Positions 1-60,871 of a stretch of DNA of 60,871 nt are shown piece after piece. The translations under genes and the position numbers were made by a program. The notes below the pieces were generated by a model. That model did not search any database. It saw only the letters and a list, made by a program, of their open reading frames with translations, and had not been told where the DNA came from. The stretch lies in assembly GCA_027061785.1 (NCBI GenBank), contig JAMOVA010000020.1:1-60871 (forward strand). Direction: 5' to 3'. The DNA comes from Thermoproteota archaeon (lineage in GTDB: Archaea > Korarchaeota > Korarchaeia > Korarchaeales > Korarchaeaceae). Each line of letters opens with the position of its first letter. The stretch's first letter is position 1.

Positions 1-222
1 AGGGACTTGGTCGGTGGCCGCTTCCTGCTGGAGGAGTATGGCGCCTACTTGGGGCCCGTTACCGTGGGTGATGACCAGCCTGTACCCCCTCCTGAGGAGC
101 TCCACCAGCTGCCTACTCGTCCTTCTAGCATTAGCCAGCTGCTCCTCGAAGGTCCCCTTCTGCCCGTATTGGAGGAGAGCATTGCCTCCAAGGGCTACCG
201 TGATCAGCCTGTCCATAGGCAT
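1..222 (-). CDS. arcC: Carbamate kinase, N-terminal 74 residues (cut by window edge)
   Basis: The reading frame from an ATG at 222 runs off the left edge. It encodes VALGGNALL near residue 8 and ITHGNGPQVG near residue 54, which are the nucleotide and substrate loops of the carbamate kinase (amino acid kinase) family. Carbamate kinase interconverts carbamoyl phosphate plus ADP with carbamate plus ATP in the cytoplasm. The gene follows the ornithine carbamoyltransferase gene on the same strand after a 29-nt gap, so the two are probably cotranscribed. This pair is the ATP-yielding end of the arginine deiminase route, or it supplies carbamoyl phosphate for biosynthesis; direction cannot be told here. 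A second in-frame ATG lies at 216. Only about a quarter of the protein is visible. Confidence 0.88.
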   Translation of the reverse strand, partial: MPMDRLITVALGGNALLQYGQKGTFEEQLANARRTSRQLVELLRRGYRLVITHGNGPQVGAILLQQEAATDQVP

Positions 223-251
223 CACTCTCGAAAAATTGGGAGTGGGGGTAT

Positions 252-1193
252 TTACCTTATGATGGCCGCGAGTATCGCGGCCTCGGTCCAGAGCCTGTTC
301 TCGGCCTGATCGAATACCACGGACCACTTGCCCTCTATCACCTCGTCGGTCATCTCGTTGCCCCTGTACGCAGGCAGGCAGTGCATGAATATCGCATGCT
401 CCTTCGCCAAGCTCATGACCTCGGGTGTGACTGTGAAAGGAGCGAAGTCCTTCTTCCTCTTCTCCTTGGTCTCCTCCGGCTTACCCATGCTCCACCAAGT
501 ATTGGCATAGACCACATCCGCGCCTTTAACGGCCTCCTTGAGATCGTGGACTATCTCGAGCTTAGTTCCCCTCCTCGCAGCCTCCTGCTCCGCGAACTTC
601 CATATCTCCTCCAGTGGCTCGTACCCGGGGGGGACTGCGAGGGTCAGATCCATCCCGAACACGGGCGCGGTGGCGATCAGCGAGTGCGCCACATTCCATA
701 CGTCACCAGTGTAAACGAGCTTGAGTCCCTCCCAGTAACCGAACTTCTCCTTTATGGTCATGAGGTCGGCCATGGCCTGGCAGGGATGTTCCTCGTCAGA
801 GAGCGCATTAACAACGGGGTTCTTCATCCACCTAGCATACTCTACTATCTCGTCCTGACCGAAGGTCCTTATGACGAGGGCATCGTAGTACCTGTCGAGG
901 ACCCTCGCCGTGTCCTTTATGGGCTCACCTCTCTTGAGCTGAAGCTCATCAGGCCTCATGTAAACGGAAAAGCCACCCAACCGGTAAACAGCGGCCTGAA
1001 ATGAATTTCTGGTTCTGGTAGAGGGCTTCTTAAACAGAAGAGCGATGGCCTTCCCCTCTAAGGGCTTAACTCTTATCCCAGAGTACCACATCTTCTTCAG
1101 ATCCATGGACATCTGGATAAGGTACTCCAGCTCCTCCCTCGTGAAGTCCCTTGTAGTGATGAAATCCCTACCTCTCAGATCGAACAATGCCAT
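252..1193 (-). CDS. argF: Ornithine carbamoyltransferase
   Basis: This 313-residue protein has the full length of a transcarbamylase. It shows STRTRNSF near residue 57 (carbamoyl phosphate loop), HPCQ near residue 137, and HCLPAYRG near residue 270, the ornithine carbamoyltransferase version of the C-terminal motif. The SMG-containing loop near residue 230 also favours ornithine over aspartate as substrate. The enzyme joins carbamoyl phosphate and ornithine to make citrulline, or runs in reverse in arginine catabolism. The ATG at 1193 is preceded by a G-rich ribosome site at about 1201-1208. The downstream partner is carbamate kinase, which suggests a catabolic role, though arginine synthesis remains possible. 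Confidence 0.93.
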   Translation of the reverse strand: MALFDLRGRDFITTRDFTREELEYLIQMSMDLKKMWYSGIRVKPLEGKAIALLFKKPSTRTRNSFQAAVYRLGGFSVYMRPDELQLKRGEPIKDTARVLDRYYDALVIRTFGQDEIVEYARWMKNPVVNALSDEEHPCQAMADLMTIKEKFGYWEGLKLVYTGDVWNVAHSLIATAPVFGMDLTLAVPPGYEPLEEIWKFAEQEAARRGTKLEIVHDLKEAVKGADVVYANTWWSMGKPEETKEKRKKDFAPFTVTPEVMSLAKEHAIFMHCLPAYRGNEMTDEVIEGKWSVVFDQAENRLWTEAAILAAIIR

Positions 1194-1484
1194 ACGAAAA
1201 TCCCCCCTAACTGGTATGCATTATATCTGATAGCTTAGCTAAGAACTTTTCTACGAGAGATGACCTCTCTAGTTCATTAGCATCCACAAATCAAGTACGT
1301 AATTCGTCGATATGCGCTGCCAACTCCTACCAGATTGACCGCGCACGTATAGTATTACGGAGTTATATTCCCATTGCAAGCATCTTTTTCAGAAACAGAG
1401 AGACCTGAGAGCTCTTGAATATGAGATGACACATTTAAACCACCAATCTTTAAAAGTAACTCCTCTGGATTAGTCGGGGAGCGT
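1194..1484. other. Divergent intergenic region between argF and liv genes
   Basis: The 291 bases hold no credible gene. On the minus strand a TATA-like AGATATAATG lies near 1219-1228 ahead of argF. A perfect 10-bp palindrome, CTTAGCTAAG, sits at 1234-1243 just upstream of it. On the plus strand the TATA box for the liv operon is at 1447-1456. The middle is A/T-richer than the surrounding genes. Confidence 0.6.
1447..1456 (+). promoter_or_regulatory. TATA box of the liv operon
   Basis: TCTTTAAAAG is centred about 33 nt before the ATG at 1485, giving an expected transcription start near 1478 and a very short leader. Spacing matches archaeal TATA/BRE promoters. Confidence 0.6.
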
Positions 1485-2690
1485 ATGGCTCTCAGCAAGA
1501 GTGTATTAATTATCGGTGTTGTAGCTCTCGTCGTGATCGTGGCCGCCGCGTTCTATCTGACCCAAACCGGTCCCGCTGCCGGTGGGACCGTGAAAGTCGG
1601 TTTAATAGCTCCTCTGACAGGTGGATTAGCTGAGCATGGTCTAGATATGAAGCAGGCAGCTATTCTGGCTGTTGATGAGATAAACAAGCAGGGGGGAATA
1701 CTAGGGAAGAAGGTTGAGCTCGTCATAGAGGATACCGAGTGCAACCCCACTAAGGCGACCGCAGCAGTTCAGAGACTGCTTACCCAAGAAAATGTATATG
1801 CCATATTCGGGGAGTATTGCTCCACCGTCACCTTGGCCGTTCAGCCTTCGATTATGGAGGCCAAGAGGCTCCTGTTCGTCCCTGTCTCCGTCGCTACCAA
1901 GATTACAGAACAGGGATATAAGTATACGTTCAGGACCTGCGCCAACCAGTGGATGCAGACGACGCAGAACGCTGATTGGGTGGTGGAACATCTGAAACCC
2001 AAGACCGCCGCGATGCTGGGAGTGAATGACGATTATGGGAGAGAGGGGCTCAAGATATGGGGAGATCGGGTCAAGTCCAAGGGAGTCAAGATAGTTGCGG
2101 AGGAGTACTTCGATAAGGGATCGACCGATTTCACATCGCAGTTATCCAAGATAAAGGCAGCCAATCCCGATGTGATATTCGTCGTCGCTAACATAAGGGA
2201 TGCGGCCAACATACTCAGACAGGCTCACGAGATAGGCCTGTACAAGCAATTCGTCATGCTCGGTGGAGTAACAAGTGATGAGTTTCTGAAGCTTGCAGAT
2301 GACGACGCTCTCGGACTTGTTCACGTGAGCTACTTCGAGCCCACCTCTAAGAGACCTGTTGCAGCTGAGTTCGTCAAGAAGTTCAGGGAGAGGTGGGGAA
2401 GGAACCCCGCAATGTACGCCGCTGGAGTCTGGGATGCCTTCCTGGCGTTCAAGCTAGGCGTGGAGAAAGCTGGTACATGGGATGTCGATAAAGTCGCGGA
2501 TGCCATAAGATCCCTCAAGTTCGAGGGTGCTCAGGGAACCATATACTTCGACGAGAATGGTCAGGCTCAGACCAAGGTGCTGCTCGTCCAGGTGCAGAAG
2601 GTCGGAGGGGAGCTCAAGAGGGTCATCCTCTACCCGCCAGCGGACAAGCAGGGAGAGTACATACCTCCAGAGAAGCTTTACGGTGGCTGA
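1485..2690 (+). CDS. livJ: ABC transporter substrate-binding protein, branched-chain amino acid type
   Basis: The 401-residue protein begins with a short basic segment and one hydrophobic helix (about residues 6-27). A threonine-rich linker follows, then a periplasmic-binding fold of the LivJ/LivK type starting at VGLIAPLTG near residue 38. The helix probably anchors the protein to the outer face of the archaeal membrane, where it would capture leucine, isoleucine, valine or a related amide. No lipobox cysteine is visible, so this is a transmembrane rather than lipid anchor. It is the first gene of a five-gene set with two permeases and two ATPases. The exact ligand cannot be read from sequence. 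Confidence 0.9.
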   Translation: MALSKSVLIIGVVALVVIVAAAFYLTQTGPAAGGTVKVGLIAPLTGGLAEHGLDMKQAAILAVDEINKQGGILGKKVELVIEDTECNPTKATAAVQRLLTQENVYAIFGEYCSTVTLAVQPSIMEAKRLLFVPVSVATKITEQGYKYTFRTCANQWMQTTQNADWVVEHLKPKTAAMLGVNDDYGREGLKIWGDRVKSKGVKIVAEEYFDKGSTDFTSQLSKIKAANPDVIFVVANIRDAANILRQAHEIGLYKQFVMLGGVTSDEFLKLADDDALGLVHVSYFEPTSKRPVAAEFVKKFRERWGRNPAMYAAGVWDAFLAFKLGVEKAGTWDVDKVADAIRSLKFEGAQGTIYFDENGQAQTKVLLVQVQKVGGELKRVILYPPADKQGEYIPPEKLYGG

Positions 2691-2733
2691 TCAATCCTCA
2701 CCCCCACTTTTTCCTCTTGGGAAGGGATGAAAC

Positions 2734-3651
2734 GTGATAATACAGCCCATGGAGCTCCTAGAGCAGATACTCTTTGGCCTGATGATAGGCGGCATCTATG
2801 GAGTGATAGGCGTCGGGCTCACGATGATATTCGGAGTCATGAGGTTGAGCAACTTCGCGCATGGAGAGTTCTACATGCTGGGGGCTTACTTCACCTACAC
2901 CTTTGTTACGTTGATAGGGGGTGATCCGTTTCTTCTAGCCCCTCTGGCAGCCATCGCCGTCGGAGCGGTTGGTATAGTAATAAACAGGCTCCTGTTCAAG
3001 TCCCTGTATGAGGAGCTGAAGGAGGCTAAGGGTGCTGCCGCCTTCTACTTCCAAGACTTGAAGTTCATCATGCTCACGATAGGTCTCAGCATATTGTTTG
3101 TTGACTTGGCACTGGTGCTGTGGGGACCCATACCGATTTCCATACCCAGCCCACTTACCAAGTACATAGTCAAGCTACCTGGTGATCTCTCCTTCAGTTT
3201 GGCTAGACTGATAGCTTTTGTGGTGGCTATAGCGACACTAGTGGGACTTTATGCGTTCCTCAAGTTCACCAAGACGGGCAGGGCGATAAGGGCAACGGCT
3301 CAGAACCCATCGGCGGCAATGCTCGTGGGTGTGAACATATACAAGATCTACGACATCACCATGTTCCTGTCGACGGGACTGGCCGCGCTTGCGGGCGGCA
3401 TTCTGGGGCCCATTTACAATGTGTACCCGACCATGGGTCTGGATGTGGTCGCCAAGGCCTTCGTGGTGGTGATCACTGGTGGTATGGGGAACGTAATAGG
3501 GAGTATTTTGGCGGGCTTCCTCATCGGCTTGGCTGAGAGCTTGGGGGGCCTGTTCCTAGGCACTGAGTACAAGCAGGTCGTGGCTTTCGTGATAATGATC
3601 ATAGTACTCTGGGTCAGGCCAGAAGGCATCCTAGGAGGAGGGAGGAAGTGA
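2734..3651 (+). CDS. livH: Branched-chain amino acid ABC transporter permease, LivH type
   Basis: This 305-residue membrane protein has about eight hydrophobic segments. It carries the LivH signature region ending in GVNIYKIYDITMFLS, followed by the GGILGPIY stretch. It forms half of the membrane channel with the next gene product. The GTG at 2734 has a GGGATGA ribosome site just before it; an in-frame ATG at 2749 (MELLEQ) is the alternative and resembles family starts. A 43-nt gap separates it from the binding protein gene, and its stop overlaps the next start. Confidence 0.91.
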   Translation: MIIQPMELLEQILFGLMIGGIYGVIGVGLTMIFGVMRLSNFAHGEFYMLGAYFTYTFVTLIGGDPFLLAPLAAIAVGAVGIVINRLLFKSLYEELKEAKGAAAFYFQDLKFIMLTIGLSILFVDLALVLWGPIPISIPSPLTKYIVKLPGDLSFSLARLIAFVVAIATLVGLYAFLKFTKTGRAIRATAQNPSAAMLVGVNIYKIYDITMFLSTGLAALAGGILGPIYNVYPTMGLDVVAKAFVVVITGGMGNVIGSILAGFLIGLAESLGGLFLGTEYKQVVAFVIMIIVLWVRPEGILGGGRK

Positions 3652-4607
3652 TGCTTGGGATCACAAAGGATATAGTCTTGAGAATCGCCAAGTACTATCT
3701 GGTTGCCCTTATCCTCCTGATACCCATCCCCTTGGCTGGAGACTACATTACCCACGTCACCATACTGGTCATGCTATATGCGGTGACAGCCGCCAGCTTG
3801 GATATATTGGTAGGTTACACGGGTAGGCTCTCTCTAGGACATGCGGCATTTTTCGCCGTCGGGGCATACACATCGACCCTCCTCGCGATGAACTGGGGCG
3901 TGAGTCCTTGGGTCGGGATATTTCTTGGTGGTTTGATGGCCTCTGTCTTTGGGCTGATACTCGGAGTACCCTCCCTGAAGCTGAGAGGGCCCTATCTGGC
4001 TATATCTACCCTAGGTTTCGGAATAATAGTCTGGCTGATGCTGATAAACCTGGACTGGCTCACCAGAGGGCCGTTGGGGATACCGGGAATTCCTCCTCTA
4101 CCTGGAATAGGTCCCATCGACTTCAGGAGTAAGGTGGCGTTCTACTATGTGGCACTCGCCTTTACTTTGATATCCATCTTCCTACTGCACCTGCTTACCA
4201 AATCTAGGATAGGAAAGATACTCATGTCGATCAGGGAGGACGAAGATGCTGCCCTGTCTGTAGGCGTAGATGTTCCTCTGTTCAAGGTTTACGCATTTTT
4301 GATAGCTACGTTCTTCGCTGGGATATCGGGAGGACTTTACGCCCACTATCTCAGGTACATCAGTCCCGAGATATCCACCCTAGGGGAGTCCATATACATA
4401 CTCTCCATGACCATAATAGGTGGGTTCGGTACTCTAATAGGGCCCGTCATGGGGGCTGCAGTCCTATCACTGCTTCAGGAGTTGCTCAGATCTTACTTAG
4501 AGTACAGGTACCTCATCTACGGTATGCTGATCATTCTTGTAATGAAGTTCTTCCCATCGGGGATTTACGGAATCGTTCAATTCATCTTGAGGAAGGTGAG
4601 AGAGTGA
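3651..4607 (+). CDS. livM: Branched-chain amino acid ABC transporter permease, LivM type
   Basis: The protein is 318 residues, strongly hydrophobic, with the LivM hallmark LVGYTGRLSLGHAAFFAVGAY near residues 49-69 and the EAA-like loop SIREDEDAALSVGVDV near residue 195. It pairs with LivH to form the pore. The ATG overlaps the livH stop as TGATG, with GGAGG upstream; a GTG three bases earlier is also in frame. The stop overlaps the start of the first ATPase gene by four bases, so translation is probably coupled. Confidence 0.92.
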   Translation: MLGITKDIVLRIAKYYLVALILLIPIPLAGDYITHVTILVMLYAVTAASLDILVGYTGRLSLGHAAFFAVGAYTSTLLAMNWGVSPWVGIFLGGLMASVFGLILGVPSLKLRGPYLAISTLGFGIIVWLMLINLDWLTRGPLGIPGIPPLPGIGPIDFRSKVAFYYVALAFTLISIFLLHLLTKSRIGKILMSIREDEDAALSVGVDVPLFKVYAFLIATFFAGISGGLYAHYLRYISPEISTLGESIYILSMTIIGGFGTLIGPVMGAAVLSLLQELLRSYLEYRYLIYGMLIILVMKFFPSGIYGIVQFILRKVRE

Positions 4608-5344
4608 TCTTAGAGGTGGACAAGGTAGTTAAGAGGTTCGGCGGGCTCGTCGCGGTGGACAACGTCAGCTTCAGCGTGAGTGAGGGGGAGATATTCGGGA
4701 TAATAGGGCCTAACGGTGCTGGTAAAACCACACTCTTCAATGTGATAACAGGATTCTACAAGCCAGATTCGGGCAGTATAAGGTTCTTGGGGGAAGATAT
4801 AACAGGTATGAAGCCCAATAAGTTGGCTAAGCTTGGGCTGACGAGGACGTGGCAGATAGTGAAGCCTTTTCTGGGGATGAGCGTTTTAGACAACTTGCTT
4901 GTGTCAATCTATGCGACTAAAGGTGTGATATATGGAATGAGTGAGGGAGAGGCAGTAAGAAGAGCCGAGGAGATTTTGGAATTCGCTGGACTGCTGCATA
5001 GGAGGGATGTGCTAGCAGAGGCCTTGCCTCATGGTGAGAGGAAGAGGCTCGAAATTGCTAGGGCCTTAGCTACAGAACCCAAGCTCCTCATGCTCGATGA
5101 ACCAGCTGGGGGACTCACACCCACGGAAATGGATGAAGTCATGGAAGTGGTGAGGAAGGTGAGGGAGTCCGGAGTCACTGTGGTGATCATAGAGCATAAC
5201 ATGAGGGTGATAATGAACGTATGCGAGAGGATAATGGTCCTCAACTTCGGCAGGAAGATAGCCGAGGGCAGTCCAGAGGAGATCTCTAGGAATGAGGAGG
5301 TAATAAAGGCCTACTTGGGGGAGAGGTTCCATGTTAGAAGTTAA
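4604..5344 (+). CDS. livG: Branched-chain amino acid ABC transporter ATPase, LivG type
   Basis: The 246-residue ATPase has a Walker A loop GPNGAGKTT near residue 36. The LivG form of the signature, LPHGERKRLEIARAL, lies near residue 142. Walker B (LLMLDEPAGGL) and a switch histidine (IIEHNM) follow. It is one of two cytoplasmic ATPases that drive the LivHM pore. Translation starts at a GTG overlapping the livM stop. The gene overlaps livF by 14 bases. Confidence 0.93.
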   Translation: MILEVDKVVKRFGGLVAVDNVSFSVSEGEIFGIIGPNGAGKTTLFNVITGFYKPDSGSIRFLGEDITGMKPNKLAKLGLTRTWQIVKPFLGMSVLDNLLVSIYATKGVIYGMSEGEAVRRAEEILEFAGLLHRRDVLAEALPHGERKRLEIARALATEPKLLMLDEPAGGLTPTEMDEVMEVVRKVRESGVTVVIIEHNMRVIMNVCERIMVLNFGRKIAEGSPEEISRNEEVIKAYLGERFHVRS

Positions 5345-6038
5345 GGACATTTCCGCCGCTTATGGGAAGGCGATCGCCCTCAAGGATATCTCGCTTTACG
5401 TGGGTGAGGGGGAGATAATCTCCCTCATAGGGGCCAACGGAGCGGGGAAGACGACCACGTTGAGGGTAATAACTGGGATGCTCAAGCCCTTGAGGGGAGA
5501 TGTAGTCTTCCAAGGAAAGAGTATAGTCGGCATGGAACCCTATCAGATAGCCTCGTTGGGAATAATCCACGTGCCCGAGGGTAGGGGTCTCTTCCCCGAC
5601 ATGACGGTCAGGGAGAACTTGGAGATGGGGGCGTTCATGAGGACCGACAGGGATGAGATAAGGAGAGATCTAGAGTTCGTGTACTCGCTCTTTCCAGTGC
5701 TGAAGGAGAGGGAGAAGCAGCTCGCTGGAACTCTCAGCGGTGGAGAACAGCAGATGCTCGCCATAGGTAAGGGTCTCATGGGCGGTCCTAAACTGCTGCT
5801 GCTCGACGAACCCTCATTGGGCTTGGCCCCCCTGCTGGTCGACAGGATATTCGAGACGATAGGCCAGATAAACAAGGAGAAGGGAGTCACCATATTGATC
5901 GCCGAGCAAAACGCCTACATGGCATTGAGCATATCTCACAGAGCTTATGTAATCGAGAACGGCGTTACTGTGATGGAGGGAACGGGTAAAGAGCTTCTGG
6001 GGAATGAGCACGTGAGAAAGGCGTATCTGGGGATATGA
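5331..6038 (+). CDS. livF: Branched-chain amino acid ABC transporter ATPase, LivF type
   Basis: This 235-residue ATPase shows Walker A (GANGAGKTT), the classic signature LSGGEQQM near residue 136, Walker B (LLLLDEPSLGL) and the LivF switch AEQN. It completes the importer with LivG. It is the last gene of the plus-strand operon and ends 5 bases before the convergent aconitase-X gene, leaving almost no room for a terminator. Confidence 0.93.
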   Translation: MLEVKDISAAYGKAIALKDISLYVGEGEIISLIGANGAGKTTTLRVITGMLKPLRGDVVFQGKSIVGMEPYQIASLGIIHVPEGRGLFPDMTVRENLEMGAFMRTDRDEIRRDLEFVYSLFPVLKEREKQLAGTLSGGEQQMLAIGKGLMGGPKLLLLDEPSLGLAPLLVDRIFETIGQINKEKGVTILIAEQNAYMALSISHRAYVIENGVTVMEGTGKELLGNEHVRKAYLGI

Positions 6039-6043
6039 GATAA

Positions 6044-7471
6044 CTAGCGAGGCACGCTGTATCTCTCCAATATTTCTTTTAGGTCCAGAAACTCGACTTC
6101 TAGGCCCCTTAGGGTCCTCAGGTACTTAGCGGCCTTGGCGGAATTAGTGGTTACCTTCCTCACCCCCATATCCTCTAGGGGAGAGACGACCATGCAGGTG
6201 TCGGCCCATGTCTCCGCGCCGAATCTGTCGAGAACTGTCTTCAGGCCAGATCTCTCGACCATTGAGAGCACGGCTCTAGATGTATACAGCCAGAATCGGG
6301 TCGTGGCTCTCCTCCCGTTCACCATCTGAGCAATGGTTCTGAACTCTTGGAGAGAGAGGTGTGGACATCCCAGAACCACTAGATCCGTTCCTCCATCGAA
6401 TGTGCTCAGCTCCTCGTATACTCCCCTTAACTCGCTCCGGGTCACCTCCACCTCTCGATCGACCGATTGAAGCGGGTTTGGCGTCACTCCCGGGACGTGG
6501 AATATCTCTATAGAGCCTGATGCCGCTCCAGCAGCCGATAGAGCCTTCATCTCTGGTACGGATCCGCTCACGAGATACACTGGGACGGCATTGGGGTATT
6601 CCCTACCCACAAGGAAAGCTAGAGCGTAGTAATCCGAGAGACCCTCCATTTCAGGGGGCTTCACTCTGAAATCGGGTCTCCTATTGATCTCTAGATGCCT
6701 GCCGTAGAGGGAGGTGTACCCGGTCGCGGCCGAAACTATGGTCTTGGTTCCCCCCTCCCTGTTAGTCTTGGCCCCGAGCACGCTATTTGCATAGGCGACC
6801 GCGCTAGATTCCCCCCAAGATATGTGCTCCCCGAAGTGGGGTAGGTTGCCCACTAAGTAGGGGGTGCACGTGAAGGACGGAATCGCCCCCATCTGCAGGA
6901 GGGATTCCACAATGCTCAGCTGACCACTTGCGAAGCTCTCTGGGACCCCCATCTCCCTCCACTTGGTCAGGTCCATTCCCAAGGGATTGGTCGTCGCTAG
7001 AACCCTGAATCTCACCCTTTCCTTCATTTCCTCCAACCACTCCTTCCCAGCATCGCCTATAGTTGCGTACGAGACCCCGGATATGTGCACCGAACTCACT
7101 CTGACGAAACCCTCAGCGCCTGAGATGGAGGCCTCCTTCTCCAAGTACCTCCTGAACTCATCGGGAACCTCTGGGTCCTCGAGCTTGAGTTTCCTTCCCC
7201 CTTTCAATTCTACAGGTATTCCAGCCAGTTCCGCGCTGATGGTTATGCTGTCAGGCTCTTCCAAGATTATCTTGAGAGGAGCCGTCCCGTACTTTCTCAA
7301 ACTGAAGAAGACGTACGCGCCCACGGTGGACCCGATGGAGTGGGGTATGTACAGTACCTTCCCCGCTATACTTTCCCCTCTCTGGGGATGATCCGGCTGG
7401 ATTATCTTACCGGTCCTCAGATCGATTCCGTCGAGCCAAGAAATTGGGTGGGTGAGCCTAAGCTCCTTCAA
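6044..7471 (-). CDS. Aconitase X protein, small and large subunits fused; probable phosphomevalonate dehydratase
   Basis: Residues 1 to about 85 match the DUF126 swivelling small subunit, with HPQRGESIAGKV and the active-site serine loop SIGSTVGAY. The rest matches the AcnX large subunit: HISGVSYATIGDAG near residue 140, NPLGMDL near 180, CTPYLVGNLPHFGEH near 220 and cysteines in LGCPHLS and DTCMVV that would bind the iron-sulfur cluster. Most archaea encode the two parts as separate genes of about 130 and 390 residues; here one 475-residue chain carries both. In archaea this family dehydrates (R)-5-phosphomevalonate in the modified mevalonate pathway; other AcnX proteins act on hydroxyprolines. 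Its start overlaps the M42 peptidase stop by four bases. A UbiD homologue at 32939 could be the next enzyme. Confidence 0.85.
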   Translation of the reverse strand: MKELRLTHPISWLDGIDLRTGKIIQPDHPQRGESIAGKVLYIPHSIGSTVGAYVFFSLRKYGTAPLKIILEEPDSITISAELAGIPVELKGGRKLKLEDPEVPDEFRRYLEKEASISGAEGFVRVSSVHISGVSYATIGDAGKEWLEEMKERVRFRVLATTNPLGMDLTKWREMGVPESFASGQLSIVESLLQMGAIPSFTCTPYLVGNLPHFGEHISWGESSAVAYANSVLGAKTNREGGTKTIVSAATGYTSLYGRHLEINRRPDFRVKPPEMEGLSDYYALAFLVGREYPNAVPVYLVSGSVPEMKALSAAGAASGSIEIFHVPGVTPNPLQSVDREVEVTRSELRGVYEELSTFDGGTDLVVLGCPHLSLQEFRTIAQMVNGRRATTRFWLYTSRAVLSMVERSGLKTVLDRFGAETWADTCMVVSPLEDMGVRKVTTNSAKAAKYLRTLRGLEVEFLDLKEILERYSVPR

Positions 7472-8550
7472 ATTTCCGTGAACCTCCTCACAGCCTCCTC
7501 ATCCATCCTCCTGATCAGGGCCACCAGTAGCTTTATGGCGGACTCCACATCGTCCGGAGACATTATCGAGCTGTGGGAGTGGATGTGCCTCGTGGGAACA
7601 CCAAGCACGATGGATGGGACACCGTACTTATGCAGGTGCACCCTTCCAGCATCGGTACCTCCCCTAACGGCGGAGAGCTGGTAGGGTATGTTCTCCTCCT
7701 CCGCTACCTCTATCACGAACTCCTTCAAGCGGGAGTTGGGGATCATGCTCCTGTCCCAAGTCAGTATCGAGACGCCCTCACCCATCTTAGCCGGGGCCTC
7801 GCTCGGAGACACGCCGGGTGAGTCACCAGCTATGTCGACGTCGACCGCAATGAAGACGTCCGGGTCCACCACATCCGCGGCGGTCTCAGCTCCCCTCAGA
7901 CCGACTTCTTCCTGAACAGTTGCTACCGCGTAATAGGTGTTGGGATGCTGGATTCCACCCTCTCTAAGCCTCTTGAGGGCCTCCATTACTATGAACGCCC
8001 CGACCCTGTCATCGAACGCCTTGCCCAACCACGCCTTGCCGCCCCTGAGCACTTCGAACGGAGCCAGAGGCGCCACGGGGTCCCCTATCCTTATCCCCAT
8101 CTCCTTTATCTGGTCCTTGTTCTTGGCGCCGACGTCTATATAGAGGTCCTTTATCTCTAGGGGTTTCTTTCTCTCCTCTGGGGTCATGAGATGAGGCGGC
8201 TTACTCGTTATCACTCCCACGTAATCCCCCTTCTTCGTCCTTATGATCACCCTGTGAGCGGGTAAGGTCGTGGGGACCCAGCCCCCCAAGGGCTCGAACT
8301 TGAGGAACCCGTTGTCCTCGATGGAGACTATTATAAAGCCGACCTCGTCACTATGGCCCGCTGCCATTATCCGGGGCCTGTTGCTCGTTCCGGTCTTCTT
8401 CATTATGAGCGAGCCCAGCCTGTCGGTCAGTACCTCATCTGCAAATGATGAATATCTGTCCTTGAGCATCCTCAGGGGTTCCATCTCGAATCCAGAGGGA
8501 CCAAAAGCCTCGGAAAATCTAGAAAAGAAGGAGATCGTTTCCTCGTCCAT
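7468..8550 (-). CDS. M42-family metallo-aminopeptidase
   Basis: The 360-residue protein fits the M42 (tetrahedral aminopeptidase/FrvX) family. Visible metal-site elements are AGHSDEVGF near residue 65, KAFDDRVGAF near 178, the catalytic glutamates in VQEEVGLRGA near 210, VDVDIAGD near 235 and TRHIHSHSS near 320. Such enzymes form large hollow dodecamers that trim peptides from the N-terminus in the cytoplasm, which suits a peptide-fermenting cell. Preference for acidic, basic or neutral residues cannot be assigned. It leads a two-gene minus-strand unit with aconitase X and is divergent from the SIS gene across a shared A/T-rich promoter region. Confidence 0.9.
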   Translation of the reverse strand: MDEETISFFSRFSEAFGPSGFEMEPLRMLKDRYSSFADEVLTDRLGSLIMKKTGTSNRPRIMAAGHSDEVGFIIVSIEDNGFLKFEPLGGWVPTTLPAHRVIIRTKKGDYVGVITSKPPHLMTPEERKKPLEIKDLYIDVGAKNKDQIKEMGIRIGDPVAPLAPFEVLRGGKAWLGKAFDDRVGAFIVMEALKRLREGGIQHPNTYYAVATVQEEVGLRGAETAADVVDPDVFIAVDVDIAGDSPGVSPSEAPAKMGEGVSILTWDRSMIPNSRLKEFVIEVAEEENIPYQLSAVRGGTDAGRVHLHKYGVPSIVLGVPTRHIHSHSSIMSPDDVESAIKLLVALIRRMDEEAVRRFTEI

Positions 8551-8574
8551 ATGACCTACTCCTACTAGCAGGTA

Positions 8575-8587
8575 AATAACTTTATCC
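8575..8587. promoter_or_regulatory. Shared A/T-rich promoter core between M42 peptidase and SIS genes
   Basis: AATAACTTTATCC is centred about 27 nt before the ATG at 8610, giving an essentially leaderless plus-strand transcript. The same block can serve as TATA on the minus strand for the gene starting at 8550. Confidence 0.5.
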
Positions 8588-8609
8588 TTAGTCGAAGCGC
8601 TTCATCGCG

Positions 8610-9632
8610 ATGGAGGGGAAAAAGCCGGGTCAGTACATGATATCAGAAATCTTAGAGCAACCAGAGGCAGTAAGGCGTACAATAGACGAGGCCAAAAATG
8701 AGGCGATGGAGGCGGCCCACCGCCTGAAGGAGAGATTCATCTACACGACAGGGAGCGGTTCGAGCTACCACGCATCCTTGGTTCTGGGGAGAACGCTGAT
8801 GAGGATATCAGGTTCACGGGTGATCTCCATCCAAGCCTCCGAACTGCCTGATTGGCTACCCAATGACTTATCGGATTCCGCCTTGGTCGCCTTCTCTCAA
8901 AGTGGGGAGAGTAAGGATGTGTTGATGGCAGTTAGGAGATTTAGGGAGTTGAACCAAGTCGCGCCTATAATTGGAATAACCAATACTCCAGCTAGCACCC
9001 TAGCTGAGCTATCGGACCATGTGATCCTGACCCGGGCCGGTGAGGAGAGAGCTGTTGCAGCTACTAAGAGCTACACCACACAGTTAGCGGCATCCTTCCT
9101 ACTCTCTGTCAGCTTGGCCTCGATTCAAGGTAGAGAGGTAAATCGCCTCATCACTGAGCTCGAACTCCTGCCGGAAAAAGTAGATCGCTCCATAGATGCA
9201 TCGAGGTCCCCCGCTCACGATCTGGCACCCAAGATAGCCGAGAAGCCCGTGGGTTTCATCCTCGGCAAGGGTCCTAACTACCCTACAGCGCTGGAGGCGG
9301 CACTGAAACTCAGGGAGACTTCCAATCTGCACTACGTCGGATACGCTGCTAGGGAGTTCCTTCACGGACCCATTCAGCTGGTAGATAGGGGCACACCGGT
9401 CATATTCCTCAACTGGAAGGAGGTGAGGGAGGTCGTGCAGAAGGTGTCCTCCTTCGGTGGTGAGCCCATATTGGTTGGTGAGGATGGGGATTTCTCCTTA
9501 CCTCCCACTGAGTACGAATTCTCGCCCGTGTTGATGGTCATACCGATGCAGCTCCTTTCCTATGAGGTATCCATTTTAAGGGGACTAGATCCTGATAAGC
9601 CTGAGAAGCTTTCAAAGGTGGTGAGGGAATGA
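8610..9632 (+). CDS. SIS-domain sugar isomerase or deaminase (archaeal GlmS-isomerase/GlmD-like)
   Basis: The 340-residue protein is made of two sugar isomerase (SIS) domains without the N-terminal glutaminase part of GlmS. The phosphosugar loop TGSGSSYHA lies near residue 46 and FSQSGESKDVL near 94; the second domain has KGPNYPTALEAALKLRE near 218 and AREFLHGP near 247. Family members in archaea act as glucosamine-6-phosphate deaminases or as aminosugar isomerases. It probably converts between fructose-6-phosphate and glucosamine-6-phosphate. The transcript looks leaderless. The stop overlaps the next gene by four bases. Confidence 0.82.
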   Translation: MEGKKPGQYMISEILEQPEAVRRTIDEAKNEAMEAAHRLKERFIYTTGSGSSYHASLVLGRTLMRISGSRVISIQASELPDWLPNDLSDSALVAFSQSGESKDVLMAVRRFRELNQVAPIIGITNTPASTLAELSDHVILTRAGEERAVAATKSYTTQLAASFLLSVSLASIQGREVNRLITELELLPEKVDRSIDASRSPAHDLAPKIAEKPVGFILGKGPNYPTALEAALKLRETSNLHYVGYAAREFLHGPIQLVDRGTPVIFLNWKEVREVVQKVSSFGGEPILVGEDGDFSLPPTEYEFSPVLMVIPMQLLSYEVSILRGLDPDKPEKLSKVVRE

Positions 9633-10282
9633 AGCTCCTTCTACTTGAGATCGACAACGTCCTCTACGACTCTAATCTATTGAAGGGAATCGCTAGGGAA
9701 TGGGCCATTACCGCAATGAAGGAAGCTGGCCTCCCAGTGGACTTTGACACGGCGATGGAGACCTTAATGGAAGTCGTGAGGGAGAAGGGCGAGGATTATC
9801 CTTTCCACTTTAACGAGATGATGGCTAAGCTCGGGCTGAAGGAGGATTACAGGGTAATTGCCGCCGGGGTCATAGCGTACCATGACGTTAAAAGGGCATT
9901 TTTGAAGCCCATTCCGGGGATAATAGACGCCATATTAGCTGCGAGAGAGAGCGGTTTTAGGATCGGAATTTTCTCCAGGGGAGATCCGGTAAAGGAGTGG
10001 GAGAAGATCTTGAGACTGAACATACACCATCTAATCCACGAGTCCTGGGTGGGGAGAGATTATACGCTGGAGAACGTGTTCTCCGGAGATTTCGATCCAT
10101 CTAAAACGATATATGTCCTGAATTCGGAGGAGTCGCTAGGCGAGGCCATCAAGGCGCGTGTTAGATTCATAGTGCGGATGACCGAGAACGGCGCCGAGGT
10201 GCTGGAGGATGGAAGGACCGAGGAGGTACACGAAGTATGGAAAGTGGGAACTGCTGTGAGAAGCCTTTTAGGAAGGCTATAG
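9629..10282 (+). CDS. Degenerate HAD-superfamily protein
   Basis: The 217-residue protein has the HAD fold layout: an N-terminal motif I (LLEIDNVLYDS), an alpha-helical cap, then motif II as GIFSRGD near residue 114. At motif I the position of the nucleophilic aspartate is glutamate (E-I-D instead of D-x-D), although the second, acid/base aspartate remains. Motif IV, normally with paired acids after a glycine, reads VLNSEESLG. Loss of the nucleophile argues against ordinary phosphatase activity; it may bind a phosphometabolite or regulate a neighbour. It overlaps the SIS gene by 4 bases and coaD by 46 bases. Confidence 0.75.
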   Translation: MKLLLLEIDNVLYDSNLLKGIAREWAITAMKEAGLPVDFDTAMETLMEVVREKGEDYPFHFNEMMAKLGLKEDYRVIAAGVIAYHDVKRAFLKPIPGIIDAILAARESGFRIGIFSRGDPVKEWEKILRLNIHHLIHESWVGRDYTLENVFSGDFDPSKTIYVLNSEESLGEAIKARVRFIVRMTENGAEVLEDGRTEEVHEVWKVGTAVRSLLGRL

Positions 10283-10725
10283 TCGGAGGAGCATTTGATA
10301 GACTCCATAAAGGCCACAGAGCCTTGCTAGATACTGCCATCAAGCTGGCTGATAGCTTGTTAGTTGGCCTAGCGGACGGCCCTTTGCTGGCGGGGAAGGC
10401 CTTCAAGGAGAAGATAATGTCCTTCGATGAGAGAAAGGCCCTGCTTACCAGCTATCTCAGTAGGAAAAATATACCCTTTCAAATAGTTAAAATCGTTGAA
10501 CCAATAGGCCCGGCGGGGACAGATGAAGAGGCCGATCTCATAGTCGTCTCCCCAGAGACATATGAAAGAGCTCTCATGATAAATGAAGAGAGAAGGAGAA
10601 ACGGGTTGAGAGAACTCTTCATAGTTGTAGTGCCGACCGTTCTGGCTGAGGATGGCGCTCCTCTGAAATCTCATAGAATTAGAGCAGGAGAGATAGATCC
10701 TGAGGGCAGGCTCATCAAGGGGTAA
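10237..10725 (+). CDS. coaD: Phosphopantetheine adenylyltransferase, archaeal type
   Basis: The 162-residue protein shows the nucleotidyltransferase core VGGAFDRLHKGHRALL near residue 17, with the HxGH motif as HKGH. Downstream are VSPETYERA and the archaeal/eukaryotic-type tail SHRIRAGEIDPEGRL. It transfers AMP from ATP to 4'-phosphopantetheine, making dephospho-CoA, the penultimate step of coenzyme A synthesis. The CoA is needed by the Kor and Por complexes encoded nearby. The start overlaps the HAD gene by 46 bases, so a later start is possible, but no better codon precedes the conserved core. Confidence 0.9.
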   Translation: MESGNCCEKPFRKAIVGGAFDRLHKGHRALLDTAIKLADSLLVGLADGPLLAGKAFKEKIMSFDERKALLTSYLSRKNIPFQIVKIVEPIGPAGTDEEADLIVVSPETYERALMINEERRRNGLRELFIVVVPTVLAEDGAPLKSHRIRAGEIDPEGRLIKG

Positions 10726-10730
10726 ATGCG

Positions 10731-10740
10731 CTATATTTTT
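10731..10740 (+). promoter_or_regulatory. TATA box of the kor operon
   Basis: CTATATTTTT lies about 31 nt upstream of the GTG at 10767, predicting transcription start near 10761. It follows the coaD stop directly. Confidence 0.55.
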
Positions 10741-10766
10741 CTTCTACTCGATAGGGGCTACGGCCG

Positions 10767-11924
10767 GTGTTAGGCTTGTATGTCGAGCCTGGAACCCATC
10801 TAATGCAGGGTGATGAAGCGATAGTAGAGGGCGCACTAATTGCAGGATGCCGGTTTTTTGCCGGTTACCCGATTACGCCAGCCACAGAGATCGCCGAGAG
10901 GATGTCTAGGCGCATGCCTCAGGTCGGCGGGGTATTCATGCAGATGGAAGACGAGTTGGCATCTATAATGGCGATCATCGGCGCTTCTTGGGCGGGAAGA
11001 AAGTCCATGACCGCTACCAGTGGGCCGGGGTACTCCCTGATGCAGGAGGGTCTCGGCTACGCGATAATCACCGAGACTCCCATCGTGATAGTGGATGTCC
11101 AGAGGGGTGGGCCCTCTACCGGGCTCGTGACCCTGCCCTCTCAAGGCGATGTGATGCAGGCGAGGTGGGGTAGCCACGGTGACTATGCTACCATAGCCCT
11201 AGCCCCATCCAGCGCTCAAGACATGTTCGATCTGGCCATAAAGGCCTTCAACCTAGCTGAGACCTACAGGAACCCGGTCATAATACTCGCTGATGAGGTG
11301 ATAGCCCACGTCAGAGAACCTGTCAAAGTTCCCCAGTACGAGGATATAGAGATAGTTGAGAGAAGGAAACCCAATGTCCCTCCAGAGGAATACATACCTT
11401 ATCTCCCCGAACCTGGTGAGTGGGTGGCTCCCATGCCAGCATTCGGGGATGGTTATAACGTACTGGTCGAGAGCGTGATGCATGACGAGTTCGGTCACAG
11501 GATAGGAACCGATCACGCGGCCGCTGAGAGGACGATAAAGAGGATCTATTACAAGATAGAAAAGAACGTGGACAAGATAGCGATGTATGAGAAGAGATAC
11601 ATGGAGGACGCTGAGGTTGCCGTCGTTGCCTACGGTTCTACGGCAAGAACGGCCCTTAGAGCTGTCAGAGAAGCTAGAAACCAAGGTATAAAGGCTGGTC
11701 TGGTGAGGCTGATCACACTATGGCCCTTCTATGATCGGCTCATAGAGGAGACCGCCAATCAGGTGAAGGCCATAGTCGTGCCTGAGATGAACATGGGGAA
11801 GATCGTGAGAGAAGTGGACAGAGCCTCCAAAGGACAAGCAAAGGTGATCTCCGTGCCCAAGGTGGGAGGAGTGCTCCACCATCCAGATGAGATTTTAGCT
11901 GCGATAAAGAGTGCTGTGAGGTGA
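10767..11924 (+). CDS. korA: 2-Oxoacid:ferredoxin oxidoreductase subunit alpha (2-oxoglutarate type)
   Basis: The 385-residue subunit begins with the pyrimidine-binding region containing GCRFFAGYPITPATEIAERM near residue 27. Next come QMEDELASIMAIIGASWAG, TATSGPGYSLM near residue 90 and VDVQRGGPSTG near 112, which are typical of KorA-like rather than pyruvate-type enzymes. With the beta, gamma and delta subunits it oxidatively decarboxylates 2-oxoglutarate or another 2-oxoacid, making acyl-CoA and reduced ferredoxin in the cytoplasm. The GTG start is chosen because the TATA box leaves little leader. The substrate is inferred from similarity of motifs only. Confidence 0.88.
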   Translation: MLGLYVEPGTHLMQGDEAIVEGALIAGCRFFAGYPITPATEIAERMSRRMPQVGGVFMQMEDELASIMAIIGASWAGRKSMTATSGPGYSLMQEGLGYAIITETPIVIVDVQRGGPSTGLVTLPSQGDVMQARWGSHGDYATIALAPSSAQDMFDLAIKAFNLAETYRNPVIILADEVIAHVREPVKVPQYEDIEIVERRKPNVPPEEYIPYLPEPGEWVAPMPAFGDGYNVLVESVMHDEFGHRIGTDHAAAERTIKRIYYKIEKNVDKIAMYEKRYMEDAEVAVVAYGSTARTALRAVREARNQGIKAGLVRLITLWPFYDRLIEETANQVKAIVVPEMNMGKIVREVDRASKGQAKVISVPKVGGVLHHPDEILAAIKSAVR

Positions 11925-11928
11925 TGAC

Positions 11929-12780
11929 ATGCTTCCTGAGGCGGAATTCGAGCATGTTCTGGCTAAGAAGTATATGAGAACTGAGATCATGCCCCACGCC
12001 TTCTGCCCCGGTTGCGGTCTAGGAATCATCGAGAGAATGATCCTGATGGCTTTCGAGGAATTGGGGCAGGAGGAGTGGGATAGGACCGTGTTCGTATCGG
12101 GTATAGGGTGCTCCGGCTGGACTCCCCTCTACTTCAGGAGAGACGCAGCTCACACCCTGCATGGTAGGGCGCTGGCTTTCGCTACCGCTTTGAAGACGTC
12201 TAGACCGGATCTGAACGTCGTGGTAGTAATGGGGGATGGGGACAGTATGGGAATAGGTGGCAACCACTTGATCCACGCGGCAAGGAGAAATATAGGAATC
12301 ACTGCAATCATAGCGACTAACATGCTGTACTCCCTCACAGGCGGTCAGATGTCCCCGACCACTCCCGAGGGAGCTAGAACAAACACCACGCCGTACGGTA
12401 ATATAGAGCCTAACTTCAACCTGATGGAACTCTTGAGGGCTGCTGGAGCCACATACCTAGCTAGATGGACGACTTACCACTTCATTCAGGCTAAAAATAG
12501 TATAAAGAAGGCTGTAAAGCACAAGGGTTTCGCTGCCATAGAGATAGTGTTCCAATGCCCCACCTACGCCGGCAGGTACATACTGAACCGTCCAGATCCG
12601 AGGGACATGATGCAGTGGTTCAAGGAGAACTCCGTACCTATAGGGGTCGCGAAGAACAAGAGTCCGGACGAGTTGAAGGGTAAGATCATAGTAGGGGAGT
12701 ACTTGCACAGAACCGATAGGAAGGAATACACTGAGAGGCTGAGAGAAGTGGAGGAGAGGGCTCAGGGCAAGGGGAGGTGA
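11929..12780 (+). CDS. korB: 2-Oxoacid:ferredoxin oxidoreductase subunit beta
   Basis: The 283-residue subunit carries the thiamine diphosphate and cluster-binding features: CPGCGLGI near residue 26, a further cysteine in SGIGCSGWTPLYF near 63, the TPP motif VMGDGDSMGIGGNH near 100, and a cysteine in VFQCPTYAGR near 208. The N-terminal 30 residues are Kor-like. AGGTGAT precedes the ATG by a few bases. It follows korA after four bases and overlaps or abuts the ferredoxin-like gene. Confidence 0.9.
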   Translation: MLPEAEFEHVLAKKYMRTEIMPHAFCPGCGLGIIERMILMAFEELGQEEWDRTVFVSGIGCSGWTPLYFRRDAAHTLHGRALAFATALKTSRPDLNVVVVMGDGDSMGIGGNHLIHAARRNIGITAIIATNMLYSLTGGQMSPTTPEGARTNTTPYGNIEPNFNLMELLRAAGATYLARWTTYHFIQAKNSIKKAVKHKGFAAIEIVFQCPTYAGRYILNRPDPRDMMQWFKENSVPIGVAKNKSPDELKGKIIVGEYLHRTDRKEYTERLREVEERAQGKGR

Positions 12781-12785
12781 GCTTA

Positions 12786-13124
12786 ATGGCATCTCAGGTG
12801 AAAGTGCAGCAGATAGCTGTGAGCGACAAGCTCTGCAAGGGATGTTACCTCTGTATTTGGGCCTGTCCTTGGGATGTCCTAGAGATAAGCGAGGAAAGGA
12901 ATTGGAGAGGGGTGAAGAAACCCTATGCTGCTAGGATAGAACAGTGCAGGGCATGCAGGTTATGTGAATGGTACTGTCCCGACTTCGCACTCCAAGTTAT
13001 AGTGGATGAGAAAGAGGAGAGGGAGCTTCTGGAAGTTGAGGAGAAGTACGAGAAGCCCTGGTTGGAGAGAATTAGAAAGAGGGATGAAATCGTCAAGAAG
13101 GGGGTGTGGTGGCTTGAGGATTGA
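12786..13124 (+). CDS. korD: 2-Oxoacid:ferredoxin oxidoreductase delta subunit, ferredoxin-like
   Basis: The 112-residue protein has two 4Fe-4S binding sites: CKGCYLCIWACPWDV near residue 18 and CRACRLCEWYCPDFAL near residue 56. It passes electrons from the catalytic core to external ferredoxin. I choose the ATG at 12786 because GGGGAGGTGA ends five bases upstream; a GTG at 12777 overlapping the korB stop is also in frame. The C-terminal half is charged and helical. It overlaps the gamma subunit gene by 11 bases. Confidence 0.88.
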   Translation: MASQVKVQQIAVSDKLCKGCYLCIWACPWDVLEISEERNWRGVKKPYAARIEQCRACRLCEWYCPDFALQVIVDEKEERELLEVEEKYEKPWLERIRKRDEIVKKGVWWLED

Positions 13125-13674
13125 AGTCATGATCTCCGGCTTTGGTGGTCAGGGGGTGGTACTATCTGGCGCTGTTTTATCCCAAGCATCCGTGCTGAGC
13201 AACTACTACGCGGCTGCCACCTATACATATGGGCCTGAGGCGAGATTGGGATCCACGAGATCTGAAGTGGTCATCTCAGATGAGGAAATTGACTATCCTA
13301 AGATAATAAGTCCGGATTACTGGATAGCAATGAATCAAATGTCTCTTAACACATTCTCCAAGAGGTACCCATTGGATAAGACAGTGATCTTAGCGGACTC
13401 CTCAATGATCAAGTACTTCGATCCGGTAGAGGGCAAAGTGAAGGCGATCTACAAGATCCCTGCTACCGATGAGGCTGAGAGGCTGGGCAACAGGCTCGTG
13501 GCCAACATGCTCATGCTTGGAGTTTTCGTAACTATTTCCGGCATCATACCATTGGAGAACTTGAAAGAAGCGATAAGAAGGATGGTGAAGCCTCAGTTCA
13601 TAGATTTGAACCTGAGAGCCGTGGACAGAGGTAAGGAGATCGGTGAGTCCCTCCTCAAGGGGGTAAAAGTTTAA
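13114..13674 (+). CDS. korC: 2-Oxoacid:ferredoxin oxidoreductase subunit gamma
   Basis: The 186-residue subunit starts with the family signature ISGFGGQGVVLSG, followed by YTYGPEARLGSTRSEV near residue 43 and a region ending in NRLVANMLMLG. A longer open frame begins at 13006 inside korD, but the TTG at 13114 gives the N-terminus expected for KorC (MRIEVMISGFGGQG). An ATG at 13129 would leave only two residues before the loop. It closes the operon in the order A-B-D-C. Its stop overlaps a TATA-like block serving the next transcript. Confidence 0.86.
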   Translation: MRIEVMISGFGGQGVVLSGAVLSQASVLSNYYAAATYTYGPEARLGSTRSEVVISDEEIDYPKIISPDYWIAMNQMSLNTFSKRYPLDKTVILADSSMIKYFDPVEGKVKAIYKIPATDEAERLGNRLVANMLMLGVFVTISGIIPLENLKEAIRRMVKPQFIDLNLRAVDRGKEIGESLLKGVKV

Positions 13675-13675
13675 G
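13665..13675 (+). promoter_or_regulatory. TATA box ahead of candidate C/D RNA and rhomboid gene
   Basis: AAAAGTTTAAG is centred near 13670 and overlaps the korC stop codon. The predicted transcription start, about 26 nt on, is near 13696, exactly where the stem of the candidate RNA begins. Confidence 0.5.
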
Positions 13676-13693
13676 CCCCTCCTCCCCAATTTT

Positions 13694-13764
13694 CCCGAGG
13701 GCCATGATGAGTATTCGGCAAGAGGGTGTATATGGCCCTGAAGAGGGTCAGCTGAGCCCTCTGG
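13694..13764 (+). ncRNA. Candidate box C/D guide RNA, or structured 5' leader of the rhomboid gene
   Basis: A terminal stem pairs GAGGGC (13697-13702) with GCCCTC (13756-13761), extended outward by two further G-C pairs after one mismatch. Inside it lie an exact C box, ATGATGA (13704-13710), and an exact D box, CTGA (13752-13755), in the spacing needed for a kink-turn: three-base bulge, tandem G-A pairs, then stem. A second CTGA is at 13738-13741. The length of about 65 nt suits an archaeal C/D RNA, and a TATA box lies at the right distance. No clear C' box is seen, so internal guide geometry is irregular. A 7-bp hairpin (13699-13705 with 13732-13738) is an alternative fold. Confidence 0.45.
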
Positions 13765-13776
13765 GAGGATGATCCC

Positions 13777-14472
13777 TTGTTTCCCCTCAAGGATGAGAAC
13801 CCCAGTCCAATAACCCCTTGGGTTACTTATGGATTGATCCTATTCAATACTCTGGTCTTTCTCTGGCAGATAGCTGGTGGACCTGTGAGATTTGAGCTTC
13901 TGATCCAAGAGTATGGGTTTGTTCCAAAGCTCTTCTTGGAGGACCCGGCCTCTAATGCGTACAGGCTCTTCACCTCGATGTTTATGCATGGAGGTTGGCT
14001 CCATCTTCTGGGGAATATGCTCTATCTCTACATATTTGGGGACAATGTGGAGGCTGCTTTCGGTCACTTCAAGTACCTCATTTTCTATCTGATATCTGGA
14101 GTTGCTGCGAGCTTTCTCCACATGGCCGTGTTTCCCTTGTCAGGAATACCGGCCGTGGGAGCCAGCGGAGCAATAAGTGGCGTGCTAGGAGCCTACCTCG
14201 TTTTCTTCCCTCAAGCTAGGATAATGACGGTCATACTCATCTGGTACTTCATAACGGTGGAACCTATACCTGCTAAATACTACATAACGTTCTGGTTCAT
14301 ATGGCAGCTTATCCCCGGTCTGTTAGCTGGAGAAGCCACGGGAGTTGCATACTGGGCCCACGTGGGTGGATTCATAGCGGGAGTCCTCATGGCCTATCCG
14401 TACAGGCATAGGGTGAGATACCTGAGGAGACTTTGGATGATGGAGAGGTATCACCATGGACCGTACTGGTAA
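13777..14472 (+). CDS. Rhomboid-family intramembrane serine protease
   Basis: The 231-residue membrane protein has about six hydrophobic helices. It carries the rhomboid markers HGGWLHLLGNMLYLYIFGDN near residue 70, the catalytic serine in GASGAISG near residue 130, and the catalytic histidine in WAHVGGFIAGVL near residue 195. It cleaves other membrane proteins inside the bilayer; its substrates are unknown. The TTG at 13777 is preceded by GGGAGGATGAT at a good distance. The unusual feature is the structured RNA element immediately upstream. It overlaps the aldolase gene by 17 bases. Confidence 0.9.
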   Translation: MFPLKDENPSPITPWVTYGLILFNTLVFLWQIAGGPVRFELLIQEYGFVPKLFLEDPASNAYRLFTSMFMHGGWLHLLGNMLYLYIFGDNVEAAFGHFKYLIFYLISGVAASFLHMAVFPLSGIPAVGASGAISGVLGAYLVFFPQARIMTVILIWYFITVEPIPAKYYITFWFIWQLIPGLLAGEATGVAYWAHVGGFIAGVLMAYPYRHRVRYLRRLWMMERYHHGPYW

Positions 14473-15100
14473 GGCCTCAGAGCTGGCTGAAGTCATGAGG
14501 TTGGCATACGAGAGGGGCTACACCACGGGAGCCGGGGGGAACGCTAGCGTACGCATAGGCGATGCCGTGCTGATAACTCCCTCAGGTAAGTTCAAGGGAA
14601 AATTGAGGGCCGGTGACATGGTACTCATAGATAATCAAGGGAACATCTTGGAGGGTGATGGGAGACCTAGCTCCGAATGGAGGCTGCATGTGGGTATATA
14701 CAGGGTCAGACCTGATGTAGGTGCGGTCCTTCACTGCCACCACCCCTTAGTGACCGGACTGTCGATCTCCATGGTAGGCGAACTGGAACCCGATCGAGCA
14801 TTCCTTGCCCCGTTGAAAGAGGTTGATTGGACAGAGGAAGCTAGGATTCTGTTGAGGGACATCGTACTACTTCCTTGGAGACCCTACGGTACTGAAGAAT
14901 TGGCTGAGATGGTATCTGATGCAATGAAGAACGTCAACGCCGTTGTAGTTCTGAGGCATGGCGCATTCGTCGTTTCTAAGGATCCTTGGCTCGCATTATC
15001 GGCCATGGATTCGCTGGTAGAGGTCTTCACGATATATCTGGTGAGGCGACTGGCGGGCTCTCTATCCTCCCTGCCAAGGTCTACCAATCCCAACGTATAG
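14456..15100 (+). CDS. Class II aldolase, fuculose-phosphate aldolase-like
   Basis: The 214-residue protein belongs to the class II aldolase/adducin family. Characteristic parts are TTGAGGNASVRIG near residue 22, ITPSGKFKG near 42, the glutamate in SSEWRLHVGIYR near 73, and the metal ligands in VLHCHHPLVTGL near 90 with a third histidine in VLRHGAFVVS near 165. It would split a sugar 1-phosphate into dihydroxyacetone phosphate and an aldehyde. In archaea such enzymes act on fuculose-1-phosphate or 5-deoxyribulose-1-phosphate; a matching deaminase for 5'-deoxyadenosine salvage lies at 41349. Its 3' end overlaps the opposing dehydrogenase gene by 39 bases. Confidence 0.85.
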   Translation: MDRTGKASELAEVMRLAYERGYTTGAGGNASVRIGDAVLITPSGKFKGKLRAGDMVLIDNQGNILEGDGRPSSEWRLHVGIYRVRPDVGAVLHCHHPLVTGLSISMVGELEPDRAFLAPLKEVDWTEEARILLRDIVLLPWRPYGTEELAEMVSDAMKNVNAVVVLRHGAFVVSKDPWLALSAMDSLVEVFTIYLVRRLAGSLSSLPRSTNPNV

Positions 15101-16459
15101 AGCGTTGGGGGGCAGTGAATCTACCTCTATAACATGCCTGCCATCCACGATCAGCCTTAGCCTATCTGACATTCTGAATAGCTCACTGGATTTCATCCGA
15201 TAGAGGGAGTGGTCAGTAGCTATCACTAAGATGTCAGCTTCTCTGAGGGCCTTGATCAGATCATCTGTCAGGGGGATCCCCATCCTCTCAAGCTCATAGT
15301 CCTTTCTTATCATAGGATCATGGACCACGATCCCACCAACTTCCATTGAAAGCAGGTGCTCTACGAGATCGTATGTTGGGGAGAGACGCGAATCTGGTAC
15401 ATCTCCTCTGAAAGCTAATCCCAGAATCACTATGTTGGGGTTAGATATGCCTAATCTCTCCATACCTTCTTTTACTAAGCGAGATACTTCGGCTGGCATG
15501 TTCTCGTTGATGGTCCTAGCAGTAGCTGTCAGGCGGAGATCTATTCCTACACCTTTAGCCTTCCACAAGAGAAATCTCGGGTACACTGGGATGCAAAGTC
15601 CTCCCACACCTGTGCCCGGCCTATGTAGATGCGAATAGGGCTGGCTGTTTGCTGCCCACCTTACCTCATCATAATCCACACCCAGTTTCCTACAGAGGGC
15701 AGCAATCTCGTTGGCCAATGCTATGTTAACATCCCGGTATATACCTTCAGCTAGCTTCTCGAGCTCGGCTGCTACGTCATTAGATAGTTTTATCACGCCT
15801 TTCTTTGCGATCATCGAATATAGGGTAGCGGTCACCTCGGTACTCCTCGAGTCGATCCCTCCAACCACCTTGGGGTAAGATTCCACTATATCTCTCAGTG
15901 CCCTTCCTTCAGATATCCTCTCTGGACTGTAAGCAAGTCCGAAGTCCCTCCCGGCTCTGAGTCCGCTTAATTCTTCCAGAATTGGTTTTAGGACTTCCCT
16001 AGTAGTTCCAGGAGGAACACTGCTCTCCAGTATAACCAGATCTCCTTCTTTTAGTCCGGAGGCTATGGATCTGGCTGCAGACCTAAGGGCATCGAGATTA
16101 GGCTCTCCTTTGATATCTATCAGAGTCGGAACAGCTATTATCTTGACGTGGGTTTCTTTGGATGCCCCTTCCCCGTCGCTCGTCGCTTTAAGCCTCCCTT
16201 CTTCCAAGGCCTTTCTAAAGATGTCCGTGAGACAAGGCTCATCGACGGGAGAATCCCCCCTACTGAGTTTGAGTATCTTCTCCTCATCCACATCCACACC
16301 CACACCACTAGCTCCTGCTTGGAGCCATGCCGCCAATATAGGAGAGCCGACATGGCCTAATCCGTACACCGATACTTTTATCCTACCGTCGCGGAGCGCT
16401 CTCCTTATCTCAACCTCATCCATGTGGAGCAACTTCATTTCCACATCGGGGGTTGACAT
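15062..16459 (-). CDS. wecC: UDP-N-acetyl-D-mannosamine dehydrogenase-like nucleotide-sugar dehydrogenase
   Basis: The 465-residue protein has an NAD-binding GLGHVGSPILAAWL near residue 34, VDEPCL near 73, SSVPPGTT near 146, and the catalytic cysteine loop GTGVGGLCIPVYP near residue 282. The C-terminal UDP-binding domain includes LAFRGDVPDSRLSPTYD. This pattern fits oxidation of UDP-ManNAc to UDP-ManNAcA, an extracellular glycan or lipid-glycan precursor. The WecB-type epimerase that would supply the substrate is at 52630. The first residues are unusual for the family, and a start at Met-8 (MKLLHMDEVEI) is possible. It is divergent from the KaiC-like gene. Confidence 0.87.
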   Translation of the reverse strand: MSTPDVEMKLLHMDEVEIRRALRDGRIKVSVYGLGHVGSPILAAWLQAGASGVGVDVDEEKILKLSRGDSPVDEPCLTDIFRKALEEGRLKATSDGEGASKETHVKIIAVPTLIDIKGEPNLDALRSAARSIASGLKEGDLVILESSVPPGTTREVLKPILEELSGLRAGRDFGLAYSPERISEGRALRDIVESYPKVVGGIDSRSTEVTATLYSMIAKKGVIKLSNDVAAELEKLAEGIYRDVNIALANEIAALCRKLGVDYDEVRWAANSQPYSHLHRPGTGVGGLCIPVYPRFLLWKAKGVGIDLRLTATARTINENMPAEVSRLVKEGMERLGISNPNIVILGLAFRGDVPDSRLSPTYDLVEHLLSMEVGGIVVHDPMIRKDYELERMGIPLTDDLIKALREADILVIATDHSLYRMKSSELFRMSDRLRLIVDGRHVIEVDSLPPNALYVGIGRPWQGG

Positions 16460-16468
16460 TATTACTTA

Positions 16469-16476
16469 CTTTAAAG
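16469..16476. promoter_or_regulatory. Palindromic TATA core between wecC and kaiC-like genes
   Basis: CTTTAAAG is self-complementary and centred 27 nt before the ATG at 16500. It can be read in both directions. Confidence 0.5.
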
Positions 16477-16499
16477 ATAGTTAGAATCAGGGTGAGCGT

Positions 16500-17243
16500 A
16501 TGAGGAGAGTAAAGACGGGTATACCCGGCATGGATGAACTCCTCAACGGGGGTATACCTGAGAGGAACGTCGTGCTCCTTTCAGGTGGGCCAGGCACGGG
16601 GAAGACGATCTTCGGGATGCAGTACCTGTACAATGGATTGAAGAGTGGTGAGGCTGGCGTCTACGTAGCTCTGGAGGAGCACCCGGTGCAGGTCAGGATA
16701 AACATGTCCGCATTCGGGTGGGATCCCAGACCTTATGAGGAGGCGGGCAAGTTCGCTATAGTGGATGCCTACACCGGCGGAATAGGGGGAGCGGCTAAGA
16801 GGGAGAAATATGTAGTCACAGATCCGGAGGATGTCCACAGCCTCATAGACGAGATGAAAGCTGCCATCAGCGATGTAGGTGCGGTGAGGGTCGTTGTGGA
16901 TTCTGTGACCGCACTCTACCTGACCAAGCCCGTGGTGGCAAGGAAGACTGTTCTACTCCTGAAGAAGGTGCTATCGGGGACAGGAACCACGTCCATCTTG
17001 ATAAGCCAGGTAGGAGTCACTGAAAGAGGGTTTGGTGGCCCAGGAGTCGAGCACGCGGCCGATGGAATCATTAGACTGGACTTGGATGAGTGGGATGGTG
17101 AGCTGGTCAGGAGCCTCATAATCTGGAAGATGAGGGGTACTGCCCACTCCATGAGGAGGCATCCCTTCGAAATTACGGATAATGGAATAGTTGTGCATCC
17201 CGATAAGGTGGTCAAGAGGAGGAGCATTATTTTAGAGGAGTGA
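16500..17243 (+). CDS. KaiC/RadA-like RecA-fold ATPase, single domain
   Basis: The 247-residue protein has one KaiC domain: [18 protein letters not shown] at the N-terminus, Walker [12 protein letters not shown] near residue 29, a glutamate pair in [10 protein letters not shown] near 58, Walker B as [10 protein letters not shown] near 130, and a C-terminal [19 protein letters not shown]. Archaeal KaiC-like ATPases are common, mostly without known function, and may act in signalling or motility control. Clock function should not be assumed since there is one domain and no KaiA or KaiB nearby. It probably forms an operon with the prenyl synthase gene. Confidence 0.85.
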
Positions 17244-17347
17244 GGCCGCAGCCACTACTGAGGTGAGCGCGCATAGCGTTAAAGGACCGCATAAAATCGT
17301 CGCTGGAACACTACGTCAGCGAGGCTAGAATTGCCATCGATGAGATA

Positions 17348-18097
17348 TTGAATAAAGAGTCGGATACTCCTTTCTTCCTTCCCTTAAAGGAATTCCTGAG
17401 CGGAGGGAAAAAGGTAAGGCCCGCTCTTCTCTTGATCGTTCATGATGCCTGTGGTGGGGGCGGGAATCCGAGTCCCGCGGCTGCCGCGATAGAGCTCATA
17501 CACGCGGCCTCTTTAATACACGACGATATCATAGATAAGAGCACGCAGAGGAGGGGAGAGTTCTCCTTCCACATGAAGTACGGGTTTGAGATGTCCATTC
17601 TCGTGGCTGACTTCATACTATCGCTGGTCCTAGACATAGCCAGCATGTATGAAGATAGGAGAGTGGGTGAGATACTATCGAGGGCGTCTAAACTCATGTC
17701 CGTGGGAGAGATGAGGGAAGTACAGGTGTTGGAAGCTGGAACTCCCCTCTCCTTGAACGAGTACCTTGAGATACTCAAGTTCAAGACAGCTGTCCTTTTC
17801 GAGGCAGCTACATCATTGGGCGCTGTGATTGCTGGTAGGCCTGATATCTCTGACGACCTAGGTTTATACGGGCTCTACATGGGGATGGCCTACCAGATAA
17901 AGGACGATCTATTAGACTGGGGGTCTCCAGGAGAACTTACCTCTCTTCTTAAGGAGGAGGGGTTGAGAGAGCTCTTGGAGGAGATGGCGAACAGTCTAGC
18001 CGCTGAGGCCATAGAGAAATTGGATGTGTTGGGGAACACCCCTCAGAAGGATCTGCTTAGGGACCTAGCCCTCTATTCAATAAATAGGGAGGAATGA
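17348..18097 (+). CDS. Polyprenyl (geranylgeranyl-type) diphosphate synthase; true start probably upstream
   Basis: The protein has both aspartate-rich motifs of trans-prenyltransferases: HDDIIDKS near residue 58 and KDDLLDWG near 188, with SGGKKVRPALLL near residue 18. It elongates isoprenyl diphosphates toward the C20/C25 chains of archaeal lipids. TTG at 17348 is the only standard start, yet it gives an N-terminus about 25 residues shorter than relatives. The same frame stays open and protein-like from 17267, and GAGGTGA at 17260-17266 sits six bases before an in-frame ATA at 17273. Initiation at ATA, or a base change from ATG, would restore the missing helix. It follows the kaiC-like gene closely. 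Confidence 0.85.
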   Translation: MNKESDTPFFLPLKEFLSGGKKVRPALLLIVHDACGGGGNPSPAAAAIELIHAASLIHDDIIDKSTQRRGEFSFHMKYGFEMSILVADFILSLVLDIASMYEDRRVGEILSRASKLMSVGEMREVQVLEAGTPLSLNEYLEILKFKTAVLFEAATSLGAVIAGRPDISDDLGLYGLYMGMAYQIKDDLLDWGSPGELTSLLKEEGLRELLEEMANSLAAEAIEKLDVLGNTPQKDLLRDLALYSINREE

Positions 18098-18105
18098 GGG
18101 TTAGG

Positions 18106-18819
18106 CTACAGGAGACTCAGGAATATCGTGAAGTTGAGGACTACCCACAGTATTACCGTGGTAAGCAGAGATCTGCCTTTGTTCATCCTGAAACCATACC
18201 TGCAAGCCATATAGACGATAACTACCATCCATAAGGAGACTAGCATATTTATGGCCTGTTGTTGAAGCTCTAAGCCTTGGGGCATCGCACCACCGAGTCC
18301 GCCGACGTTTCCCGTAGAGAGATCTATCTCCCATCTCATGGGGGGCATGATGTAGCCTATGTACGCCATCAGGAGTCCGGAAAGTATCGAGGGAATGTTT
18401 TTCAGGCCCGCCACCATTAGCGACGAGGAGAAGCCACCTTCACCTGACATAAGCTTTACTAACACGAAGAGGACCACAGCAGCTAGTAACTGGATAAAGA
18501 GCTCTGAGAGAAGGGCTTCTAAGTATATGATTACCGGGTTCTTCATGAATACGTTCATCATCTCCTTGGCCGCCTCCAAGGCCTCCTCCGGTATGTTCCC
18601 CCCACCCACTAAGTTGATCTCTATCTTCTGAAACACCATCCACATACCCAAGCCGGTGAAGGCTGAGCCTATCAGTAGGGCCACTAACCAGTACTTGAGC
18701 TTCGGCTTGATCACCATCGCCCTGAAGATGGTTGAAGCGAGTCTAATTGGCTGAAGTATGTAATCGGCGAGTGAGTAGGGGATCTCTTCTTCAAACTCTT
18801 CCGATATTTCGAAGCCCAA
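18106..18819 (-). CDS. YIP1-family membrane protein
   Basis: The 237-residue protein opens with an acidic cytoplasmic segment and IPYSLADYILQPIRLASTIF, typical of the YIP1 domain. Five hydrophobic segments follow, at about residues 44-62, 95-125, 135-160, 188-207 and 217-235. YIP1-domain proteins in archaea have no established biochemical role. The TTG at 18819 is preceded by GGTGAT at five bases. The gene converges on the prenyl synthase gene with an 8-base gap and is divergent from the candidate kink-turn RNA. Confidence 0.75.
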   Translation of the reverse strand: MGFEISEEFEEEIPYSLADYILQPIRLASTIFRAMVIKPKLKYWLVALLIGSAFTGLGMWMVFQKIEINLVGGGNIPEEALEAAKEMMNVFMKNPVIIYLEALLSELFIQLLAAVVLFVLVKLMSGEGGFSSSLMVAGLKNIPSILSGLLMAYIGYIMPPMRWEIDLSTGNVGGLGGAMPQGLELQQQAINMLVSLWMVVIVYMACRYGFRMNKGRSLLTTVILWVVLNFTIFLSLL

Positions 18820-18871
18820 CGCCTATCACCGAATTATACGGCTGGTCTAGGTGTTAAAAATATCTCCATAA

Positions 18872-18881
18872 CCTTAAAAAT
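18872..18881 (+). promoter_or_regulatory. TATA box ahead of candidate kink-turn RNA
   Basis: CCTTAAAAAT is centred near 18877. The predicted transcription start near 18903 coincides with the first base of the RNA stem at 18902. Confidence 0.5.
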
Positions 18882-18901
18882 GCGGAGGGCCCATCTTTCA
18901 T

Positions 18902-18979
18902 GGCCCACGCGATGAGGAGAGCGAACATCAACGAATCCTCAATGGAGATGGAGTTCCCAGCTCACACCGAGCGTGGGCC
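18902..18979 (+). ncRNA. Candidate structured RNA with 9-bp terminal stem and kink-turn
   Basis: GGCCCACGC (18902-18910) pairs perfectly with GCGTGGGCC (18971-18979). Directly inside the stem are, on the 5' side, a three-base bulge GAT (18911-18913), then GA, then GG; on the 3' side, CC then GA (18967-18970). This is the arrangement of a kink-turn bound by L7Ae. Read as C/D boxes, the motifs are ATGAGGA and CCGA, each one base off consensus, and the two changes replace the usual U-U pair by G-C. A smaller hairpin (GAGGA 18914-18918 with TCCTC 18936-18940) competes with part of it. No protein-like frame explains the block. It could be a divergent C/D RNA or another L7Ae-binding RNA. Confidence 0.42.
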
Positions 18980-19030
18980 TCTACAATCATGGATTACCGT
19001 GCCCGTGGATCGCTATATCGGCAAGGGTCA

Positions 19031-19040
19031 ATTTTTATTA
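19031..19040 (+). promoter_or_regulatory. TATA box of tRNA-Met
   Basis: ATTTTTATTA is centred 32 nt before the tRNA 5' end, predicting a start near 19062 and a short 5' leader for RNase P to remove. Confidence 0.6.
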
Positions 19041-19067
19041 GTGCGGTGTTCCACCCACTCCATTGGA

Positions 19068-19179
19068 GCCGGGGTAGCTCAGCCTGGTTAGAGCACCGGA
19101 CTCATAAGTTGGGTAGGGCCCACGGTGCTCCCGCTGGGAAATCCGGGGGTCCCGGGTTCAAATCCCGGCCCCGGCACCA
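19068..19179 (+). tRNA. tRNA-Met(CAT), probably elongator, with 34-nt intron
   Basis: The acceptor stem is GCCGGGG/CCCCGGC with encoded CCA (19177-19179). The D-arm, T-arm (CCGGG TTCAAAT CCCGG) and anticodon arm (CCGGA CTCATAA TCCGG once spliced) are all complete. The intron is 19107-19140, at the canonical position 37/38. A bulge-helix-bulge is visible: CTCA (19101-19104) pairs with TGGG (19135-19138), flanked by the bulges TAA (19105-19107) and AAA (19139-19141), with cuts after the second base of each. The CAT anticodon could also belong to tRNA-Ile2 with modified C34; the acceptor sequence favours elongator Met. It lacks initiator features. Confidence 0.9.
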
Positions 19180-19185
19180 ATTCAC

Positions 19186-19575
19186 TCACGGAATAAGTTG
19201 GATTCCCCTTCCTTCCGCTTTACTTCTCATCTTACTATCGAAAGTAGCGAGGGGGACACCTTCCCTCTCGGCTATGGATAATATGAGCTCGTCCTCCCAG
19301 TCCAAGGGGTCCTCGCATGACAGGGAGTCGAGGATCTCATCCAGCTCGTTATGCGCCAGCTCGGCCCGTTTATCCGCTAGATACGTTAGTATCAAATCCC
19401 TCGTCCTTTTAGCATCGAGACCAGCTCCTCTGCTGAACCAGAACAGTTCCACCACAACTACGAGAGGGATTATCCACTTGTCCAGGGAGATGAGGAGTTT
19501 CCTGGCTTCGTCGTGCCTCTCCGCATCACTGAAGTAGGCATAAATCAGCACGTTGGTATCCACCACGGCCCTCAA
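19186..19575 (-). CDS. vapC: PIN-domain toxin, VapC family
   Basis: The 129-residue protein begins with VVDTNVLIYAYF, supplying the first catalytic aspartate. It has conserved acids in VVVVELFWF near residue 43, in EDELILSIAEREG near 98 and in LATFDSKM near 113. This is the four-acid PIN nuclease site that binds magnesium or manganese. VapC toxins cut specific RNAs, often tRNA or rRNA. The TTG start overlaps the upstream small gene by four bases, the usual antitoxin-toxin coupling. It ends 6 bases from the tRNA-Met gene on the opposite strand. Confidence 0.85.
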   Translation of the reverse strand: MRAVVDTNVLIYAYFSDAERHDEARKLLISLDKWIIPLVVVVELFWFSRGAGLDAKRTRDLILTYLADKRAELAHNELDEILDSLSCEDPLDWEDELILSIAEREGVPLATFDSKMRSKAEGRGIQLIP

Positions 19576-19769
19576 AGGGTTGCCCCCCTAGAGATAAGGT
19601 AATTAACCGTCTCATCGTCTAGCTTCATTCCCAGAGTTCCTTTAGTCACCGGCGAGACCCGACGAATCGAGATACTATCCTCTCTGATCTCAACCGAGTA
19701 AACAGTATCCTCTAAATGAGATGACAGGAACTTGAGCAAACCTCTCTTGGTGAAAATCCTCCCTACCAT
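19572..19769 (-). CDS. Putative antitoxin of the VapC toxin
   Basis: The 65-residue protein has no family I recognise. It contains alternating charged and beta-like stretches (EIREDSISIRRVS) and ends in ETVNYLISRGATL. Its size, position just upstream, and four-base overlap with the PIN gene support an antitoxin role. No AbrB, MetJ/Arc or Phd DNA-binding motif is obvious, so autoregulation cannot be claimed. The gene lies between two tRNA genes, a common landing area for such modules. Function is inferred from context only. Confidence 0.6.
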   Translation of the reverse strand: MVGRIFTKRGLLKFLSSHLEDTVYSVEIREDSISIRRVSPVTKGTLGMKLDDETVNYLISRGATL

Positions 19770-19784
19770 TATGATCCCCGTAAA

Positions 19785-19858
19785 TGGGGCCGCCGGGATT
19801 TGAACCCGGGACCTCCGGCTCCCAAGGCCGGCATCCTACCAAGCTAGACCACGGCCCC
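19785..19858 (-). tRNA. tRNA-Pro(TGG)
   Basis: On the minus strand the 74-nt cloverleaf has acceptor GGGGCCG/CGGCCCC, an anticodon arm CCGGC CTTGGGA GCCGG with anticodon TGG, and a T-arm CCGGG TTCAAAT CCCGG. No intron is present. CCA is not encoded, unlike the two other tRNA genes in the window, so nucleotidyltransferase must add it. A TTTTAT-containing block at about 19879-19886 may be its TATA box. Confidence 0.93.
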
Positions 19859-19890
19859 TTCCAGTAGGGAACTCGTCGAATAAAACTGTT

Positions 19891-20256
19891 TCACGGTTGG
19901 GAGCGCCCTCTCTCCCCGCACGACAGATTCGGAATGACCCCCTTATCGAACAGTACAGACACTTTAGAACCCTTAGGAAGTTCTAGCTTGATGCTTAAGG
20001 TTTCACCCTCATCTAGAACCGTGCCTACTTGTCTAAGCTCCACCACACGATCTCCCCGTATCACGCTGATGTAGTAAACTGTGACCCTCTTGCCCTCGTT
20101 CATCACCTCTAAAATCGCCTCCCCACCACTACAAGAGAGGCTTCCAGTAACATCGGTCCTGAGAGACGAGACCGATATATAAGAGAGGGAAACGGCAATC
20201 ACCGAGATTAAGCCAAGGGAAGCGAGTACTGTGGCAGAGGGCTTACTCCTGCTCAT
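19891..20256 (-). CDS. Hypothetical membrane-anchored protein
   Basis: I do not recognise this 121-residue protein. A basic start (MSRSKPS) is followed by one hydrophobic helix at about residues 8-30, then a predicted beta-rich outer domain of about 90 residues with two cysteines (SLSCSGG and NLSCGER) that could form a disulfide. This suits a small protein anchored on the outer face of the membrane. It overlaps the upstream gene by 14 bases and probably shares its transcript. Confidence 0.6.
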   Translation of the reverse strand: MSRSKPSATVLASLGLISVIAVSLSYISVSSLRTDVTGSLSCSGGEAILEVMNEGKRVTVYYISVIRGDRVVELRQVGTVLDEGETLSIKLELPKGSKVSVLFDKGVIPNLSCGERGRSQP

Positions 20257-20620
20257 TGGAGAACCTCTTCGAGAACCACTTAGGTTCCTTCGGGAGTTTC
20301 ACCAAGGGGAAAGCCATGCTACCAGCTGGGGAGATCCCATTCGAGAAATTGTACTGTTCCCCCGTCTCATCAGCCTTATACACGAGGAAACTTCCGTCAT
20401 TCTCCCCCTCGTAGAGGACGTAGGAGAATACATCTGGTTTTGTAGCCCCGTAATTGTTCGCGAAGGTGCCTATCACTCTCCTTCCAAGCGACTCACTCTT
20501 GAACTCTAGAAGGACAGTAATGGAGTTGGATGCCGCTGCCAATCTCAGGAGGTCAAGTAAAGAATTTAGCTGCATCAATTCCAGCTCCCAGTCACAACCC
20601 TCCTTCTCCTCAGGGTCCAT
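20243..20620 (-). CDS. Hypothetical acidic protein
   Basis: I do not recognise this 125-residue protein. It is acidic at the N-terminus (MDPEEKEGCDWELEL), has a helical segment with leucine repeats (LNSLLDLLRLAAAS), then mixed alpha/beta sequence with no signal peptide or membrane segment. The ATG at 20620 is preceded by GGGGGGAT and matches a TATA-like TTTAAATAAAG near 20655-20664; a TTG at 20635 lies too close to that TATA. It is translationally coupled to the next, membrane-anchored gene, so the two products may work together. Confidence 0.6.
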   Translation of the reverse strand: MDPEEKEGCDWELELMQLNSLLDLLRLAAASNSITVLLEFKSESLGRRVIGTFANNYGATKPDVFSYVLYEGENDGSFLVYKADETGEQYNFSNGISPAGSMAFPLVKLPKEPKWFSKRFSNEQE

Positions 20621-20658
20621 TTCATCCCCCCACAAGTTGACGGGTTGGGATTTAACCT

Positions 20659-21393
20659 TTATTTAAGAGCAGGTGAGGTCAGGTAAAGCGCCCTTAATAA
20701 GACCGTAAGAGCCTTTACTAGCCCTGATTCCGTTGAGATGAATCCATTTGTCATATTTTCATTAGATATGAGCCCTGATCTCTCAGTGACGAACGCAAAA
20801 AATCCCGGGTTCGCTAACCTGACGTTCCTCGTCTTGAGACCCCTGTTCTTCAGCTTCTCATAGGTGTCTGGACTCTCCACAACTATACTGATATTCCTGT
20901 ACCTCAAATCAGAGGGCACGAACTCTATCGTTCTTTCATTGGCTACTAAAATGAGGAAGTCCTTGGAATCCCTCAATAGAGCGCTGGAGATCCTCTTCAG
21001 GGCATCTCTGCCTTCCACTGGTAGAGAAACCTCGCTGAGGATCCAGAGGCCCTCGCTGAACTCCAGCTGGAACATCTTCTTGAGGAGTGAAAGCTTTCGA
21101 AGGGCTTCCTCTATCACAATCTCGGAGAGAAGAGTGGGTAAAAGATCAAGAGGGGGTGCTGAGGCCTCTAACGGCCTGGTAGGAGTCACCCTTACCAGAC
21201 CAAGATCCTCTAGAGCTTCCAATACCCCATATACCTTGGTCCTAGGTATCCCTGTTGCCCTACTCAGATCACTAGCCTTGATCCGTCCCCTCGAGAGGGA
21301 GAGGTAGGCCAATACCTTAGATTCGTATGAGGAGAAACCCAGCTCCCTTAGAAGTCTCTCTAGACTGGATACCGTCTTGTCTTCGCCGTTCAT
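20659..21393 (-). CDS. TrmB-like transcriptional regulator
   Basis: The 244-residue protein begins with a winged helix-turn-helix: LRELGFSSYESKVLAYLSL near residue 15, ATGIPRTKVYGVLEALEDLGLV near 45. A helical linker and a C-terminal ligand-type domain of about 130 residues follow. This is the TrmB layout, seen in archaeal regulators of sugar or energy metabolism. The effector and targets are unknown. Its ATG directly abuts the TRAM gene stop, and a palindrome at 21729-21743 beside the shared TATA box is a candidate autoregulatory site. Confidence 0.78.
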   Translation of the reverse strand: MNGEDKTVSSLERLLRELGFSSYESKVLAYLSLSRGRIKASDLSRATGIPRTKVYGVLEALEDLGLVRVTPTRPLEASAPPLDLLPTLLSEIVIEEALRKLSLLKKMFQLEFSEGLWILSEVSLPVEGRDALKRISSALLRDSKDFLILVANERTIEFVPSDLRYRNISIVVESPDTYEKLKNRGLKTRNVRLANPGFFAFVTERSGLISNENMTNGFISTESGLVKALTVLLRALYLTSPALK

Positions 21394-21702
21394 CTAGTGG
21401 ACTTCTATCATCTCAGCTATTATCTTACCACCGGAGATCTTCCTTATCCTAGCTGTTACGGTGATTCCTGGATCTGCAGCGCCGACTATCACCACAGGTC
21501 TTCCCTTGTAGACCCCTTCTCCTTCACCTCTCCTGTTGACGGACTGTACCAGCACTTCTATCAAGTCTCCTGGCTTCAGAGAGGAGGACTTCTCCTCCGG
21601 CTTATCGAATCTGGTCACGTACAAGCTTCCCTTAGCCTTCCTGCCCAGTCTCCCCTTCCAACCTCGGGAGGAGTCGTTTCCCTTCGGGTTCCTTCTCGGC
21701 AT
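21394..21702 (-). CDS. TRAM-domain RNA-binding protein with basic N-terminus
   Basis: The 102-residue protein has a basic, disordered-looking first 35 residues (MPRRNPKGNDSSRGWKGRLG). A TRAM domain of about 60 residues follows: LKPGDLIEVLVQSVNRRGEGEGVYKGRPVVIVGA, continuing to the final beta strand. Stand-alone TRAM proteins in archaea bind RNA and have been proposed as RNA chaperones. The transcript starts close to the ATG, from a TATA box around 21744-21752 on the minus strand. The TrmB-like gene is directly downstream. Confidence 0.85.
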   Translation of the reverse strand: MPRRNPKGNDSSRGWKGRLGRKAKGSLYVTRFDKPEEKSSSLKPGDLIEVLVQSVNRRGEGEGVYKGRPVVIVGAADPGITVTARIRKISGGKIIAEMIEVH

Positions 21703-21728
21703 GTTATCCCCACGGATTCGCTAGATAG

Positions 21729-21743
21729 GTGGGATTTCCCCAC
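21729..21743. promoter_or_regulatory. Inverted repeat at the TRAM gene promoter, possible operator
   Basis: GTGGG and CCCAC flank a 5-base spacer and abut the minus-strand TATA box (TTTTTAAG). The position just downstream of TATA would let a bound protein block polymerase. The regulator encoded in the same unit is a candidate binder. Confidence 0.35.
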
Positions 21744-21765
21744 TTAAAAATCATTGTTGAGGGCT

Positions 21766-23151
21766 TCACTCTTGAACCACCAGCCCCATGACATCCATCA
21801 CATTCGTCATAGTGGGTCCCGTGAAGATGGCATCGCCGAGCCATGAGAAGAACGTGTGGGAGTCGTTATTTTTCAGAAAGACTTCCGGTCTCAAGCCCTC
21901 CGAGAGCGCCCTCTCCAGAGTCCGGCCGTCAGCAATCGCTCCCGCCGCGTCAGATACCCCGTCTACCCCATCGGTACCCACGGACCCCAGCACGACCCCT
22001 TCGAGGCCCGATATAGTCCTGACTCCTCCTAAAACCAGTTCCTGATTCCTACCCCCAATTCCCTGTCCCGTCACCTTAACGGTGGTCTCTCCACCCAAGA
22101 TGACGGCTGCAGGCGGAGTGAGGGGCAGCCCTTCCTTTGCTATGGAGACTGCAAGCCCTGCTAGGAACTTACCTATGTGTCTGGCCTCTCCCTCTGCTCT
22201 GGAGCCGAGCACCAGGACGTTGTAGCCCATCTCAACCAGCGCCCTCTCAGCTGCCTGGACAGCCTTCAGGTTGTTGGCCACTATCACATTCACGACCCTA
22301 TTGAATACCTCGTCGCCCGGCTTGGGGGTCTCCGGTATTTCGCCCTTTAACCCACGTTTCAACACCTTTATCACGGATTCTGGCATTTTATCGACGAGTG
22401 AATAGTTTTCGAGAACCTGCCAAGCGTCCTCGAAAGTTGTCTCATCCGGCGCGGTTGGACCGGAGGCTATGACATCCAGAGGATCCCCTATAACGTCAGA
22501 TATTATCAGTGACACGACGGTAGCTGGATAGGCGGCCTTGGCGAGCCTACCACCCTTTATCTGAGATACATGCTTCCTAACGGCGTTTATCTCTCTGATA
22601 TCCGCTCCGGAAAGTACGAGCAACCTGTTCATCTCCCGGAGGTCGTCCAGAGAGATGCCTTCCATGGGATATTCCATTAGAGCCGAACCGCCGCCAGATA
22701 TCAGGGAGAGAACTAGGTCCCTTTCCCCCGCCTTCCTAGCTATATCTAAGATCTCTTTCGCCCCTTTCAGGCTACCCTCATCGGGGATGGGGTGGCCAGC
22801 GGGATTCAACATGATCTTCGAGAGGGAAACGGCCTTCTCGGTCTTAGCAGGGACATTGATCCAACCTGATGATATGCGTTCCCCTATCCTGTCCTCCACA
22901 GCTTTAGCCATCATGCTGCCTGCTTTTCCCGCTCCCACCACGTATACATCCTCAAAAGATCCTATGTCGACAGATGAGGTGCCGAACACTATCTCCTGAT
23001 CAGAGAATCTGGAAAATACCGCTTTATAAGCGTCGGCGGCTGTGATCGCCTTATCAAAGGCCAGCAGCAGGGCCCTTCTAGCGTCCTTGTCCCTCCTAGT
23101 CGCTCCGTTATCAACAAGCTCATCCAGATTTTTTATGTAGGAGGAGCTCAT
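21766..23151 (-). CDS. gck: Glycerate 2-kinase, MOFRL family
   Basis: The 461-residue protein has the DUF4147/MOFRL two-domain layout. Visible are VVGAGKAGSMMAKAVE near residue 70, AGHPIPDEGS near 118, ISGGGSALMEYP near 148, NAVRKHVSQIKGGRLAKAAYP near 190, LGGETTVKV near 353 and VGTDGVDG near 392. The enzyme phosphorylates D-glycerate at the 2-position, linking non-phosphorylated sugar breakdown or serine catabolism to glycolysis. The start overlaps the Clp1 gene stop by four bases, so the two are coexpressed. Confidence 0.9.
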   Translation of the reverse strand: MSSSYIKNLDELVDNGATRRDKDARRALLLAFDKAITAADAYKAVFSRFSDQEIVFGTSSVDIGSFEDVYVVGAGKAGSMMAKAVEDRIGERISSGWINVPAKTEKAVSLSKIMLNPAGHPIPDEGSLKGAKEILDIARKAGERDLVLSLISGGGSALMEYPMEGISLDDLREMNRLLVLSGADIREINAVRKHVSQIKGGRLAKAAYPATVVSLIISDVIGDPLDVIASGPTAPDETTFEDAWQVLENYSLVDKMPESVIKVLKRGLKGEIPETPKPGDEVFNRVVNVIVANNLKAVQAAERALVEMGYNVLVLGSRAEGEARHIGKFLAGLAVSIAKEGLPLTPPAAVILGGETTVKVTGQGIGGRNQELVLGGVRTISGLEGVVLGSVGTDGVDGVSDAAGAIADGRTLERALSEGLRPEVFLKNNDSHTFFSWLGDAIFTGPTMTNVMDVMGLVVQE

Positions 23152-24383
23152 GGAAGGTTCATCCCCCTTGAGCCGAGTTCCTCGCCCTCAGCATTAAACC
23201 TGATGTATCCCAGTGCAATCCCCTCTACCTGCCCCTCATACTTTGTTAAGACGCTCATCCAGCCCTCCCTGATGTCCATCGATTGTATTATGCCGACTCC
23301 CCTGCACTCTCTTCCTTGGACGAGGCCCACGTAGAGTCCCTCGTAAACATTTACTGGGCCTATTCTCACCTCCTTGTTCAGGAGCTCTGATAGCATCGCG
23401 ATTTTCCTCCTGTCGACTTCGCCTTCCGTGAGCGCTATAAGCATGTCAGGGGACTCCTCCATCCACCGGACCCCCACTCCCAAGATGCGCTCTAAGAATG
23501 GGATATACTCGTCCTTCACCCTGCCAGTCATGAGGAATGTGTTCATCAGCTCGATTTCTCGGAGGTCAAGCTTTCTCGTAGCGGCACCAGATAGGTATCT
23601 CCTGAGGAGAGCTCTCCTGACAGCGATCCTGTAGTTCCTGTTTTTGGTCCGATCTCCTACGGGTGACTTGACCTTTAGAACCTTCACATCTTTGGGGATC
23701 ATCTTGGCTATGTGATTTAAGTCCCCTTCTTCCTTCTCTATCAATACCACGATGTCCGGATCCAGGAACTCGACTTTGAACCTCTTTAGAGCCCTAGCTG
23801 CTCCTCCATCCACGAAGCCCGTGGTGTTTATGAGAACAGTGTCGCTCCTAGATCTATTCAAGGCGTCTAGAAGTCCCTTCACCATTGGGAGGAAGTGACC
23901 GCTTGGTGTCTTATCGCCGATGAAATACATGAAGTCCGGTTCCAGTAACTTGGTGTGGATGACGGGCCTTCCCACATCCTTGCTGGAGATCACCCCGGGT
24001 GGTCCCAGATCGGACTGGCCAACGTCTGAATCGATTACGGAGACCGTGCTACCGCTCCTCACTATCCTGTTGATCGTAAAAACTACCGTAGAACTCTTAC
24101 CGGAGTCCACTCTTCCTATGAATATGGTATTTTTGCCCGCTACGATTTCAGGAAGCTCTTCCCACCAGTCCGGGATGGGGTTCTCTAGCTTCACGTAGTG
24201 TCCATCTATAGCTACTTTCGAATCGATGGAAGATGTGACTAGTAGCTCCACACCGTCCATCTGAACCGATATCTCATCGAACTCGGCCCCCCAAACTTCG
24301 ATGTTGCCGCTTAGGAGTTTAATAGAGGCCGGTGACCTCACTAACACCCCTTCACCCTTCGGTAATTCCACCTCTTCCGGCAT
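23148..24383 (-). CDS. Clp1/Grc3-type polynucleotide 5'-hydroxyl kinase
   Basis: The 411-residue protein has a short beta-rich N-terminal domain, then a P-loop IGRVDSGKSST near residue 89. IDSDVGQSDLGPPG near 118 follows, a Clp1/Grc3 hallmark that positions the RNA 5' end, and then INTTGFVDGGAARALK near 185. A C-terminal beta domain completes the Grc3-like layout. The enzyme phosphorylates 5'-hydroxyl ends of RNA, for example after splicing endonuclease cleavage of tRNA introns such as the one at 19107. An RNA 3'-phosphate cyclase lies 4 kb away. It leads a two-gene unit with glycerate kinase. Confidence 0.88.
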   Translation of the reverse strand: MPEEVELPKGEGVLVRSPASIKLLSGNIEVWGAEFDEISVQMDGVELLVTSSIDSKVAIDGHYVKLENPIPDWWEELPEIVAGKNTIFIGRVDSGKSSTVVFTINRIVRSGSTVSVIDSDVGQSDLGPPGVISSKDVGRPVIHTKLLEPDFMYFIGDKTPSGHFLPMVKGLLDALNRSRSDTVLINTTGFVDGGAARALKRFKVEFLDPDIVVLIEKEEGDLNHIAKMIPKDVKVLKVKSPVGDRTKNRNYRIAVRRALLRRYLSGAATRKLDLREIELMNTFLMTGRVKDEYIPFLERILGVGVRWMEESPDMLIALTEGEVDRRKIAMLSELLNKEVRIGPVNVYEGLYVGLVQGRECRGVGIIQSMDIREGWMSVLTKYEGQVEGIALGYIRFNAEGEELGSRGMNLP

Positions 24384-24402
24384 CGGACATACTTACACCG
24401 GA

Positions 24403-24413
24403 ATCATTTAAGG
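24403..24413 (+). promoter_or_regulatory. TATA box of the RuBisCO-like gene
   Basis: ATCATTTAAGG is centred about 27 nt before the GTG at 24436, which predicts a leaderless transcript and supports that start. Confidence 0.55.
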
Positions 24414-24435
24414 GAACCCCGGGTGACGACCGAAT

Positions 24436-25521
24436 GTGGGTGAAAAGGTCTTGATCTTGGAACTCGAGTGTAAAAAGCCCTTGCGAGAGATATCTATACC
24501 GACAGACTTTGAAGAGGAAGTAGAGGCGAGGGTAGAGCTGGAGGAAGTAGGAAAGTACAGATACATAATTGAACTACCCGAGGAACTGTTGGGCGGAGAT
24601 CTCCTCCTCCCATCCATATACTACGCGGTAGAATCGCTACTGGAGCATCTTCCACCAATCTGTGAGGTAAAGAGCGTTGAATTCCCTCTCGACAGGGTGA
24701 GGTCCCCTACCCCCGGTAAATCTGGGCTGAAGAAGTATTTAGGGCTGAGAGGACCAGGTGTGGCGGCCTCAGTGGGGAAGAATGTCGTTTTGCATCCCCT
24801 CTCACACGCGAGATTATTTAGGGAGATGTGTAAAGCCGGTCTCCACGTAGGCTTCGACCCCCTCAGTTTAATGGATAAGGAGGCTTCTCCTTACCTAGAT
24901 AGGGCTCATCAAATAGTCGAAATCATCGATAGGATAAAAGAGGAAGAAGGTAAGCGGGTACTGTACTTCATGAGACTTCCCACATCCTCGGAAGACCTAG
25001 AGCGCGCCATCTCCTTGGGGATGAGGGGGTTTTATGTCCATATGTGCTGGGATCTAGGTAGGCTCGAGCTTGCGATCGAGTTCCTAGATGACATATTCTT
25101 AGCAGCGAGGAGTGTGAACTGCCTCTCTAGAGAGGCAGGACTCGGGATTAAAGCCACTTACGAGCTCCTAAGGGTTAGTGGCTTTGATCTGATTGAGAGA
25201 CCTGTGGCATGGAAGCGGGAGGATCTGGAGATCGTTAGGGAGTTAGACGAGATCATAGGAGGAGGGAAGGGCGCTGCGATGCCGCTAACTGCCCCCCAAG
25301 TCCACCAAGGGATAGCTATCGCTAACGTACCTGAGGACCTGCAGGTGATCCTCAACGGGGATCTAGGAATATACGATCACCCTAGAGGGATCATAGCTGG
25401 AGTGAGATCCATGAGAGAGGTGCTAGATTCGTTCATGAGGGGTGAAAACCCCTTATCAGTAATCAGGAGGGATAAGGATGTGGAGGCGATGGTGGAGAAA
25501 TGGGGATATCTGCTACCGTGA
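24436..25521 (+). CDS. Highly divergent RuBisCO-like protein
   Basis: This 361-residue protein follows the RuBisCO large-chain plan in order but is shorter than the usual 410-450 residues. The N-terminal domain ends in SVEFPLDRVRSPTPGKSGLKKYLGL (residues 80-104), matching the stretch before the TIKPK loop. KAGLHVGFDP (133-142) aligns with the GGLDFTKDDE strand, VLYFMRLPTSSEDLERA (175-191) with the YLNVTAGT strand, GIKATYELLRVSGFDLI (237-253) with the strand carrying the second catalytic histidine. ILNGDLGIYDHPRGIIAGV (305-323) matches the GGG-HP-G phosphate loop. The carbamylated lysine and both Mg-binding acids are absent, as is the HAHRAMH segment. Carboxylase activity is therefore very unlikely; the role is unknown. 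The alignment is by eye. A DUF72 gene follows, probably in the same operon. Confidence 0.7.
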   Translation: MGEKVLILELECKKPLREISIPTDFEEEVEARVELEEVGKYRYIIELPEELLGGDLLLPSIYYAVESLLEHLPPICEVKSVEFPLDRVRSPTPGKSGLKKYLGLRGPGVAASVGKNVVLHPLSHARLFREMCKAGLHVGFDPLSLMDKEASPYLDRAHQIVEIIDRIKEEEGKRVLYFMRLPTSSEDLERAISLGMRGFYVHMCWDLGRLELAIEFLDDIFLAARSVNCLSREAGLGIKATYELLRVSGFDLIERPVAWKREDLEIVRELDEIIGGGKGAAMPLTAPQVHQGIAIANVPEDLQVILNGDLGIYDHPRGIIAGVRSMREVLDSFMRGENPLSVIRRDKDVEAMVEKWGYLLP

Positions 25522-26243
25522 AGGTGGGTTGCTGCGGGTTTCAGGTCTCTAGGAAGAAATACTACCAGAAACTCAGTTTGGTGGAGGTCCAAAAGACATT
25601 TTATAAGCCCCCTAAGGTTGAAACCTTGAGGAAATGGCGTGAAGAAGCCCCTAGAGACTTTGAATTCACCGTAAAGGCCTGGATGGCCTTCACCCACGAT
25701 CCCAAGAGCAGGATATGGAGTAAGACGGGCCTTCCCAAGGAAGATTCTTATGGGTCGCTCAAGCCCACCAAGGAGAACTTCAAACTTTGGGAGGAATTCA
25801 GGGCTCTGGTGAGGGAGCTCGGAGCTAATATCGTAGTTTTTCAAAGCCCACCCTCCTTCGAATTCAACGAAGTCAATCTCACCAACGCGCGAGAGTTCTT
25901 CTCAGCCATCTCAGGGGATTTCCTGCTGGCATGGGAGGTCAGAGAGGCCGGTTGGTTCAGAAGCCCGGAGTTCAAGGATCTGCTGGAGGATCTAGGTATC
26001 TCTCATGTCGTGGACCCCATGTACGAAGCTCCCGTTTACGGTAAGATTCGATATTACAGGTTGCATGGGAGGAGGGAGGGGAAGAGGATCGTTTACTCTC
26101 ACAAGTACGGACAGGAGGAATTAGAGAAGCTTAGGGAGATTGTGGAGAAGTGGTCCTTGAGGGAGAACTACGTGCTGTTCAATAACTCCTATTTCAGCTT
26201 CGAGAACGCCATCCAATTCCAAGAGATGGTTCATTCCACGTAG
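25518..26243 (+). CDS. DUF72-family protein
   Basis: The protein is about 241 residues, starting MKVGCCGFQVSRKKYYQKL, followed by VEVQKTFYKPP and EFTVKAWMAFTHDP, with a C-terminal region YYRLHGRREG and a final NNSYFSFENA. These match DUF72 (YecE-like), a TIM-barrel family of unknown chemistry. I choose the GTG at 25518 because it overlaps the previous stop as GTGA and gives the family N-terminus; an ATG at 25500 is possible. The gene is coupled to the RuBisCO-like gene and overlaps the opposing crenactin gene by 13 bases. Confidence 0.85.
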   Translation: MKVGCCGFQVSRKKYYQKLSLVEVQKTFYKPPKVETLRKWREEAPRDFEFTVKAWMAFTHDPKSRIWSKTGLPKEDSYGSLKPTKENFKLWEEFRALVRELGANIVVFQSPPSFEFNEVNLTNAREFFSAISGDFLLAWEVREAGWFRSPEFKDLLEDLGISHVVDPMYEAPVYGKIRYYRLHGRREGKRIVYSHKYGQEELEKLREIVEKWSLRENYVLFNNSYFSFENAIQFQEMVHST

Positions 26244-27514
26244 AACCAGCCCTCCATTTTTCCCCAGTCCCACTTTATTCCTTCCCCGACTGCCAATCCG
26301 TAGACTATGGCTCCCCTCCACACGCTGAACTGGGGGTCTGAGACCATCTTGGGATCGGTTTCCAGACCCACGGATTTCATCATCACCTTAAGCTTGGTCG
26401 GCGAGTCCGTGGCTATCCCTTCCAATCCCTTGGGGACTTGCCAGTTGAAGGCCCCTCCCGATAGTATAATGTGCCTCACTATGGACGATTGCAGCTCCAC
26501 GGGGGTCTTGGAAATGGATTCCCTTATAGCTTCGGCGAGGCTCACATCTCCCGGGATCACTTCGCCACCCACTAGAGTGTCCTTGGGTGGAGTAAAGCCC
26601 CTAGAGTAGTAACTCTCGAAGATCTCGTGTCCGGGATTGAAGAAGAACTCACCGATGAGGAACCTCTGCCACGCCTTGTCTCCCATGTCCACCTCCACCG
26701 TGGTGCCCGGAATGCGGAAGACCGACTGTAGCGCGCTGGGATGGTCCTTAGCCCAGGATATGGCTTTATCTACGTCTAAAGGAAGGAGACCCACCGATTC
26801 CTTGAATATGCGGACGAATTTCTCCTCCCTAGCTAAGTCGGAGTAACCGAGATCCTTCAGTATCTGGGCCGCGATCCTATCCGAATCACTTCCTCCCCTG
26901 TTGAGGGGTATCAAGGCAGCCTTAATTACATCTCTGCTTATAGGCGTTATCTGGGTGTTTCCATGCCCTGCTTCGACGACGACGCATGTCACCGCCTTCT
27001 CCGCTATGGCAACCGCCAGTGGCTGCGGTATTATGGTGACCGCCCTCACAAGGCCGCCTCCTTCCTCGGCGTTCACCTCCCTGTGGATCTCAAACAGCCT
27101 CTCGTACATGTATGTCGGTGCTTGGGCAGCTAGCGATGCGACTACGAAGAAACCGTGGAAAGGAACCCCGGTAGAGTCCGTTCTTCCGGGGTGATATTTT
27201 AGAAGCCCGTATCTCACGAGCTCCTTTATGACCTTCCAGCCCCTCTCATCCCCTCTCTCCACTATGCCATTTCTCATGGGATAATAGAGCCTAGATAGAT
27301 CTGCTTTGGATTCCAAGTACTCTGCTACCTCGTTACCCACCACTACTTCCCTCGGCTTTATGCCCCTGACCTCGGCCGAGAGTTTCGATATCCTCGGAAA
27401 GTACCCCCTGTTCTCTACCATGTCGGGCCCGGTCTTCATGAGCCACCATGGCCCGAACTTGTAGTATGAGGTACCGAAGTCAGACGCGAAGACGGGTTTG
27501 GTGGTAACTGACAA
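26231..27514 (-). CDS. Crenactin, archaeal actin homologue
   Basis: The 427-residue protein matches crenactin over its length. It has phosphate-1 loop ASDFGTSYYKFGP near residue 10, the segment RNGIVERGDERGW near 81, IIPQPLAVAIAEKAV near 160, phosphate-2 loop VVEAGHGNTQITPIS near 178, LNRGGSDSD near 203, adenosine loop IILSGGAFNWQVP near 349 and SEPQYSVWRGA-like SDPQFSVWRGAIVYG near 400. Crenactin forms helical filaments linked to cell shape. It occurs in Thermoproteales and Korarchaeota, a useful lineage clue. In Pyrobaculum it lies with arcadin genes; none are beside it here. It overlaps ogt by 35 bases. Confidence 0.93.
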   Translation of the reverse strand: MSVTTKPVFASDFGTSYYKFGPWWLMKTGPDMVENRGYFPRISKLSAEVRGIKPREVVVGNEVAEYLESKADLSRLYYPMRNGIVERGDERGWKVIKELVRYGLLKYHPGRTDSTGVPFHGFFVVASLAAQAPTYMYERLFEIHREVNAEEGGGLVRAVTIIPQPLAVAIAEKAVTCVVVEAGHGNTQITPISRDVIKAALIPLNRGGSDSDRIAAQILKDLGYSDLAREEKFVRIFKESVGLLPLDVDKAISWAKDHPSALQSVFRIPGTTVEVDMGDKAWQRFLIGEFFFNPGHEIFESYYSRGFTPPKDTLVGGEVIPGDVSLAEAIRESISKTPVELQSSIVRHIILSGGAFNWQVPKGLEGIATDSPTKLKVMMKSVGLETDPKMVSDPQFSVWRGAIVYGLAVGEGIKWDWGKMEGWFYVE

Positions 27515-28121
27515 TTCCCCGCACCTCCTTAAGGGACAATAATTCCTCGGATCTGATCACCTTGGAGGGATCCACCTTACCTGTGTCGAAGTCCACTTTC
27601 ACGCCCTCAGCAATTAACAGTGACGCTTTCAGTATGGGACCGTAGCTGTAGCCCCCTATCCTCATGTCGCTCCTTATCACCCTGTGGCAGGGAACTATGA
27701 GTGGAAACGGGTTTCGAGAGGCGTAGTTTCCGGCGGCCCTCGGTGAAGTACCCAAAGCCCTCGCCAGCTCTCCATACGTCGTTACCATGCCCCTCGGGAT
27801 GGAGCTCATCAACAGGATGGCGTTCCAGAATTTCTCCCGGGGATGGCGGGCCAGTCTGATCCCGGAGAGGTCCACACTCTCACCGGAGAACAACTTACTT
27901 ATCAAGAGGGCCAATCCGTAGGCTGAGGGTATGTGGTACTCCGGCACCAGATCCAATGAATCCCCCCAAGCAGAGTAGCAAGTAGCTCTCAGGTCGGCCT
28001 CTGCCTCCTCCTTAGAGGAGAGGGGGATCGTATTGCAGTAGAGCTCCCTTCCACCGACTCCTATTCCCACGTACCTACCGTCCACCTCCTCTATGACGAA
28101 CTTGATCCTCGTCCCCGCCAT
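27480..28121 (-). CDS. ogt: Methylated-DNA--protein-cysteine methyltransferase
   Basis: The 213-residue protein has the C-terminal alkyltransferase domain: IPRGMVTTYGELARALG near residue 110, the helix-turn-helix SPRAAGNYASRNPFPLIVPCHRVI with the acceptor cysteine in PCHRV, and GGYSYG near residue 163. It removes alkyl groups from O6-alkylguanine by suicidal transfer to cysteine. The N-terminal domain lacks recognisable zinc ligands. A C-terminal extension of about 40 residues overlaps the crenactin start, so translation is probably coupled. It is divergent from rtcA. Confidence 0.92.
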   Translation of the reverse strand: MAGTRIKFVIEEVDGRYVGIGVGGRELYCNTIPLSSKEEAEADLRATCYSAWGDSLDLVPEYHIPSAYGLALLISKLFSGESVDLSGIRLARHPREKFWNAILLMSSIPRGMVTTYGELARALGTSPRAAGNYASRNPFPLIVPCHRVIRSDMRIGGYSYGPILKASLLIAEGVKVDFDTGKVDPSKVIRSEELLSLKEVRGIVSYHQTRLRV

Positions 28122-28153
28122 CCCCTTTCACCGACCTAAAGGACTAGGGAATG

Positions 28154-28164
28154 CTATTTAAAGG
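28154..28164 (+). promoter_or_regulatory. TATA box of rtcA
   Basis: CTATTTAAAGG lies about 30 nt before the ATG at 28189, predicting a leaderless transcript starting near 28185. Confidence 0.6.
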
Positions 28165-28188
28165 GGAACACAGGGCCTTCCCATCTGT

Positions 28189-29229
28189 ATGGAGCCGATA
28201 AGGATCGACGGAAGTTACGGAGAGGGCGGGGGGTCCATACTCAGATACGCCTTATCCCTGTCCGCCGTCACGCTCAAACCCGTTGAGGTGTACAATATAA
28301 GGGCTAAGAGGAAGAAGCCGGGCCTCAGGCCACAGCATCTCAATGCAGTGATGGCCCTCGCTAAGTTAACGGACGCGCATGTGGAAGGAGCTAGGGTGGG
28401 TTCCACCCGAGTGCTCTTCGTACCTAGGAGTAAGAGAGGAGGGATGTTCGAGGTAGACATAGGTACTGCTGGAAGCGTGACTCTCGTGATTCAAGCATTG
28501 CTGCCAGCCTGTCTGACGTCTGACAGTGGCGTGAGATTCCTAATCAGGGGAGGGACGGATGTTCCCATGGCCCCTCCCATCGACTACATGAGAGAGGTCT
28601 TTCTCCCGAATCTCACCATGATGGGAGCCCATGCGGAGATCAGGCTGATCAAGAGGGGGCATTACCCGAAGGGCGGCGGACTAGTGGAGCTGAAGGTCCA
28701 GCCCTCGGACCTCACAGGTCTCGATAAGGTGAAGAGGGACGACATCTCTCTAATCAGGGGAAGAGCTCACGCGGTCAAGCTACCCAGGCATGTCACGAGG
28801 AGGATGATCAGGGCAGCCGGTGAGGTATTGGAGGGCAGGGGGTTCAGAGTGCTAATAGAGGAGGATTGGTCCCAAGACGGGCACCTCGGTCCGGGTGCCG
28901 GTATAGTCCTCTGGAGCGAGAGTAGACCCGTTATCGGCGCTGACGATCTTGGAGAGAGGGGTAAGCCGAGCGAGGTGGTCGGAAAGAACGCTGCAATCAA
29001 GTTACTGGAGGAGTTAGATACCGAAATGGCTTTTGATAACCATTCGGGTGACATGATAATTCCCTACCTAGCAATAGCCTCGGGAAGGTCTAGGATAGGC
29101 ATTTCGAGGCTGACCCTGCATGCTGAAAGTAATATATGGCTGGTGGAGAAATTCCTACCGGTTAAGTTTAGAGTGGAGGGTGGGTTGAATAGGCCGTCGG
29201 TTGTTGAGGTAGAGGGCTCGGGTGTTTGA
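28189..29229 (+). CDS. rtcA: RNA 3'-terminal phosphate cyclase
   Basis: The 346-residue protein shows IDGSYGEGGGSILRYALSLS at the N-terminus, GLRPQHLNAV near residue 46, IGTAGSVTLVIQALLPA near 92, RGHYPKGGG near 155 and the adenylated-histidine region FDNHSGDMIIPYLAIA near 281. It converts an RNA 3'-phosphate to a 2',3'-cyclic phosphate using ATP through an enzyme-AMP intermediate. No RtcB ligase gene is adjacent. The stop overlaps the start of the OB-fold gene. Together with the nearby Clp1 kinase it suggests active RNA end processing. Confidence 0.93.
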   Translation: MEPIRIDGSYGEGGGSILRYALSLSAVTLKPVEVYNIRAKRKKPGLRPQHLNAVMALAKLTDAHVEGARVGSTRVLFVPRSKRGGMFEVDIGTAGSVTLVIQALLPACLTSDSGVRFLIRGGTDVPMAPPIDYMREVFLPNLTMMGAHAEIRLIKRGHYPKGGGLVELKVQPSDLTGLDKVKRDDISLIRGRAHAVKLPRHVTRRMIRAAGEVLEGRGFRVLIEEDWSQDGHLGPGAGIVLWSESRPVIGADDLGERGKPSEVVGKNAAIKLLEELDTEMAFDNHSGDMIIPYLAIASGRSRIGISRLTLHAESNIWLVEKFLPVKFRVEGGLNRPSVVEVEGSGV

Positions 29230-30941
29230 GGTTGGAGACTGGACGCGATGAGGGCTTTGACGAGGAGTTCATGGAGAAAGTGAGGTTAGTGGCTTCCAAG
29301 GCTGGTCTCACGGTAGAGGAGGTGCTGGAGAGGGTAAGGAAGTATGTGGAGGAGATGAAGGGTCTCGTTAAACCCGATGGTGCCCTCTCCCTCATAGCCG
29401 TCGAGCTAGATGTGGGTCAGGTGTCTAAGGATGAGCAGGCCCATTACCCCACCATCAAAATCAATAAGCTGGTTCCCGGTATGAGGAAGGCCACCGTTCA
29501 AGGAAAGATCGTGAGGATGTACGGCATACTCAGCTACGTCAATAGAAGCGGGGAACCATCCGAGAGGGCCGAGTTCAAGCTGGCAGATGAGACCGGGCAT
29601 ATAGATGTCATTGTGTGGTCGAAGAGCTTGGTTGACAGGATACGCAGAGGGGAGATAGGGGAAGGCGATGTGATCAAGGTGACCAATGCGCGGGTCTCGG
29701 AGAGGTTCGGCAGGGTGGCCTTACACCTCGACTCCGGGTCGGACATAGAGGTCCTACCCAGCGGCTACGAGGATCTTCCAGTGGAGGAGAGGAGGATCCT
29801 GAAGGTAAGAGAGCTCTACGATAAGGATGGTGATGTGGTTGATTTCAAGGGGACGGTCGTTAGGGTCTATCCGGTCTCGGAATTCACCAGGAGCGATGGC
29901 AGTATTGGAAGGAGGGGCTCCTTCCTACTCAGGGATGAGGAAGGAGATGTGGTGAGGGTTGTTCTCTGGGGAGACAAGGCCTCCCTGACGGATGACCTCG
30001 TTGAAGGATCTACCGTCATCCTCTCCGATGCTAGGGTAGTCATGAGGGACGACTCCCTAGAACTGCATTCCACGCCTCGCACTAGGCTGGAAGTCCTTGA
30101 GGAAGGTGGTAGCGGTACACTCGAGGGTACGGTCCTCTTCTCATTCCCCCTGGAGGAGATAGGAACTAGGGGTAGGAAATTCCTTGACCTATTGGTCGAG
30201 ATCGATGGTTCCTTGGAGATCCTGAGGGTCTGGGGGGATTGGGCTGATCTGCTGTCTGAGGAAAGTCCCCCTTTCAGGCTCAGGTTCGGGCCGGTATACA
30301 CAGATAACGACGGGCTACTCGTCCTCAGTAGGTCCGGAACGGTTGAGATTCTCGAGAAAATTGAGCAGTCAATCCCCTCTAGACTGGAGAAGGCTGCTAA
30401 GAGGATAAAGTACAGGAGGATGTGGATAGGTGAATCATCCGACGGACTGAGGGAGTTCAGAGGTACCGTCATCTCGTTCTCCGATACGGCGAGAGTGACA
30501 TGGCACTGTCCCAACTGCGGCGCGCGTGTGGAGTTTGAGTACGGTAGATTTCACTGCCCCAATTGCGGTGAGCTGGAGAGGGCTACTCCCCTGCTCTACC
30601 TCACGTTCACAATAGACGACGGGACTGGGATAGCGAGGGTCGTGGCCTTCAGGGACAGAGCCGAGAGGATACTGGGAATGAGCACCGAGGACGTGATAAA
30701 GGCATCTGACGAGCTGGGAGAGCCCTCCCATTCCGTCCCGACCGATAAAGTGGCGGGAGAGATGATAGGTCGCGAGGTGATAGTCAGGGGGAGGGCGACC
30801 TACTTGGAGAGCGGTGCCGTTAGGATGGTACTGGATGAGATGGAGTACGCTGATTCTGCTGAGGAGAGTAAGGAACTAATTAAGGAGATAAGGAGCGTGT
30901 GGCTCAGCGGTGAGGACATTGAGGATAATAATGGACGATAG
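29226..30941 (+). CDS. RPA-like single-stranded DNA-binding protein with OB folds and zinc finger
   Basis: The 571-residue protein begins with a short helical region (GLTVEEVLERVRKYVEEMK). Consecutive OB folds follow at about residues 65-175, 195-290 and 300-385, and then a zinc-finger OB domain with CPNCGARVEFEYGRFHCPNCGE near residue 427. FKLADETGHIDVIVW and FTIDDGTGIARVVAF are typical OB strands of replication protein A. It protects single-stranded DNA in replication and repair. The start is a TTG overlapping the rtcA stop; the 3' end overlaps the XPF gene by 32 bases. Confidence 0.88.
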   Translation: MRLETGRDEGFDEEFMEKVRLVASKAGLTVEEVLERVRKYVEEMKGLVKPDGALSLIAVELDVGQVSKDEQAHYPTIKINKLVPGMRKATVQGKIVRMYGILSYVNRSGEPSERAEFKLADETGHIDVIVWSKSLVDRIRRGEIGEGDVIKVTNARVSERFGRVALHLDSGSDIEVLPSGYEDLPVEERRILKVRELYDKDGDVVDFKGTVVRVYPVSEFTRSDGSIGRRGSFLLRDEEGDVVRVVLWGDKASLTDDLVEGSTVILSDARVVMRDDSLELHSTPRTRLEVLEEGGSGTLEGTVLFSFPLEEIGTRGRKFLDLLVEIDGSLEILRVWGDWADLLSEESPPFRLRFGPVYTDNDGLLVLSRSGTVEILEKIEQSIPSRLEKAAKRIKYRRMWIGESSDGLREFRGTVISFSDTARVTWHCPNCGARVEFEYGRFHCPNCGELERATPLLYLTFTIDDGTGIARVVAFRDRAERILGMSTEDVIKASDELGEPSHSVPTDKVAGEMIGREVIVRGRATYLESGAVRMVLDEMEYADSAEESKELIKEIRSVWLSGEDIEDNNGR

Positions 30942-31578
30942 AGAGCCTGAACTCATAGAAAAGCTACTTAGAAAGCAAGGAGTGATCGTTGAGAGGAGGA
31001 GAATAGAGGTATCGGACTATCTGGTTGGTACCAACGTCTGCGTGGAGAGAAAATCGCTGAATGACTTCATTAAGTCGATCTACGACGGTAGACTGTTTGA
31101 TCAGGTCGAGCAAATGAGGAACAACTGTGAGATCATCATAATAATCATAGAGGAACCTTACTTCCATATCAGACGAAATGCCGTCCCTCATTACCTGGGA
31201 GCGCTCTCCTCTCTAGCCCTGAGGGGCGTTTCAGTAATCCACGTCACATCCCCCGAGGACACGGCTAAGTTTCTGGCCTACCTATCTAGGAAGGTCGAGG
31301 GGGACAGGCCCTCGATAATACCCGTCAAGAGGAGGAGGAAGCCCAAGTCTTGGGAGGAGGCCTATGCGGTCCTCGTGAGCTTTCCCTCCATAGGTCCTAA
31401 ATCGGCCGAAAAGTTGTTAAACGAGTTTGGAACGCTAAAAGACGTTTTTAGCGCCGATTTCCACAGGTTGAGGAGGGTGGTGGGTGAGGCTAAGGCTAGG
31501 AAGCTCCAAGAGGTCCTGAACACGCCTTTCAAGCAGGTGAAAGAGGCAAAGTTGGAGGATGTGGAGGATCAGGGATAG
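30910..31578 (+). CDS. XPF/Mus81-family structure-specific endonuclease, short archaeal form
   Basis: The 222-residue protein has an ERCC4 nuclease domain with IIMDDREPELIEKL at the start, the catalytic VERKSLNDFIKSI near residue 46 and DQVEQMRNNCEIIIIIIEE. A C-terminal helix-hairpin-helix pair follows (SFPSIGPKSAEKLLNEFG near residue 157). There is no helicase domain, as in crenarchaeal XPF, which works with PCNA on branched or flapped DNA. The GTG at 30910 or TTG at 30919 could start translation; the second gives the shorter family-like N-terminus. It sits in a repair-rich block with ogt and the RPA-like gene, and overlaps asnS by 10 bases tail to tail. Confidence 0.92.
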   Translation: MRTLRIIMDDREPELIEKLLRKQGVIVERRRIEVSDYLVGTNVCVERKSLNDFIKSIYDGRLFDQVEQMRNNCEIIIIIIEEPYFHIRRNAVPHYLGALSSLALRGVSVIHVTSPEDTAKFLAYLSRKVEGDRPSIIPVKRRRKPKSWEEAYAVLVSFPSIGPKSAEKLLNEFGTLKDVFSADFHRLRRVVGEAKARKLQEVLNTPFKQVKEAKLEDVEDQG

Positions 31579-32879
31579 AGCCTGGTCGGGGTCCTCGGGA
31601 AGGGTATCGCGTCCCTTATGTGTGGTAGGCCGGCTATCCACCTTATCGTCCTCTCTATTCCTAAGCCAAAGCCTGAATGGGGTACGCTACCGTACCTCCT
31701 GAGGTCTATGTACCACTTGTAGTCCGACGGATTCAATCCCTCCTCCCTTATCCTCCTGAGGAGCTCTTCCTCAGATTCTATCCTCTGACCTCCTCCCACT
31801 ATTTCGCCTATTCCCTCTGGTGCCAATAGATCGGCGCAGAGGACCACTTCAGGCCTCTCAGGGTCGGGCTTGTGGTAGAAGGCCTTGGCCTGCTTCGGGT
31901 AGTGGGTCACGAATACGGGTAAATCGAATTCGAGTGAGATGGCCCTCTCCACCTCGGTCCCGAAATCCTCGCCCCACTCTATGGATGCGCCCTTCCTTTT
32001 GGCTATGTCCAATGCCTCGTCGTAGGTGATCCTCGGGAAGTCCCCTTCAAGAGGTTCAAATCTCCTGCCTAGGGCTTCTAACACGTGGCCAGCTCTCTCC
32101 ACCACCTTCTGAGAGACATATTTGAGCAGGGATTCTACCACATCCATCATGCCATTGAGATCGGCCCAAGCCATCTCCGCTTCGGCGTGCCAGAACTCAG
32201 TCAGATGCCTTCTAGTTCTGGACTTCTCCGCCCTGAAGCTGGGCTGTATGGTATACACGTTCTCGAATGCGAATATGGCGGCTTCAAGATAGAATTGAGA
32301 GCTTTGAGTTAGATACGCCTTCCTGTTGAAGTACGGGACCTCGAATAGCGTGGCTCCTCCCTCAACCGCCGCTCCCACGAAGGTCGGGCCCTCGACCCTG
32401 ACGAAGCCGTTGGTTATGAACCACTCCTCAACGGCCCTCATGACCTCCCTCCTGATCAGGAGGGCGTTCCTCATCTTGGTGGTCCTGAGATGAAGGTGCC
32501 TGTTATCCAGCAGGAACTCCTCACCAGAGTCAGGTTTTATCGGGAAGTCGTGGGAGGGGCCGACCATCTTGATGCTGGAGGCGAGAAGCTCGACTCCGGT
32601 GGGAGACCTCGGATCCCTCCTCACCCTGCCCTCCACCACTAGGGATGCCTCAATGCCCGCATCCCTCGCGCGCTCTAGATCGTCCTGCCCAACTTCTCCC
32701 TCTTTCACCACCACTTGGACAACGCCTGTGGAGTCTCTAAGTCGTATGAACACCACGCCTCCCAACTCGCTCTTCCTGTACACCCAGCCCGCTATCCTAA
32801 CGCGTTCTCCCTCGGGAAGGTCCTGCAGCTCTCCTATGAAGTGAGTCCTTTCTCCGAATTTCCACATGGGGAAGGACAC
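31569..32879 (-). CDS. asnS: Asparaginyl-tRNA synthetase
   Basis: The 436-residue class IIb synthetase has an N-terminal anticodon-binding OB fold (VRIAGWVYRKSELGGVVFIRLRD-type). The asparagine-type YLTQSSQFYLE loop lies near residue 192. Motif 2 (FRAEKSRTRRHLTEF) and motif 3 (GFGLGIERTI) are present, with an ending IRDAIPFPRTPTRLYP. These favour AsnRS over AspRS, whose loop usually reads LAQSPQ. It charges tRNA-Asn directly, so the cell need not depend on transamidation for asparagine. The GTG start lies close to a TATA block shared with the divergent UbiD gene. Confidence 0.87.
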   Translation of the reverse strand: MSFPMWKFGERTHFIGELQDLPEGERVRIAGWVYRKSELGGVVFIRLRDSTGVVQVVVKEGEVGQDDLERARDAGIEASLVVEGRVRRDPRSPTGVELLASSIKMVGPSHDFPIKPDSGEEFLLDNRHLHLRTTKMRNALLIRREVMRAVEEWFITNGFVRVEGPTFVGAAVEGGATLFEVPYFNRKAYLTQSSQFYLEAAIFAFENVYTIQPSFRAEKSRTRRHLTEFWHAEAEMAWADLNGMMDVVESLLKYVSQKVVERAGHVLEALGRRFEPLEGDFPRITYDEALDIAKRKGASIEWGEDFGTEVERAISLEFDLPVFVTHYPKQAKAFYHKPDPERPEVVLCADLLAPEGIGEIVGGGQRIESEEELLRRIREEGLNPSDYKWYIDLRRYGSVPHSGFGLGIERTIRWIAGLPHIRDAIPFPRTPTRLYP

Positions 32880-32900
32880 CTCGGTGGGAATCCGGAGTAG

Positions 32901-32913
32901 GGAATAAAAAGAT
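32901..32913. promoter_or_regulatory. TATA region between asnS and the UbiD-family gene
   Basis: GGAATAAAAAGAT is centred about 32 nt before the ATG at 32939, predicting transcription start near 32933. In the other direction it lies about 28 nt from the asnS GTG. Confidence 0.5.
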
Positions 32914-32938
32914 GTTAGGGTCGGGTAGGGGGAGGCTT

Positions 32939-34264
32939 ATGGAGCTCAGGCTTGCCCTGAAAAGACTGGAGGAAAGAGATCTTCTACACGTAGTTGGCAA
33001 GGAGACTTCCGTGGAGTATGAGATCGCTGCCCACCTAAAGAAATGGGACGGTAAGAAAGCGGTCCTCTTCGAGAAGCCCCTGCTACCTGATGGGAGGAGG
33101 AGCGCTTTCCGAGTGGTAGGAGGTGTGGCTACGTCGAGGGAGACCCTGCTAGCTTCCTTCGACATCTCGGATATGAAGGAGATGAGGGATAGGATAAGAG
33201 GGGCTCTCAAGAATCCCATCCCGCCAGTAGAAGGGGATCCTGAATGGGTTAGGGCGAATATCACACTATCGGATCTTCCCGTATTGAAGCACTACACCGG
33301 TGAGCCCGGCCCTTACATGACGGCCTCTGTTGTCGTGTTCAAGGACGAAGATGGTGCCTTCTCATCGTCTTATCACAGGATGATGCCCATTGGAGATAAA
33401 AAGCTCGTTTTGAGGGCTGTTGAGGGTAGGAAGCTCAGTAGAACCATAGAGAGGTTTTCGGAGAGGGACCAAGACTTACCGGCGGCTATCTCCATTGGAA
33501 GCCCTCTTGAGGTGATGGTGGCCTCGGCGGTTCCAGCAGAGAACATGGACAAGATAGCACTGGCGGGAGGGATAGCTGGGGAGCCTGTGAGTGTTTCTCC
33601 GTGTGAGGGAGTTGAAGCGTGGGCCCCCTCCAGCTCGGAGATAGTCATCTGTGGAAAGATTCTGGCTGGGGAGAGGGCCCCCGAGGGTCCCTTCTATGAG
33701 ATATTGGGGAAGGACATCGTCAGGCAGCAGCCGGTCTTTGAAGTGGAGGAAATCTACGCGAGGCCCGATGGATTCTACCAGGCGATACTCCCAGCTGGGA
33801 GCGAGCATCAGCTCCTGATGGGCCTTCCTGTGGAACCACTCATCGAGGACAGGGTCTCCGAGGTGGCGGATGTAGTGGATGTGGCAATGACCCCCGGTGG
33901 GGCCGGTTGGATCGAGGCTGCGATCTCCATAAGGAAGAGTTCGCCTGATCAGCCCGCTTTAGCGGGGTTGATGGCCATAGCCGCCCACAAAAGCCTGAAG
34001 AGGGTCATCGTGGTCGACGATGATGTGGATGTATCGGACTACGTGGAGGTCATGAGGGCCGTGCTGCAGAGGGCACACATACCCGACGATTTCAAGGTGA
34101 TCTCCGGGATTAAGGGGTCCTCCCTAGATCACAGTAACCTGAGGGAGATAGAATTGGATGGCGAAAAGAGACTCATCAAGCTTCCCCAAGGCAAGATGAT
34201 AATAGACGCCACTGTCAAGGGTCCGAAGGAGCTTACAGAGAGACCCCGTAATCCTTACCTGTAG
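32939..34264 (+). CDS. UbiD-family decarboxylase; probable anhydromevalonate phosphate decarboxylase
   Basis: The 441-residue protein belongs to the prenylated-FMN decarboxylases. It shows NITLSDLPVLKHYTGEPGPYMTASV-type sequence near residue 105, SSYHRMMPIGDKKLVLR near 142, ALAGGIAGEPVSV near 205, EGPFYEILGKD near 256 and the acid stretch VVDDDVDVSDYVEVMRAVLQR near 353. In archaea a UbiD homologue decarboxylates trans-anhydromevalonate phosphate to isopentenyl phosphate. The AcnX protein at 6044 would make its substrate. The ATG at 32939 is favoured over 32912 by the GGGGGAG site at 32928-32934 and by the TATA position. Confidence 0.82.
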   Translation: MELRLALKRLEERDLLHVVGKETSVEYEIAAHLKKWDGKKAVLFEKPLLPDGRRSAFRVVGGVATSRETLLASFDISDMKEMRDRIRGALKNPIPPVEGDPEWVRANITLSDLPVLKHYTGEPGPYMTASVVVFKDEDGAFSSSYHRMMPIGDKKLVLRAVEGRKLSRTIERFSERDQDLPAAISIGSPLEVMVASAVPAENMDKIALAGGIAGEPVSVSPCEGVEAWAPSSSEIVICGKILAGERAPEGPFYEILGKDIVRQQPVFEVEEIYARPDGFYQAILPAGSEHQLLMGLPVEPLIEDRVSEVADVVDVAMTPGGAGWIEAAISIRKSSPDQPALAGLMAIAAHKSLKRVIVVDDDVDVSDYVEVMRAVLQRAHIPDDFKVISGIKGSSLDHSNLREIELDGEKRLIKLPQGKMIIDATVKGPKELTERPRNPYL

Positions 34265-34327
34265 CCTCGAGAGCGAACAGTTTATTTACTCGATACCTAG
34301 ATGCACAGAGAGGGGAGGAAAGAGTAG

Positions 34328-35434
34328 GTGGCCGGATACAGGGCCGTAACGGGAATGGTCAAGACGAACGTCCACGACCATCACATGTACAAGATAAGGA
34401 TGGGCGAGCTGGAATCCCTACTCAGGGCTCTCGGTTACAAGATAGTGGAGAGAATAATTCAGGTGAGGCCGAAGGAGACCGTGGACTATGTATTCGGGAA
34501 GGGTAAGGTTGAGGAGATCCGTGAAAGGATCAAGAGGATAGATCCCGACGTATTCGTGGTCTATAACACCCTAACCAGCAAGCAGAAGTGGAACCTAGAG
34601 AGGAAACTGGGCGTTGAGGTCATAGACAGGTACGATGTCACCCTGATGATATTCAGAGAGGCCGCCAGCGACATACTATCGAAGCTCCAGATAGAGCTGG
34701 CCACCCTAGAGAAGGCATTCCCCTACGTAAAGCTGTCGGCATCGATAAAGTACAAGAAGATGAGGGCCGGTTTCAGGGGAGGAGGTGAGTACGCCTACCA
34801 CAAGCAGATCAGGGCCATACAGAAGAGGATGAAGATCTTGAGGAGGAAGATCGACAAGCTCAGCAGGCAGAAGGAGCTCGAAATAATGAAGAGGATCGAA
34901 GGAGGGGCGAGAATCGCGGTATTGACCGGCTACTACAACGCGGGGAAGACGAGCCTGTTCAATGCTTTGACGGGGTTCGAGAAGCCCGTCAGCGACATGC
35001 CCTTCACCACCCTGTCGTCCAAGTACGGGGGAATAGAGGGAGAGAACACCTACTTGGTGGACACCATAGGGTTCGTCCTGGATCTGGATCCGCGACTGAT
35101 AGCTTCCTTCCAGCTGAACCTCTTGGACATAACCCATTCCCACAGGCAGGTCTTAGTGGTAGATGTGTCCGACAAGGTGGACCTAATGAGGGTCAAACTC
35201 GCTGAGAGTCTGAAGATCCTATCCGAACTAGGTAAGGGAAGGGAGAGTTTGGTGATAGCCGCTAACAAAGTAGATAGGCTGGAGGACTACGAGTACGATG
35301 CGAGGGAGGAAGTTATAAGGGAAATGTTGGGCGACGGGGTCCCCATAATCCCGGTATCGGCTAAGAGCGGGGAGGGACTCCGAGAGCTCGTTAGAGCGAT
35401 AGTCCAAGCCCCCGAGTTGGAGATAGCAGAATAA
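34328..35434 (+). CDS. hflX: HflX-family GTPase
   Basis: The 368-residue protein has the HflX N-terminal domain (VRPKETVDYVFGKGKVEEI near residue 45), the coiled linker with FRGGGEYAYHKQIRAIQKRM near 150, and a G domain: LTGYYNAGKTSLFNALTG near 198, switch region MPFTTLSSKYGG, VDTIGFVLDLD near 238 and NKVDRLEDYE near 312. HflX binds the large ribosomal subunit and can split or rescue stalled ribosomes. GTG at 34328 follows GGGGAGGAAAGAG. A TATA-like GTTTATTTAC lies near 34280-34289. Confidence 0.92.
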   Translation: MAGYRAVTGMVKTNVHDHHMYKIRMGELESLLRALGYKIVERIIQVRPKETVDYVFGKGKVEEIRERIKRIDPDVFVVYNTLTSKQKWNLERKLGVEVIDRYDVTLMIFREAASDILSKLQIELATLEKAFPYVKLSASIKYKKMRAGFRGGGEYAYHKQIRAIQKRMKILRRKIDKLSRQKELEIMKRIEGGARIAVLTGYYNAGKTSLFNALTGFEKPVSDMPFTTLSSKYGGIEGENTYLVDTIGFVLDLDPRLIASFQLNLLDITHSHRQVLVVDVSDKVDLMRVKLAESLKILSELGKGRESLVIAANKVDRLEDYEYDAREEVIREMLGDGVPIIPVSAKSGEGLRELVRAIVQAPELEIAE

Positions 35435-35446
35435 TTTCATTCTAGA

Positions 35447-35461
35447 AATATTTTTATTTTT
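35447..35461 (+). promoter_or_regulatory. TATA box of the ECF-type membrane gene
   Basis: AAATATTTTTATTTT lies about 20-27 nt before the GTG at 35474; the transcript is expected to be leaderless. Confidence 0.55.
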
Positions 35462-35473
35462 GAAAACACAGTC

Positions 35474-36037
35474 GTGCCGGTGGCTACCTTGGCGGTCCAT
35501 AGCGCGAGCAAGAAGGTTGCCGCTGTAGCAATGTTCGGAGCACTAGGAAACGTGCTTGCCCTGTTTTCGACGGTTTTAGGGAATATACATCCCCAGATAG
35601 CGGTGGACCTGTCGCATATTGCCACCGTATTCTCAGCTTACATGCTAGGCCCGATTGACGCTGCTCTAGTGGGGGCAATAATCTCCCTAGTACCCTTCAT
35701 CAGATTCGGACTGCTAGGCGGGTTGGGACCTCTAGCTGGATCCTTGATATTCCCGGGGAAGGCCTTAACCGGTCTGTTCACTGGACTGCTGGCCAAGAAA
35801 ACGAGTCACCCATTCCTAGCCCTACTGGTGGGGTATATCCCAGAGTCCCTCTTCACGTGGGCCAGCTTCAAGCTGTGGATCCCGGTGATAGCTCCCCAAG
35901 TATCGGGATGGATCACCGACGCGGTGGTCTATGGGATACTGATCAAGGCGTGGATAGAGATCCTACTCATCGGCGCCGCATCCGAGGTCCTGCTTCCCAG
36001 AGTAAAGGATATGATACCCTATGGACTTGTAGACTAG
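35474..36037 (+). CDS. Membrane protein resembling an ECF-transporter substrate-binding component
   Basis: The 187-residue protein has about five hydrophobic helices. It includes GALGNVLALFSTVLGNIHPQIAVDLSHIATVFSAYMLGP near residues 24-62 and LGGLGPLAGSLIFPGKALTGLFTGLLAKK near 82-110. Size, small-residue-rich first helix and general arrangement resemble S components of energy-coupling-factor vitamin or metal importers, but I cannot identify the ligand. No ECF ATPase or T component is in the window; S components often share a distant energising module. Its last 75 bases overlap the opposing agmatinase gene, the longest overlap in the window. Confidence 0.6.
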   Translation: MPVATLAVHSASKKVAAVAMFGALGNVLALFSTVLGNIHPQIAVDLSHIATVFSAYMLGPIDAALVGAIISLVPFIRFGLLGGLGPLAGSLIFPGKALTGLFTGLLAKKTSHPFLALLVGYIPESLFTWASFKLWIPVIAPQVSGWITDAVVYGILIKAWIEILLIGAASEVLLPRVKDMIPYGLVD

Positions 36038-36877
36038 CCTAGCCACGGTATAGGCATCGGACCTCATGCCCGGGCACGGGGAGAATTCTACGAAGTCCAT
36101 CGCCACGATGCTCGCCCTCCTGAAGACCTCCCTGAGGATCACTACCACGTCTCTATAGCTCATCCCCCCGGGCTCCGGTGTTCCCAAGCACGGAAGCACG
36201 GATGAGTCGAGCACATCCACATCCACGCTCAGATACACCTTTTTCCCCTCTATCTTTCTGAGGAATGTATCTGCAGCCTCACCTTCACGAGCGAGTAGAG
36301 GGATTAGAGTGACATTGTCTGAAGAGTTTAGTTCCTCCCTCTCCTCCCATCCTAAGGTCCTTACCCCGTAAATGATTACCTCATCCACGAGTTCGCTGAT
36401 CCTCTTGGAGACTGTCGCGTGAGATATTCTTCGCCCCTCGTAGTCGTCATAAAAGTCTGCGTGAGCATCGAGTGTCGCGTAAACCTCAATTTCGTCCTTA
36501 GCCCCCTGTACGGCTCCTAAGCTCAGGGTATGTTCCCCTCCCAGTAAAACGGGGACCTTCCCGTCATCGAGCACCTTGCCTACCGCCTCTCTCACCGTAT
36601 TCACCATGGATTCGGGGGTCGATTCCAGCACTGAGAGCTCCGGGATGGTATGCAGACCAGCTTCAGCCGGTATGCATCCTAGCTCCATGTCATAAGGGTC
36701 CATATAGCGAGATGCCTCGATTACAGCTAGGGGTCCCGCTCTGGAGCCGGGCATCCAAGAGGAGGTTGCATCATAAGGCACACCCACTATAACGTAACTC
36801 GAATCCTCGTAGCTCTCCTGAATCCCTAGGAAGCTATACGGGACAATACTACCCTCAAGGCCGCTCAGGGAAACCAC
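35963..36877 (-). CDS. speB: Agmatinase/arginase-family ureohydrolase
   Basis: The 304-residue protein shows VGVPYDATSSWMPGSRAGP near residue 32, LLGGEHTLSLGAV near 112, the manganese-binding LDAHADFYDDYEGRRISHAT near 134, and SVDVDVLDSSVLPCLGTPEPGG near 215. Agmatinase makes putrescine and urea from agmatine in polyamine synthesis; arginase activity cannot be excluded. The GTG at 36877 is predicted from a TATA box near 36903-36915 and sits on the edge of a perfect palindrome at 36877-36889. The C-terminal 25 residues overlap the opposing membrane gene. Confidence 0.88.
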   Translation of the reverse strand: MVSLSGLEGSIVPYSFLGIQESYEDSSYVIVGVPYDATSSWMPGSRAGPLAVIEASRYMDPYDMELGCIPAEAGLHTIPELSVLESTPESMVNTVREAVGKVLDDGKVPVLLGGEHTLSLGAVQGAKDEIEVYATLDAHADFYDDYEGRRISHATVSKRISELVDEVIIYGVRTLGWEEREELNSSDNVTLIPLLAREGEAADTFLRKIEGKKVYLSVDVDVLDSSVLPCLGTPEPGGMSYRDVVVILREVFRRASIVAMDFVEFSPCPGMRSDAYTVARLVYKSIGYHILYSGKQDLGCGADE

Positions 36878-36889
36878 CTGTCCGACAGG
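36877..36889. promoter_or_regulatory. 13-bp palindrome at the agmatinase start, possible operator
   Basis: CCTGTC and GACAGG flank a single base at the predicted transcription and translation start of the agmatinase gene. A bound repressor here would block initiation; as RNA it would form too tight a hairpin to be a typical leader. Confidence 0.35.
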
Positions 36890-36903
36890 ATAACTCTCGC
36901 AGT

Positions 36904-36916
36904 TATATTTTTAAAT
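36904..36916. promoter_or_regulatory. TATA region between agmatinase and orphan 84-residue gene
   Basis: TATATTTTTAAAT can serve both directions. On plus it predicts transcription start near 36936 and a leader of about 40 nt; on minus it places the start near 36885. Confidence 0.5.
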
Positions 36917-36975
36917 GGACAGTAGCACGAGGGAGTAGACTGGCCCCATAACGGGCAGTGCGAGAGGTGAGCAAT

Positions 36976-37230
36976 ATGGTAACGAGAAGGGTTGGAGTTC
37001 CCATGACGGACCGGATACTTGAATTCCTTGAGGAGAAGAGGCCTGGACTCAAGGCCAACGTCTGGAAGATCTTTTACCCCATGAGAGACGAGCAGCCCAT
37101 TGAGGTGAGCGTGAAGCCCGGTGCTCTTGCTGGGGAGACCCTCGAGCTCGAGTTCGAGGGCAAGAGGCTCATAGTAAAGGAGGAGGCCGTCGAGAGGAGG
37201 CCTGCTAGAGCCGGTGCGGGGGCTTACTGA
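36976..37230 (+). CDS. Hypothetical 84-residue protein upstream of the Por genes
   Basis: I do not recognise this protein. It reads MVTRRVGVPMTDRILEFLEE at the N-terminus and then a probably beta-rich region with VKPGALAGETLELEFEGKRL, ending in a flexible RPARAGAGAY tail. There is no signal peptide, membrane segment or metal motif. The ATG at 36976 follows GAGGTGA at five bases; a longer GTG start at 36958 is less likely. A separate TATA box precedes porD, so it may be independent of that operon. It takes the place where a gamma subunit gene is often found. Confidence 0.65.
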   Translation: MVTRRVGVPMTDRILEFLEEKRPGLKANVWKIFYPMRDEQPIEVSVKPGALAGETLELEFEGKRLIVKEEAVERRPARAGAGAY

Positions 37231-37289
37231 GCCCCTACAAATTCCTTATTTTAGGAGGGACCTTTTCCGACCGTTTCATGCTTAACAAT

Positions 37290-37298
37290 GTTTATAGA
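37290..37298 (+). promoter_or_regulatory. TATA box of the por operon
   Basis: GTTTATAGA is centred 38 nt before the porD ATG, predicting transcription start near 37320 and a leader of about 12 nt. Confidence 0.5.
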
Positions 37299-37331
37299 GG
37301 TTTTCTTGTAAGAGTCCTTGGTGCCTGTTAG

Positions 37332-37601
37332 ATGGGCCTAGGTGTCCCGATTATTATCCCAGTGTCCAAGCCGTCTAAAGGAGCGGCTGGTAAAACTGGC
37401 CTCTGGAGGGTAGAGAGACCCGTAGTGGATGAGGATAAGTGCATAAAATGCTGGCTGTGCTGGCTTTACTGTCCCGAGGATGTGATAACCGAGGGACCCA
37501 ATGGGTTCCCGCAGATAGACTATACTTTCTGCAAGGGATGCGGGGTCTGCGCCGATGTGTGCCCCACGAAGGCCATACAGATGATCAAGGAGGAGGAGTG
37601 A
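37332..37601 (+). CDS. porD: Pyruvate (2-oxoacid):ferredoxin oxidoreductase delta subunit
   Basis: The 89-residue ferredoxin-like subunit has two 4Fe-4S motifs: CIKCWLCWLYCPEDV near residue 37 and CKGCGVCADVCPTKAI near residue 67. It relays electrons from the catalytic beta subunit to ferredoxin. The N-terminal 25 residues (IPVSKPSKGAAGKTGLWRVE) resemble delta subunits of Por and Vor complexes. It is the first gene of a D-A-B set and ends two bases before porA. Confidence 0.9.
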   Translation: MGLGVPIIIPVSKPSKGAAGKTGLWRVERPVVDEDKCIKCWLCWLYCPEDVITEGPNGFPQIDYTFCKGCGVCADVCPTKAIQMIKEEE

Positions 37602-37602
37602 T

Positions 37603-38832
37603 ATGGCGGTCGAGGGAACTTGGGAGATAATAACTGGCAATCATGCTGCAGCCATAGCAGCGAAGCTGGCCCGTGTTAAGGTCGTTCCAGCGTACCCCAT
37701 TACCCCTCAGACAACCATAGTGGAGTACATAGCTTCATTCATAGAGTCGGGCCACATGGATGCCGAGTATATAAGGGTGGAGAGCGAGCACAGCGCCATG
37801 GCCGCAGCCATTGGGGCGTCTGCAGCTGGAGTGAGGGCCTTCACGGCCACCGCCAGCCAGGGATTGCTGCTGATGTCGGAGGTCCTCCACTGGGCAGCTG
37901 GCTCCAGGCTGCCGATAGGTATGGCCGTCGTCAATAGGGCAGTAGGTCCCCCATGGAACATCCACGTCGATCATCAAGACACCATGTCCCAGAGGGATAC
38001 TGGCTGGCTCCAAGTCTACATATCATCCAATCAGGAAGTGCTGGACACCATACTCATGATGTACAAGGTGGCTGAGCACCCTGATGTCCTCCTGCCGTTC
38101 ATGGTGTGCTTGGATGGATTCGTGCTCAGTCACACCTACATGCCCGTCAACATCCCGAGGCAGGAGGAGGTCGATGAGTTCCTGCCAGAGTACAGCCCAC
38201 CTCACTGGAAGCTGGATCCCGAGAATCCCATAACATTCGGCAATCTGGCGCTTCCTGACGAATATCAGGAGATGAGATGGTCCATGGATCTCTCAATGAG
38301 GAGGGCTCTCGACCTCATCGAGGATGTCGCCGAGGAGTTCTTCCAGAAGTTCGGCAGGTATCACGGAGGGGCCACTTGGAAGTACAAGGTGGAGGACGCC
38401 GATTACATCATAGTGACGGCTGGCACGATGGCCTCCGAGGCGGAGGTGGCGGTGGACGAGCTCAGGGAGGAGGGAATGAAGGTCGGTCTCCTGAAGGTGA
38501 GGGCGTTCAGGCCGTTCCCCCACAGGGATGTGGCTGAGGTACTGCAGGACAGGAAGGGGGTGGTCATCATAGACAGGAGCATTGCCTTCAGCTCTGGCGG
38601 CCCCATCGGGATAGAGGTAAGATCTTCGCTTTACAACAGATCTGGCAGTCCTCCCATAGCCAACTACGTTACGGGTTTGGGAGGCAGGGACATAACGTAC
38701 GAGGACATAGCTAGGATGACCAAGGATGGGATCGGGAGAATAACCTCCGATCGACTGAGGAGGCCCTACTACTGGTACAAGCTCAAGCCGGAGTACGAGA
38801 AGATAGAGCTCTCGGAGGAGGTGAGATTATGA
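37603..38832 (+). CDS. porA: Pyruvate (2-oxoacid):ferredoxin oxidoreductase alpha subunit
   Basis: The 409-residue subunit has VVPAYPITPQTTIVEYIA near residue 27, YIRVESEHSAMAAAIGASAAG near 57, TATASQGLLLMSE near 82 and the substrate-side loop HVDHQDTMSQRDTG near 121. The C-terminal domain contains VTAGTMASEAEVAVDELREEG. This is the four-subunit Por/Vor type. Pyruvate, 2-oxoisovalerate or another 2-oxoacid is oxidised to acyl-CoA and CO2. It starts after a GGAGGAGTGAT site and overlaps porB by four bases. Confidence 0.9.
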   Translation: MAVEGTWEIITGNHAAAIAAKLARVKVVPAYPITPQTTIVEYIASFIESGHMDAEYIRVESEHSAMAAAIGASAAGVRAFTATASQGLLLMSEVLHWAAGSRLPIGMAVVNRAVGPPWNIHVDHQDTMSQRDTGWLQVYISSNQEVLDTILMMYKVAEHPDVLLPFMVCLDGFVLSHTYMPVNIPRQEEVDEFLPEYSPPHWKLDPENPITFGNLALPDEYQEMRWSMDLSMRRALDLIEDVAEEFFQKFGRYHGGATWKYKVEDADYIIVTAGTMASEAEVAVDELREEGMKVGLLKVRAFRPFPHRDVAEVLQDRKGVVIIDRSIAFSSGGPIGIEVRSSLYNRSGSPPIANYVTGLGGRDITYEDIARMTKDGIGRITSDRLRRPYYWYKLKPEYEKIELSEEVRL

Positions 38833-39716
38833 CCCTGACCATACACGACCTGAGGAAGGAGCCCGGATCCTACCTCCCAGGATCCGCAGCCTGCCCCGGA
38901 TGTGGGGCAACCCTAGCGTTCAGGATAGCTTCTAGAGTGCTGGGACCAAATACCGTGTACGTGGTTCCCGCCTCATGCTTCAGCGTCATTCAGTCACCGT
39001 TCCCCAAGAGCGCCATCTCAGCGCCTCTCTACAACATAGCCTTCCCAGCAGCCGCAGCCACGGCATCTGGAGTGTATAGGGCGTATAAGATGCTTGGAAG
39101 GGATGTGAACGTGGTAGTCTGGGCGGGAGATGGGGGAACCGTCGATATAGGTATACAGGCTCTGTCGGGAGCCGCGGAGAGGGGGGAGGACATCATTTAC
39201 GTGTGCTACGACAACGAGGCATACATGAACACGGGCATCCAGAGATCAGGCGCCACGCCTCTCATGGCCTGGACGAAGACCACTCCGACTGGTAAGAGGG
39301 AGATGCCCAAGGACATGCCCATGATAGTGGCGGCGCATAGGGTTCCGTATGTAGCGACTGCCAGCGTCGGCTATCCCTTTGACCTAGCGAACAAGTTCGA
39401 GAAGGCCAAGAAGATGAAGGGATTCAGATACATCCACATATTCTCGACCTGTCCGCCTGGCTGGAATTCCCCGGTAAGCAAAACCGCCGAAGTGGCCAAG
39501 CTCGCTGTAGATACCTACTTCTGGCCTCTGTACGAGATAGAGAACGGAAAGCTGAGGATAACGGTGAAGCCGAGGAAGAGGCCCCTTAAGGAGTTCTTAG
39601 AGCTCCAGGATAGATTCAGGGGGTTAAGTGATGAGCAAATTGAGGAGTTGGAGAAGATAGTCATGGAGAAGTGGAACTTTCTGCTTCACCTTGAGAAGTC
39701 GGAGAGGGTGTTCTGA
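38829..39716 (+). CDS. porB: Pyruvate (2-oxoacid):ferredoxin oxidoreductase beta subunit
   Basis: The 295-residue subunit binds thiamine diphosphate and one cluster: SAACPGCGATLAFRIA near residue 18, a cysteine in PASCFSV near 50, the TPP loop WAGDGGTVDIGIQAL near 98, YVCYDNEAYMNTGIQRSG near 123, and the conserved FSTCPPGWN near 205. The KDMPMIVAAHRVPYVATAS segment is typical of Por beta chains. No gamma subunit gene is adjacent, so it must lie elsewhere in the genome if the complex is standard. Its 3' end overlaps the opposing peptidase gene by 56 bases. Confidence 0.91.
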   Translation: MTLTIHDLRKEPGSYLPGSAACPGCGATLAFRIASRVLGPNTVYVVPASCFSVIQSPFPKSAISAPLYNIAFPAAAATASGVYRAYKMLGRDVNVVVWAGDGGTVDIGIQALSGAAERGEDIIYVCYDNEAYMNTGIQRSGATPLMAWTKTTPTGKREMPKDMPMIVAAHRVPYVATASVGYPFDLANKFEKAKKMKGFRYIHIFSTCPPGWNSPVSKTAEVAKLAVDTYFWPLYEIENGKLRITVKPRKRPLKEFLELQDRFRGLSDEQIEELEKIVMEKWNFLLHLEKSERVF

Positions 39717-41295
39717 GACCCTCCCCATACCATTCCTTTTCGCTCACGGTTGATCCATGTTCTGAGGGTGCTTTCCTGCCTTTTAGGAGAGATGCAATCC
39801 CATAAATGACTACCGCGGCGATTAAGGCCTCGGAGACCAGCCCAAGCGCCACCATCGCCATCGCATGTATGGCCGCCTCCTTAGTCCTGCTCTCGCTCAG
39901 TATCTCGAGCGCCTCCTTTGAAAACGGGTTGAACCATGAGGTGGCCTCCGCATACTCCCTTGCTGTTTTCATTAGAGTCAGGGTCGTCTCATCTATCGAT
40001 TCTACATCTATGCCGAATGACTTGAGGAAGTCGGAGATGTCTTGACCGGCTGCCTCGCTGAGGTACCTTACGAATTCTCCGGGCTCCTTGACGATGACTC
40101 TGTCCCTCCTGATAAGCTGGAAGAACCTCTTATAGAGGTCAGGACCCCCGTATTTCTCTGCGAGTCTCCTTATCAGGACCTCACTGGCCGTGTAATACAG
40201 GCCGGGGTTGCCCGGGAGGCCTCCACCCTTCCATCCGAGGATGAAACTGAGGTCTCCACCGGTTTGTATCATCACGGCTCTTTCAGCTTCCTTATCGTAA
40301 GGAACATGGAATCCTAGTGCCTTCTCCACTATCACAGAGCTCAGATATTGAGCCAGACCCTCATGAGCCCACCTCAGGTCCACGCTGAGTCCCGCTGCCT
40401 GCATGTACTGGTGGAGGAGTTCGTGCACGAAAGTGTTCGGCAGCTCGTAATCGGGCATCCTGACCAACATCATGTTCAGGTTTATCTCTCCCTGGGTTAT
40501 CACATCAGACGTGAACCTAGGCCCCGTGTATCCCAGAGTTGTTATTTCCTCCATGGTTCCCGGAACGAACAGCTTGACCTTGACAGGTATCTCCTCTCGA
40601 ACGGATGTGTACTCCTCTATTAAGGGTAGGGTGGCCTCGTAGTACCTAGTTATGTTGTCGACAACATCCTCGTATCTGGGGGGATAGCTTATGGTTAGCT
40701 TGCCGACCTCCCTCTTCTTGAACTCCTGGCCATCTTTCACTTTGAAGGATATGAGGACCCTCATCGTGTTGTTCTTGCTCCCATCCACATCGTACTTCAC
40801 CACATTGTACTCTCCCTCCCTTCGAAGCTCGTATCCCTTCGGTTCGATCCCTTGAGGGACGAAGTCCGTGGGGAGCTTTACCAGTATGGTAGCATCGTCT
40901 TGCCGGGAGAAGGCTATCTGTGTGGAGAAGAACGCTCCGTTGGGTTCTACGATGAGAGCGCCGAACCTATAACTCCATGAGATCTCCACGTTAGTTCCTG
41001 GTGTGTATGAGAACGTGAGGTTAGAGTAGAAGTAGTAGGACGTGTCTCTTATCAGCTTCTTATCCTTGATGGACCCTGAGAGGACTGTGAAGTTGTAGTC
41101 CCTGAACTTCGGCACGAGGACCCAAGTACTTCCCTCTCCCGTCGAGTTGAACCGGGTCACTATGTCTATCCAGCCGCTCTCCTTGACCGTGTATATGTAG
41201 GTGTAGTGTCCGCTTCCTTCCTCCTGCTGGGCCGAGGGGATCATCGCAGGAAACGTCAGAACAATCGTCAATAGGATAAGGGCCTTCCACTTCAT
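39661..41295 (-). CDS. Secreted, membrane-anchored gluzincin-type metallopeptidase
   Basis: The 544-residue protein has an N-terminal signal peptide (ALILLTIVLTFPAMIPSA), about 190 residues of beta-rich sequence, then a peptidase domain with FVHELLHQYM near residue 290. The third ligand would be the glutamate in WAHEGLAQYL, 18-20 residues on. This is the HExxH...E arrangement of M1-like peptidases, although GAMEN and other M1 landmarks are not seen. One C-terminal helix (AMVALGLVSEALIAAVVIYGI) and a polar tail follow. The catalytic domain should face outward. It probably degrades peptides outside the cell for uptake; exact family is uncertain. The tail overlaps porB. Confidence 0.75.
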   Translation of the reverse strand: MKWKALILLTIVLTFPAMIPSAQQEEGSGHYTYIYTVKESGWIDIVTRFNSTGEGSTWVLVPKFRDYNFTVLSGSIKDKKLIRDTSYYFYSNLTFSYTPGTNVEISWSYRFGALIVEPNGAFFSTQIAFSRQDDATILVKLPTDFVPQGIEPKGYELRREGEYNVVKYDVDGSKNNTMRVLISFKVKDGQEFKKREVGKLTISYPPRYEDVVDNITRYYEATLPLIEEYTSVREEIPVKVKLFVPGTMEEITTLGYTGPRFTSDVITQGEINLNMMLVRMPDYELPNTFVHELLHQYMQAAGLSVDLRWAHEGLAQYLSSVIVEKALGFHVPYDKEAERAVMIQTGGDLSFILGWKGGGLPGNPGLYYTASEVLIRRLAEKYGGPDLYKRFFQLIRRDRVIVKEPGEFVRYLSEAAGQDISDFLKSFGIDVESIDETTLTLMKTAREYAEATSWFNPFSKEALEILSESRTKEAAIHAMAMVALGLVSEALIAAVVIYGIASLLKGRKAPSEHGSTVSEKEWYGEGLRTPSPTSQGEAESSTSP

Positions 41296-41348
41296 TTGTG
41301 ATACCGAGCTGGAATCCAGTAACGTCTATTTAATTTATCCGGCTGCTG

Positions 41349-42683
41349 ATGAGGGGGATTTCCTTGGAAGTGCTCATCAAGGGGCTGGAGTACGTGGTCA
41401 CTCAGGACGATGAGAGGAGGGTTCTAAGAGGGGCGAGCATCCTGATAAAGGACGGGGCGATCGAGGATGTGGGTGATGTGAAGGGACCCGTTGATGAGGT
41501 GATCGATGGGAGCGGCATGGTTGCCATTCCTGGGTTGATTAACACGCACTCCCACATACCGATGACCCTTCTCAGGGGGGTCGCTGACGACATGGACCTC
41601 TTCCCGTGGTTGCAGGAGAAGATCTGGCCCATGGAATCTCACCTGAGGCCGGATCACATAAGGGCCGGAACCGCTCTGGGAGTGCTAGAGGCGGTGCGAA
41701 CCGGCACCACAACCATCTTCGATATGTACTTCTTCGAGGACGTTGTAGCTGAGGTCCTCAGCGATCTGGGGATGAGGGGGGTGTTGAGCGAGGCGATAAT
41801 AGACTTTGGAACACCAGAATGTAAGGATGTAGAGGAGTGCATGGTTTTGGCGGATCGGTTCGTTCAGAAGTGGCGGGATCACCCATTGATCGAGCCGGGA
41901 TATGGGCCTCACGCCCCCTACACAGTCTCTCCAGAGAGGATGAGGGAGATTTCGGGGAAGGCGGAGGAGAATGGGTCCACCATCCAAATTCACCTAGCGG
42001 AGACCGAGAGGGAGGTTTCCGACATCAAAGAGAAGTACGGAAAGGGGGCGATAGAGCTGGCCCATGAATCCGGTATATTGGGTGACAGAACCGTCGCTGC
42101 GCACGTAGTTTGGCCTAGCCAGAGGGAGATCGCTCTCCTTAGGGAGACATCCACCTTAGTATCTCACAATCCCGTGAGCAATCTGAAGTTGGCCTCAGGG
42201 ATCTCCCCGGTCCCCGACCTAGTGGAGAAGGGGGTTAGGGTTTCCCTTGGGACCGACGGACCGGCCAGTAACAACACCCTAGACATGTTCGAGACCATGA
42301 AGGTGACCGCCCTCATTCACAAGGTCTCGAGGAAGGATCCCAAGGCAATACCGGCTCAGATGGCGCTGGACATGGCCACTAGAATACCCGGAGATTTCCT
42401 CCGATGGAAGGTCGGGAGGATCTGTGAGGGATACAGGGGAGATATTGTTCTTCTGAACGTTAAAGTACCTTGGTGGGTGCCTCTCCACTCCGTGGTGTCC
42501 CATCTGGTCTACTCCGCTAGGTCTACAGACGTGAGGTACGTCCTGATAGATGGTAAGGTGATCTTGAAGGATGGCAAATTCACCAAGAGGGACGAGGAAG
42601 ATATCTTTGTTGAGGCAGAGAGGGCCTCTCTGGACTTGCTGGAGAAATCGGGCGTGAACTCACTGCTTAAGGGCGTGGATTAG
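41349..42683 (+). CDS. Amidohydrolase, 5-methylthioadenosine/S-adenosylhomocysteine (5'-deoxyadenosine) deaminase type
   Basis: The 444-residue protein has the metal site of the amidohydrolase superfamily: GLINTHSHIPMTLLRG near residue 62, GYGPHAPYTVSPE near 182, IQIHLAETEREV near 210, AAHVVWPSQREI near 247, VSHNPVSNLKLASG near 266 and LGTDGPASNNTLDMF near 297. This pattern is that of MTA/SAH deaminases (MtaD/DadD) rather than chlorohydrolases. It converts the adenine of these nucleosides to hypoxanthine. An in-frame TTG at 41364 is preceded by GAGGGGGAT and would give MEVLIKGLEYVV, so the true start may be there. It overlaps the CYTH gene by 24 bases. Confidence 0.85.
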   Translation: MRGISLEVLIKGLEYVVTQDDERRVLRGASILIKDGAIEDVGDVKGPVDEVIDGSGMVAIPGLINTHSHIPMTLLRGVADDMDLFPWLQEKIWPMESHLRPDHIRAGTALGVLEAVRTGTTTIFDMYFFEDVVAEVLSDLGMRGVLSEAIIDFGTPECKDVEECMVLADRFVQKWRDHPLIEPGYGPHAPYTVSPERMREISGKAEENGSTIQIHLAETEREVSDIKEKYGKGAIELAHESGILGDRTVAAHVVWPSQREIALLRETSTLVSHNPVSNLKLASGISPVPDLVEKGVRVSLGTDGPASNNTLDMFETMKVTALIHKVSRKDPKAIPAQMALDMATRIPGDFLRWKVGRICEGYRGDIVLLNVKVPWWVPLHSVVSHLVYSARSTDVRYVLIDGKVILKDGKFTKRDEEDIFVEAERASLDLLEKSGVNSLLKGVD

Positions 42684-43241
42684 ATCGGCGTAGCTTGGTA
42701 TGACCGCCCTGCATGCTATGCCGAGGAGTCGAACTAGATCCATCGCGTCGTCCCCCTCCACCTCCACGAACTCCCCCAAATCTCTCACGTAATCTAGCGT
42801 GACTTCCACATTGAACCCATCTAAAAGTACGGGCGTCCTCCTCTTCCACACGACTATCTTCACCTCATAACCTCTACTGGAGAGTAGGTTCATCAGCTCG
42901 TTGAGTTCGGACGGGCAATTTACGTTTATTCCCGCTTTGGAGAGGGCTTTCCTGCATTTCTCATCCCCTAATTCACCTTCAATCTCCTCTCTGACCTTCT
43001 CTATACCCCCACTTTCCCTCCTCCCCTTGTAGGTGACTCTGACGAGATTGCCCATGACCCTCACTCTCAATACTCTCCCTGAGGTGAGGAGATCGCAGGA
43101 ACGAGTATCCACGTAGAGATCCTCCTGCTCTATCGTTTCCAGTATCTTGAAGGAGATTTTCTTCCTCCTCAAGAGGCTCAGAAATTCACAATGGGGGATC
43201 TTCAGCTTGACCTCCCTTTCCACTCCCAAGCAGATGCTCAC
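42660..43241 (-). CDS. CYTH-domain protein (CyaB/ThTPase-like)
   Basis: The 193-residue protein has the CYTH marker EREVKLKIP near residue 8, then alternating strands with charged residues lining a tunnel: QEDLYVDTRSCDLLTSGRVLRVRV, VTYKGRRESGG and VEVTLDYVRDLGEFVEVEG. This matches the class IV adenylate cyclase/thiamine triphosphatase fold, whose archaeal members hydrolyse triphosphate groups or have unknown roles. Translation begins at GTG 43241. It lies just downstream of tRNA-Leu on the same strand. Confidence 0.85.
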   Translation of the reverse strand: MSICLGVEREVKLKIPHCEFLSLLRRKKISFKILETIEQEDLYVDTRSCDLLTSGRVLRVRVMGNLVRVTYKGRRESGGIEKVREEIEGELGDEKCRKALSKAGINVNCPSELNELMNLLSSRGYEVKIVVWKRRTPVLLDGFNVEVTLDYVRDLGEFVEVEGDDAMDLVRLLGIACRAVIPSYADLIHALKQ

Positions 43242-43271
43242 CTCATGAGGGGGTGAAAGGCGGCGGGGCCC

Positions 43272-43361
43272 TGGTGCGGGGGGTGGGATTCGAACCCACG
43301 CGGGCCTGACGCCCAGCGGATCTTAAGTCCGCCGCCTTGGTCCGAGCTCGGCCACCCCCGC
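43272..43361 (-). tRNA. tRNA-Leu(TAA)
   Basis: The 90-nt gene has acceptor GCGGGGG/CCCCCGC, an anticodon arm GCGGA CTTAAGA TCCGC with anticodon TAA, a long type II variable arm with stem GGGC/GCCC, a T-arm GTGGG TTCGAAT CCCAC, and encoded CCA (43272-43274). No intron is present. The bidirectional TATA block at 43383-43396 is 28 nt upstream. Confidence 0.94.
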
Positions 43362-43382
43362 TAGGTTAAGCGGGCTATATGG

Positions 43383-43396
43383 CTTTTTATAATTTT
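43383..43396. promoter_or_regulatory. Bidirectional TATA block between tRNA-Leu and the ATPase operon
   Basis: CTTTTTATAATTTT is centred near 43389. It predicts starts near 43415 on plus (8 nt before the atpF GTG) and near 43363 on minus (2 nt before the tRNA). Confidence 0.55.
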
Positions 43397-43422
43397 CCAA
43401 CTTTCGGGCATGGGGTGCTTCA

Positions 43423-43767
43423 GTGAGCGAACGGACGAGGATTGCCAGCTCCCCTATAGCTGTAACGGACGACGAAGTGCTCGCTCTGGGATTCGAGATG
43501 ATCGGGGTGCCTGCTAAGGTAATCAAGGGCCGCAGGAATCTGATAAGATTTTTCAGGGACAACGAGAGTGAGCTACCGCACGTGGTATTCATCAACGAGA
43601 GGGTCGCTGAGGAGATCAGGGACTACAGGGAGGATCTACTCAGGAGGGGTAAGGTGAGCCCTGTGTTCGCGGTGGTGCCCGACATGGAAGGCGCGAGGGG
43701 CGTGAGGTTGAAGGAGCTGGCATCCTTGCTGGCTAGGGCTTTAGGTAGCGAGGAGCTGAAGTTCTGA
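43423..43767 (+). CDS. atpF: A-type ATP synthase subunit F
   Basis: The 114-residue protein matches the CheY-like F subunit: IAVTDDEVLALGFEMIGVPAKVI near residue 12, VFINERVAEEI near 54, and a C-terminal RGVRLKELASLLARALG. F sits on the central stalk and contacts the A3B3 head. The GTG start is close to the predicted transcript end. It is the first gene of a seven-gene plus-strand operon in the order F-H-E-A-B-D-C. Confidence 0.88.
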   Translation: MSERTRIASSPIAVTDDEVLALGFEMIGVPAKVIKGRRNLIRFFRDNESELPHVVFINERVAEEIRDYREDLLRRGKVSPVFAVVPDMEGARGVRLKELASLLARALGSEELKF

Positions 43768-43783
43768 TTGTGGGGTGAGAGAA

Positions 43784-44095
43784 ATGCCGAGATTGGTTGA
43801 GGCCATTATGGAGGCCGAGAAGGAGGCTGCCAAGATCATTCAGGAGGCGGAGGAGGAAGCTAAGAGGATAATTGAAGAGGCGGAGGAGGAGGCAAAGAAA
43901 ATAATCGAGGAGGCCAAGAACACGCCGGTAGAGGTAACTGTAATGGAAGATGTCGAGAGAGAAGTTAAGGAGATAGTTGATAGAGCTAAGGCGAAAGCCG
44001 AGGAGCTCAAGAGAGTTGCATCCGAGAGGATGAATTCCCTAGTCGATGAGGTCGTTAGGGAGGTGCTCGAGGGTGAGTGGGGAGGAAGTAGTTAG
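43784..44095 (+). CDS. atpH: A-type ATP synthase subunit H, peripheral stalk coiled coil
   Basis: The 103-residue protein is almost entirely helical and charged. Residues about 15-46 contain three near-copies of an 11-residue unit, IIxEAEEEAKx, expected to form the right-handed coiled coil of the peripheral stalk with subunit E. The ATG at 43784 follows GGGGTGAGA; a GTG at 43775 is also in frame. It overlaps the atpE start by 23 bases. Confidence 0.85.
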   Translation: MPRLVEAIMEAEKEAAKIIQEAEEEAKRIIEEAEEEAKKIIEEAKNTPVEVTVMEDVEREVKEIVDRAKAKAEELKRVASERMNSLVDEVVREVLEGEWGGSS

Positions 44096-44714
44096 CGTGG
44101 ATAGGGACTCTGAGGCCATCGTCAGGGCTATCCTCAAGATGGCCGAGGACAGGGCCAATGCCATCAGAAGGGAGGCCGAGAAGAGGGCCAAGGAGATCAT
44201 CGAGTCAGCCCGGAGAGAGGCGGAGGAGATACTGAGATCTAGAAGGGAAAGGGCAGAGAGGGAGATGAGGGAGGAAATTGCGAGGAAGAGGAGCGCTGCT
44301 GAGGTAGAGGCCAATCAAATAGTTCTCATGACCAAATCTGAGCTGTTGAGGGAATTCTTCAGGAGAGTGCACGAGAAGCTGGCCGCTATAGCGGACGGTC
44401 AGGAACCGGGATGGAACTACGAGGAGATACTGACGAAGTACTCGCTGGAGGGAGCTAATATCTTGGGTGAGAAGGAGGTATTTCTCATGGGTAGGGAGAA
44501 GGATAAATCACTGCTCGAAAAAGTAGCTAAGAAGTTGGAGAAGGATGGTATAAGGGCCTCCGTGGATGAGAAAACGGTTCCGGTCATCGGAGGGGTCGTG
44601 GTTAGAGATAGCAGGGATGAGAGAAGGTACTACAATACCTTCGATGGTAGGCTGAGGGCCTACAGGGAGGCCAAGGAGGTAGAGGTAATTAGCAGGCTGT
44701 TTGAGGGGGTGTAA
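44073..44714 (+). CDS. atpE: A-type ATP synthase subunit E
   Basis: The 213-residue protein has a long N-terminal helix rich in lysine, arginine and glutamate (AEKRAKEIIESARREAEEIL). The C-terminal globular domain contains VPVIGGVVVRDSRDERRYYNTFDGRL near residue 165, the E-subunit signature. It anchors the catalytic head to the peripheral stalk. The open frame begins earlier (44046), but GTG at 44073 has GGGAGGTG in good position; GTG at 44097 is a further alternative. Confidence 0.87.
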   Translation: MSGEEVVSVDRDSEAIVRAILKMAEDRANAIRREAEKRAKEIIESARREAEEILRSRRERAEREMREEIARKRSAAEVEANQIVLMTKSELLREFFRRVHEKLAAIADGQEPGWNYEEILTKYSLEGANILGEKEVFLMGREKDKSLLEKVAKKLEKDGIRASVDEKTVPVIGGVVVRDSRDERRYYNTFDGRLRAYREAKEVEVISRLFEGV

Positions 44715-44716
44715 GT

Positions 44717-46504
44717 TTGTCCGAGTTAGTTTATGAGGGTAAAGGTGTTATCGTCCACATAAAGGGTCCTGTCGTAGAAGCTGAAGGAATGAGGGGTGCC
44801 AAAATCAGAGAGGTCGTTTACGTAGGAGAAGAGAAGCTCATAGGTGAGATAGTCAGGATCGAGGGGGACAAGGCGATAATACAGGTCTACGAGCCTACCG
44901 GTGGAGTGAAGGCGGGCGAACCAGTCGAGAGGACCGGAGAGCCTCTCTCAGCTGAACTAGGGCCAGGACTACTGGGCCAAGTTCTCGACGGACTGGGAAG
45001 GCCCTTGGAGGTGATAGCTGAGAAGGCCGGTGGGCCATTCATCACCAGAGGAATTAAGGCGCCCACCCTGCCTAGGGATAAGAAGTGGAAGTGGACCCCC
45101 CTAGTCAAGCCTGGAGATGATGTCATCGCTGGGGATGTCTTAGGGACAGTCCCGGAGGGCTCCGTCACCCACAAGATAATGCTTCCACCCACTATAGAGA
45201 AGGCCAAGGTCATAGAGGTCCTTCCTGAGGGAGATTACACTATAGAGGAGCCCGTGGTCGTGGTGGAACATATAGGTGGTAAGGAAGAGGTCAAGATGTA
45301 TCATAAGTGGCCTGTCAGGACGCCCAGACCCTTCAGGGAGAAGCTCGCTCCTGTAGAACTGTTAGTGACTGGGCAGAGGGTGATAGATACCTTCTTCCCC
45401 ATAGTCAAGGGAGGCACCTCGGCCGTGCCTGGTGGCTTCGGCACAGGTAAGACGGTGACCCTCCACCAGATATCGAAGTGGGCGGACGCAGACGTCGTGG
45501 TATACGTGGGTTGCGGGGAGAGAGGTAACGAGATGACCGATCTGCTCCACACCTTCCCGAAGCTGGTCGACCCCAAGAGCGGAAGACCTCTGCTCGATAG
45601 GAGCGTCCTCATAGCCAACACCAGCAACATGCCCGTCCCCGCTAGGGAGGCTAGCATCTTCATGGGAATCACTTACGCCGAGTACTACAGGGACATGGGG
45701 CTTCACGTGGTCCTCACGGCAGATTCGACCTCCAGATGGGCTGAGGCGCTAAGGGAACTCAGCTCCAGGCTTGAGGAGATACCATCTGAGAGAGGGTATC
45801 CGGCCTATCTGCCCGACTACATAGCCTCGTTCTACGAGAGGGCAGGCAGGATTAAGGTGCAGGGTAGGAGAGACGAATTGGGATCCGTTGCCGTTATAGG
45901 AGCCGTAAGTCCTTCCGGAGGAGACCTCAACGAGCCAGTCACCCAGCACACCATGAGGTACGTAGGCGCCTTCTGGGCTCTAGACAAGGACTTGGCGTTC
46001 AAGAGGCACTTCCCGTCCATAAACTGGCTGAGGAGTTTCTCGAAGTACACTGGCGGATTGAGGGAGTGGTGGATCAAGAACACAGGACATGACATGATGG
46101 CCTACAGGGATAAGGCCATGGCCCTCCTGCAGAGGGCCTCCAGCCTGGAGGAAGTAGCTAGGGTGGTGGGAGAGGCGGCTCTCTCCGATGAGAACAGGCT
46201 CGTCCTCCTATCTGCAGAGCTCATCAAGGAAGGATTCTTGGTGCAAAACGCCTTCCACGAGGTGGACACCTACTGCTCCCCGAAGAAGCAGGCTCTCCTC
46301 CTGAAGACGCTGCTGGAGTTCTACGATAGGGCTAGGCCTATGATAGATGCTGGGGTTCCCATATCGAGGATATCGGAGATGAAGTCTTTGGGTCTTCTCA
46401 GGAGGCTCAAGTTCGTGCCTGAGGAGGACTTCGAGAACGCTGTCAAGGAGGCTATAGCGCAGCTGGAGGCCGAAATATCCTCCCTGCTCGCGGAGGTGAG
46501 ATGA
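44717..46504 (+). CDS. atpA: A-type ATP synthase catalytic subunit A
   Basis: The 595-residue protein has the V/A-type non-homologous insert between about residues 110 and 190, the P-loop [12 protein letters not shown] near residue 237, [11 protein letters not shown] near 264, and [22 protein letters not shown] near 337. It hydrolyses or makes ATP at the A3B3 head. No intein interrupts the P-loop. Translation starts at TTG 44717, two bases after atpE. It stops one base before atpB. Confidence 0.95.
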
Positions 46505-46505
46505 G

Positions 46506-47912
46506 ATGTCCGTGTATGGTCTGACCTACAAGGGAATTGATCAGGTCAAGGGACCCCTCGTTATAATGAGGGGAGTTCCCGGGGCCGCTTACGAGGAAGT
46601 GGTCAGGATATACTCCGAGGACGGCAGGGAATGGTTCGGTCAGGTGCTTGAGGCCGGTAGGGACAAGGTCGTGATACAGGTGCTGGGCGATACCGAGGGG
46701 TTAGATTCCAACGCTATGGTCAAGTTCACCGGCTCGACCCTAAAGATCCCGGTGTCAGACGAGATGCTCGGCAGGGTGTTCAACGGTGCAGGGGAGCCGA
46801 TAGACGGCGGCCCCAAAATAAGGGCGGATGACTACAGGGACATAAACGGCGCCCCCATAAATCCGGCCAAGAGGGACTACCCGGACGAGTTCATAGAGAC
46901 CGGTATATCAGCCATCGACGGGATGTTGAGTCTAATCAGGGGACAGAAGCTTCCGATATTCTCCGAGTCCGGACTGCCCCACAACGAGGTGGCCGCTCAG
47001 GTGGCAAGGCAGGCGGTCGTTCCTGGAAAGGCCGAGAGGTTCTCCATAGTCTTCGCGGCTGTTGGTCTGAAGTACGACGATGTCCTCTTCTTCAGGAGGC
47101 AGTTCGAGGAGTTCGGAGCGCTGAGCAGGTCAGTGCTCTTCCTAAACCTAGCCAACGACCCGGTCATAGAGAGGATAACCACCCCGAGGGTAGCCCTGAC
47201 CGCCGCCGAGTACCTGGCGTTCGACTTGGGCATGGACGTTCTAGTCATAATCACGGACATGACCAACTACTGTGAGGCGCTGAGGGAGCTCAGCTCCGCT
47301 AGGGAGGAGGTACCCAGCAGGAAGGGATATCCTGGGTACATGTATAGCGACCTAGCGAGCATCTATGAGAGGGCAGGTAGGATAATCGGCAGACCCGGCT
47401 CCATAACCTTCATGCCCATACTGACGATGCCGGGAGGGGACCTCACCCACCCCATACCTGACCTCACCGGCTACATTACTGAGGGCCAGATATTCTTGGA
47501 CTTGGATCTCCACAACAGGGGTATCTATCCGCCGATCAACGTCTTGCCGAGCCTTAGCAGGCTCATGAAGGACGGTATAGGTCCAGGAAAGACGAGGGAA
47601 GATCACAAGGAGGTTTCAGACCAGCTCTACGCTGCATACAGCCAGGGTACCAAGGCCAGGGAGCTCGTCCAGATCGTCGGTGAGGCAGGGCTGAGCCCGA
47701 GGGAGAAGCTGTACTTGGAGTTCGCTAGGAGGTTCGAGAGGGAGTTCGTGGCCCAGGGCTTCAGGGAGAGGAGGAGCATAGAGGAGACTCTGGACATAGC
47801 TTGGGACATACTGTCCATACTGCCTGAGGCTGAGCTGACGAGGATAAGCGAGAAGACCCTCAACAAGTTCCACCCGAAGAGGAGGATCGCAGCCCAGGCA
47901 GAGGGTGAGTGA
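46506..47912 (+). CDS. atpB: A-type ATP synthase subunit B
   Basis: The 468-residue protein starts with [19 protein letters not shown], has a P-loop-like region without GKT ([17 protein letters not shown] near residue 150), [22 protein letters not shown] near 245 and [20 protein letters not shown] near 345. This is the regulatory, non-catalytic subunit of the head. The ATG at 46506 overlaps the atpA stop region with GGAGGTGAGATG. The 3' end overlaps atpD by four bases. Confidence 0.95.
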
Positions 47913-48532
47913 AAGTGAGCTTCCGCTCCGTGGGGAGAGTCCTCCCCACCAAAGGGTTTTTGATCCGCCTAAGAGAGAGAACGCGCCTCCTCCGCTCGGG
48001 AGTCGACGCTCTCAAGATGAAGAGAGATCAGCTGGTCAAGGAAAGCCAGAACCTGCTCCCGGATCTCAGGAAAAGGAATGATATAGAGAAGAAGTTAGAA
48101 GAGGCCTACAAGCTCCTGAGGTTGGCCTACGCTGCTGCTGGACCTGACGAAATGCGGAAGGCAGCTCTGCTGACTATGCCTCTCCTCACTGAAATGAAGG
48201 TTCGAAGTGTCATAGGTGTGGAGATACCTGAGATAGAAATGAAAGAGTTCGCTCTGGCCACATCTCCCTCCTTGAATGCCGTTGTGATAGCCGCTGCCAG
48301 GAAGTTCTCAGAGGCGATAAGGGAGCTGATGCCGCTAGTAAACTCCGAGGCCAAGTTCGAGAGGTTAGCTGCGGCCCTGGCCGACACCATGAGAAAGGTC
48401 AACGCGCTGGAGAAGATAATAATACCGGATCACGAGGCTGCCATCAAGTACATAGAGGAGGCATTGGAGGAGGACGCTTTGGAGGAGTTCCTCCGTGTGA
48501 AGAAGTATAGGCAGTTGAAGAGAGGTGCTTGA
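47909..48532 (+). CDS. atpD: A-type ATP synthase subunit D
   Basis: The 207-residue protein opens with [31 protein letters not shown] near residue 13 and closes with [24 protein letters not shown] near 165. These are the two long helices of the central rotor shaft. It starts at GTG 47909, coupled to atpB. It transmits rotation from the membrane ring to the head. Confidence 0.93.
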
Positions 48533-48533
48533 G

Positions 48534-49574
48534 ATGTTGAAGAGGGCTAAGGAGAAATACTTGGTAGTCAGGACGCATGGCCTGAAGTCTCACTTGCTGG
48601 ATCCCGAGGACATAAGGTCTTGGGTCTTCGTTGAGAGCGACGAAAGCTTGTTCGAGAAACTATCTCCGACTCTTTACGGTAGCTTCTTCGAGGGACCCGA
48701 GGACTTGAGCAATGTAGCTAAGGTGGAAGATGTCTGCATTAAGGTCAACTCATTCAGGGCTAGAAGGGTGATATCTCTCTCCAGAGGCACTAGGATCGAG
48801 GGCCTGATCACGACCTTCATGAGCAAGTACGACATTGAAAACCTGAGGAGGATAGTGTTCTCCCTACTATTCGGGAGGAGGATGGAGGAGCTCAGGCTAC
48901 TCCCGGTCAGATTTGGCGTGATCGACGTGGATAAGCTCTCTAAGGCAAGGAGATTTGAGGACCTACTTGAAATGCTGGATGATAAGAAGCTGAAGCGCCT
49001 CCTCTCAACGTGGCTCAGCGGTAGCAGAGAGGTTACGGAGATTGATCTTGCTCTCGACAGGTACTACATAGACAAGCTCTTCTCGCACCTCAAGGAGATA
49101 AAGGCTGGGAAGCAGTCACCAATCTACCAGATAGTCTATTCATACGCGGAGAATGTGTTCCTCAGGACGCTGCTGAAAGCGAAGTATCTGGAGGTTGACA
49201 GGGAGCTTTTATCAAGGGCGTTTCATAGGGTTCCCTTCAAGAGGCTGCTTAGAATATCAGATAAGACGGATACGTTGCCCGAATTCCTAGATGAGCTCAT
49301 CAATCTGTCTCCATACAAGGCCCTATCTGTGGAGATCAGAGATGCCTTGAAAGAAGTCGGCGAGCCATGGGTAATCGAGCATGTGATCGGAAAGAGGGCC
49401 TATACTGATGCCTTGAGGATCTCTTTGAAAGGATCCATGACTCTCGCTTACATAATCATGTATCTAGTAGCCTCGGAGTGGGAATCACAGAGCATAAAAA
49501 CCGTCCTGTTGGGCCGGGCAAGTAAAGTCGATCCAGAAGTGCTGTACAATCTGCTTGCTCCTCCCTCTGGATGA
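48534..49574 (+). CDS. atpC: A-type ATP synthase subunit C
   Basis: The 346-residue protein is all-helical and contains the V-ATPase C/d family repeats, such as EIDLALDRYYIDKLFSHLKEI near residue 160 and YAENVFLRTLLKAKYLEVD near 200. It forms the socket linking the rotor shaft to the proteolipid ring. ATG 48534 is preceded by AGAGGTG; a GTG at 48525 is in frame. It is the last gene on plus; the K and I genes lie beyond on the opposite strand. Confidence 0.87.
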   Translation: MLKRAKEKYLVVRTHGLKSHLLDPEDIRSWVFVESDESLFEKLSPTLYGSFFEGPEDLSNVAKVEDVCIKVNSFRARRVISLSRGTRIEGLITTFMSKYDIENLRRIVFSLLFGRRMEELRLLPVRFGVIDVDKLSKARRFEDLLEMLDDKKLKRLLSTWLSGSREVTEIDLALDRYYIDKLFSHLKEIKAGKQSPIYQIVYSYAENVFLRTLLKAKYLEVDRELLSRAFHRVPFKRLLRISDKTDTLPEFLDELINLSPYKALSVEIRDALKEVGEPWVIEHVIGKRAYTDALRISLKGSMTLAYIIMYLVASEWESQSIKTVLLGRASKVDPEVLYNLLAPPSG

Positions 49575-49739
49575 GGGGTTATCCCCTACCCTAGCTCTCT
49601 TTTATGGGTGGCTGGTAACCGTAGTTCCCCCCTCCTCCTTACTTGTAGTAAGTTGTAGTTCTGTTCAAAAGGGGTAGCTCCTCTAAAGGGAGAATGGGAA
49701 AGGGGTGTGAGATTTTAGAAAATGGGGAGGATTTCCCCC
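49575..49739. other. Convergent intergenic region between atpC and atpK
   Basis: No gene is seen in these 165 bases. Several inverted repeats are present: GGGG-TTAT-CCCC right at the atpC stop, CTTACT-TGT-AGTAAG at 49638-49652, and GGGG/CCCC near 49722-49736. T-rich stretches lie between them. The block probably ends both transcripts. Confidence 0.45.
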
Positions 49740-50060
49740 TCATATGAGGAGGAAGGCTACCAACAGCCCGTAAACGGCAACTCCCTCAGCGAGACCTCCT
49801 AATATCAGTACCTGAGTAAACGCGTTAGGATTCTCGGCCAATAAGGCGCTGCCTCCTATAGCAACTCCATAGAGACCTATCCCGGCACCTATGGTGCTAC
49901 CGAGCACAGCTAGCGCGGCTCCAATGTACTTGAGCCCAGAGCCCTCCTGAGGAGCTTCCTGAGGTGCAGCCGCTACTCCGATCACGGTCATTGGGATCAG
50001 GATCAAAGGAAGTCCCAAGATCAGATAGGAAAGCATCTTCTTGGTCTTCATGCTCACCAT
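49740..50060 (-). CDS. atpK: A-type ATP synthase proteolipid subunit K
   Basis: The 106-residue protein has an N-terminal hydrophobic segment (about residues 10-31, possibly a cleaved signal), a PQEAPQEGSG linker, then a single helical hairpin. The ion-binding glutamate is in GGLAEGVAVYGLLVAF near residue 91. It has one hairpin rather than fused pairs, so a ring of many copies is expected. The ATG at 50060 follows GGGTGAT. The context around the glutamate does not settle whether H+ or Na+ is carried. Confidence 0.9.
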   Translation of the reverse strand: MVSMKTKKMLSYLILGLPLILIPMTVIGVAAAPQEAPQEGSGLKYIGAALAVLGSTIGAGIGLYGVAIGGSALLAENPNAFTQVLILGGLAEGVAVYGLLVAFLLI

Positions 50061-50135
50061 ACGATCACCCTTGGATCATCTGGGTCTCCTAAGGCCACCG
50101 GATGTGAGGATACAGGGTAATTAAAAAATTTGTTA

Positions 50136-52550
50136 TCAGGAGAGGACCGGTCCTAGGAGCTCAGAGACCCTCTTGAACTGCCTCCCAGCGGCTTTATAGA
50201 ATTTGGTGAAGAACTCGTAGAAGGTTAGCCTAGTAGCTTGTATAAAGGATAGCATTCCCTCTAAGCCCATCACGGCTACATTCACGAAGATGAAGGATAT
50301 CAAGGCTACAGGAGACAGGAGGACGCCTATGTTGCTTATGGAGATTATCTCCTGACCAGCGATGAGCTGAGCTGCCAAGACACCGAAGACTTCATGGATG
50401 ACAGCGAATGCGGCCAGCCTAACGTAAGATAGAGAGTTACTCAGTAGGGCCAAGACGCTTTCCAAGAAGGTCTCTACTGCTTCTGTAGCTCCCAGTCCGA
50501 TGCCATGACCCTCCTTGATCGACCTGTATATCGGAGAAAGGACGGTGACTAGCAGAGGGATGACCATAGCTTGGAATAGGGGGTCTTTAAGCACGAGCAT
50601 TATTTGAGCATTGTTCCTGAGTATAGCATAAACGGCACCGGCGTACATTATCAGGGTCGCGAGTCCCTTATACTCGAAGAGGGCTGCAAATACATCTCCC
50701 TCCAGTATCTTGTTCACCGTGTTGAGGACGAATCCAACCATCAGTTCAAAGGCGCCGAAAAGCAGTGCAACAGCTATGAGCTGGAAGGTGTCATGGAGTG
50801 GGCTCATTATAGGATGCTCTGTGAACGCGACGAAGAACACCATACCGTACAGGTAGCCGAAGAATGCAGCAGCTATTCCTGAATAGACCAGTATACCTCC
50901 CAGATCCTTCATTCCACCCCTAGTCTTAGCATAGAGGAATGCACCGAATACTGCCAGTGTCAGACCGTGCCCTACATCCCCGAACATCATGCCGAACATT
51001 ATCGGGAAGAATATCGCGGTGAGGGCAGTGGGATCCACCTCGAATATCGATGGGAACCCATACAGTTTGTGCGTAAGCAGGCTTATAGGCTTGAGGAAGT
51101 TAGGTAGTCTCACTTTAGAAGGTGCCTCGTGGGCTTCCTTCGGCTCCTCGTACTCAAGCGCCAGATAATTCTCCAACTTAACCTTCATGCGGTTCTCGAA
51201 GTCTTCCTTCTTAGAGGCAGGTACCCATCCGGATGTGACGGCTATCTCTTCTCCCACGTATGTCATAGTTTTCAACTTCTGAACGAGCGCCTTTGGCCTT
51301 ACGCTGAGAGCCAGAGTGGCTATTTCCACTGCCTGCTCTCTGATAGTTCTCAAAAGCTTTTCAGCCTCCTGCTTCAGCCTTTCAATTTCTTCTTTTCTTA
51401 GGAGGGACTTCAGTTTCTCTATCTCTTCCTCCAGCTTTCCTTTCTCTGTTATCACAGGTCTAGCTTCCTCTATAAGCTCCGATACCCTTCTCTCAGCCTC
51501 ACCAGCGGCTACCTCCTTTATGGTGAGGAGTTTGTCCCTGAGTTTTACGTAGAGGCTTCTTAACTCAGATGCTAACTTCTTTGCTTCCATGACTCTGTTT
51601 CTAATCTCGATCTCCCTGCGCTTCACTTCATCCTCCAGCTCGGAGATCGTCTGAGTTACCTTAGCGATTGCAGGTTCCTTCTCCGCTAGAAGAGGACTTA
51701 GTTCAGGTAGGCTCTTTATGGTGTCCTTGATACTACTCCACATGCTTTCTACGGCTTTCAGTTCAGATAATCTGTCCTGAACGGAGGAGTAATCTACTAT
51801 ATCCTTTCTAATGTCCTTTATGAGATCCTTGAGTTCTTCTAATTTGGATCTGATGTTTTTGAGGAGTTCCTCTTCCTTAACCTCTTCGCTCAGGTCCTCT
51901 AATGTTATTTCCGCATCTTCCAGAGTGTCCAAGGCGTTCCTCAGTATTTCATCAATATCGCTTACTGTCATTGACGGATCGGCAGCCATGTTGATAAGAG
52001 AGGAAACTCTTATCAGGTTCCTGTCCACCTGTAACACCATTCTTCCGAGCCGCAGCTTGGATGGATCTTCTTCGGTAACCTCTAAGGCTGTAGAGTAATA
52101 TTCTCTTATCTTCATCTCTATCTCCGCGATCTTACTCTCTAATTCCTCTAATCTCTTAGATCTCTCCTTAAGGAGTGATTTAGCCTTCTTAGACAGTTCT
52201 AACTCCTTTTTTATCGCTAGATATTTACCAACCGTGTCATCTAGCTTAGAAATCATCTCTTTGTAGCCGTTAATCCCTAGACCCTCGGGTGACTTGCCTT
52301 TCTTAGCCTCCTCAAGTATTTCTTCAAGAGGTATGCCCGTTAGAGCGCTAACCCTCTCTATAGCTCTGACCATCTCTTCGTATGCGTCTAGATCGGGAGT
52401 TTCCAGGCCTTCTGGAGGTTTGACGCCGGGGAGTCCCTCAGGGGGTTCGATATGAACGTCATCGAATTCCACGAGGGCCTCTGCCATGTCGTCCACATGC
52501 AGTTTGGTCGTGTAAGCATAGAATCGGACCACCTTTTCCGGCTTGAGCAT
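50136..52550 (-). CDS. atpI: A-type ATP synthase subunit I
   Basis: The 804-residue protein has a large cytoplasmic N-terminal half with long coiled coils (about residues 90-440). A C-terminal membrane half of about seven helices follows, including GMMFGDVGHGLTLAVFGAFLY and NSLSYVRLAAFAVIHEV, which carries the arginine that faces the ring. I forms the ion half-channels and links to the peripheral stalk. The ATG at 52550 follows AGGTGAT; a GTG at 52559 is in frame. It is about 150 residues longer than many archaeal I subunits, mainly in the coiled region. It leads a minus-strand I-K unit. Confidence 0.92.
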   Translation of the reverse strand: MLKPEKVVRFYAYTTKLHVDDMAEALVEFDDVHIEPPEGLPGVKPPEGLETPDLDAYEEMVRAIERVSALTGIPLEEILEEAKKGKSPEGLGINGYKEMISKLDDTVGKYLAIKKELELSKKAKSLLKERSKRLEELESKIAEIEMKIREYYSTALEVTEEDPSKLRLGRMVLQVDRNLIRVSSLINMAADPSMTVSDIDEILRNALDTLEDAEITLEDLSEEVKEEELLKNIRSKLEELKDLIKDIRKDIVDYSSVQDRLSELKAVESMWSSIKDTIKSLPELSPLLAEKEPAIAKVTQTISELEDEVKRREIEIRNRVMEAKKLASELRSLYVKLRDKLLTIKEVAAGEAERRVSELIEEARPVITEKGKLEEEIEKLKSLLRKEEIERLKQEAEKLLRTIREQAVEIATLALSVRPKALVQKLKTMTYVGEEIAVTSGWVPASKKEDFENRMKVKLENYLALEYEEPKEAHEAPSKVRLPNFLKPISLLTHKLYGFPSIFEVDPTALTAIFFPIMFGMMFGDVGHGLTLAVFGAFLYAKTRGGMKDLGGILVYSGIAAAFFGYLYGMVFFVAFTEHPIMSPLHDTFQLIAVALLFGAFELMVGFVLNTVNKILEGDVFAALFEYKGLATLIMYAGAVYAILRNNAQIMLVLKDPLFQAMVIPLLVTVLSPIYRSIKEGHGIGLGATEAVETFLESVLALLSNSLSYVRLAAFAVIHEVFGVLAAQLIAGQEIISISNIGVLLSPVALISFIFVNVAVMGLEGMLSFIQATRLTFYEFFTKFYKAAGRQFKRVSELLGPVLS

Positions 52551-52587
52551 GTAGATCACCTTTCAGGTGTCTGGTAGGTCCACCTCC

Positions 52588-52601
52588 GTTTATTAAAAAT
52601 G
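52588..52601. promoter_or_regulatory. Shared TATA block between atpI and the epimerase gene
   Basis: GTTTATTAAAAATG predicts starts near 52620 on plus and 52568 on minus. The plus-strand position argues for epimerase translation from the ATG at 52630. Confidence 0.5.
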
Positions 52602-52629
52602 ATTATAGGTCATGAAGAAGCGAAGGAAC

Positions 52630-54000
52630 ATGAGGTTGCTTCTGTCGGTAGGCACTAGACCCGAGATCATCAAGATGGCACCCGTATACGAGGCTCTATC
52701 GCGGATAAAGGGAGTAGAGTTGTTTCTAGTGCACACCGGGCAGCATTACGATTGGGAAATGAGCGATGTGTTCTTCTCTGAGCTTGGATTGGATGAGCCA
52801 GACCTCAACCTGGGCATAGGATCGGGGGATCAGGTGGAGCAGACAACCAGGGTCATGCACGAGATGGGTAAGGTGGTGGAGAACTATGAGCCAGATGCTG
52901 TCCTATCGGTGGGCGATACGAACTCCGTACTTGGAACCGCTCTGGCTGCTTCTAAACTAGAGGTTCCCTTCATACACATAGAATCGGGACTCAGGAGCTA
53001 CGATTTCACGATGCCAGAGGAGATAAACAGGAGGGTCGCGGATCACCTCGCATCGCTGAACTTCGCCCCTACTCCAAGAGCTTTCTCCAATCTCAATGAG
53101 GAGGGCTATCCCCCTGAGAGGGTTGTGCTGAGCGGCAATACTATAGTCGATGTCGTCGAGAAGATGTGGGGAACCATCAGGCGATCCAGCATCCTGAAGG
53201 ACTTGGGCGTGGTAGAGGGCGAGCCCCTCATGACCATCACCGTTCACAGGAAGGAAAATGCCGACAAGGAGTACAGGATGCTGGGGATAGTGAAGGCCCT
53301 GAGAGAATTAGATGAGCTGACCATAGTGTGGCCCCTGCATCCGAGGACTTACAAGAGATTGAAGGCCTTCGGTCTGCTGAGCGAATTGAAGTCGTTGGAG
53401 CACGTGATGCTGGTCGAACCTCTAGGCTACATAGATTTTTTGAGGCTCCTATCTGCCTCGGATGTGGTGGCCACCGATTCCGGTGGGGTTCAGGAGGAGT
53501 CGGCCACTCTGAAGAAGCCCTGCATCATATTGAGGGACAACACGGAGAGGCCTGAGATAGTCGAGCTGGGATTCGGTGAGATAGCGGGTGCCAATCCCTC
53601 CTCCATAGTCTCGGCAGTTCGAAGATTCCTCTACGAGGAGGAGGTTAGGAGAAGGCTAGAGAGCCTCCCCAATCCGTTTGGAGATGGTACGGCATCCAAG
53701 ATGATAGCCGAGGTCCTCTGGAGGATCTGGGACCTCAGGTCCTTGAGACACGAATCACCCCATTTCAAGGGAGGTTCACCGCACTACGTGGCTTTCAAGG
53801 TCGAGGGGAGGTCCAAGTTCAGAGGGATGACTGTTTCCCAGTTTATAGAGGCTACTGGATATGAGGTCATCTCTATATATGATCCGTCCGGTTCCCCACT
53901 TCCCTTCGGCCCGAGCACGCCTTTAATGGATGGGGAGATAGTGAGGGTCAGAGGAGATCCGTCGAATTATCCCAAGCTCTCTAAGTTGATTGGGAGGTGA
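52630..54000 (+). CDS. wecB: UDP-N-acetylglucosamine 2-epimerase with TrkA-C-like C-terminal domain
   Basis: Residues 1 to about 370 are a non-hydrolysing UDP-GlcNAc 2-epimerase: LLSVGTRPEIIKMAPV at the start, TGQHYDWEMSDVFF near 37, VGDTNSVLGTALAA near 94, HIESGLRSYD near 114, ITVHRKENAD near 203, WPLHPRTYKRL near 236 and TDSGGVQEESATL near 286. It makes UDP-ManNAc, the substrate of the WecC-type enzyme at 15062. The chain is 456 residues, about 80 more than usual. The extra part (FRGMTVSQFIEATGYEVISI, then LMDGEIVRVRGDP) resembles a TrkA-C/RCK ligand-binding fold. The ATG at 52612 is an alternative start. The next genes are two DUF131 proteins. Confidence 0.85.
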   Translation: MRLLLSVGTRPEIIKMAPVYEALSRIKGVELFLVHTGQHYDWEMSDVFFSELGLDEPDLNLGIGSGDQVEQTTRVMHEMGKVVENYEPDAVLSVGDTNSVLGTALAASKLEVPFIHIESGLRSYDFTMPEEINRRVADHLASLNFAPTPRAFSNLNEEGYPPERVVLSGNTIVDVVEKMWGTIRRSSILKDLGVVEGEPLMTITVHRKENADKEYRMLGIVKALRELDELTIVWPLHPRTYKRLKAFGLLSELKSLEHVMLVEPLGYIDFLRLLSASDVVATDSGGVQEESATLKKPCIILRDNTERPEIVELGFGEIAGANPSSIVSAVRRFLYEEEVRRRLESLPNPFGDGTASKMIAEVLWRIWDLRSLRHESPHFKGGSPHYVAFKVEGRSKFRGMTVSQFIEATGYEVISIYDPSGSPLPFGPSTPLMDGEIVRVRGDPSNYPKLSKLIGR

Positions 54001-54004
54001 GATC

Positions 54005-54244
54005 TTGAGCCCTCTCGACCTCATGGGTATTCTCCTAATAGTGATGGGGCTGGTGCTAATCGTACTAGCGCTGCTACTGCCCTCTCGAAAGTTCGGAGAC
54101 TACAGCGTCGGCGGGATAATTCTCATCGGGCCCATCCCCATAGTGTTCGGTAAGAACATTAAGACGTCGCTTCTCATTGTACTAGTAGCGATATCCCTCC
54201 TGCTGATGTTGACCATGATCGTCCTCATGGGGGCTTGGTCATGA
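54005..54244 (+). CDS. DUF131-family small membrane protein
   Basis: The 79-residue protein has two hydrophobic helices (about residues 5-25 and 50-75) around GGIILIGPIPIVFGKN, the signature of the archaeal DUF131 family. Function is unknown. TTG at 54005 is chosen because GGGAGGTGA precedes it; the frame is open from 53990. It overlaps the second DUF131 gene by four bases. Confidence 0.72.
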   Translation: MSPLDLMGILLIVMGLVLIVLALLLPSRKFGDYSVGGIILIGPIPIVFGKNIKTSLLIVLVAISLLLMLTMIVLMGAWS

Positions 54245-54513
54245 GCGAGATAGATGAGAAGATATTCGTCAGGGTGTTCTTAGTCTTCATGGGAGTATCC
54301 CTCATCATGATGGGCTTCATGGCCCTGATGGTCTCTCACTCCACCGAAGCTGGTTCCGGTGGCGGTTTCGTGGTGATCATAGGCCCCTTCATCTTCGCCG
54401 CTGGGGAGAACATTCCCCTACACATCACCGTGGCGCTGATCCTGATCTCGCTAGTTTTAATTCTGGCATTCATCTACGTGGTCAGGAGATGGATGGGGGG
54501 CTTGGAATGGTAG
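54241..54513 (+). CDS. Second DUF131-family small membrane protein
   Basis: The 90-residue protein has the same plan as its neighbour: a first helix (FLVFMGVSLIMMGFMAL), a loop with GGGFVVIIGPFIFAAGEN, and a second helix (TVALILISLVLILAFIYVV). It is therefore a diverged tandem copy. The ATG overlaps the previous stop as ATGA. The two probably form a hetero-oligomer; this is inference. The last bases overlap the hexulose-phosphate synthase gene. Confidence 0.7.
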   Translation: MSEIDEKIFVRVFLVFMGVSLIMMGFMALMVSHSTEAGSGGGFVVIIGPFIFAAGENIPLHITVALILISLVLILAFIYVVRRWMGGLEW

Positions 54514-55133
54514 AGGTGTTCCTGTCGCTCGATCTGACTTCCTTGGATGACGCTATCAGGATAGCCGAGCTGGCGGTGGGGGCTGGTTTCAGGGAGATCG
54601 AAGTTGGGACTCCCCTGATAAAAGCTGAAGGAATGAGATCGGTAAGAAGGCTCAGGGAGAAATTTCCGGAGGTTAAGCTGTTCGCTGACACTAAGACCAT
54701 GGACACGGGGTACTTAGAGGCGGATCTGGCCTTCTCCTCCGGTGCCGATTTGATGAGCGTGATGGCCGTGTCACCGGATGAGACGATAAAGGAGGCTGTC
54801 AGAAGGGCCGAAGAGTCCGGAGGAGAGGTGCTGGTGGACACTTTAGGACTCAGAGATGTGGTGCCTCGTTTGAAGGAGATCATAGAATTCGGTATACACA
54901 GGATTTGCCTGCATAGGGGAGTCGATGAGGGAGTATTCTCCGAGTATGAGTTGCTGGATTCCGCCAAAGAGCTGGGAGTCAAGATAGGTGTAGCCGGGGG
55001 TATAAACGAGTCCACCATAGGGGAGGTGGCTAAAAGAGCCGATTTCGTCATGGTGGGGAGGGCGATAACGAAATCAGAAGATCCAAGGAGCGCCGCCATT
55101 AGGATCCTGAGAGGAGCGGGCCTCCTGACCTGA
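54507..55133 (+). CDS. hps: 3-Hexulose-6-phosphate synthase
   Basis: The 208-residue protein is a TIM barrel of the orotidine-decarboxylase superfamily. FADTKTMDTGYLEADLAFSSGADLMSVM near residue 55 is the HPS form of the acidic active-site motif, followed by DTLGLRDVV, HRGVDEG, VAGGINESTI and VMVGRAI. In archaea HPS runs backwards, making ribulose 5-phosphate plus formaldehyde from hexulose 6-phosphate for pentose synthesis. No isomerase (PHI) domain is fused or adjacent. ATG 54489 is an alternative start; 54507 has GGGGGG upstream. It ends one base from the opposing Lhr gene. Confidence 0.85.
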   Translation: MVEVFLSLDLTSLDDAIRIAELAVGAGFREIEVGTPLIKAEGMRSVRRLREKFPEVKLFADTKTMDTGYLEADLAFSSGADLMSVMAVSPDETIKEAVRRAEESGGEVLVDTLGLRDVVPRLKEIIEFGIHRICLHRGVDEGVFSEYELLDSAKELGVKIGVAGGINESTIGEVAKRADFVMVGRAITKSEDPRSAAIRILRGAGLLT

Positions 55134-55134
55134 C

Positions 55135-58029
55135 CTATCCCGACTTCTTCCTCCTTCTTCTCTTCTTCCCGGTCAACCTCCTCTTTACGGCCTCGGTTTC
55201 AACTTTAGCGAGTTCAGCCATGAAATCCTCGTCCAAGTCGCTTTGCCTCGACAGCAGCCACTCGATGTCCATGGGATCCACTCCTCTAGCGGCCATCGCG
55301 ACTACAGCTGGTAGCCCGTACCTCTCGGTGAGTGATCCGAGCTCATAGACCCTGTTAGCAAGCTCCCAATTAGGTACTGAGGGCCTCCCCCTCCTCTTAG
55401 ATTCCTCCACGTATTCCTTAGCTTCCGATGCCCAATACCCAGAGAGAGCGGCTACCCTACCACTTCCACACACCGGACATTTGGGCACCTTCCCCAGATC
55501 TAGGAGACTCGATATCGTGGTGTCCATGCTCCATCTCCAACAGTTGGAGCAGACCAGTGTGACCTGCTGTGAAAGTATCCTGTACTTGAAACTCTCCAAC
55601 AGCCTCTTGCTCAATTCCGAGGGAGGGATTATCTCTAGGGGGAGACCTGACCTCTCCAATCCCAGCAGGGACAGTGGGCTCGGACCCGGCTTTTCTGACA
55701 TGACCACCTCTATCTCCCCGGAAGATATCGACTTGAGCAGGTCCAGCGTTCCATCCACATCGAAGTCCTTCGTGAGGGACTCTCTCAGAGCTTCCTCGTA
55801 GATGGGAGTACCCTCATACGCCTTGGCCAGCTTGACCAAGCTCACGATCCTAGAGCTCGCTGTATCCCTTATCAGGCCCATCCTCTTTGCTACGTGAAGT
55901 AATCTGATCCTGAAGAATGAGCTGTTGGCTACCGCCTTCACTAGGGTGTCCCTACCCTCTCTAGAGAGGCGATGCAAGGTCTCGGCCACCGCCTCCTTAC
56001 CCACACCCATTATCACTATCCTGTAGGGATCCTCAGTTACCCTCACAGCGACCTTGAAGTCCCTAGAGATGACGAAGGACAGTCCCCTCCCCAGCGTCCT
56101 GTTCACCAAGCTACCCTGAGTAGAGTGTATCACAACGCCTGATCCCGTTATTCCCTCTATCACTATCCTCCGATCCGTAGGAAGCGGATAGCCCTGTTTC
56201 ACGTGGTCCACCACTGTGGCTAGAGCTCTCCTGAGGTCCTCCGATCTGGTGGATGGGTACTCCCTAACCAGCCTATCTATGAGCTCGTCTAACGTGCCCT
56301 CGGATAGGGCCTCCTCCACGAGCCCCCTGATGGCCCCCACCTCGATTGCGGTCTCCCTTGCCACGGGTAACTGCTCCCCTATCCAGCTAGGTATTGCGCC
56401 GACCGGATCGAAGACCTGTTCCACGAAAATACGACCGCCTTCTATCCTCTTGACCTTCCAGACCGATCCCCTGAAGACGAACTTAACGCCGGGAAGCAGG
56501 TACTCTAGGACGAAGGTCTCATCCAGCTGGCCGATGTAGAATCCCGTGGTGTCATCTATGACTGGATAAGATGTGGTGTCGGGTATCGTAGAGATGTTCG
56601 AGAAGAAGTACTCGTGGGCCATCCCGCCCCCGTACCTCTTGATGCTATCCTCCACTTTATCGTACCAGATGATTCTGGGCCAGGCCTTGGACATGAAGGA
56701 GAATATCTCCCTAACCTCATCGATGGTTATCTCCCTGTACGGCCATGACCGCTTGGCCATACTCACCAGATCCGGCAGAAGAATGGATCTCTCGCCTAGG
56801 AGGAGTCCAATGGTGCTGTGGTAGAGCACATCGTAGGACCTCTCCAAAGGTCTTAGTTCCTCTAGATCACCTGAGAGGGCCCTCTTAGCTAGTACTATCG
56901 ACTCCAAATAGTCGTCGGAGTCTTGGGCCACTACCACCCCTCTGGCCACCCTGCCTGGGCCGTGCCCAGATCTACCGACCCTTTGAAGCAGTTTCATCGC
57001 CTGCCTAGGGGAGCCGTACTGGACTACCAGATCCACATACCCCACATCTATTCCTAACTCCAACGAGCTCGTGCTGATCACCGCAGAGAGCTCCCCCCTC
57101 TTGAGGAGCGATTCGCTCTCCACCCTAGCGTCCTTCGATAGTGAGCTGTGATGGACGTGTATCTTCAGCTCCTCGAACGCCTTCTTCATCCTGTAGCCAA
57201 GGGCCTCCGCCATTGATCTGGTGTTAGTGAACACTATGGCCGATCTAGCCTCCCTTATCAGGTCAGCCAGCAGCCTAATCCTAGCTATCACCCCGGGTTC
57301 CAAGAGCATGGTCTTAGATAGCTCGATGTCCCTTTGAGATGGCTCCGGATAGACTACTGAGATCTCCATTACCCGGCTCTCTCGCGAGTATGCGATCTTC
57401 CCGTCCCTCCTATAAGAGAAGTATTCTAGGGCCATCGCGGGGTTACCTAGGGAGGCAGAGAGCATTATCCTCTGGAACTCCCTCCCTCGTAGCCTCTCAA
57501 GCCTCTCTAGGGATAGGGAGAGTTGAGTGCCCCTCTTGTCGTCCAGTAGCTCATGGACCTCGTCTATAATGACATATCTCACGTTTTTAAGCCATTTAGA
57601 GATCTTAGGTCCGGACATTATGATTAGGAGGGTTTCTGGGGTAGTTATGAGGATATGGGGAGGGGATCTAGACTGTCTAGCCCTCTCAGCCTTGGAGGTA
57701 TCGCCATGCCTCACTCCAACATCGAAGCCGCATCTAGATGACCAGTAGGTTACCCTTTCCTCTAGGTCCCTGTTCAGGGCCCTTAAAGGGGTCACGTATA
57801 GCGTGGTAAATCCCTCTTCAACCCCTTCCCCCTTCATCATTGTGAGGACGGGCCAGAGGGCTGCTTCAGTCTTTCCCGATCCAGTGGGAGCTATCAGAAG
57901 TGCATTTTTACCTGAGAGGATCAGTGGAATTGCCATCTCCTGTATCTCCGTTAGCCTCTCAATTCCCCTATCTTTCATAGCCGATTTAAGACAATCGGGC
58001 AATAAATTGGTGGGATTTTCACCCGTCAT
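55135..58029 (-). CDS. lhr: Lhr-type superfamily 2 DNA helicase
   Basis: The 964-residue protein has motif I APTGSGKTEAALWP near residue 45, Ia TPLRALN, motif II as DEVHELL near 170, motif III SASLGNP, motif V as STSSLELGIDVGYVD near 325 and motif VI QRVGRSGHGPGR near 352. Lhr-specific winged-helix and beta regions follow. A late CSNCWRWSM...CPVCGSG pair near residue 840 could bind zinc, and the tail is very basic. Archaeal Lhr enzymes unwind branched or RNA-DNA duplexes during repair. It lies tail to tail with hps. Confidence 0.9.
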   Translation of the reverse strand: MTGENPTNLLPDCLKSAMKDRGIERLTEIQEMAIPLILSGKNALLIAPTGSGKTEAALWPVLTMMKGEGVEEGFTTLYVTPLRALNRDLEERVTYWSSRCGFDVGVRHGDTSKAERARQSRSPPHILITTPETLLIIMSGPKISKWLKNVRYVIIDEVHELLDDKRGTQLSLSLERLERLRGREFQRIMLSASLGNPAMALEYFSYRRDGKIAYSRESRVMEISVVYPEPSQRDIELSKTMLLEPGVIARIRLLADLIREARSAIVFTNTRSMAEALGYRMKKAFEELKIHVHHSSLSKDARVESESLLKRGELSAVISTSSLELGIDVGYVDLVVQYGSPRQAMKLLQRVGRSGHGPGRVARGVVVAQDSDDYLESIVLAKRALSGDLEELRPLERSYDVLYHSTIGLLLGERSILLPDLVSMAKRSWPYREITIDEVREIFSFMSKAWPRIIWYDKVEDSIKRYGGGMAHEYFFSNISTIPDTTSYPVIDDTTGFYIGQLDETFVLEYLLPGVKFVFRGSVWKVKRIEGGRIFVEQVFDPVGAIPSWIGEQLPVARETAIEVGAIRGLVEEALSEGTLDELIDRLVREYPSTRSEDLRRALATVVDHVKQGYPLPTDRRIVIEGITGSGVVIHSTQGSLVNRTLGRGLSFVISRDFKVAVRVTEDPYRIVIMGVGKEAVAETLHRLSREGRDTLVKAVANSSFFRIRLLHVAKRMGLIRDTASSRIVSLVKLAKAYEGTPIYEEALRESLTKDFDVDGTLDLLKSISSGEIEVVMSEKPGPSPLSLLGLERSGLPLEIIPPSELSKRLLESFKYRILSQQVTLVCSNCWRWSMDTTISSLLDLGKVPKCPVCGSGRVAALSGYWASEAKEYVEESKRRGRPSVPNWELANRVYELGSLTERYGLPAVVAMAARGVDPMDIEWLLSRQSDLDEDFMAELAKVETEAVKRRLTGKKRRRRKKSG

Positions 58030-58102
58030 TCAAATATTTCACCATTTTAATCTCTTTCGGGCCTCCTCAAGTTAACGGGAGGGCCGGATAGATTGATAAG
58101 CT

Positions 58103-58113
58103 TTTTTAACTCG
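58103..58113 (+). promoter_or_regulatory. TATA box of the thermosome gene
   Basis: CTTTTTTAACT is centred near 58108, predicting a transcription start near 58134 and a leader of about 48 nt that ends in AGAGGTGAT. Confidence 0.5.
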
Positions 58114-58181
58114 GTTATCGACCCTAACATGGGTAATCCCAGCGACAAGTTCTGAGAGACCCAGTAAAAGAGGTGATATGT

Positions 58182-59813
58182 ATGGCCGTCGCAGGTGGCG
58201 AGGGAGCTGGAGCAATCCCCGTTCTCATATTAAAGGAAGGAACCTCCAGAACTAAGGGTAGAGAGGCTCTGAGACTGAATATAACCGTCGCAAAGGCTAT
58301 AGCGGATACCATAAGGACTTCTCTCAGTCCTAAGGGCATGCAGAAGATGCTCGTCGACCCCTTCGGGGATGTGATAATCACGCACGACGGTGCCACCATA
58401 ATGAAGGAGATAGAGGTTGAGCATCCCACGGCCAAGATGATGGTGGACCTAGCGAAATCCCAGGAGCAGGAGGCTGGAGATGGTACCACTACTGTAGTTC
58501 TCCTAGCTGGCGAACTACTGGCCAAGGCAGAGGACCTACTGGATTTAGGTATACATCCCACGGTGATAATCTCCGGGTACAGGAAGGCCGCAGAAAAGGC
58601 GGTGGAGTACCTGAATGAGATAGCGATCAAGGTCCCGTGGAACGACAAGGAGTTGCTAAAGAAGATAGCCAAGATAGCCATGAGCAGCAAGTCCGCTCGA
58701 GTAGCGCTGGACTATCTAGCCGATATTGTCGTTGACGCTGCCCTACAGGTCGTTGAGGAGAGGGACGGTAAGAGGATCGTTGATCTCGATAACATAAAGC
58801 TGGAGAAGAAGGAGGGTGGTTCCCTGTTCGACACCAAGCTCATCAGGGGCATAGTGATCGACAAGGAGGTCGTGCATCCCAGAATGCCTAGGAGGGTAGA
58901 GAACGCCAAGATAGCCCTTATAGAGAGCGCTCTCGAGATAAAGAAGCCTGAGCTCTCCTCCAAGATCAGAGTAACCTCACCGGCCCAGGTGAAGGAGTTC
59001 CTAGATCAGGAGAAGCAGATGCTGGCTGAATTAGTGGAGAAGATAGCCGCCACTGGAGCGAATGTGGTGTTCTGCCAGAAGGGCATCGACGATGTCGCTC
59101 AGCACTTCCTAGCGAAGCACGGTATACTGGCCGTCAGGAGGGTGAGGAAGTCCGACATGGAGAAGCTCGCCAAGGCCACTGGCGCTAAGATAGTCGTTAA
59201 CGTTAAGGAGATATCCGAGAAGGACCTCGGTTACGCGGAGCTCGTCGAGGAGAGGAGGGTCGGAGAGGATAAGATGGTCTTCGTCGAGGGATGCAAGGAT
59301 CCCAGGGCCGTTAGCATCCTGATAAGGGGTGGAGAGAAGCAGGTTATAGACGAGGCTGAGAGGAACCTGCACGATGCTCTAAGTGTGGTCAGGAACGTCA
59401 TAGAGGATGAGAAGATAGTCGTCGGCGCCGGCGCTGCTTGGATGGATTTGGTGCTCAAGCTCAAGGACTACGCCGTCCAGCTCGGTGGGAAGGAGCAGAA
59501 TGTGGTGGAGAAGTTCGCTGAGGCCCTCGAGTCCATACCCAAGACTCTCATAGAGAACGCTGGTCATGATCCGATAGTCAAGCTGGCCGAGCTGAGGAAG
59601 GCTCACGCTGAGGGTAAGAAGGAATACGGCTTCAACATATACACCGGAGAAGTAGAGAACATGTACGAGAAGGACATAATAGAGCCTGAGAGGGTGGTCA
59701 GGAGGGCCGTAGAGTCCGCATCCGAGTTCGCGACTACCGTGCTCAAGATCGATGACATAATAGCTGCCGCCGGTAAGAAATTCGAAGGTGGTAAGGGCAA
59801 GGGAGTGGAGTGA
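58182..59813 (+). CDS. Thermosome (group II chaperonin) subunit
   Basis: The 543-residue protein has LSPKGMQKMLVDPFGDVIITHDGATIMKE near residue 45, the ATPase motif EAGDGTTTVVLLAGELL near 92, VVHPRMPRRVENAKIALIE near 230, and a C-terminal GAGAAWMDLVLKLKDYA and GKGKG tail. It forms the double-ring folding chamber. The usual glycine in the SLGPKGM loop is serine (SLSPKGM), and the tail lacks long GGM repeats. The ATG at 58182 follows AGAGGTGAT; a GTG at 58173 is in frame. It may be cotranscribed with rpoK. Confidence 0.94.
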   Translation: MAVAGGEGAGAIPVLILKEGTSRTKGREALRLNITVAKAIADTIRTSLSPKGMQKMLVDPFGDVIITHDGATIMKEIEVEHPTAKMMVDLAKSQEQEAGDGTTTVVLLAGELLAKAEDLLDLGIHPTVIISGYRKAAEKAVEYLNEIAIKVPWNDKELLKKIAKIAMSSKSARVALDYLADIVVDAALQVVEERDGKRIVDLDNIKLEKKEGGSLFDTKLIRGIVIDKEVVHPRMPRRVENAKIALIESALEIKKPELSSKIRVTSPAQVKEFLDQEKQMLAELVEKIAATGANVVFCQKGIDDVAQHFLAKHGILAVRRVRKSDMEKLAKATGAKIVVNVKEISEKDLGYAELVEERRVGEDKMVFVEGCKDPRAVSILIRGGEKQVIDEAERNLHDALSVVRNVIEDEKIVVGAGAAWMDLVLKLKDYAVQLGGKEQNVVEKFAEALESIPKTLIENAGHDPIVKLAELRKAHAEGKKEYGFNIYTGEVENMYEKDIIEPERVVRRAVESASEFATTVLKIDDIIAAAGKKFEGGKGKGVE

Positions 59814-59814
59814 G

Positions 59815-60075
59815 GTGACAGCTAATAGCGATCTGCTGGGTCCAAAGAGGCTCACTAAGTTCGAGCGTATCAGGATAATATCCATTAGGGCCCAGCAGAT
59901 CGCAGCTGGCTCTCCCCTCTTTTTAGATGAGAACGAGATACCTGAAGGTCTGACCGATCCCGTCGAGCTAGCGAAATTGGAGCTGGAGAAGGGAAAGCTG
60001 CCTCTCATCTTGGAGAGGAGGGAAGGAGAGAAGATCTCCCTCCTAGATGTTAGGAAGCTCCTGAAGCGAGAGTAA
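59815..60075 (+). CDS. rpoK: DNA-directed RNA polymerase subunit K
   Basis: The 86-residue protein has the RpoK/Rpb6/omega signature: GPKRLTKFERIRIISIRAQQIAAGSPLF near residue 10, a variable spacer with FLDENEIPEGLTDPVELAKLEL, and LPLILERREG. The GTG at 59815 follows the thermosome stop by one base; a longer frame from 59788 overlaps the thermosome and is less likely. The subunit helps assemble the polymerase core. Confidence 0.9.
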   Translation: MTANSDLLGPKRLTKFERIRIISIRAQQIAAGSPLFLDENEIPEGLTDPVELAKLELEKGKLPLILERREGEKISLLDVRKLLKRE

Positions 60076-60170
60076 CTTTTTTAATTGCTGAGTGGTGAGT
60101 CAGACACAGCTCGCCCTCCAGGCTCCCCAGTGAAAGAGGCGGGCCTACAGAGGATAGAGAGGTGATACGC

Positions 60171-60452
60171 ATGGTGGCTGAAGAGGGAATCGTCTATGTT
60201 GGTAAGAAGCCTGCTATCAACTACGTTATGGCTACCACCCTCCAGATAAACAGGGGCGTGAAGAAGATTGTGCTGAAGGCCAGGGGTAGGTCCATATCCA
60301 GGGCCGTTGACGTGGCCGAGATAACTAGGCTCAAGTACTTCCCTGGCAAGATCAAGATAACCGACCTCAGGACTGGCACTGAGGAGATCATCGACGAGAA
60401 CGGTAGCAGGAGGGACATAAGCGTAATAGAGATCGAGCTCACCCAGGTGTGA
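60171..60452 (+). CDS. albA: DNA/RNA-binding protein Alba
   Basis: The 93-residue protein shows VYVGKKPAINYVMATTLQINRG near residue 7, with the lysine pair of the nucleic-acid site, and VLKARGRSISRAVDVAEI near 35. It packages DNA and binds RNA as dimers. ATG 60171 follows AGAGGTGAT; a GTG at 60162 is in frame. A promoter-like TTTTTTAATT lies near 60077-60086, leaving a leader of about 60 nt or more. A hairpin plus T-run follows the gene. Confidence 0.95.
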   Translation: MVAEEGIVYVGKKPAINYVMATTLQINRGVKKIVLKARGRSISRAVDVAEITRLKYFPGKIKITDLRTGTEEIIDENGSRRDISVIEIELTQV

Positions 60453-60457
60453 GCCCG

Positions 60458-60483
60458 GGGGGAGAAAACCCCCTCTAATTTTT
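60458..60483 (+). terminator. Hairpin and T-run after alba
   Basis: GGGGG (60458-60462) pairs with CCCCC (60469-60473) across an A-rich loop, followed by TCTAATTTTT. It looks like an intrinsic-type terminator, although archaea mainly need the T-run. Confidence 0.55.
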
Positions 60484-60526
60484 GGGTAAATTTCTTATTG
60501 CTCCCCAACCGGTAGGACCGATCGAC

Positions 60527-60871
60527 ATGGGTTCGGAGAAGAGGCCTCACTTCTGGCTGGACAAAATAGCTAGGGACATAATAGAGAGGGAAGAGAGACT
60601 CGGGAGGAAGATAGACGTTTTGAGGGTGGAATCAGGGATAGGGGCCAGCGGCTTCCCTCACATAGGTTCTGTGGGAGATTCGCTCAGGGCTTACGGGGTC
60701 AAGCTGGCCTTGGAGGAGCTGGGATACAAGAGCGAATTGATAGCGTACAGCGATGATAGGGACGGGCTGAGAAAGGTACCTGCAGGAGTGCCCGAGGAAT
60801 ACTCCAAGTACTTGGGAATGCCGGTGAGCGAGATTCCCGATCCCTGGGGGTGTCATTCCAGCTACGGAGAA
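60527..60871 (+). CDS. lysS: Lysyl-tRNA synthetase, class I, N-terminal 115 residues (cut by window edge)
   Basis: The visible part has HFWLDKIARDIIERE at the start, ESGIGASGFPHIGSVGDSLRAY with the HIGH-type motif near residue 40, YSDDRDGLRKVPAG near 74 and a WGCHSSYGE stretch at the edge. These are features of the class I (archaeal) LysRS, unrelated to the common class II enzyme. It charges tRNA-Lys. A TATA-like AAATTTCTTATTG lies near 60488-60500, so the transcript is nearly leaderless. Confidence 0.92.
   Translation, partial: MGSEKRPHFWLDKIARDIIEREERLGRKIDVLRVESGIGASGFPHIGSVGDSLRAYGVKLALEELGYKSELIAYSDDRDGLRKVPAGVPEEYSKYLGMPVSEIPDPWGCHSSYGE

Follow-up and report, generated by a model that had tools for sequence, protein, structure and literature searches.

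The window analyzed here, a 60,871-nucleotide stretch from a member of the archaeal family Korarchaeaceae, carries a gene for a Korarchaeal RuBisCO-like protein (korRLP) within a conserved gene block (Table 1). The first half of the block comprises genes for a TrmB-type regulator, a MOFRL glycerate kinase, a divergently oriented Clp1-type polynucleotide kinase, korRLP, and a DUF72 protein; after DUF72 follow crenactin, an MGMT-type gene, RtcA, an RPA-type OB protein, and an ERCC4 nuclease. In some korRLP genomes, the block is partly hidden by contig ends or rearrangement. Elsewhere in the window, positions 19068-19176 of the forward strand hold a 109-base tRNA that was detected by Rfam, was missed by ARAGORN, and probably bears an intron.

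Table 1. Features of the korRLP locus in the window; g1 is the genus to which the window belongs
Feature	Position	Strand	Evidence or remark
korRLP (Korarchaeal RuBisCO-like protein)	24436..25521	+	GTG start, 361 aa, open frame
N-terminal RuBisCO domain, residues 1-92, shortened	24436..24711	+	Profile matches
C-terminal barrel region, residues 93-361	24712..25518	+	hhalign barrel vs barrel, probability 100, E 3.6e-43
F140-D141-P142, former K201-D202-D203 (carbamate and Mg site)	24853..24861	+	Mapping to form III
E254-R255 at former H327 site; loop-6 lysine K334 gone	25195..25200	+	Mapping to form III
D309, Asp for Gly402 of phosphate loop, 16/16 family members	25360..25362	+	
D331...R335-G336-E337, family-specific invariant motif, segment after strand 8	25426..25446	+	Orthologue comparison
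ATTTAAG, TATA-like element	24406..24412	+	~27 nt before korRLP start codon; conserved in g1
DUF72 gene	25500..26243	+	PF01904 E 1.5e-41
Clp1/Grc3-type polynucleotide kinase, divergent neighbor	23148..24383	-	PF16575 E 6.1e-34; synteny
MOFRL glycerate 2-kinase family gene, same conserved block	21766..23151	-	
Crenactin-type actin gene, same block	26231..27514	-	NF053560 626.7 bits, just under 630-bit equivalog cut-off

The ATTTAAG element is common to all nine g1 genomes aligned, and its spacing fits a leaderless archaeal transcript. This conservation favors the leaderless promoter that a sequence-only reading had proposed for korRLP, but the support is circumstantial, and GGTGA at 24422-24426 is equally a candidate, as a possible Shine-Dalgarno site. 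In g1 genomes, korRLP and DUF72 share 22 bp of their called frames, an overlap that shrinks to 4 bp (GTGA) should DUF72 start at the in-frame GTG at 25518. Because of this overlap, the two genes are probably co-transcribed and translationally coupled in the window's genus. The coupling proposed from the sequence is thus probable for g1 but not for the other four genera with korRLP (g2-g5), where a gene for ribose-1,5-bisphosphate (R15P) isomerase intervenes; likewise, the orthologues sought beside DUF72 genes in other archaea were found at the same locus, but direct adjacency to DUF72 is confined to g1. DUF72 itself is present in 15 of the 16 g1 genomes, whether korRLP is there or not, and in five g1 genomes lacking korRLP, the Clp1 and DUF72 matches lie only 157-184 bp apart. 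In genome G003, the Clp1-type kinase (L198, G003:C35, ~41272-42343) is matched only at ~30%, broken into three pieces and interrupted by many stops, and may be decayed; it adjoins an intact DUF72 gene, with no korRLP there.

korRLP is a genuine RuBisCO-superfamily protein. In single-sequence searches, the window protein matched the NCBIfam form III family TIGR03326 (E 1.2e-10) and, in PDB, RuBisCO 8dht (E 2.1e-11) and MtnW 2oej (E 1.8e-9). Against Pfam PF00016, it scored 30.0 bits (E 4.2e-7; cut-off 30.1), and members such as this one, 0.1 bit below the cut-off, easily go unannotated. PF00016 was matched by 15 of the 16 family members (best E 1.1e-30), and PF02788, the Pfam RuBisCO N-domain, was matched directly by 2 of 16. 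Profile-profile comparison of the family with form III (hhalign) gave probability 100 and E 7.8e-51 over 362 columns, and the N-domain alone reached 97.1% against form III (E 5.9e-11), compared with 0.2% in a control against the barrel. When a 16-orthologue profile was searched against PDB, form III structures came top (6hun, 147.8 bits; 8dht, 139.8), and the RuBisCO-like protein (RLP) chains scored 135.6 bits (MtnW 2oej), ~102 (1ykw/1tel), and 88 (RLP2 2qyg). The profile searches therefore returned form III matches of high probability for both the N-terminal domain and the C-terminal barrel. As far as sequence homology goes, the large-subunit chain order read by eye is right, and an unrelated TIM barrel without a RuBisCO N-domain, the outcome that would have spoken against that reading, is ruled out by the match of both domains. 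An AlphaFold2 model built from only 3 close sequences had a pLDDT of 37.3 and a pTM of 0.27, too low for a usable structure. The chain had been judged 70-90 residues short, which is approximately right: Korarchaeal form III frames span 430-458 aa from stop to stop. In the N-domain, ~19 form III columns are deleted beside the T65/W66 site.

All 15 orthologues of the window korRLP fall within Korarchaeaceae (genera g1-g5), with the gene present in 9 of 16 g1 genomes and 7 of 8 g2-g5 genomes. When a clade profile was run over 394 archaeal genomes, the 16 members scored 345-545 bits and nothing else exceeded 215, a gap that rules out a widespread archaeal family, and no viral copies were found in the scanned viral contigs. 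The 16 sequences form one clade (support 99) at a single locus. At least three losses are needed on the neighbor-gene tree, and a search of G019 between Clp1 and R15P isomerase found no korRLP remnant. Given the spread of orthologues and the three losses that this tree requires, korRLP is ancestral to its archaeal family; the clade gave up the active site before the family radiated.

When only the two least-shortened korRLP members were included in a tree, they were placed among form III-type sequences (100/99 branch). AU tests spoke against union of korRLP with MtnW-side form IV (p 0.024) and with the OiaX side (p 0.021), both on long branches; together with equivalog scores far below the NCBIfam cut-offs (28.9 against 513.6 bits for MtnW and 35.9 against 700 for OiaX), they reject membership in form IV, MtnW, or OiaX. 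Descent by recent duplication from the form III of the same family was also rejected (AU p 0.0001). For Chlorobium-type and some further form IV clades, the comparison was by PDB profile score rather than by tree. korRLP thus appears to attach among form III-type RuBisCOs rather than form IV, at a point made uncertain by long branches, and the early suggestion of a separate RuBisCO-superfamily branch agrees with a distinct clade that joins neither form IV nor the OiaX group.

Mapping of the window protein onto form III revealed replacement of K201 by F140, D203 by P142, E204 by L143, K175 by G114, H294 by A223, and H327 by E254. In addition, K334 is lost (aligned with W259 in a shortened loop), and the GGG phosphate loop has become D309-L-G. 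The carbamylated lysine, the Mg ligands, and the histidine-bearing stretch are hence gone from korRLP, as had been read from the sequence. K201, D203, H294, H327, K334, and G402 are replaced in 16/16 members, K175 in 15/16, and E204 in 14/16; R295 is lost in 15/16, and S379-G380-G381 are mostly lost. The replacements vary across the family: K175 to G, A, or R (one member keeps K), K177 to N, G, and others, K201 to F, M, L, R, A, or V, D203 to P or I, H292 to F, G, or Y, H294 to A, T, Y, or N, and H327 to E, A, or G; G402 is D throughout. D202 stays acidic (D141 is D or E in 16/16), R255 is present in 15 of the 16 members, and E254 is absent from three (L015, L016, and L018). The count of K, R, and H at mapped active-site positions falls from 9 in form III (L041) to 0-4 in korRLP. 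With this depletion and the loss of the metal site and the two phosphate sites, RuBisCO-style binding of a sugar bisphosphate is unlikely.

The conservation pattern is consistent with release of the old pocket. Measured across five genera, which need not share one function, mean pairwise identity of korRLP in the 19 former active-site columns is 0.295, compared with 0.303 for all columns (permutation fraction 0.53); the same columns average 0.98 in canonical forms. Active-site columns that are conserved only as well as the average column imply that special constraint on the old pocket has been lifted. For the other columns conserved in canonical forms, the korRLP average is 0.47, with many structural G, P, H, W, and R residues still invariant. 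The family has also acquired invariant residues of its own (G106, N297, D309, D331, R335, and E337), and R255, D271, and P142 are nearly invariant. Of the invariant residues, D331, R335, E337, N297, and G106 map to none of the former active-site positions. The D331/R335-G-E337 motif belongs to the helix that follows strand 8; in known RuBisCO structures, this helix ends on the side of the barrel opposite the active site, making the motif a candidate interaction surface. Orthologue frames are open, and dN/dS for near pairs is ~0.05-0.23 by two methods, which speaks against a pseudogene; for the same genome pair, korRLP has a dN/dS of 0.14, compared with 0.10-0.11 for its neighbors DUF72 and Clp1. 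Judged by these substitutions and by its residues, korRLP is under selection and yet would not be a working RuBisCO.

AMP phosphorylase, R15P isomerase, and RuBisCO III have been reported from Korarchaeia genera (PMC10667645). In g2-g5, the one extra gene between korRLP and DUF72 lies on the opposite strand and encodes R15P isomerase; the five tested scored 425-436 bits against TIGR00511, whose cut-off is 314. This gene is next to korRLP in 7 of 8 g2-g5 genomes and is the sole gene over the TIGR00511 cut-off in each genome. The two genes are convergent, and each can occur without the other; korRLP is absent from G019, which has both R15P isomerase and form III. The g2-g5 genomes with korRLP also encode a canonical form III RuBisCO (275-312 bits) at a separate location, as well as AMP phosphorylase, although the G023 match is just a fragment at a contig end and scores below the cut-off. 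G016, G017, G018, G020, and G021 each carry two genes for AMP phosphorylase that pass the curated cut-off. In g1, AMP phosphorylase over the cut-off was found in 0 of 16 genomes, and the strongest IF-2B proteins checked in two genomes (G000 and G009) are MtnA-type. A PF00016 search for canonical form III in g1 found none, the matches being limited to an odd, divergent homologue in G002 and, in G001, a broken fragment of the same kind. The G002 gene (L043, G002:C9, ~4596-5312, minus strand, 413-aa frame) is a second, separate divergent RuBisCO homologue that retains K175, K201, D203, E204, H294, and H327, with K334 lost and the phosphate loop altered; the G001:C11 fragment (L156, 3672-3902) is 70% identical to it and has an internal stop. 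The window's genus has therefore lost the AMP-RuBisCO pathway yet kept korRLP in 9/16 genomes, and the lasting R15P isomerase neighborhood hints that korRLP originated in that pathway.

On balance, we lean toward the view that korRLP is a RuBisCO-fold pseudoenzyme kept by selection, which most likely binds, regulates, or acts as a scaffold without catalyzing a reaction. Its old site could hardly carry out RuBisCO or enolase chemistry, nor would it be expected to bind a sugar bisphosphate in the RuBisCO manner, and selection would have preserved it for binding, regulation, or scaffolding. In the window's genus, the protein has outlived the AMP-RuBisCO pathway, its gene now overlapping DUF72. 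Retention after pathway loss and three independent losses fit an accessory protein. The analysis demonstrates homology, residue loss, one clade at one locus, purifying selection, and loss of the pathway in the genus; we infer the absence of catalysis and the oligomeric state, as we do the binding or scaffold role and co-transcription. Several points weigh against a pseudoenzyme: DUF72 does not need korRLP and so points to no partner, release of the active site was measured over five genera that may differ in function, and D141, D309, R255, and mostly E254, whose RuBisCO positions are at the barrel mouth, could form a new catalytic site. An enzyme of new chemistry, its old site rebuilt around D141, E254-R255, and D309 to work either without a metal or with other ligands, and on a non-bisphosphate substrate, would be in keeping with purifying selection, with the near-universal presence of these residues (D309 16/16, D/E141 16/16, R255 15/16) at RuBisCO positions occupied by Gly, Asp, and either Thr or a hydrophobic residue, respectively, and with the precedents of MtnW and OiaX for changed chemistry in this fold. 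We nevertheless regard it as unlikely: taken together, the pocket columns show no more than average conservation, E254 is missing from three members, korRLP has no conserved catalytic Lys or His or metal cluster, and the RLPs compared retain K201, D203, and H294. Of the two possibilities originally offered, new chemistry or a binding role, the evidence leans to binding.

Less probable again is that korRLP is, or in g2-g5 was, a regulatory partner of the AMP pathway, such as a modulating subunit of R15P isomerase or form III, and survives in g1 as a relic. Adjacency to the sole R15P isomerase, in genomes that hold form III RuBisCO and AMP phosphorylase, is what such a partner would predict, but the genes are convergent and form no operon, G019 does without korRLP, g1 keeps it under selection after losing the pathway, and its bisphosphate-binding residues are gone. 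That korRLP is a functionless, decaying relic we find scarcely credible; repeated loss of the gene and the absence of catalytic residues would suit decay, which is largely refuted by open frames, new residues invariant in 16/16, and dN/dS values like those of its neighbors. Returning to the pseudoenzyme in its evolutionary setting, we hold roughly evenly balanced the broader proposition that korRLP is a separate RuBisCO lineage outside forms I-IV, its fold recruited to a non-catalytic role or to chemistry at D141/E254-R255/D309 and kept after pathway loss. RLPs are the main evidence on how RuBisCO chemistry arose and diversified, and korRLP, with its residue loss, its R15P isomerase neighbor in sister genera, and its persistence beyond the pathway, would be a clear case of a metabolic enzyme turned into something else. 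Because genera differ in whether they have the AMP pathway, form III, and korRLP, the question can be put to a direct test.

Our search of open-licence papers found no literature on Korarchaeota RuBisCO-like proteins. What appears new is a Korarchaeal RLP clade that has lost the metal and lysine center, much of which the compared RLPs keep. Form IV has been defined as a RuBisCO homologue without active-site residues, from which carboxylation is not expected (PMC5575542); by its residues, korRLP falls under this loose definition, but as far as tested it does not group with form IV in phylogeny. With form III RuBisCO, korRLP shares full-length profile homology, its best PDB matches being 6hun and 8dht, but it is ~65-85 residues shorter and lacks the carbamylation lysine, Mg ligands, catalytic Lys and His, and phosphate-binding Gly; g1 also lacks AMP phosphorylase, and the Korarchaeaceae's own form III is not sister to korRLP. 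Form IV RLPs (MtnW, OiaX, and others) share with korRLP descent as RuBisCO homologues without a complete RuBisCO active site. Those compared (MtnW, OiaX, and rhizobial) retain K175, K201, D203, and H294, whereas korRLP retains K201, D203, and H294 in 0/16 members and K175 in 1/16, in line with the initial remark that known RLPs keep more of these residues. Archaeal RLP-type proteins (L029, L030, and L032) are, like korRLP, altered at R295, H298, and H327, but they keep K175, K201, D203, E204, H294, and K334 intact and group with MtnW.
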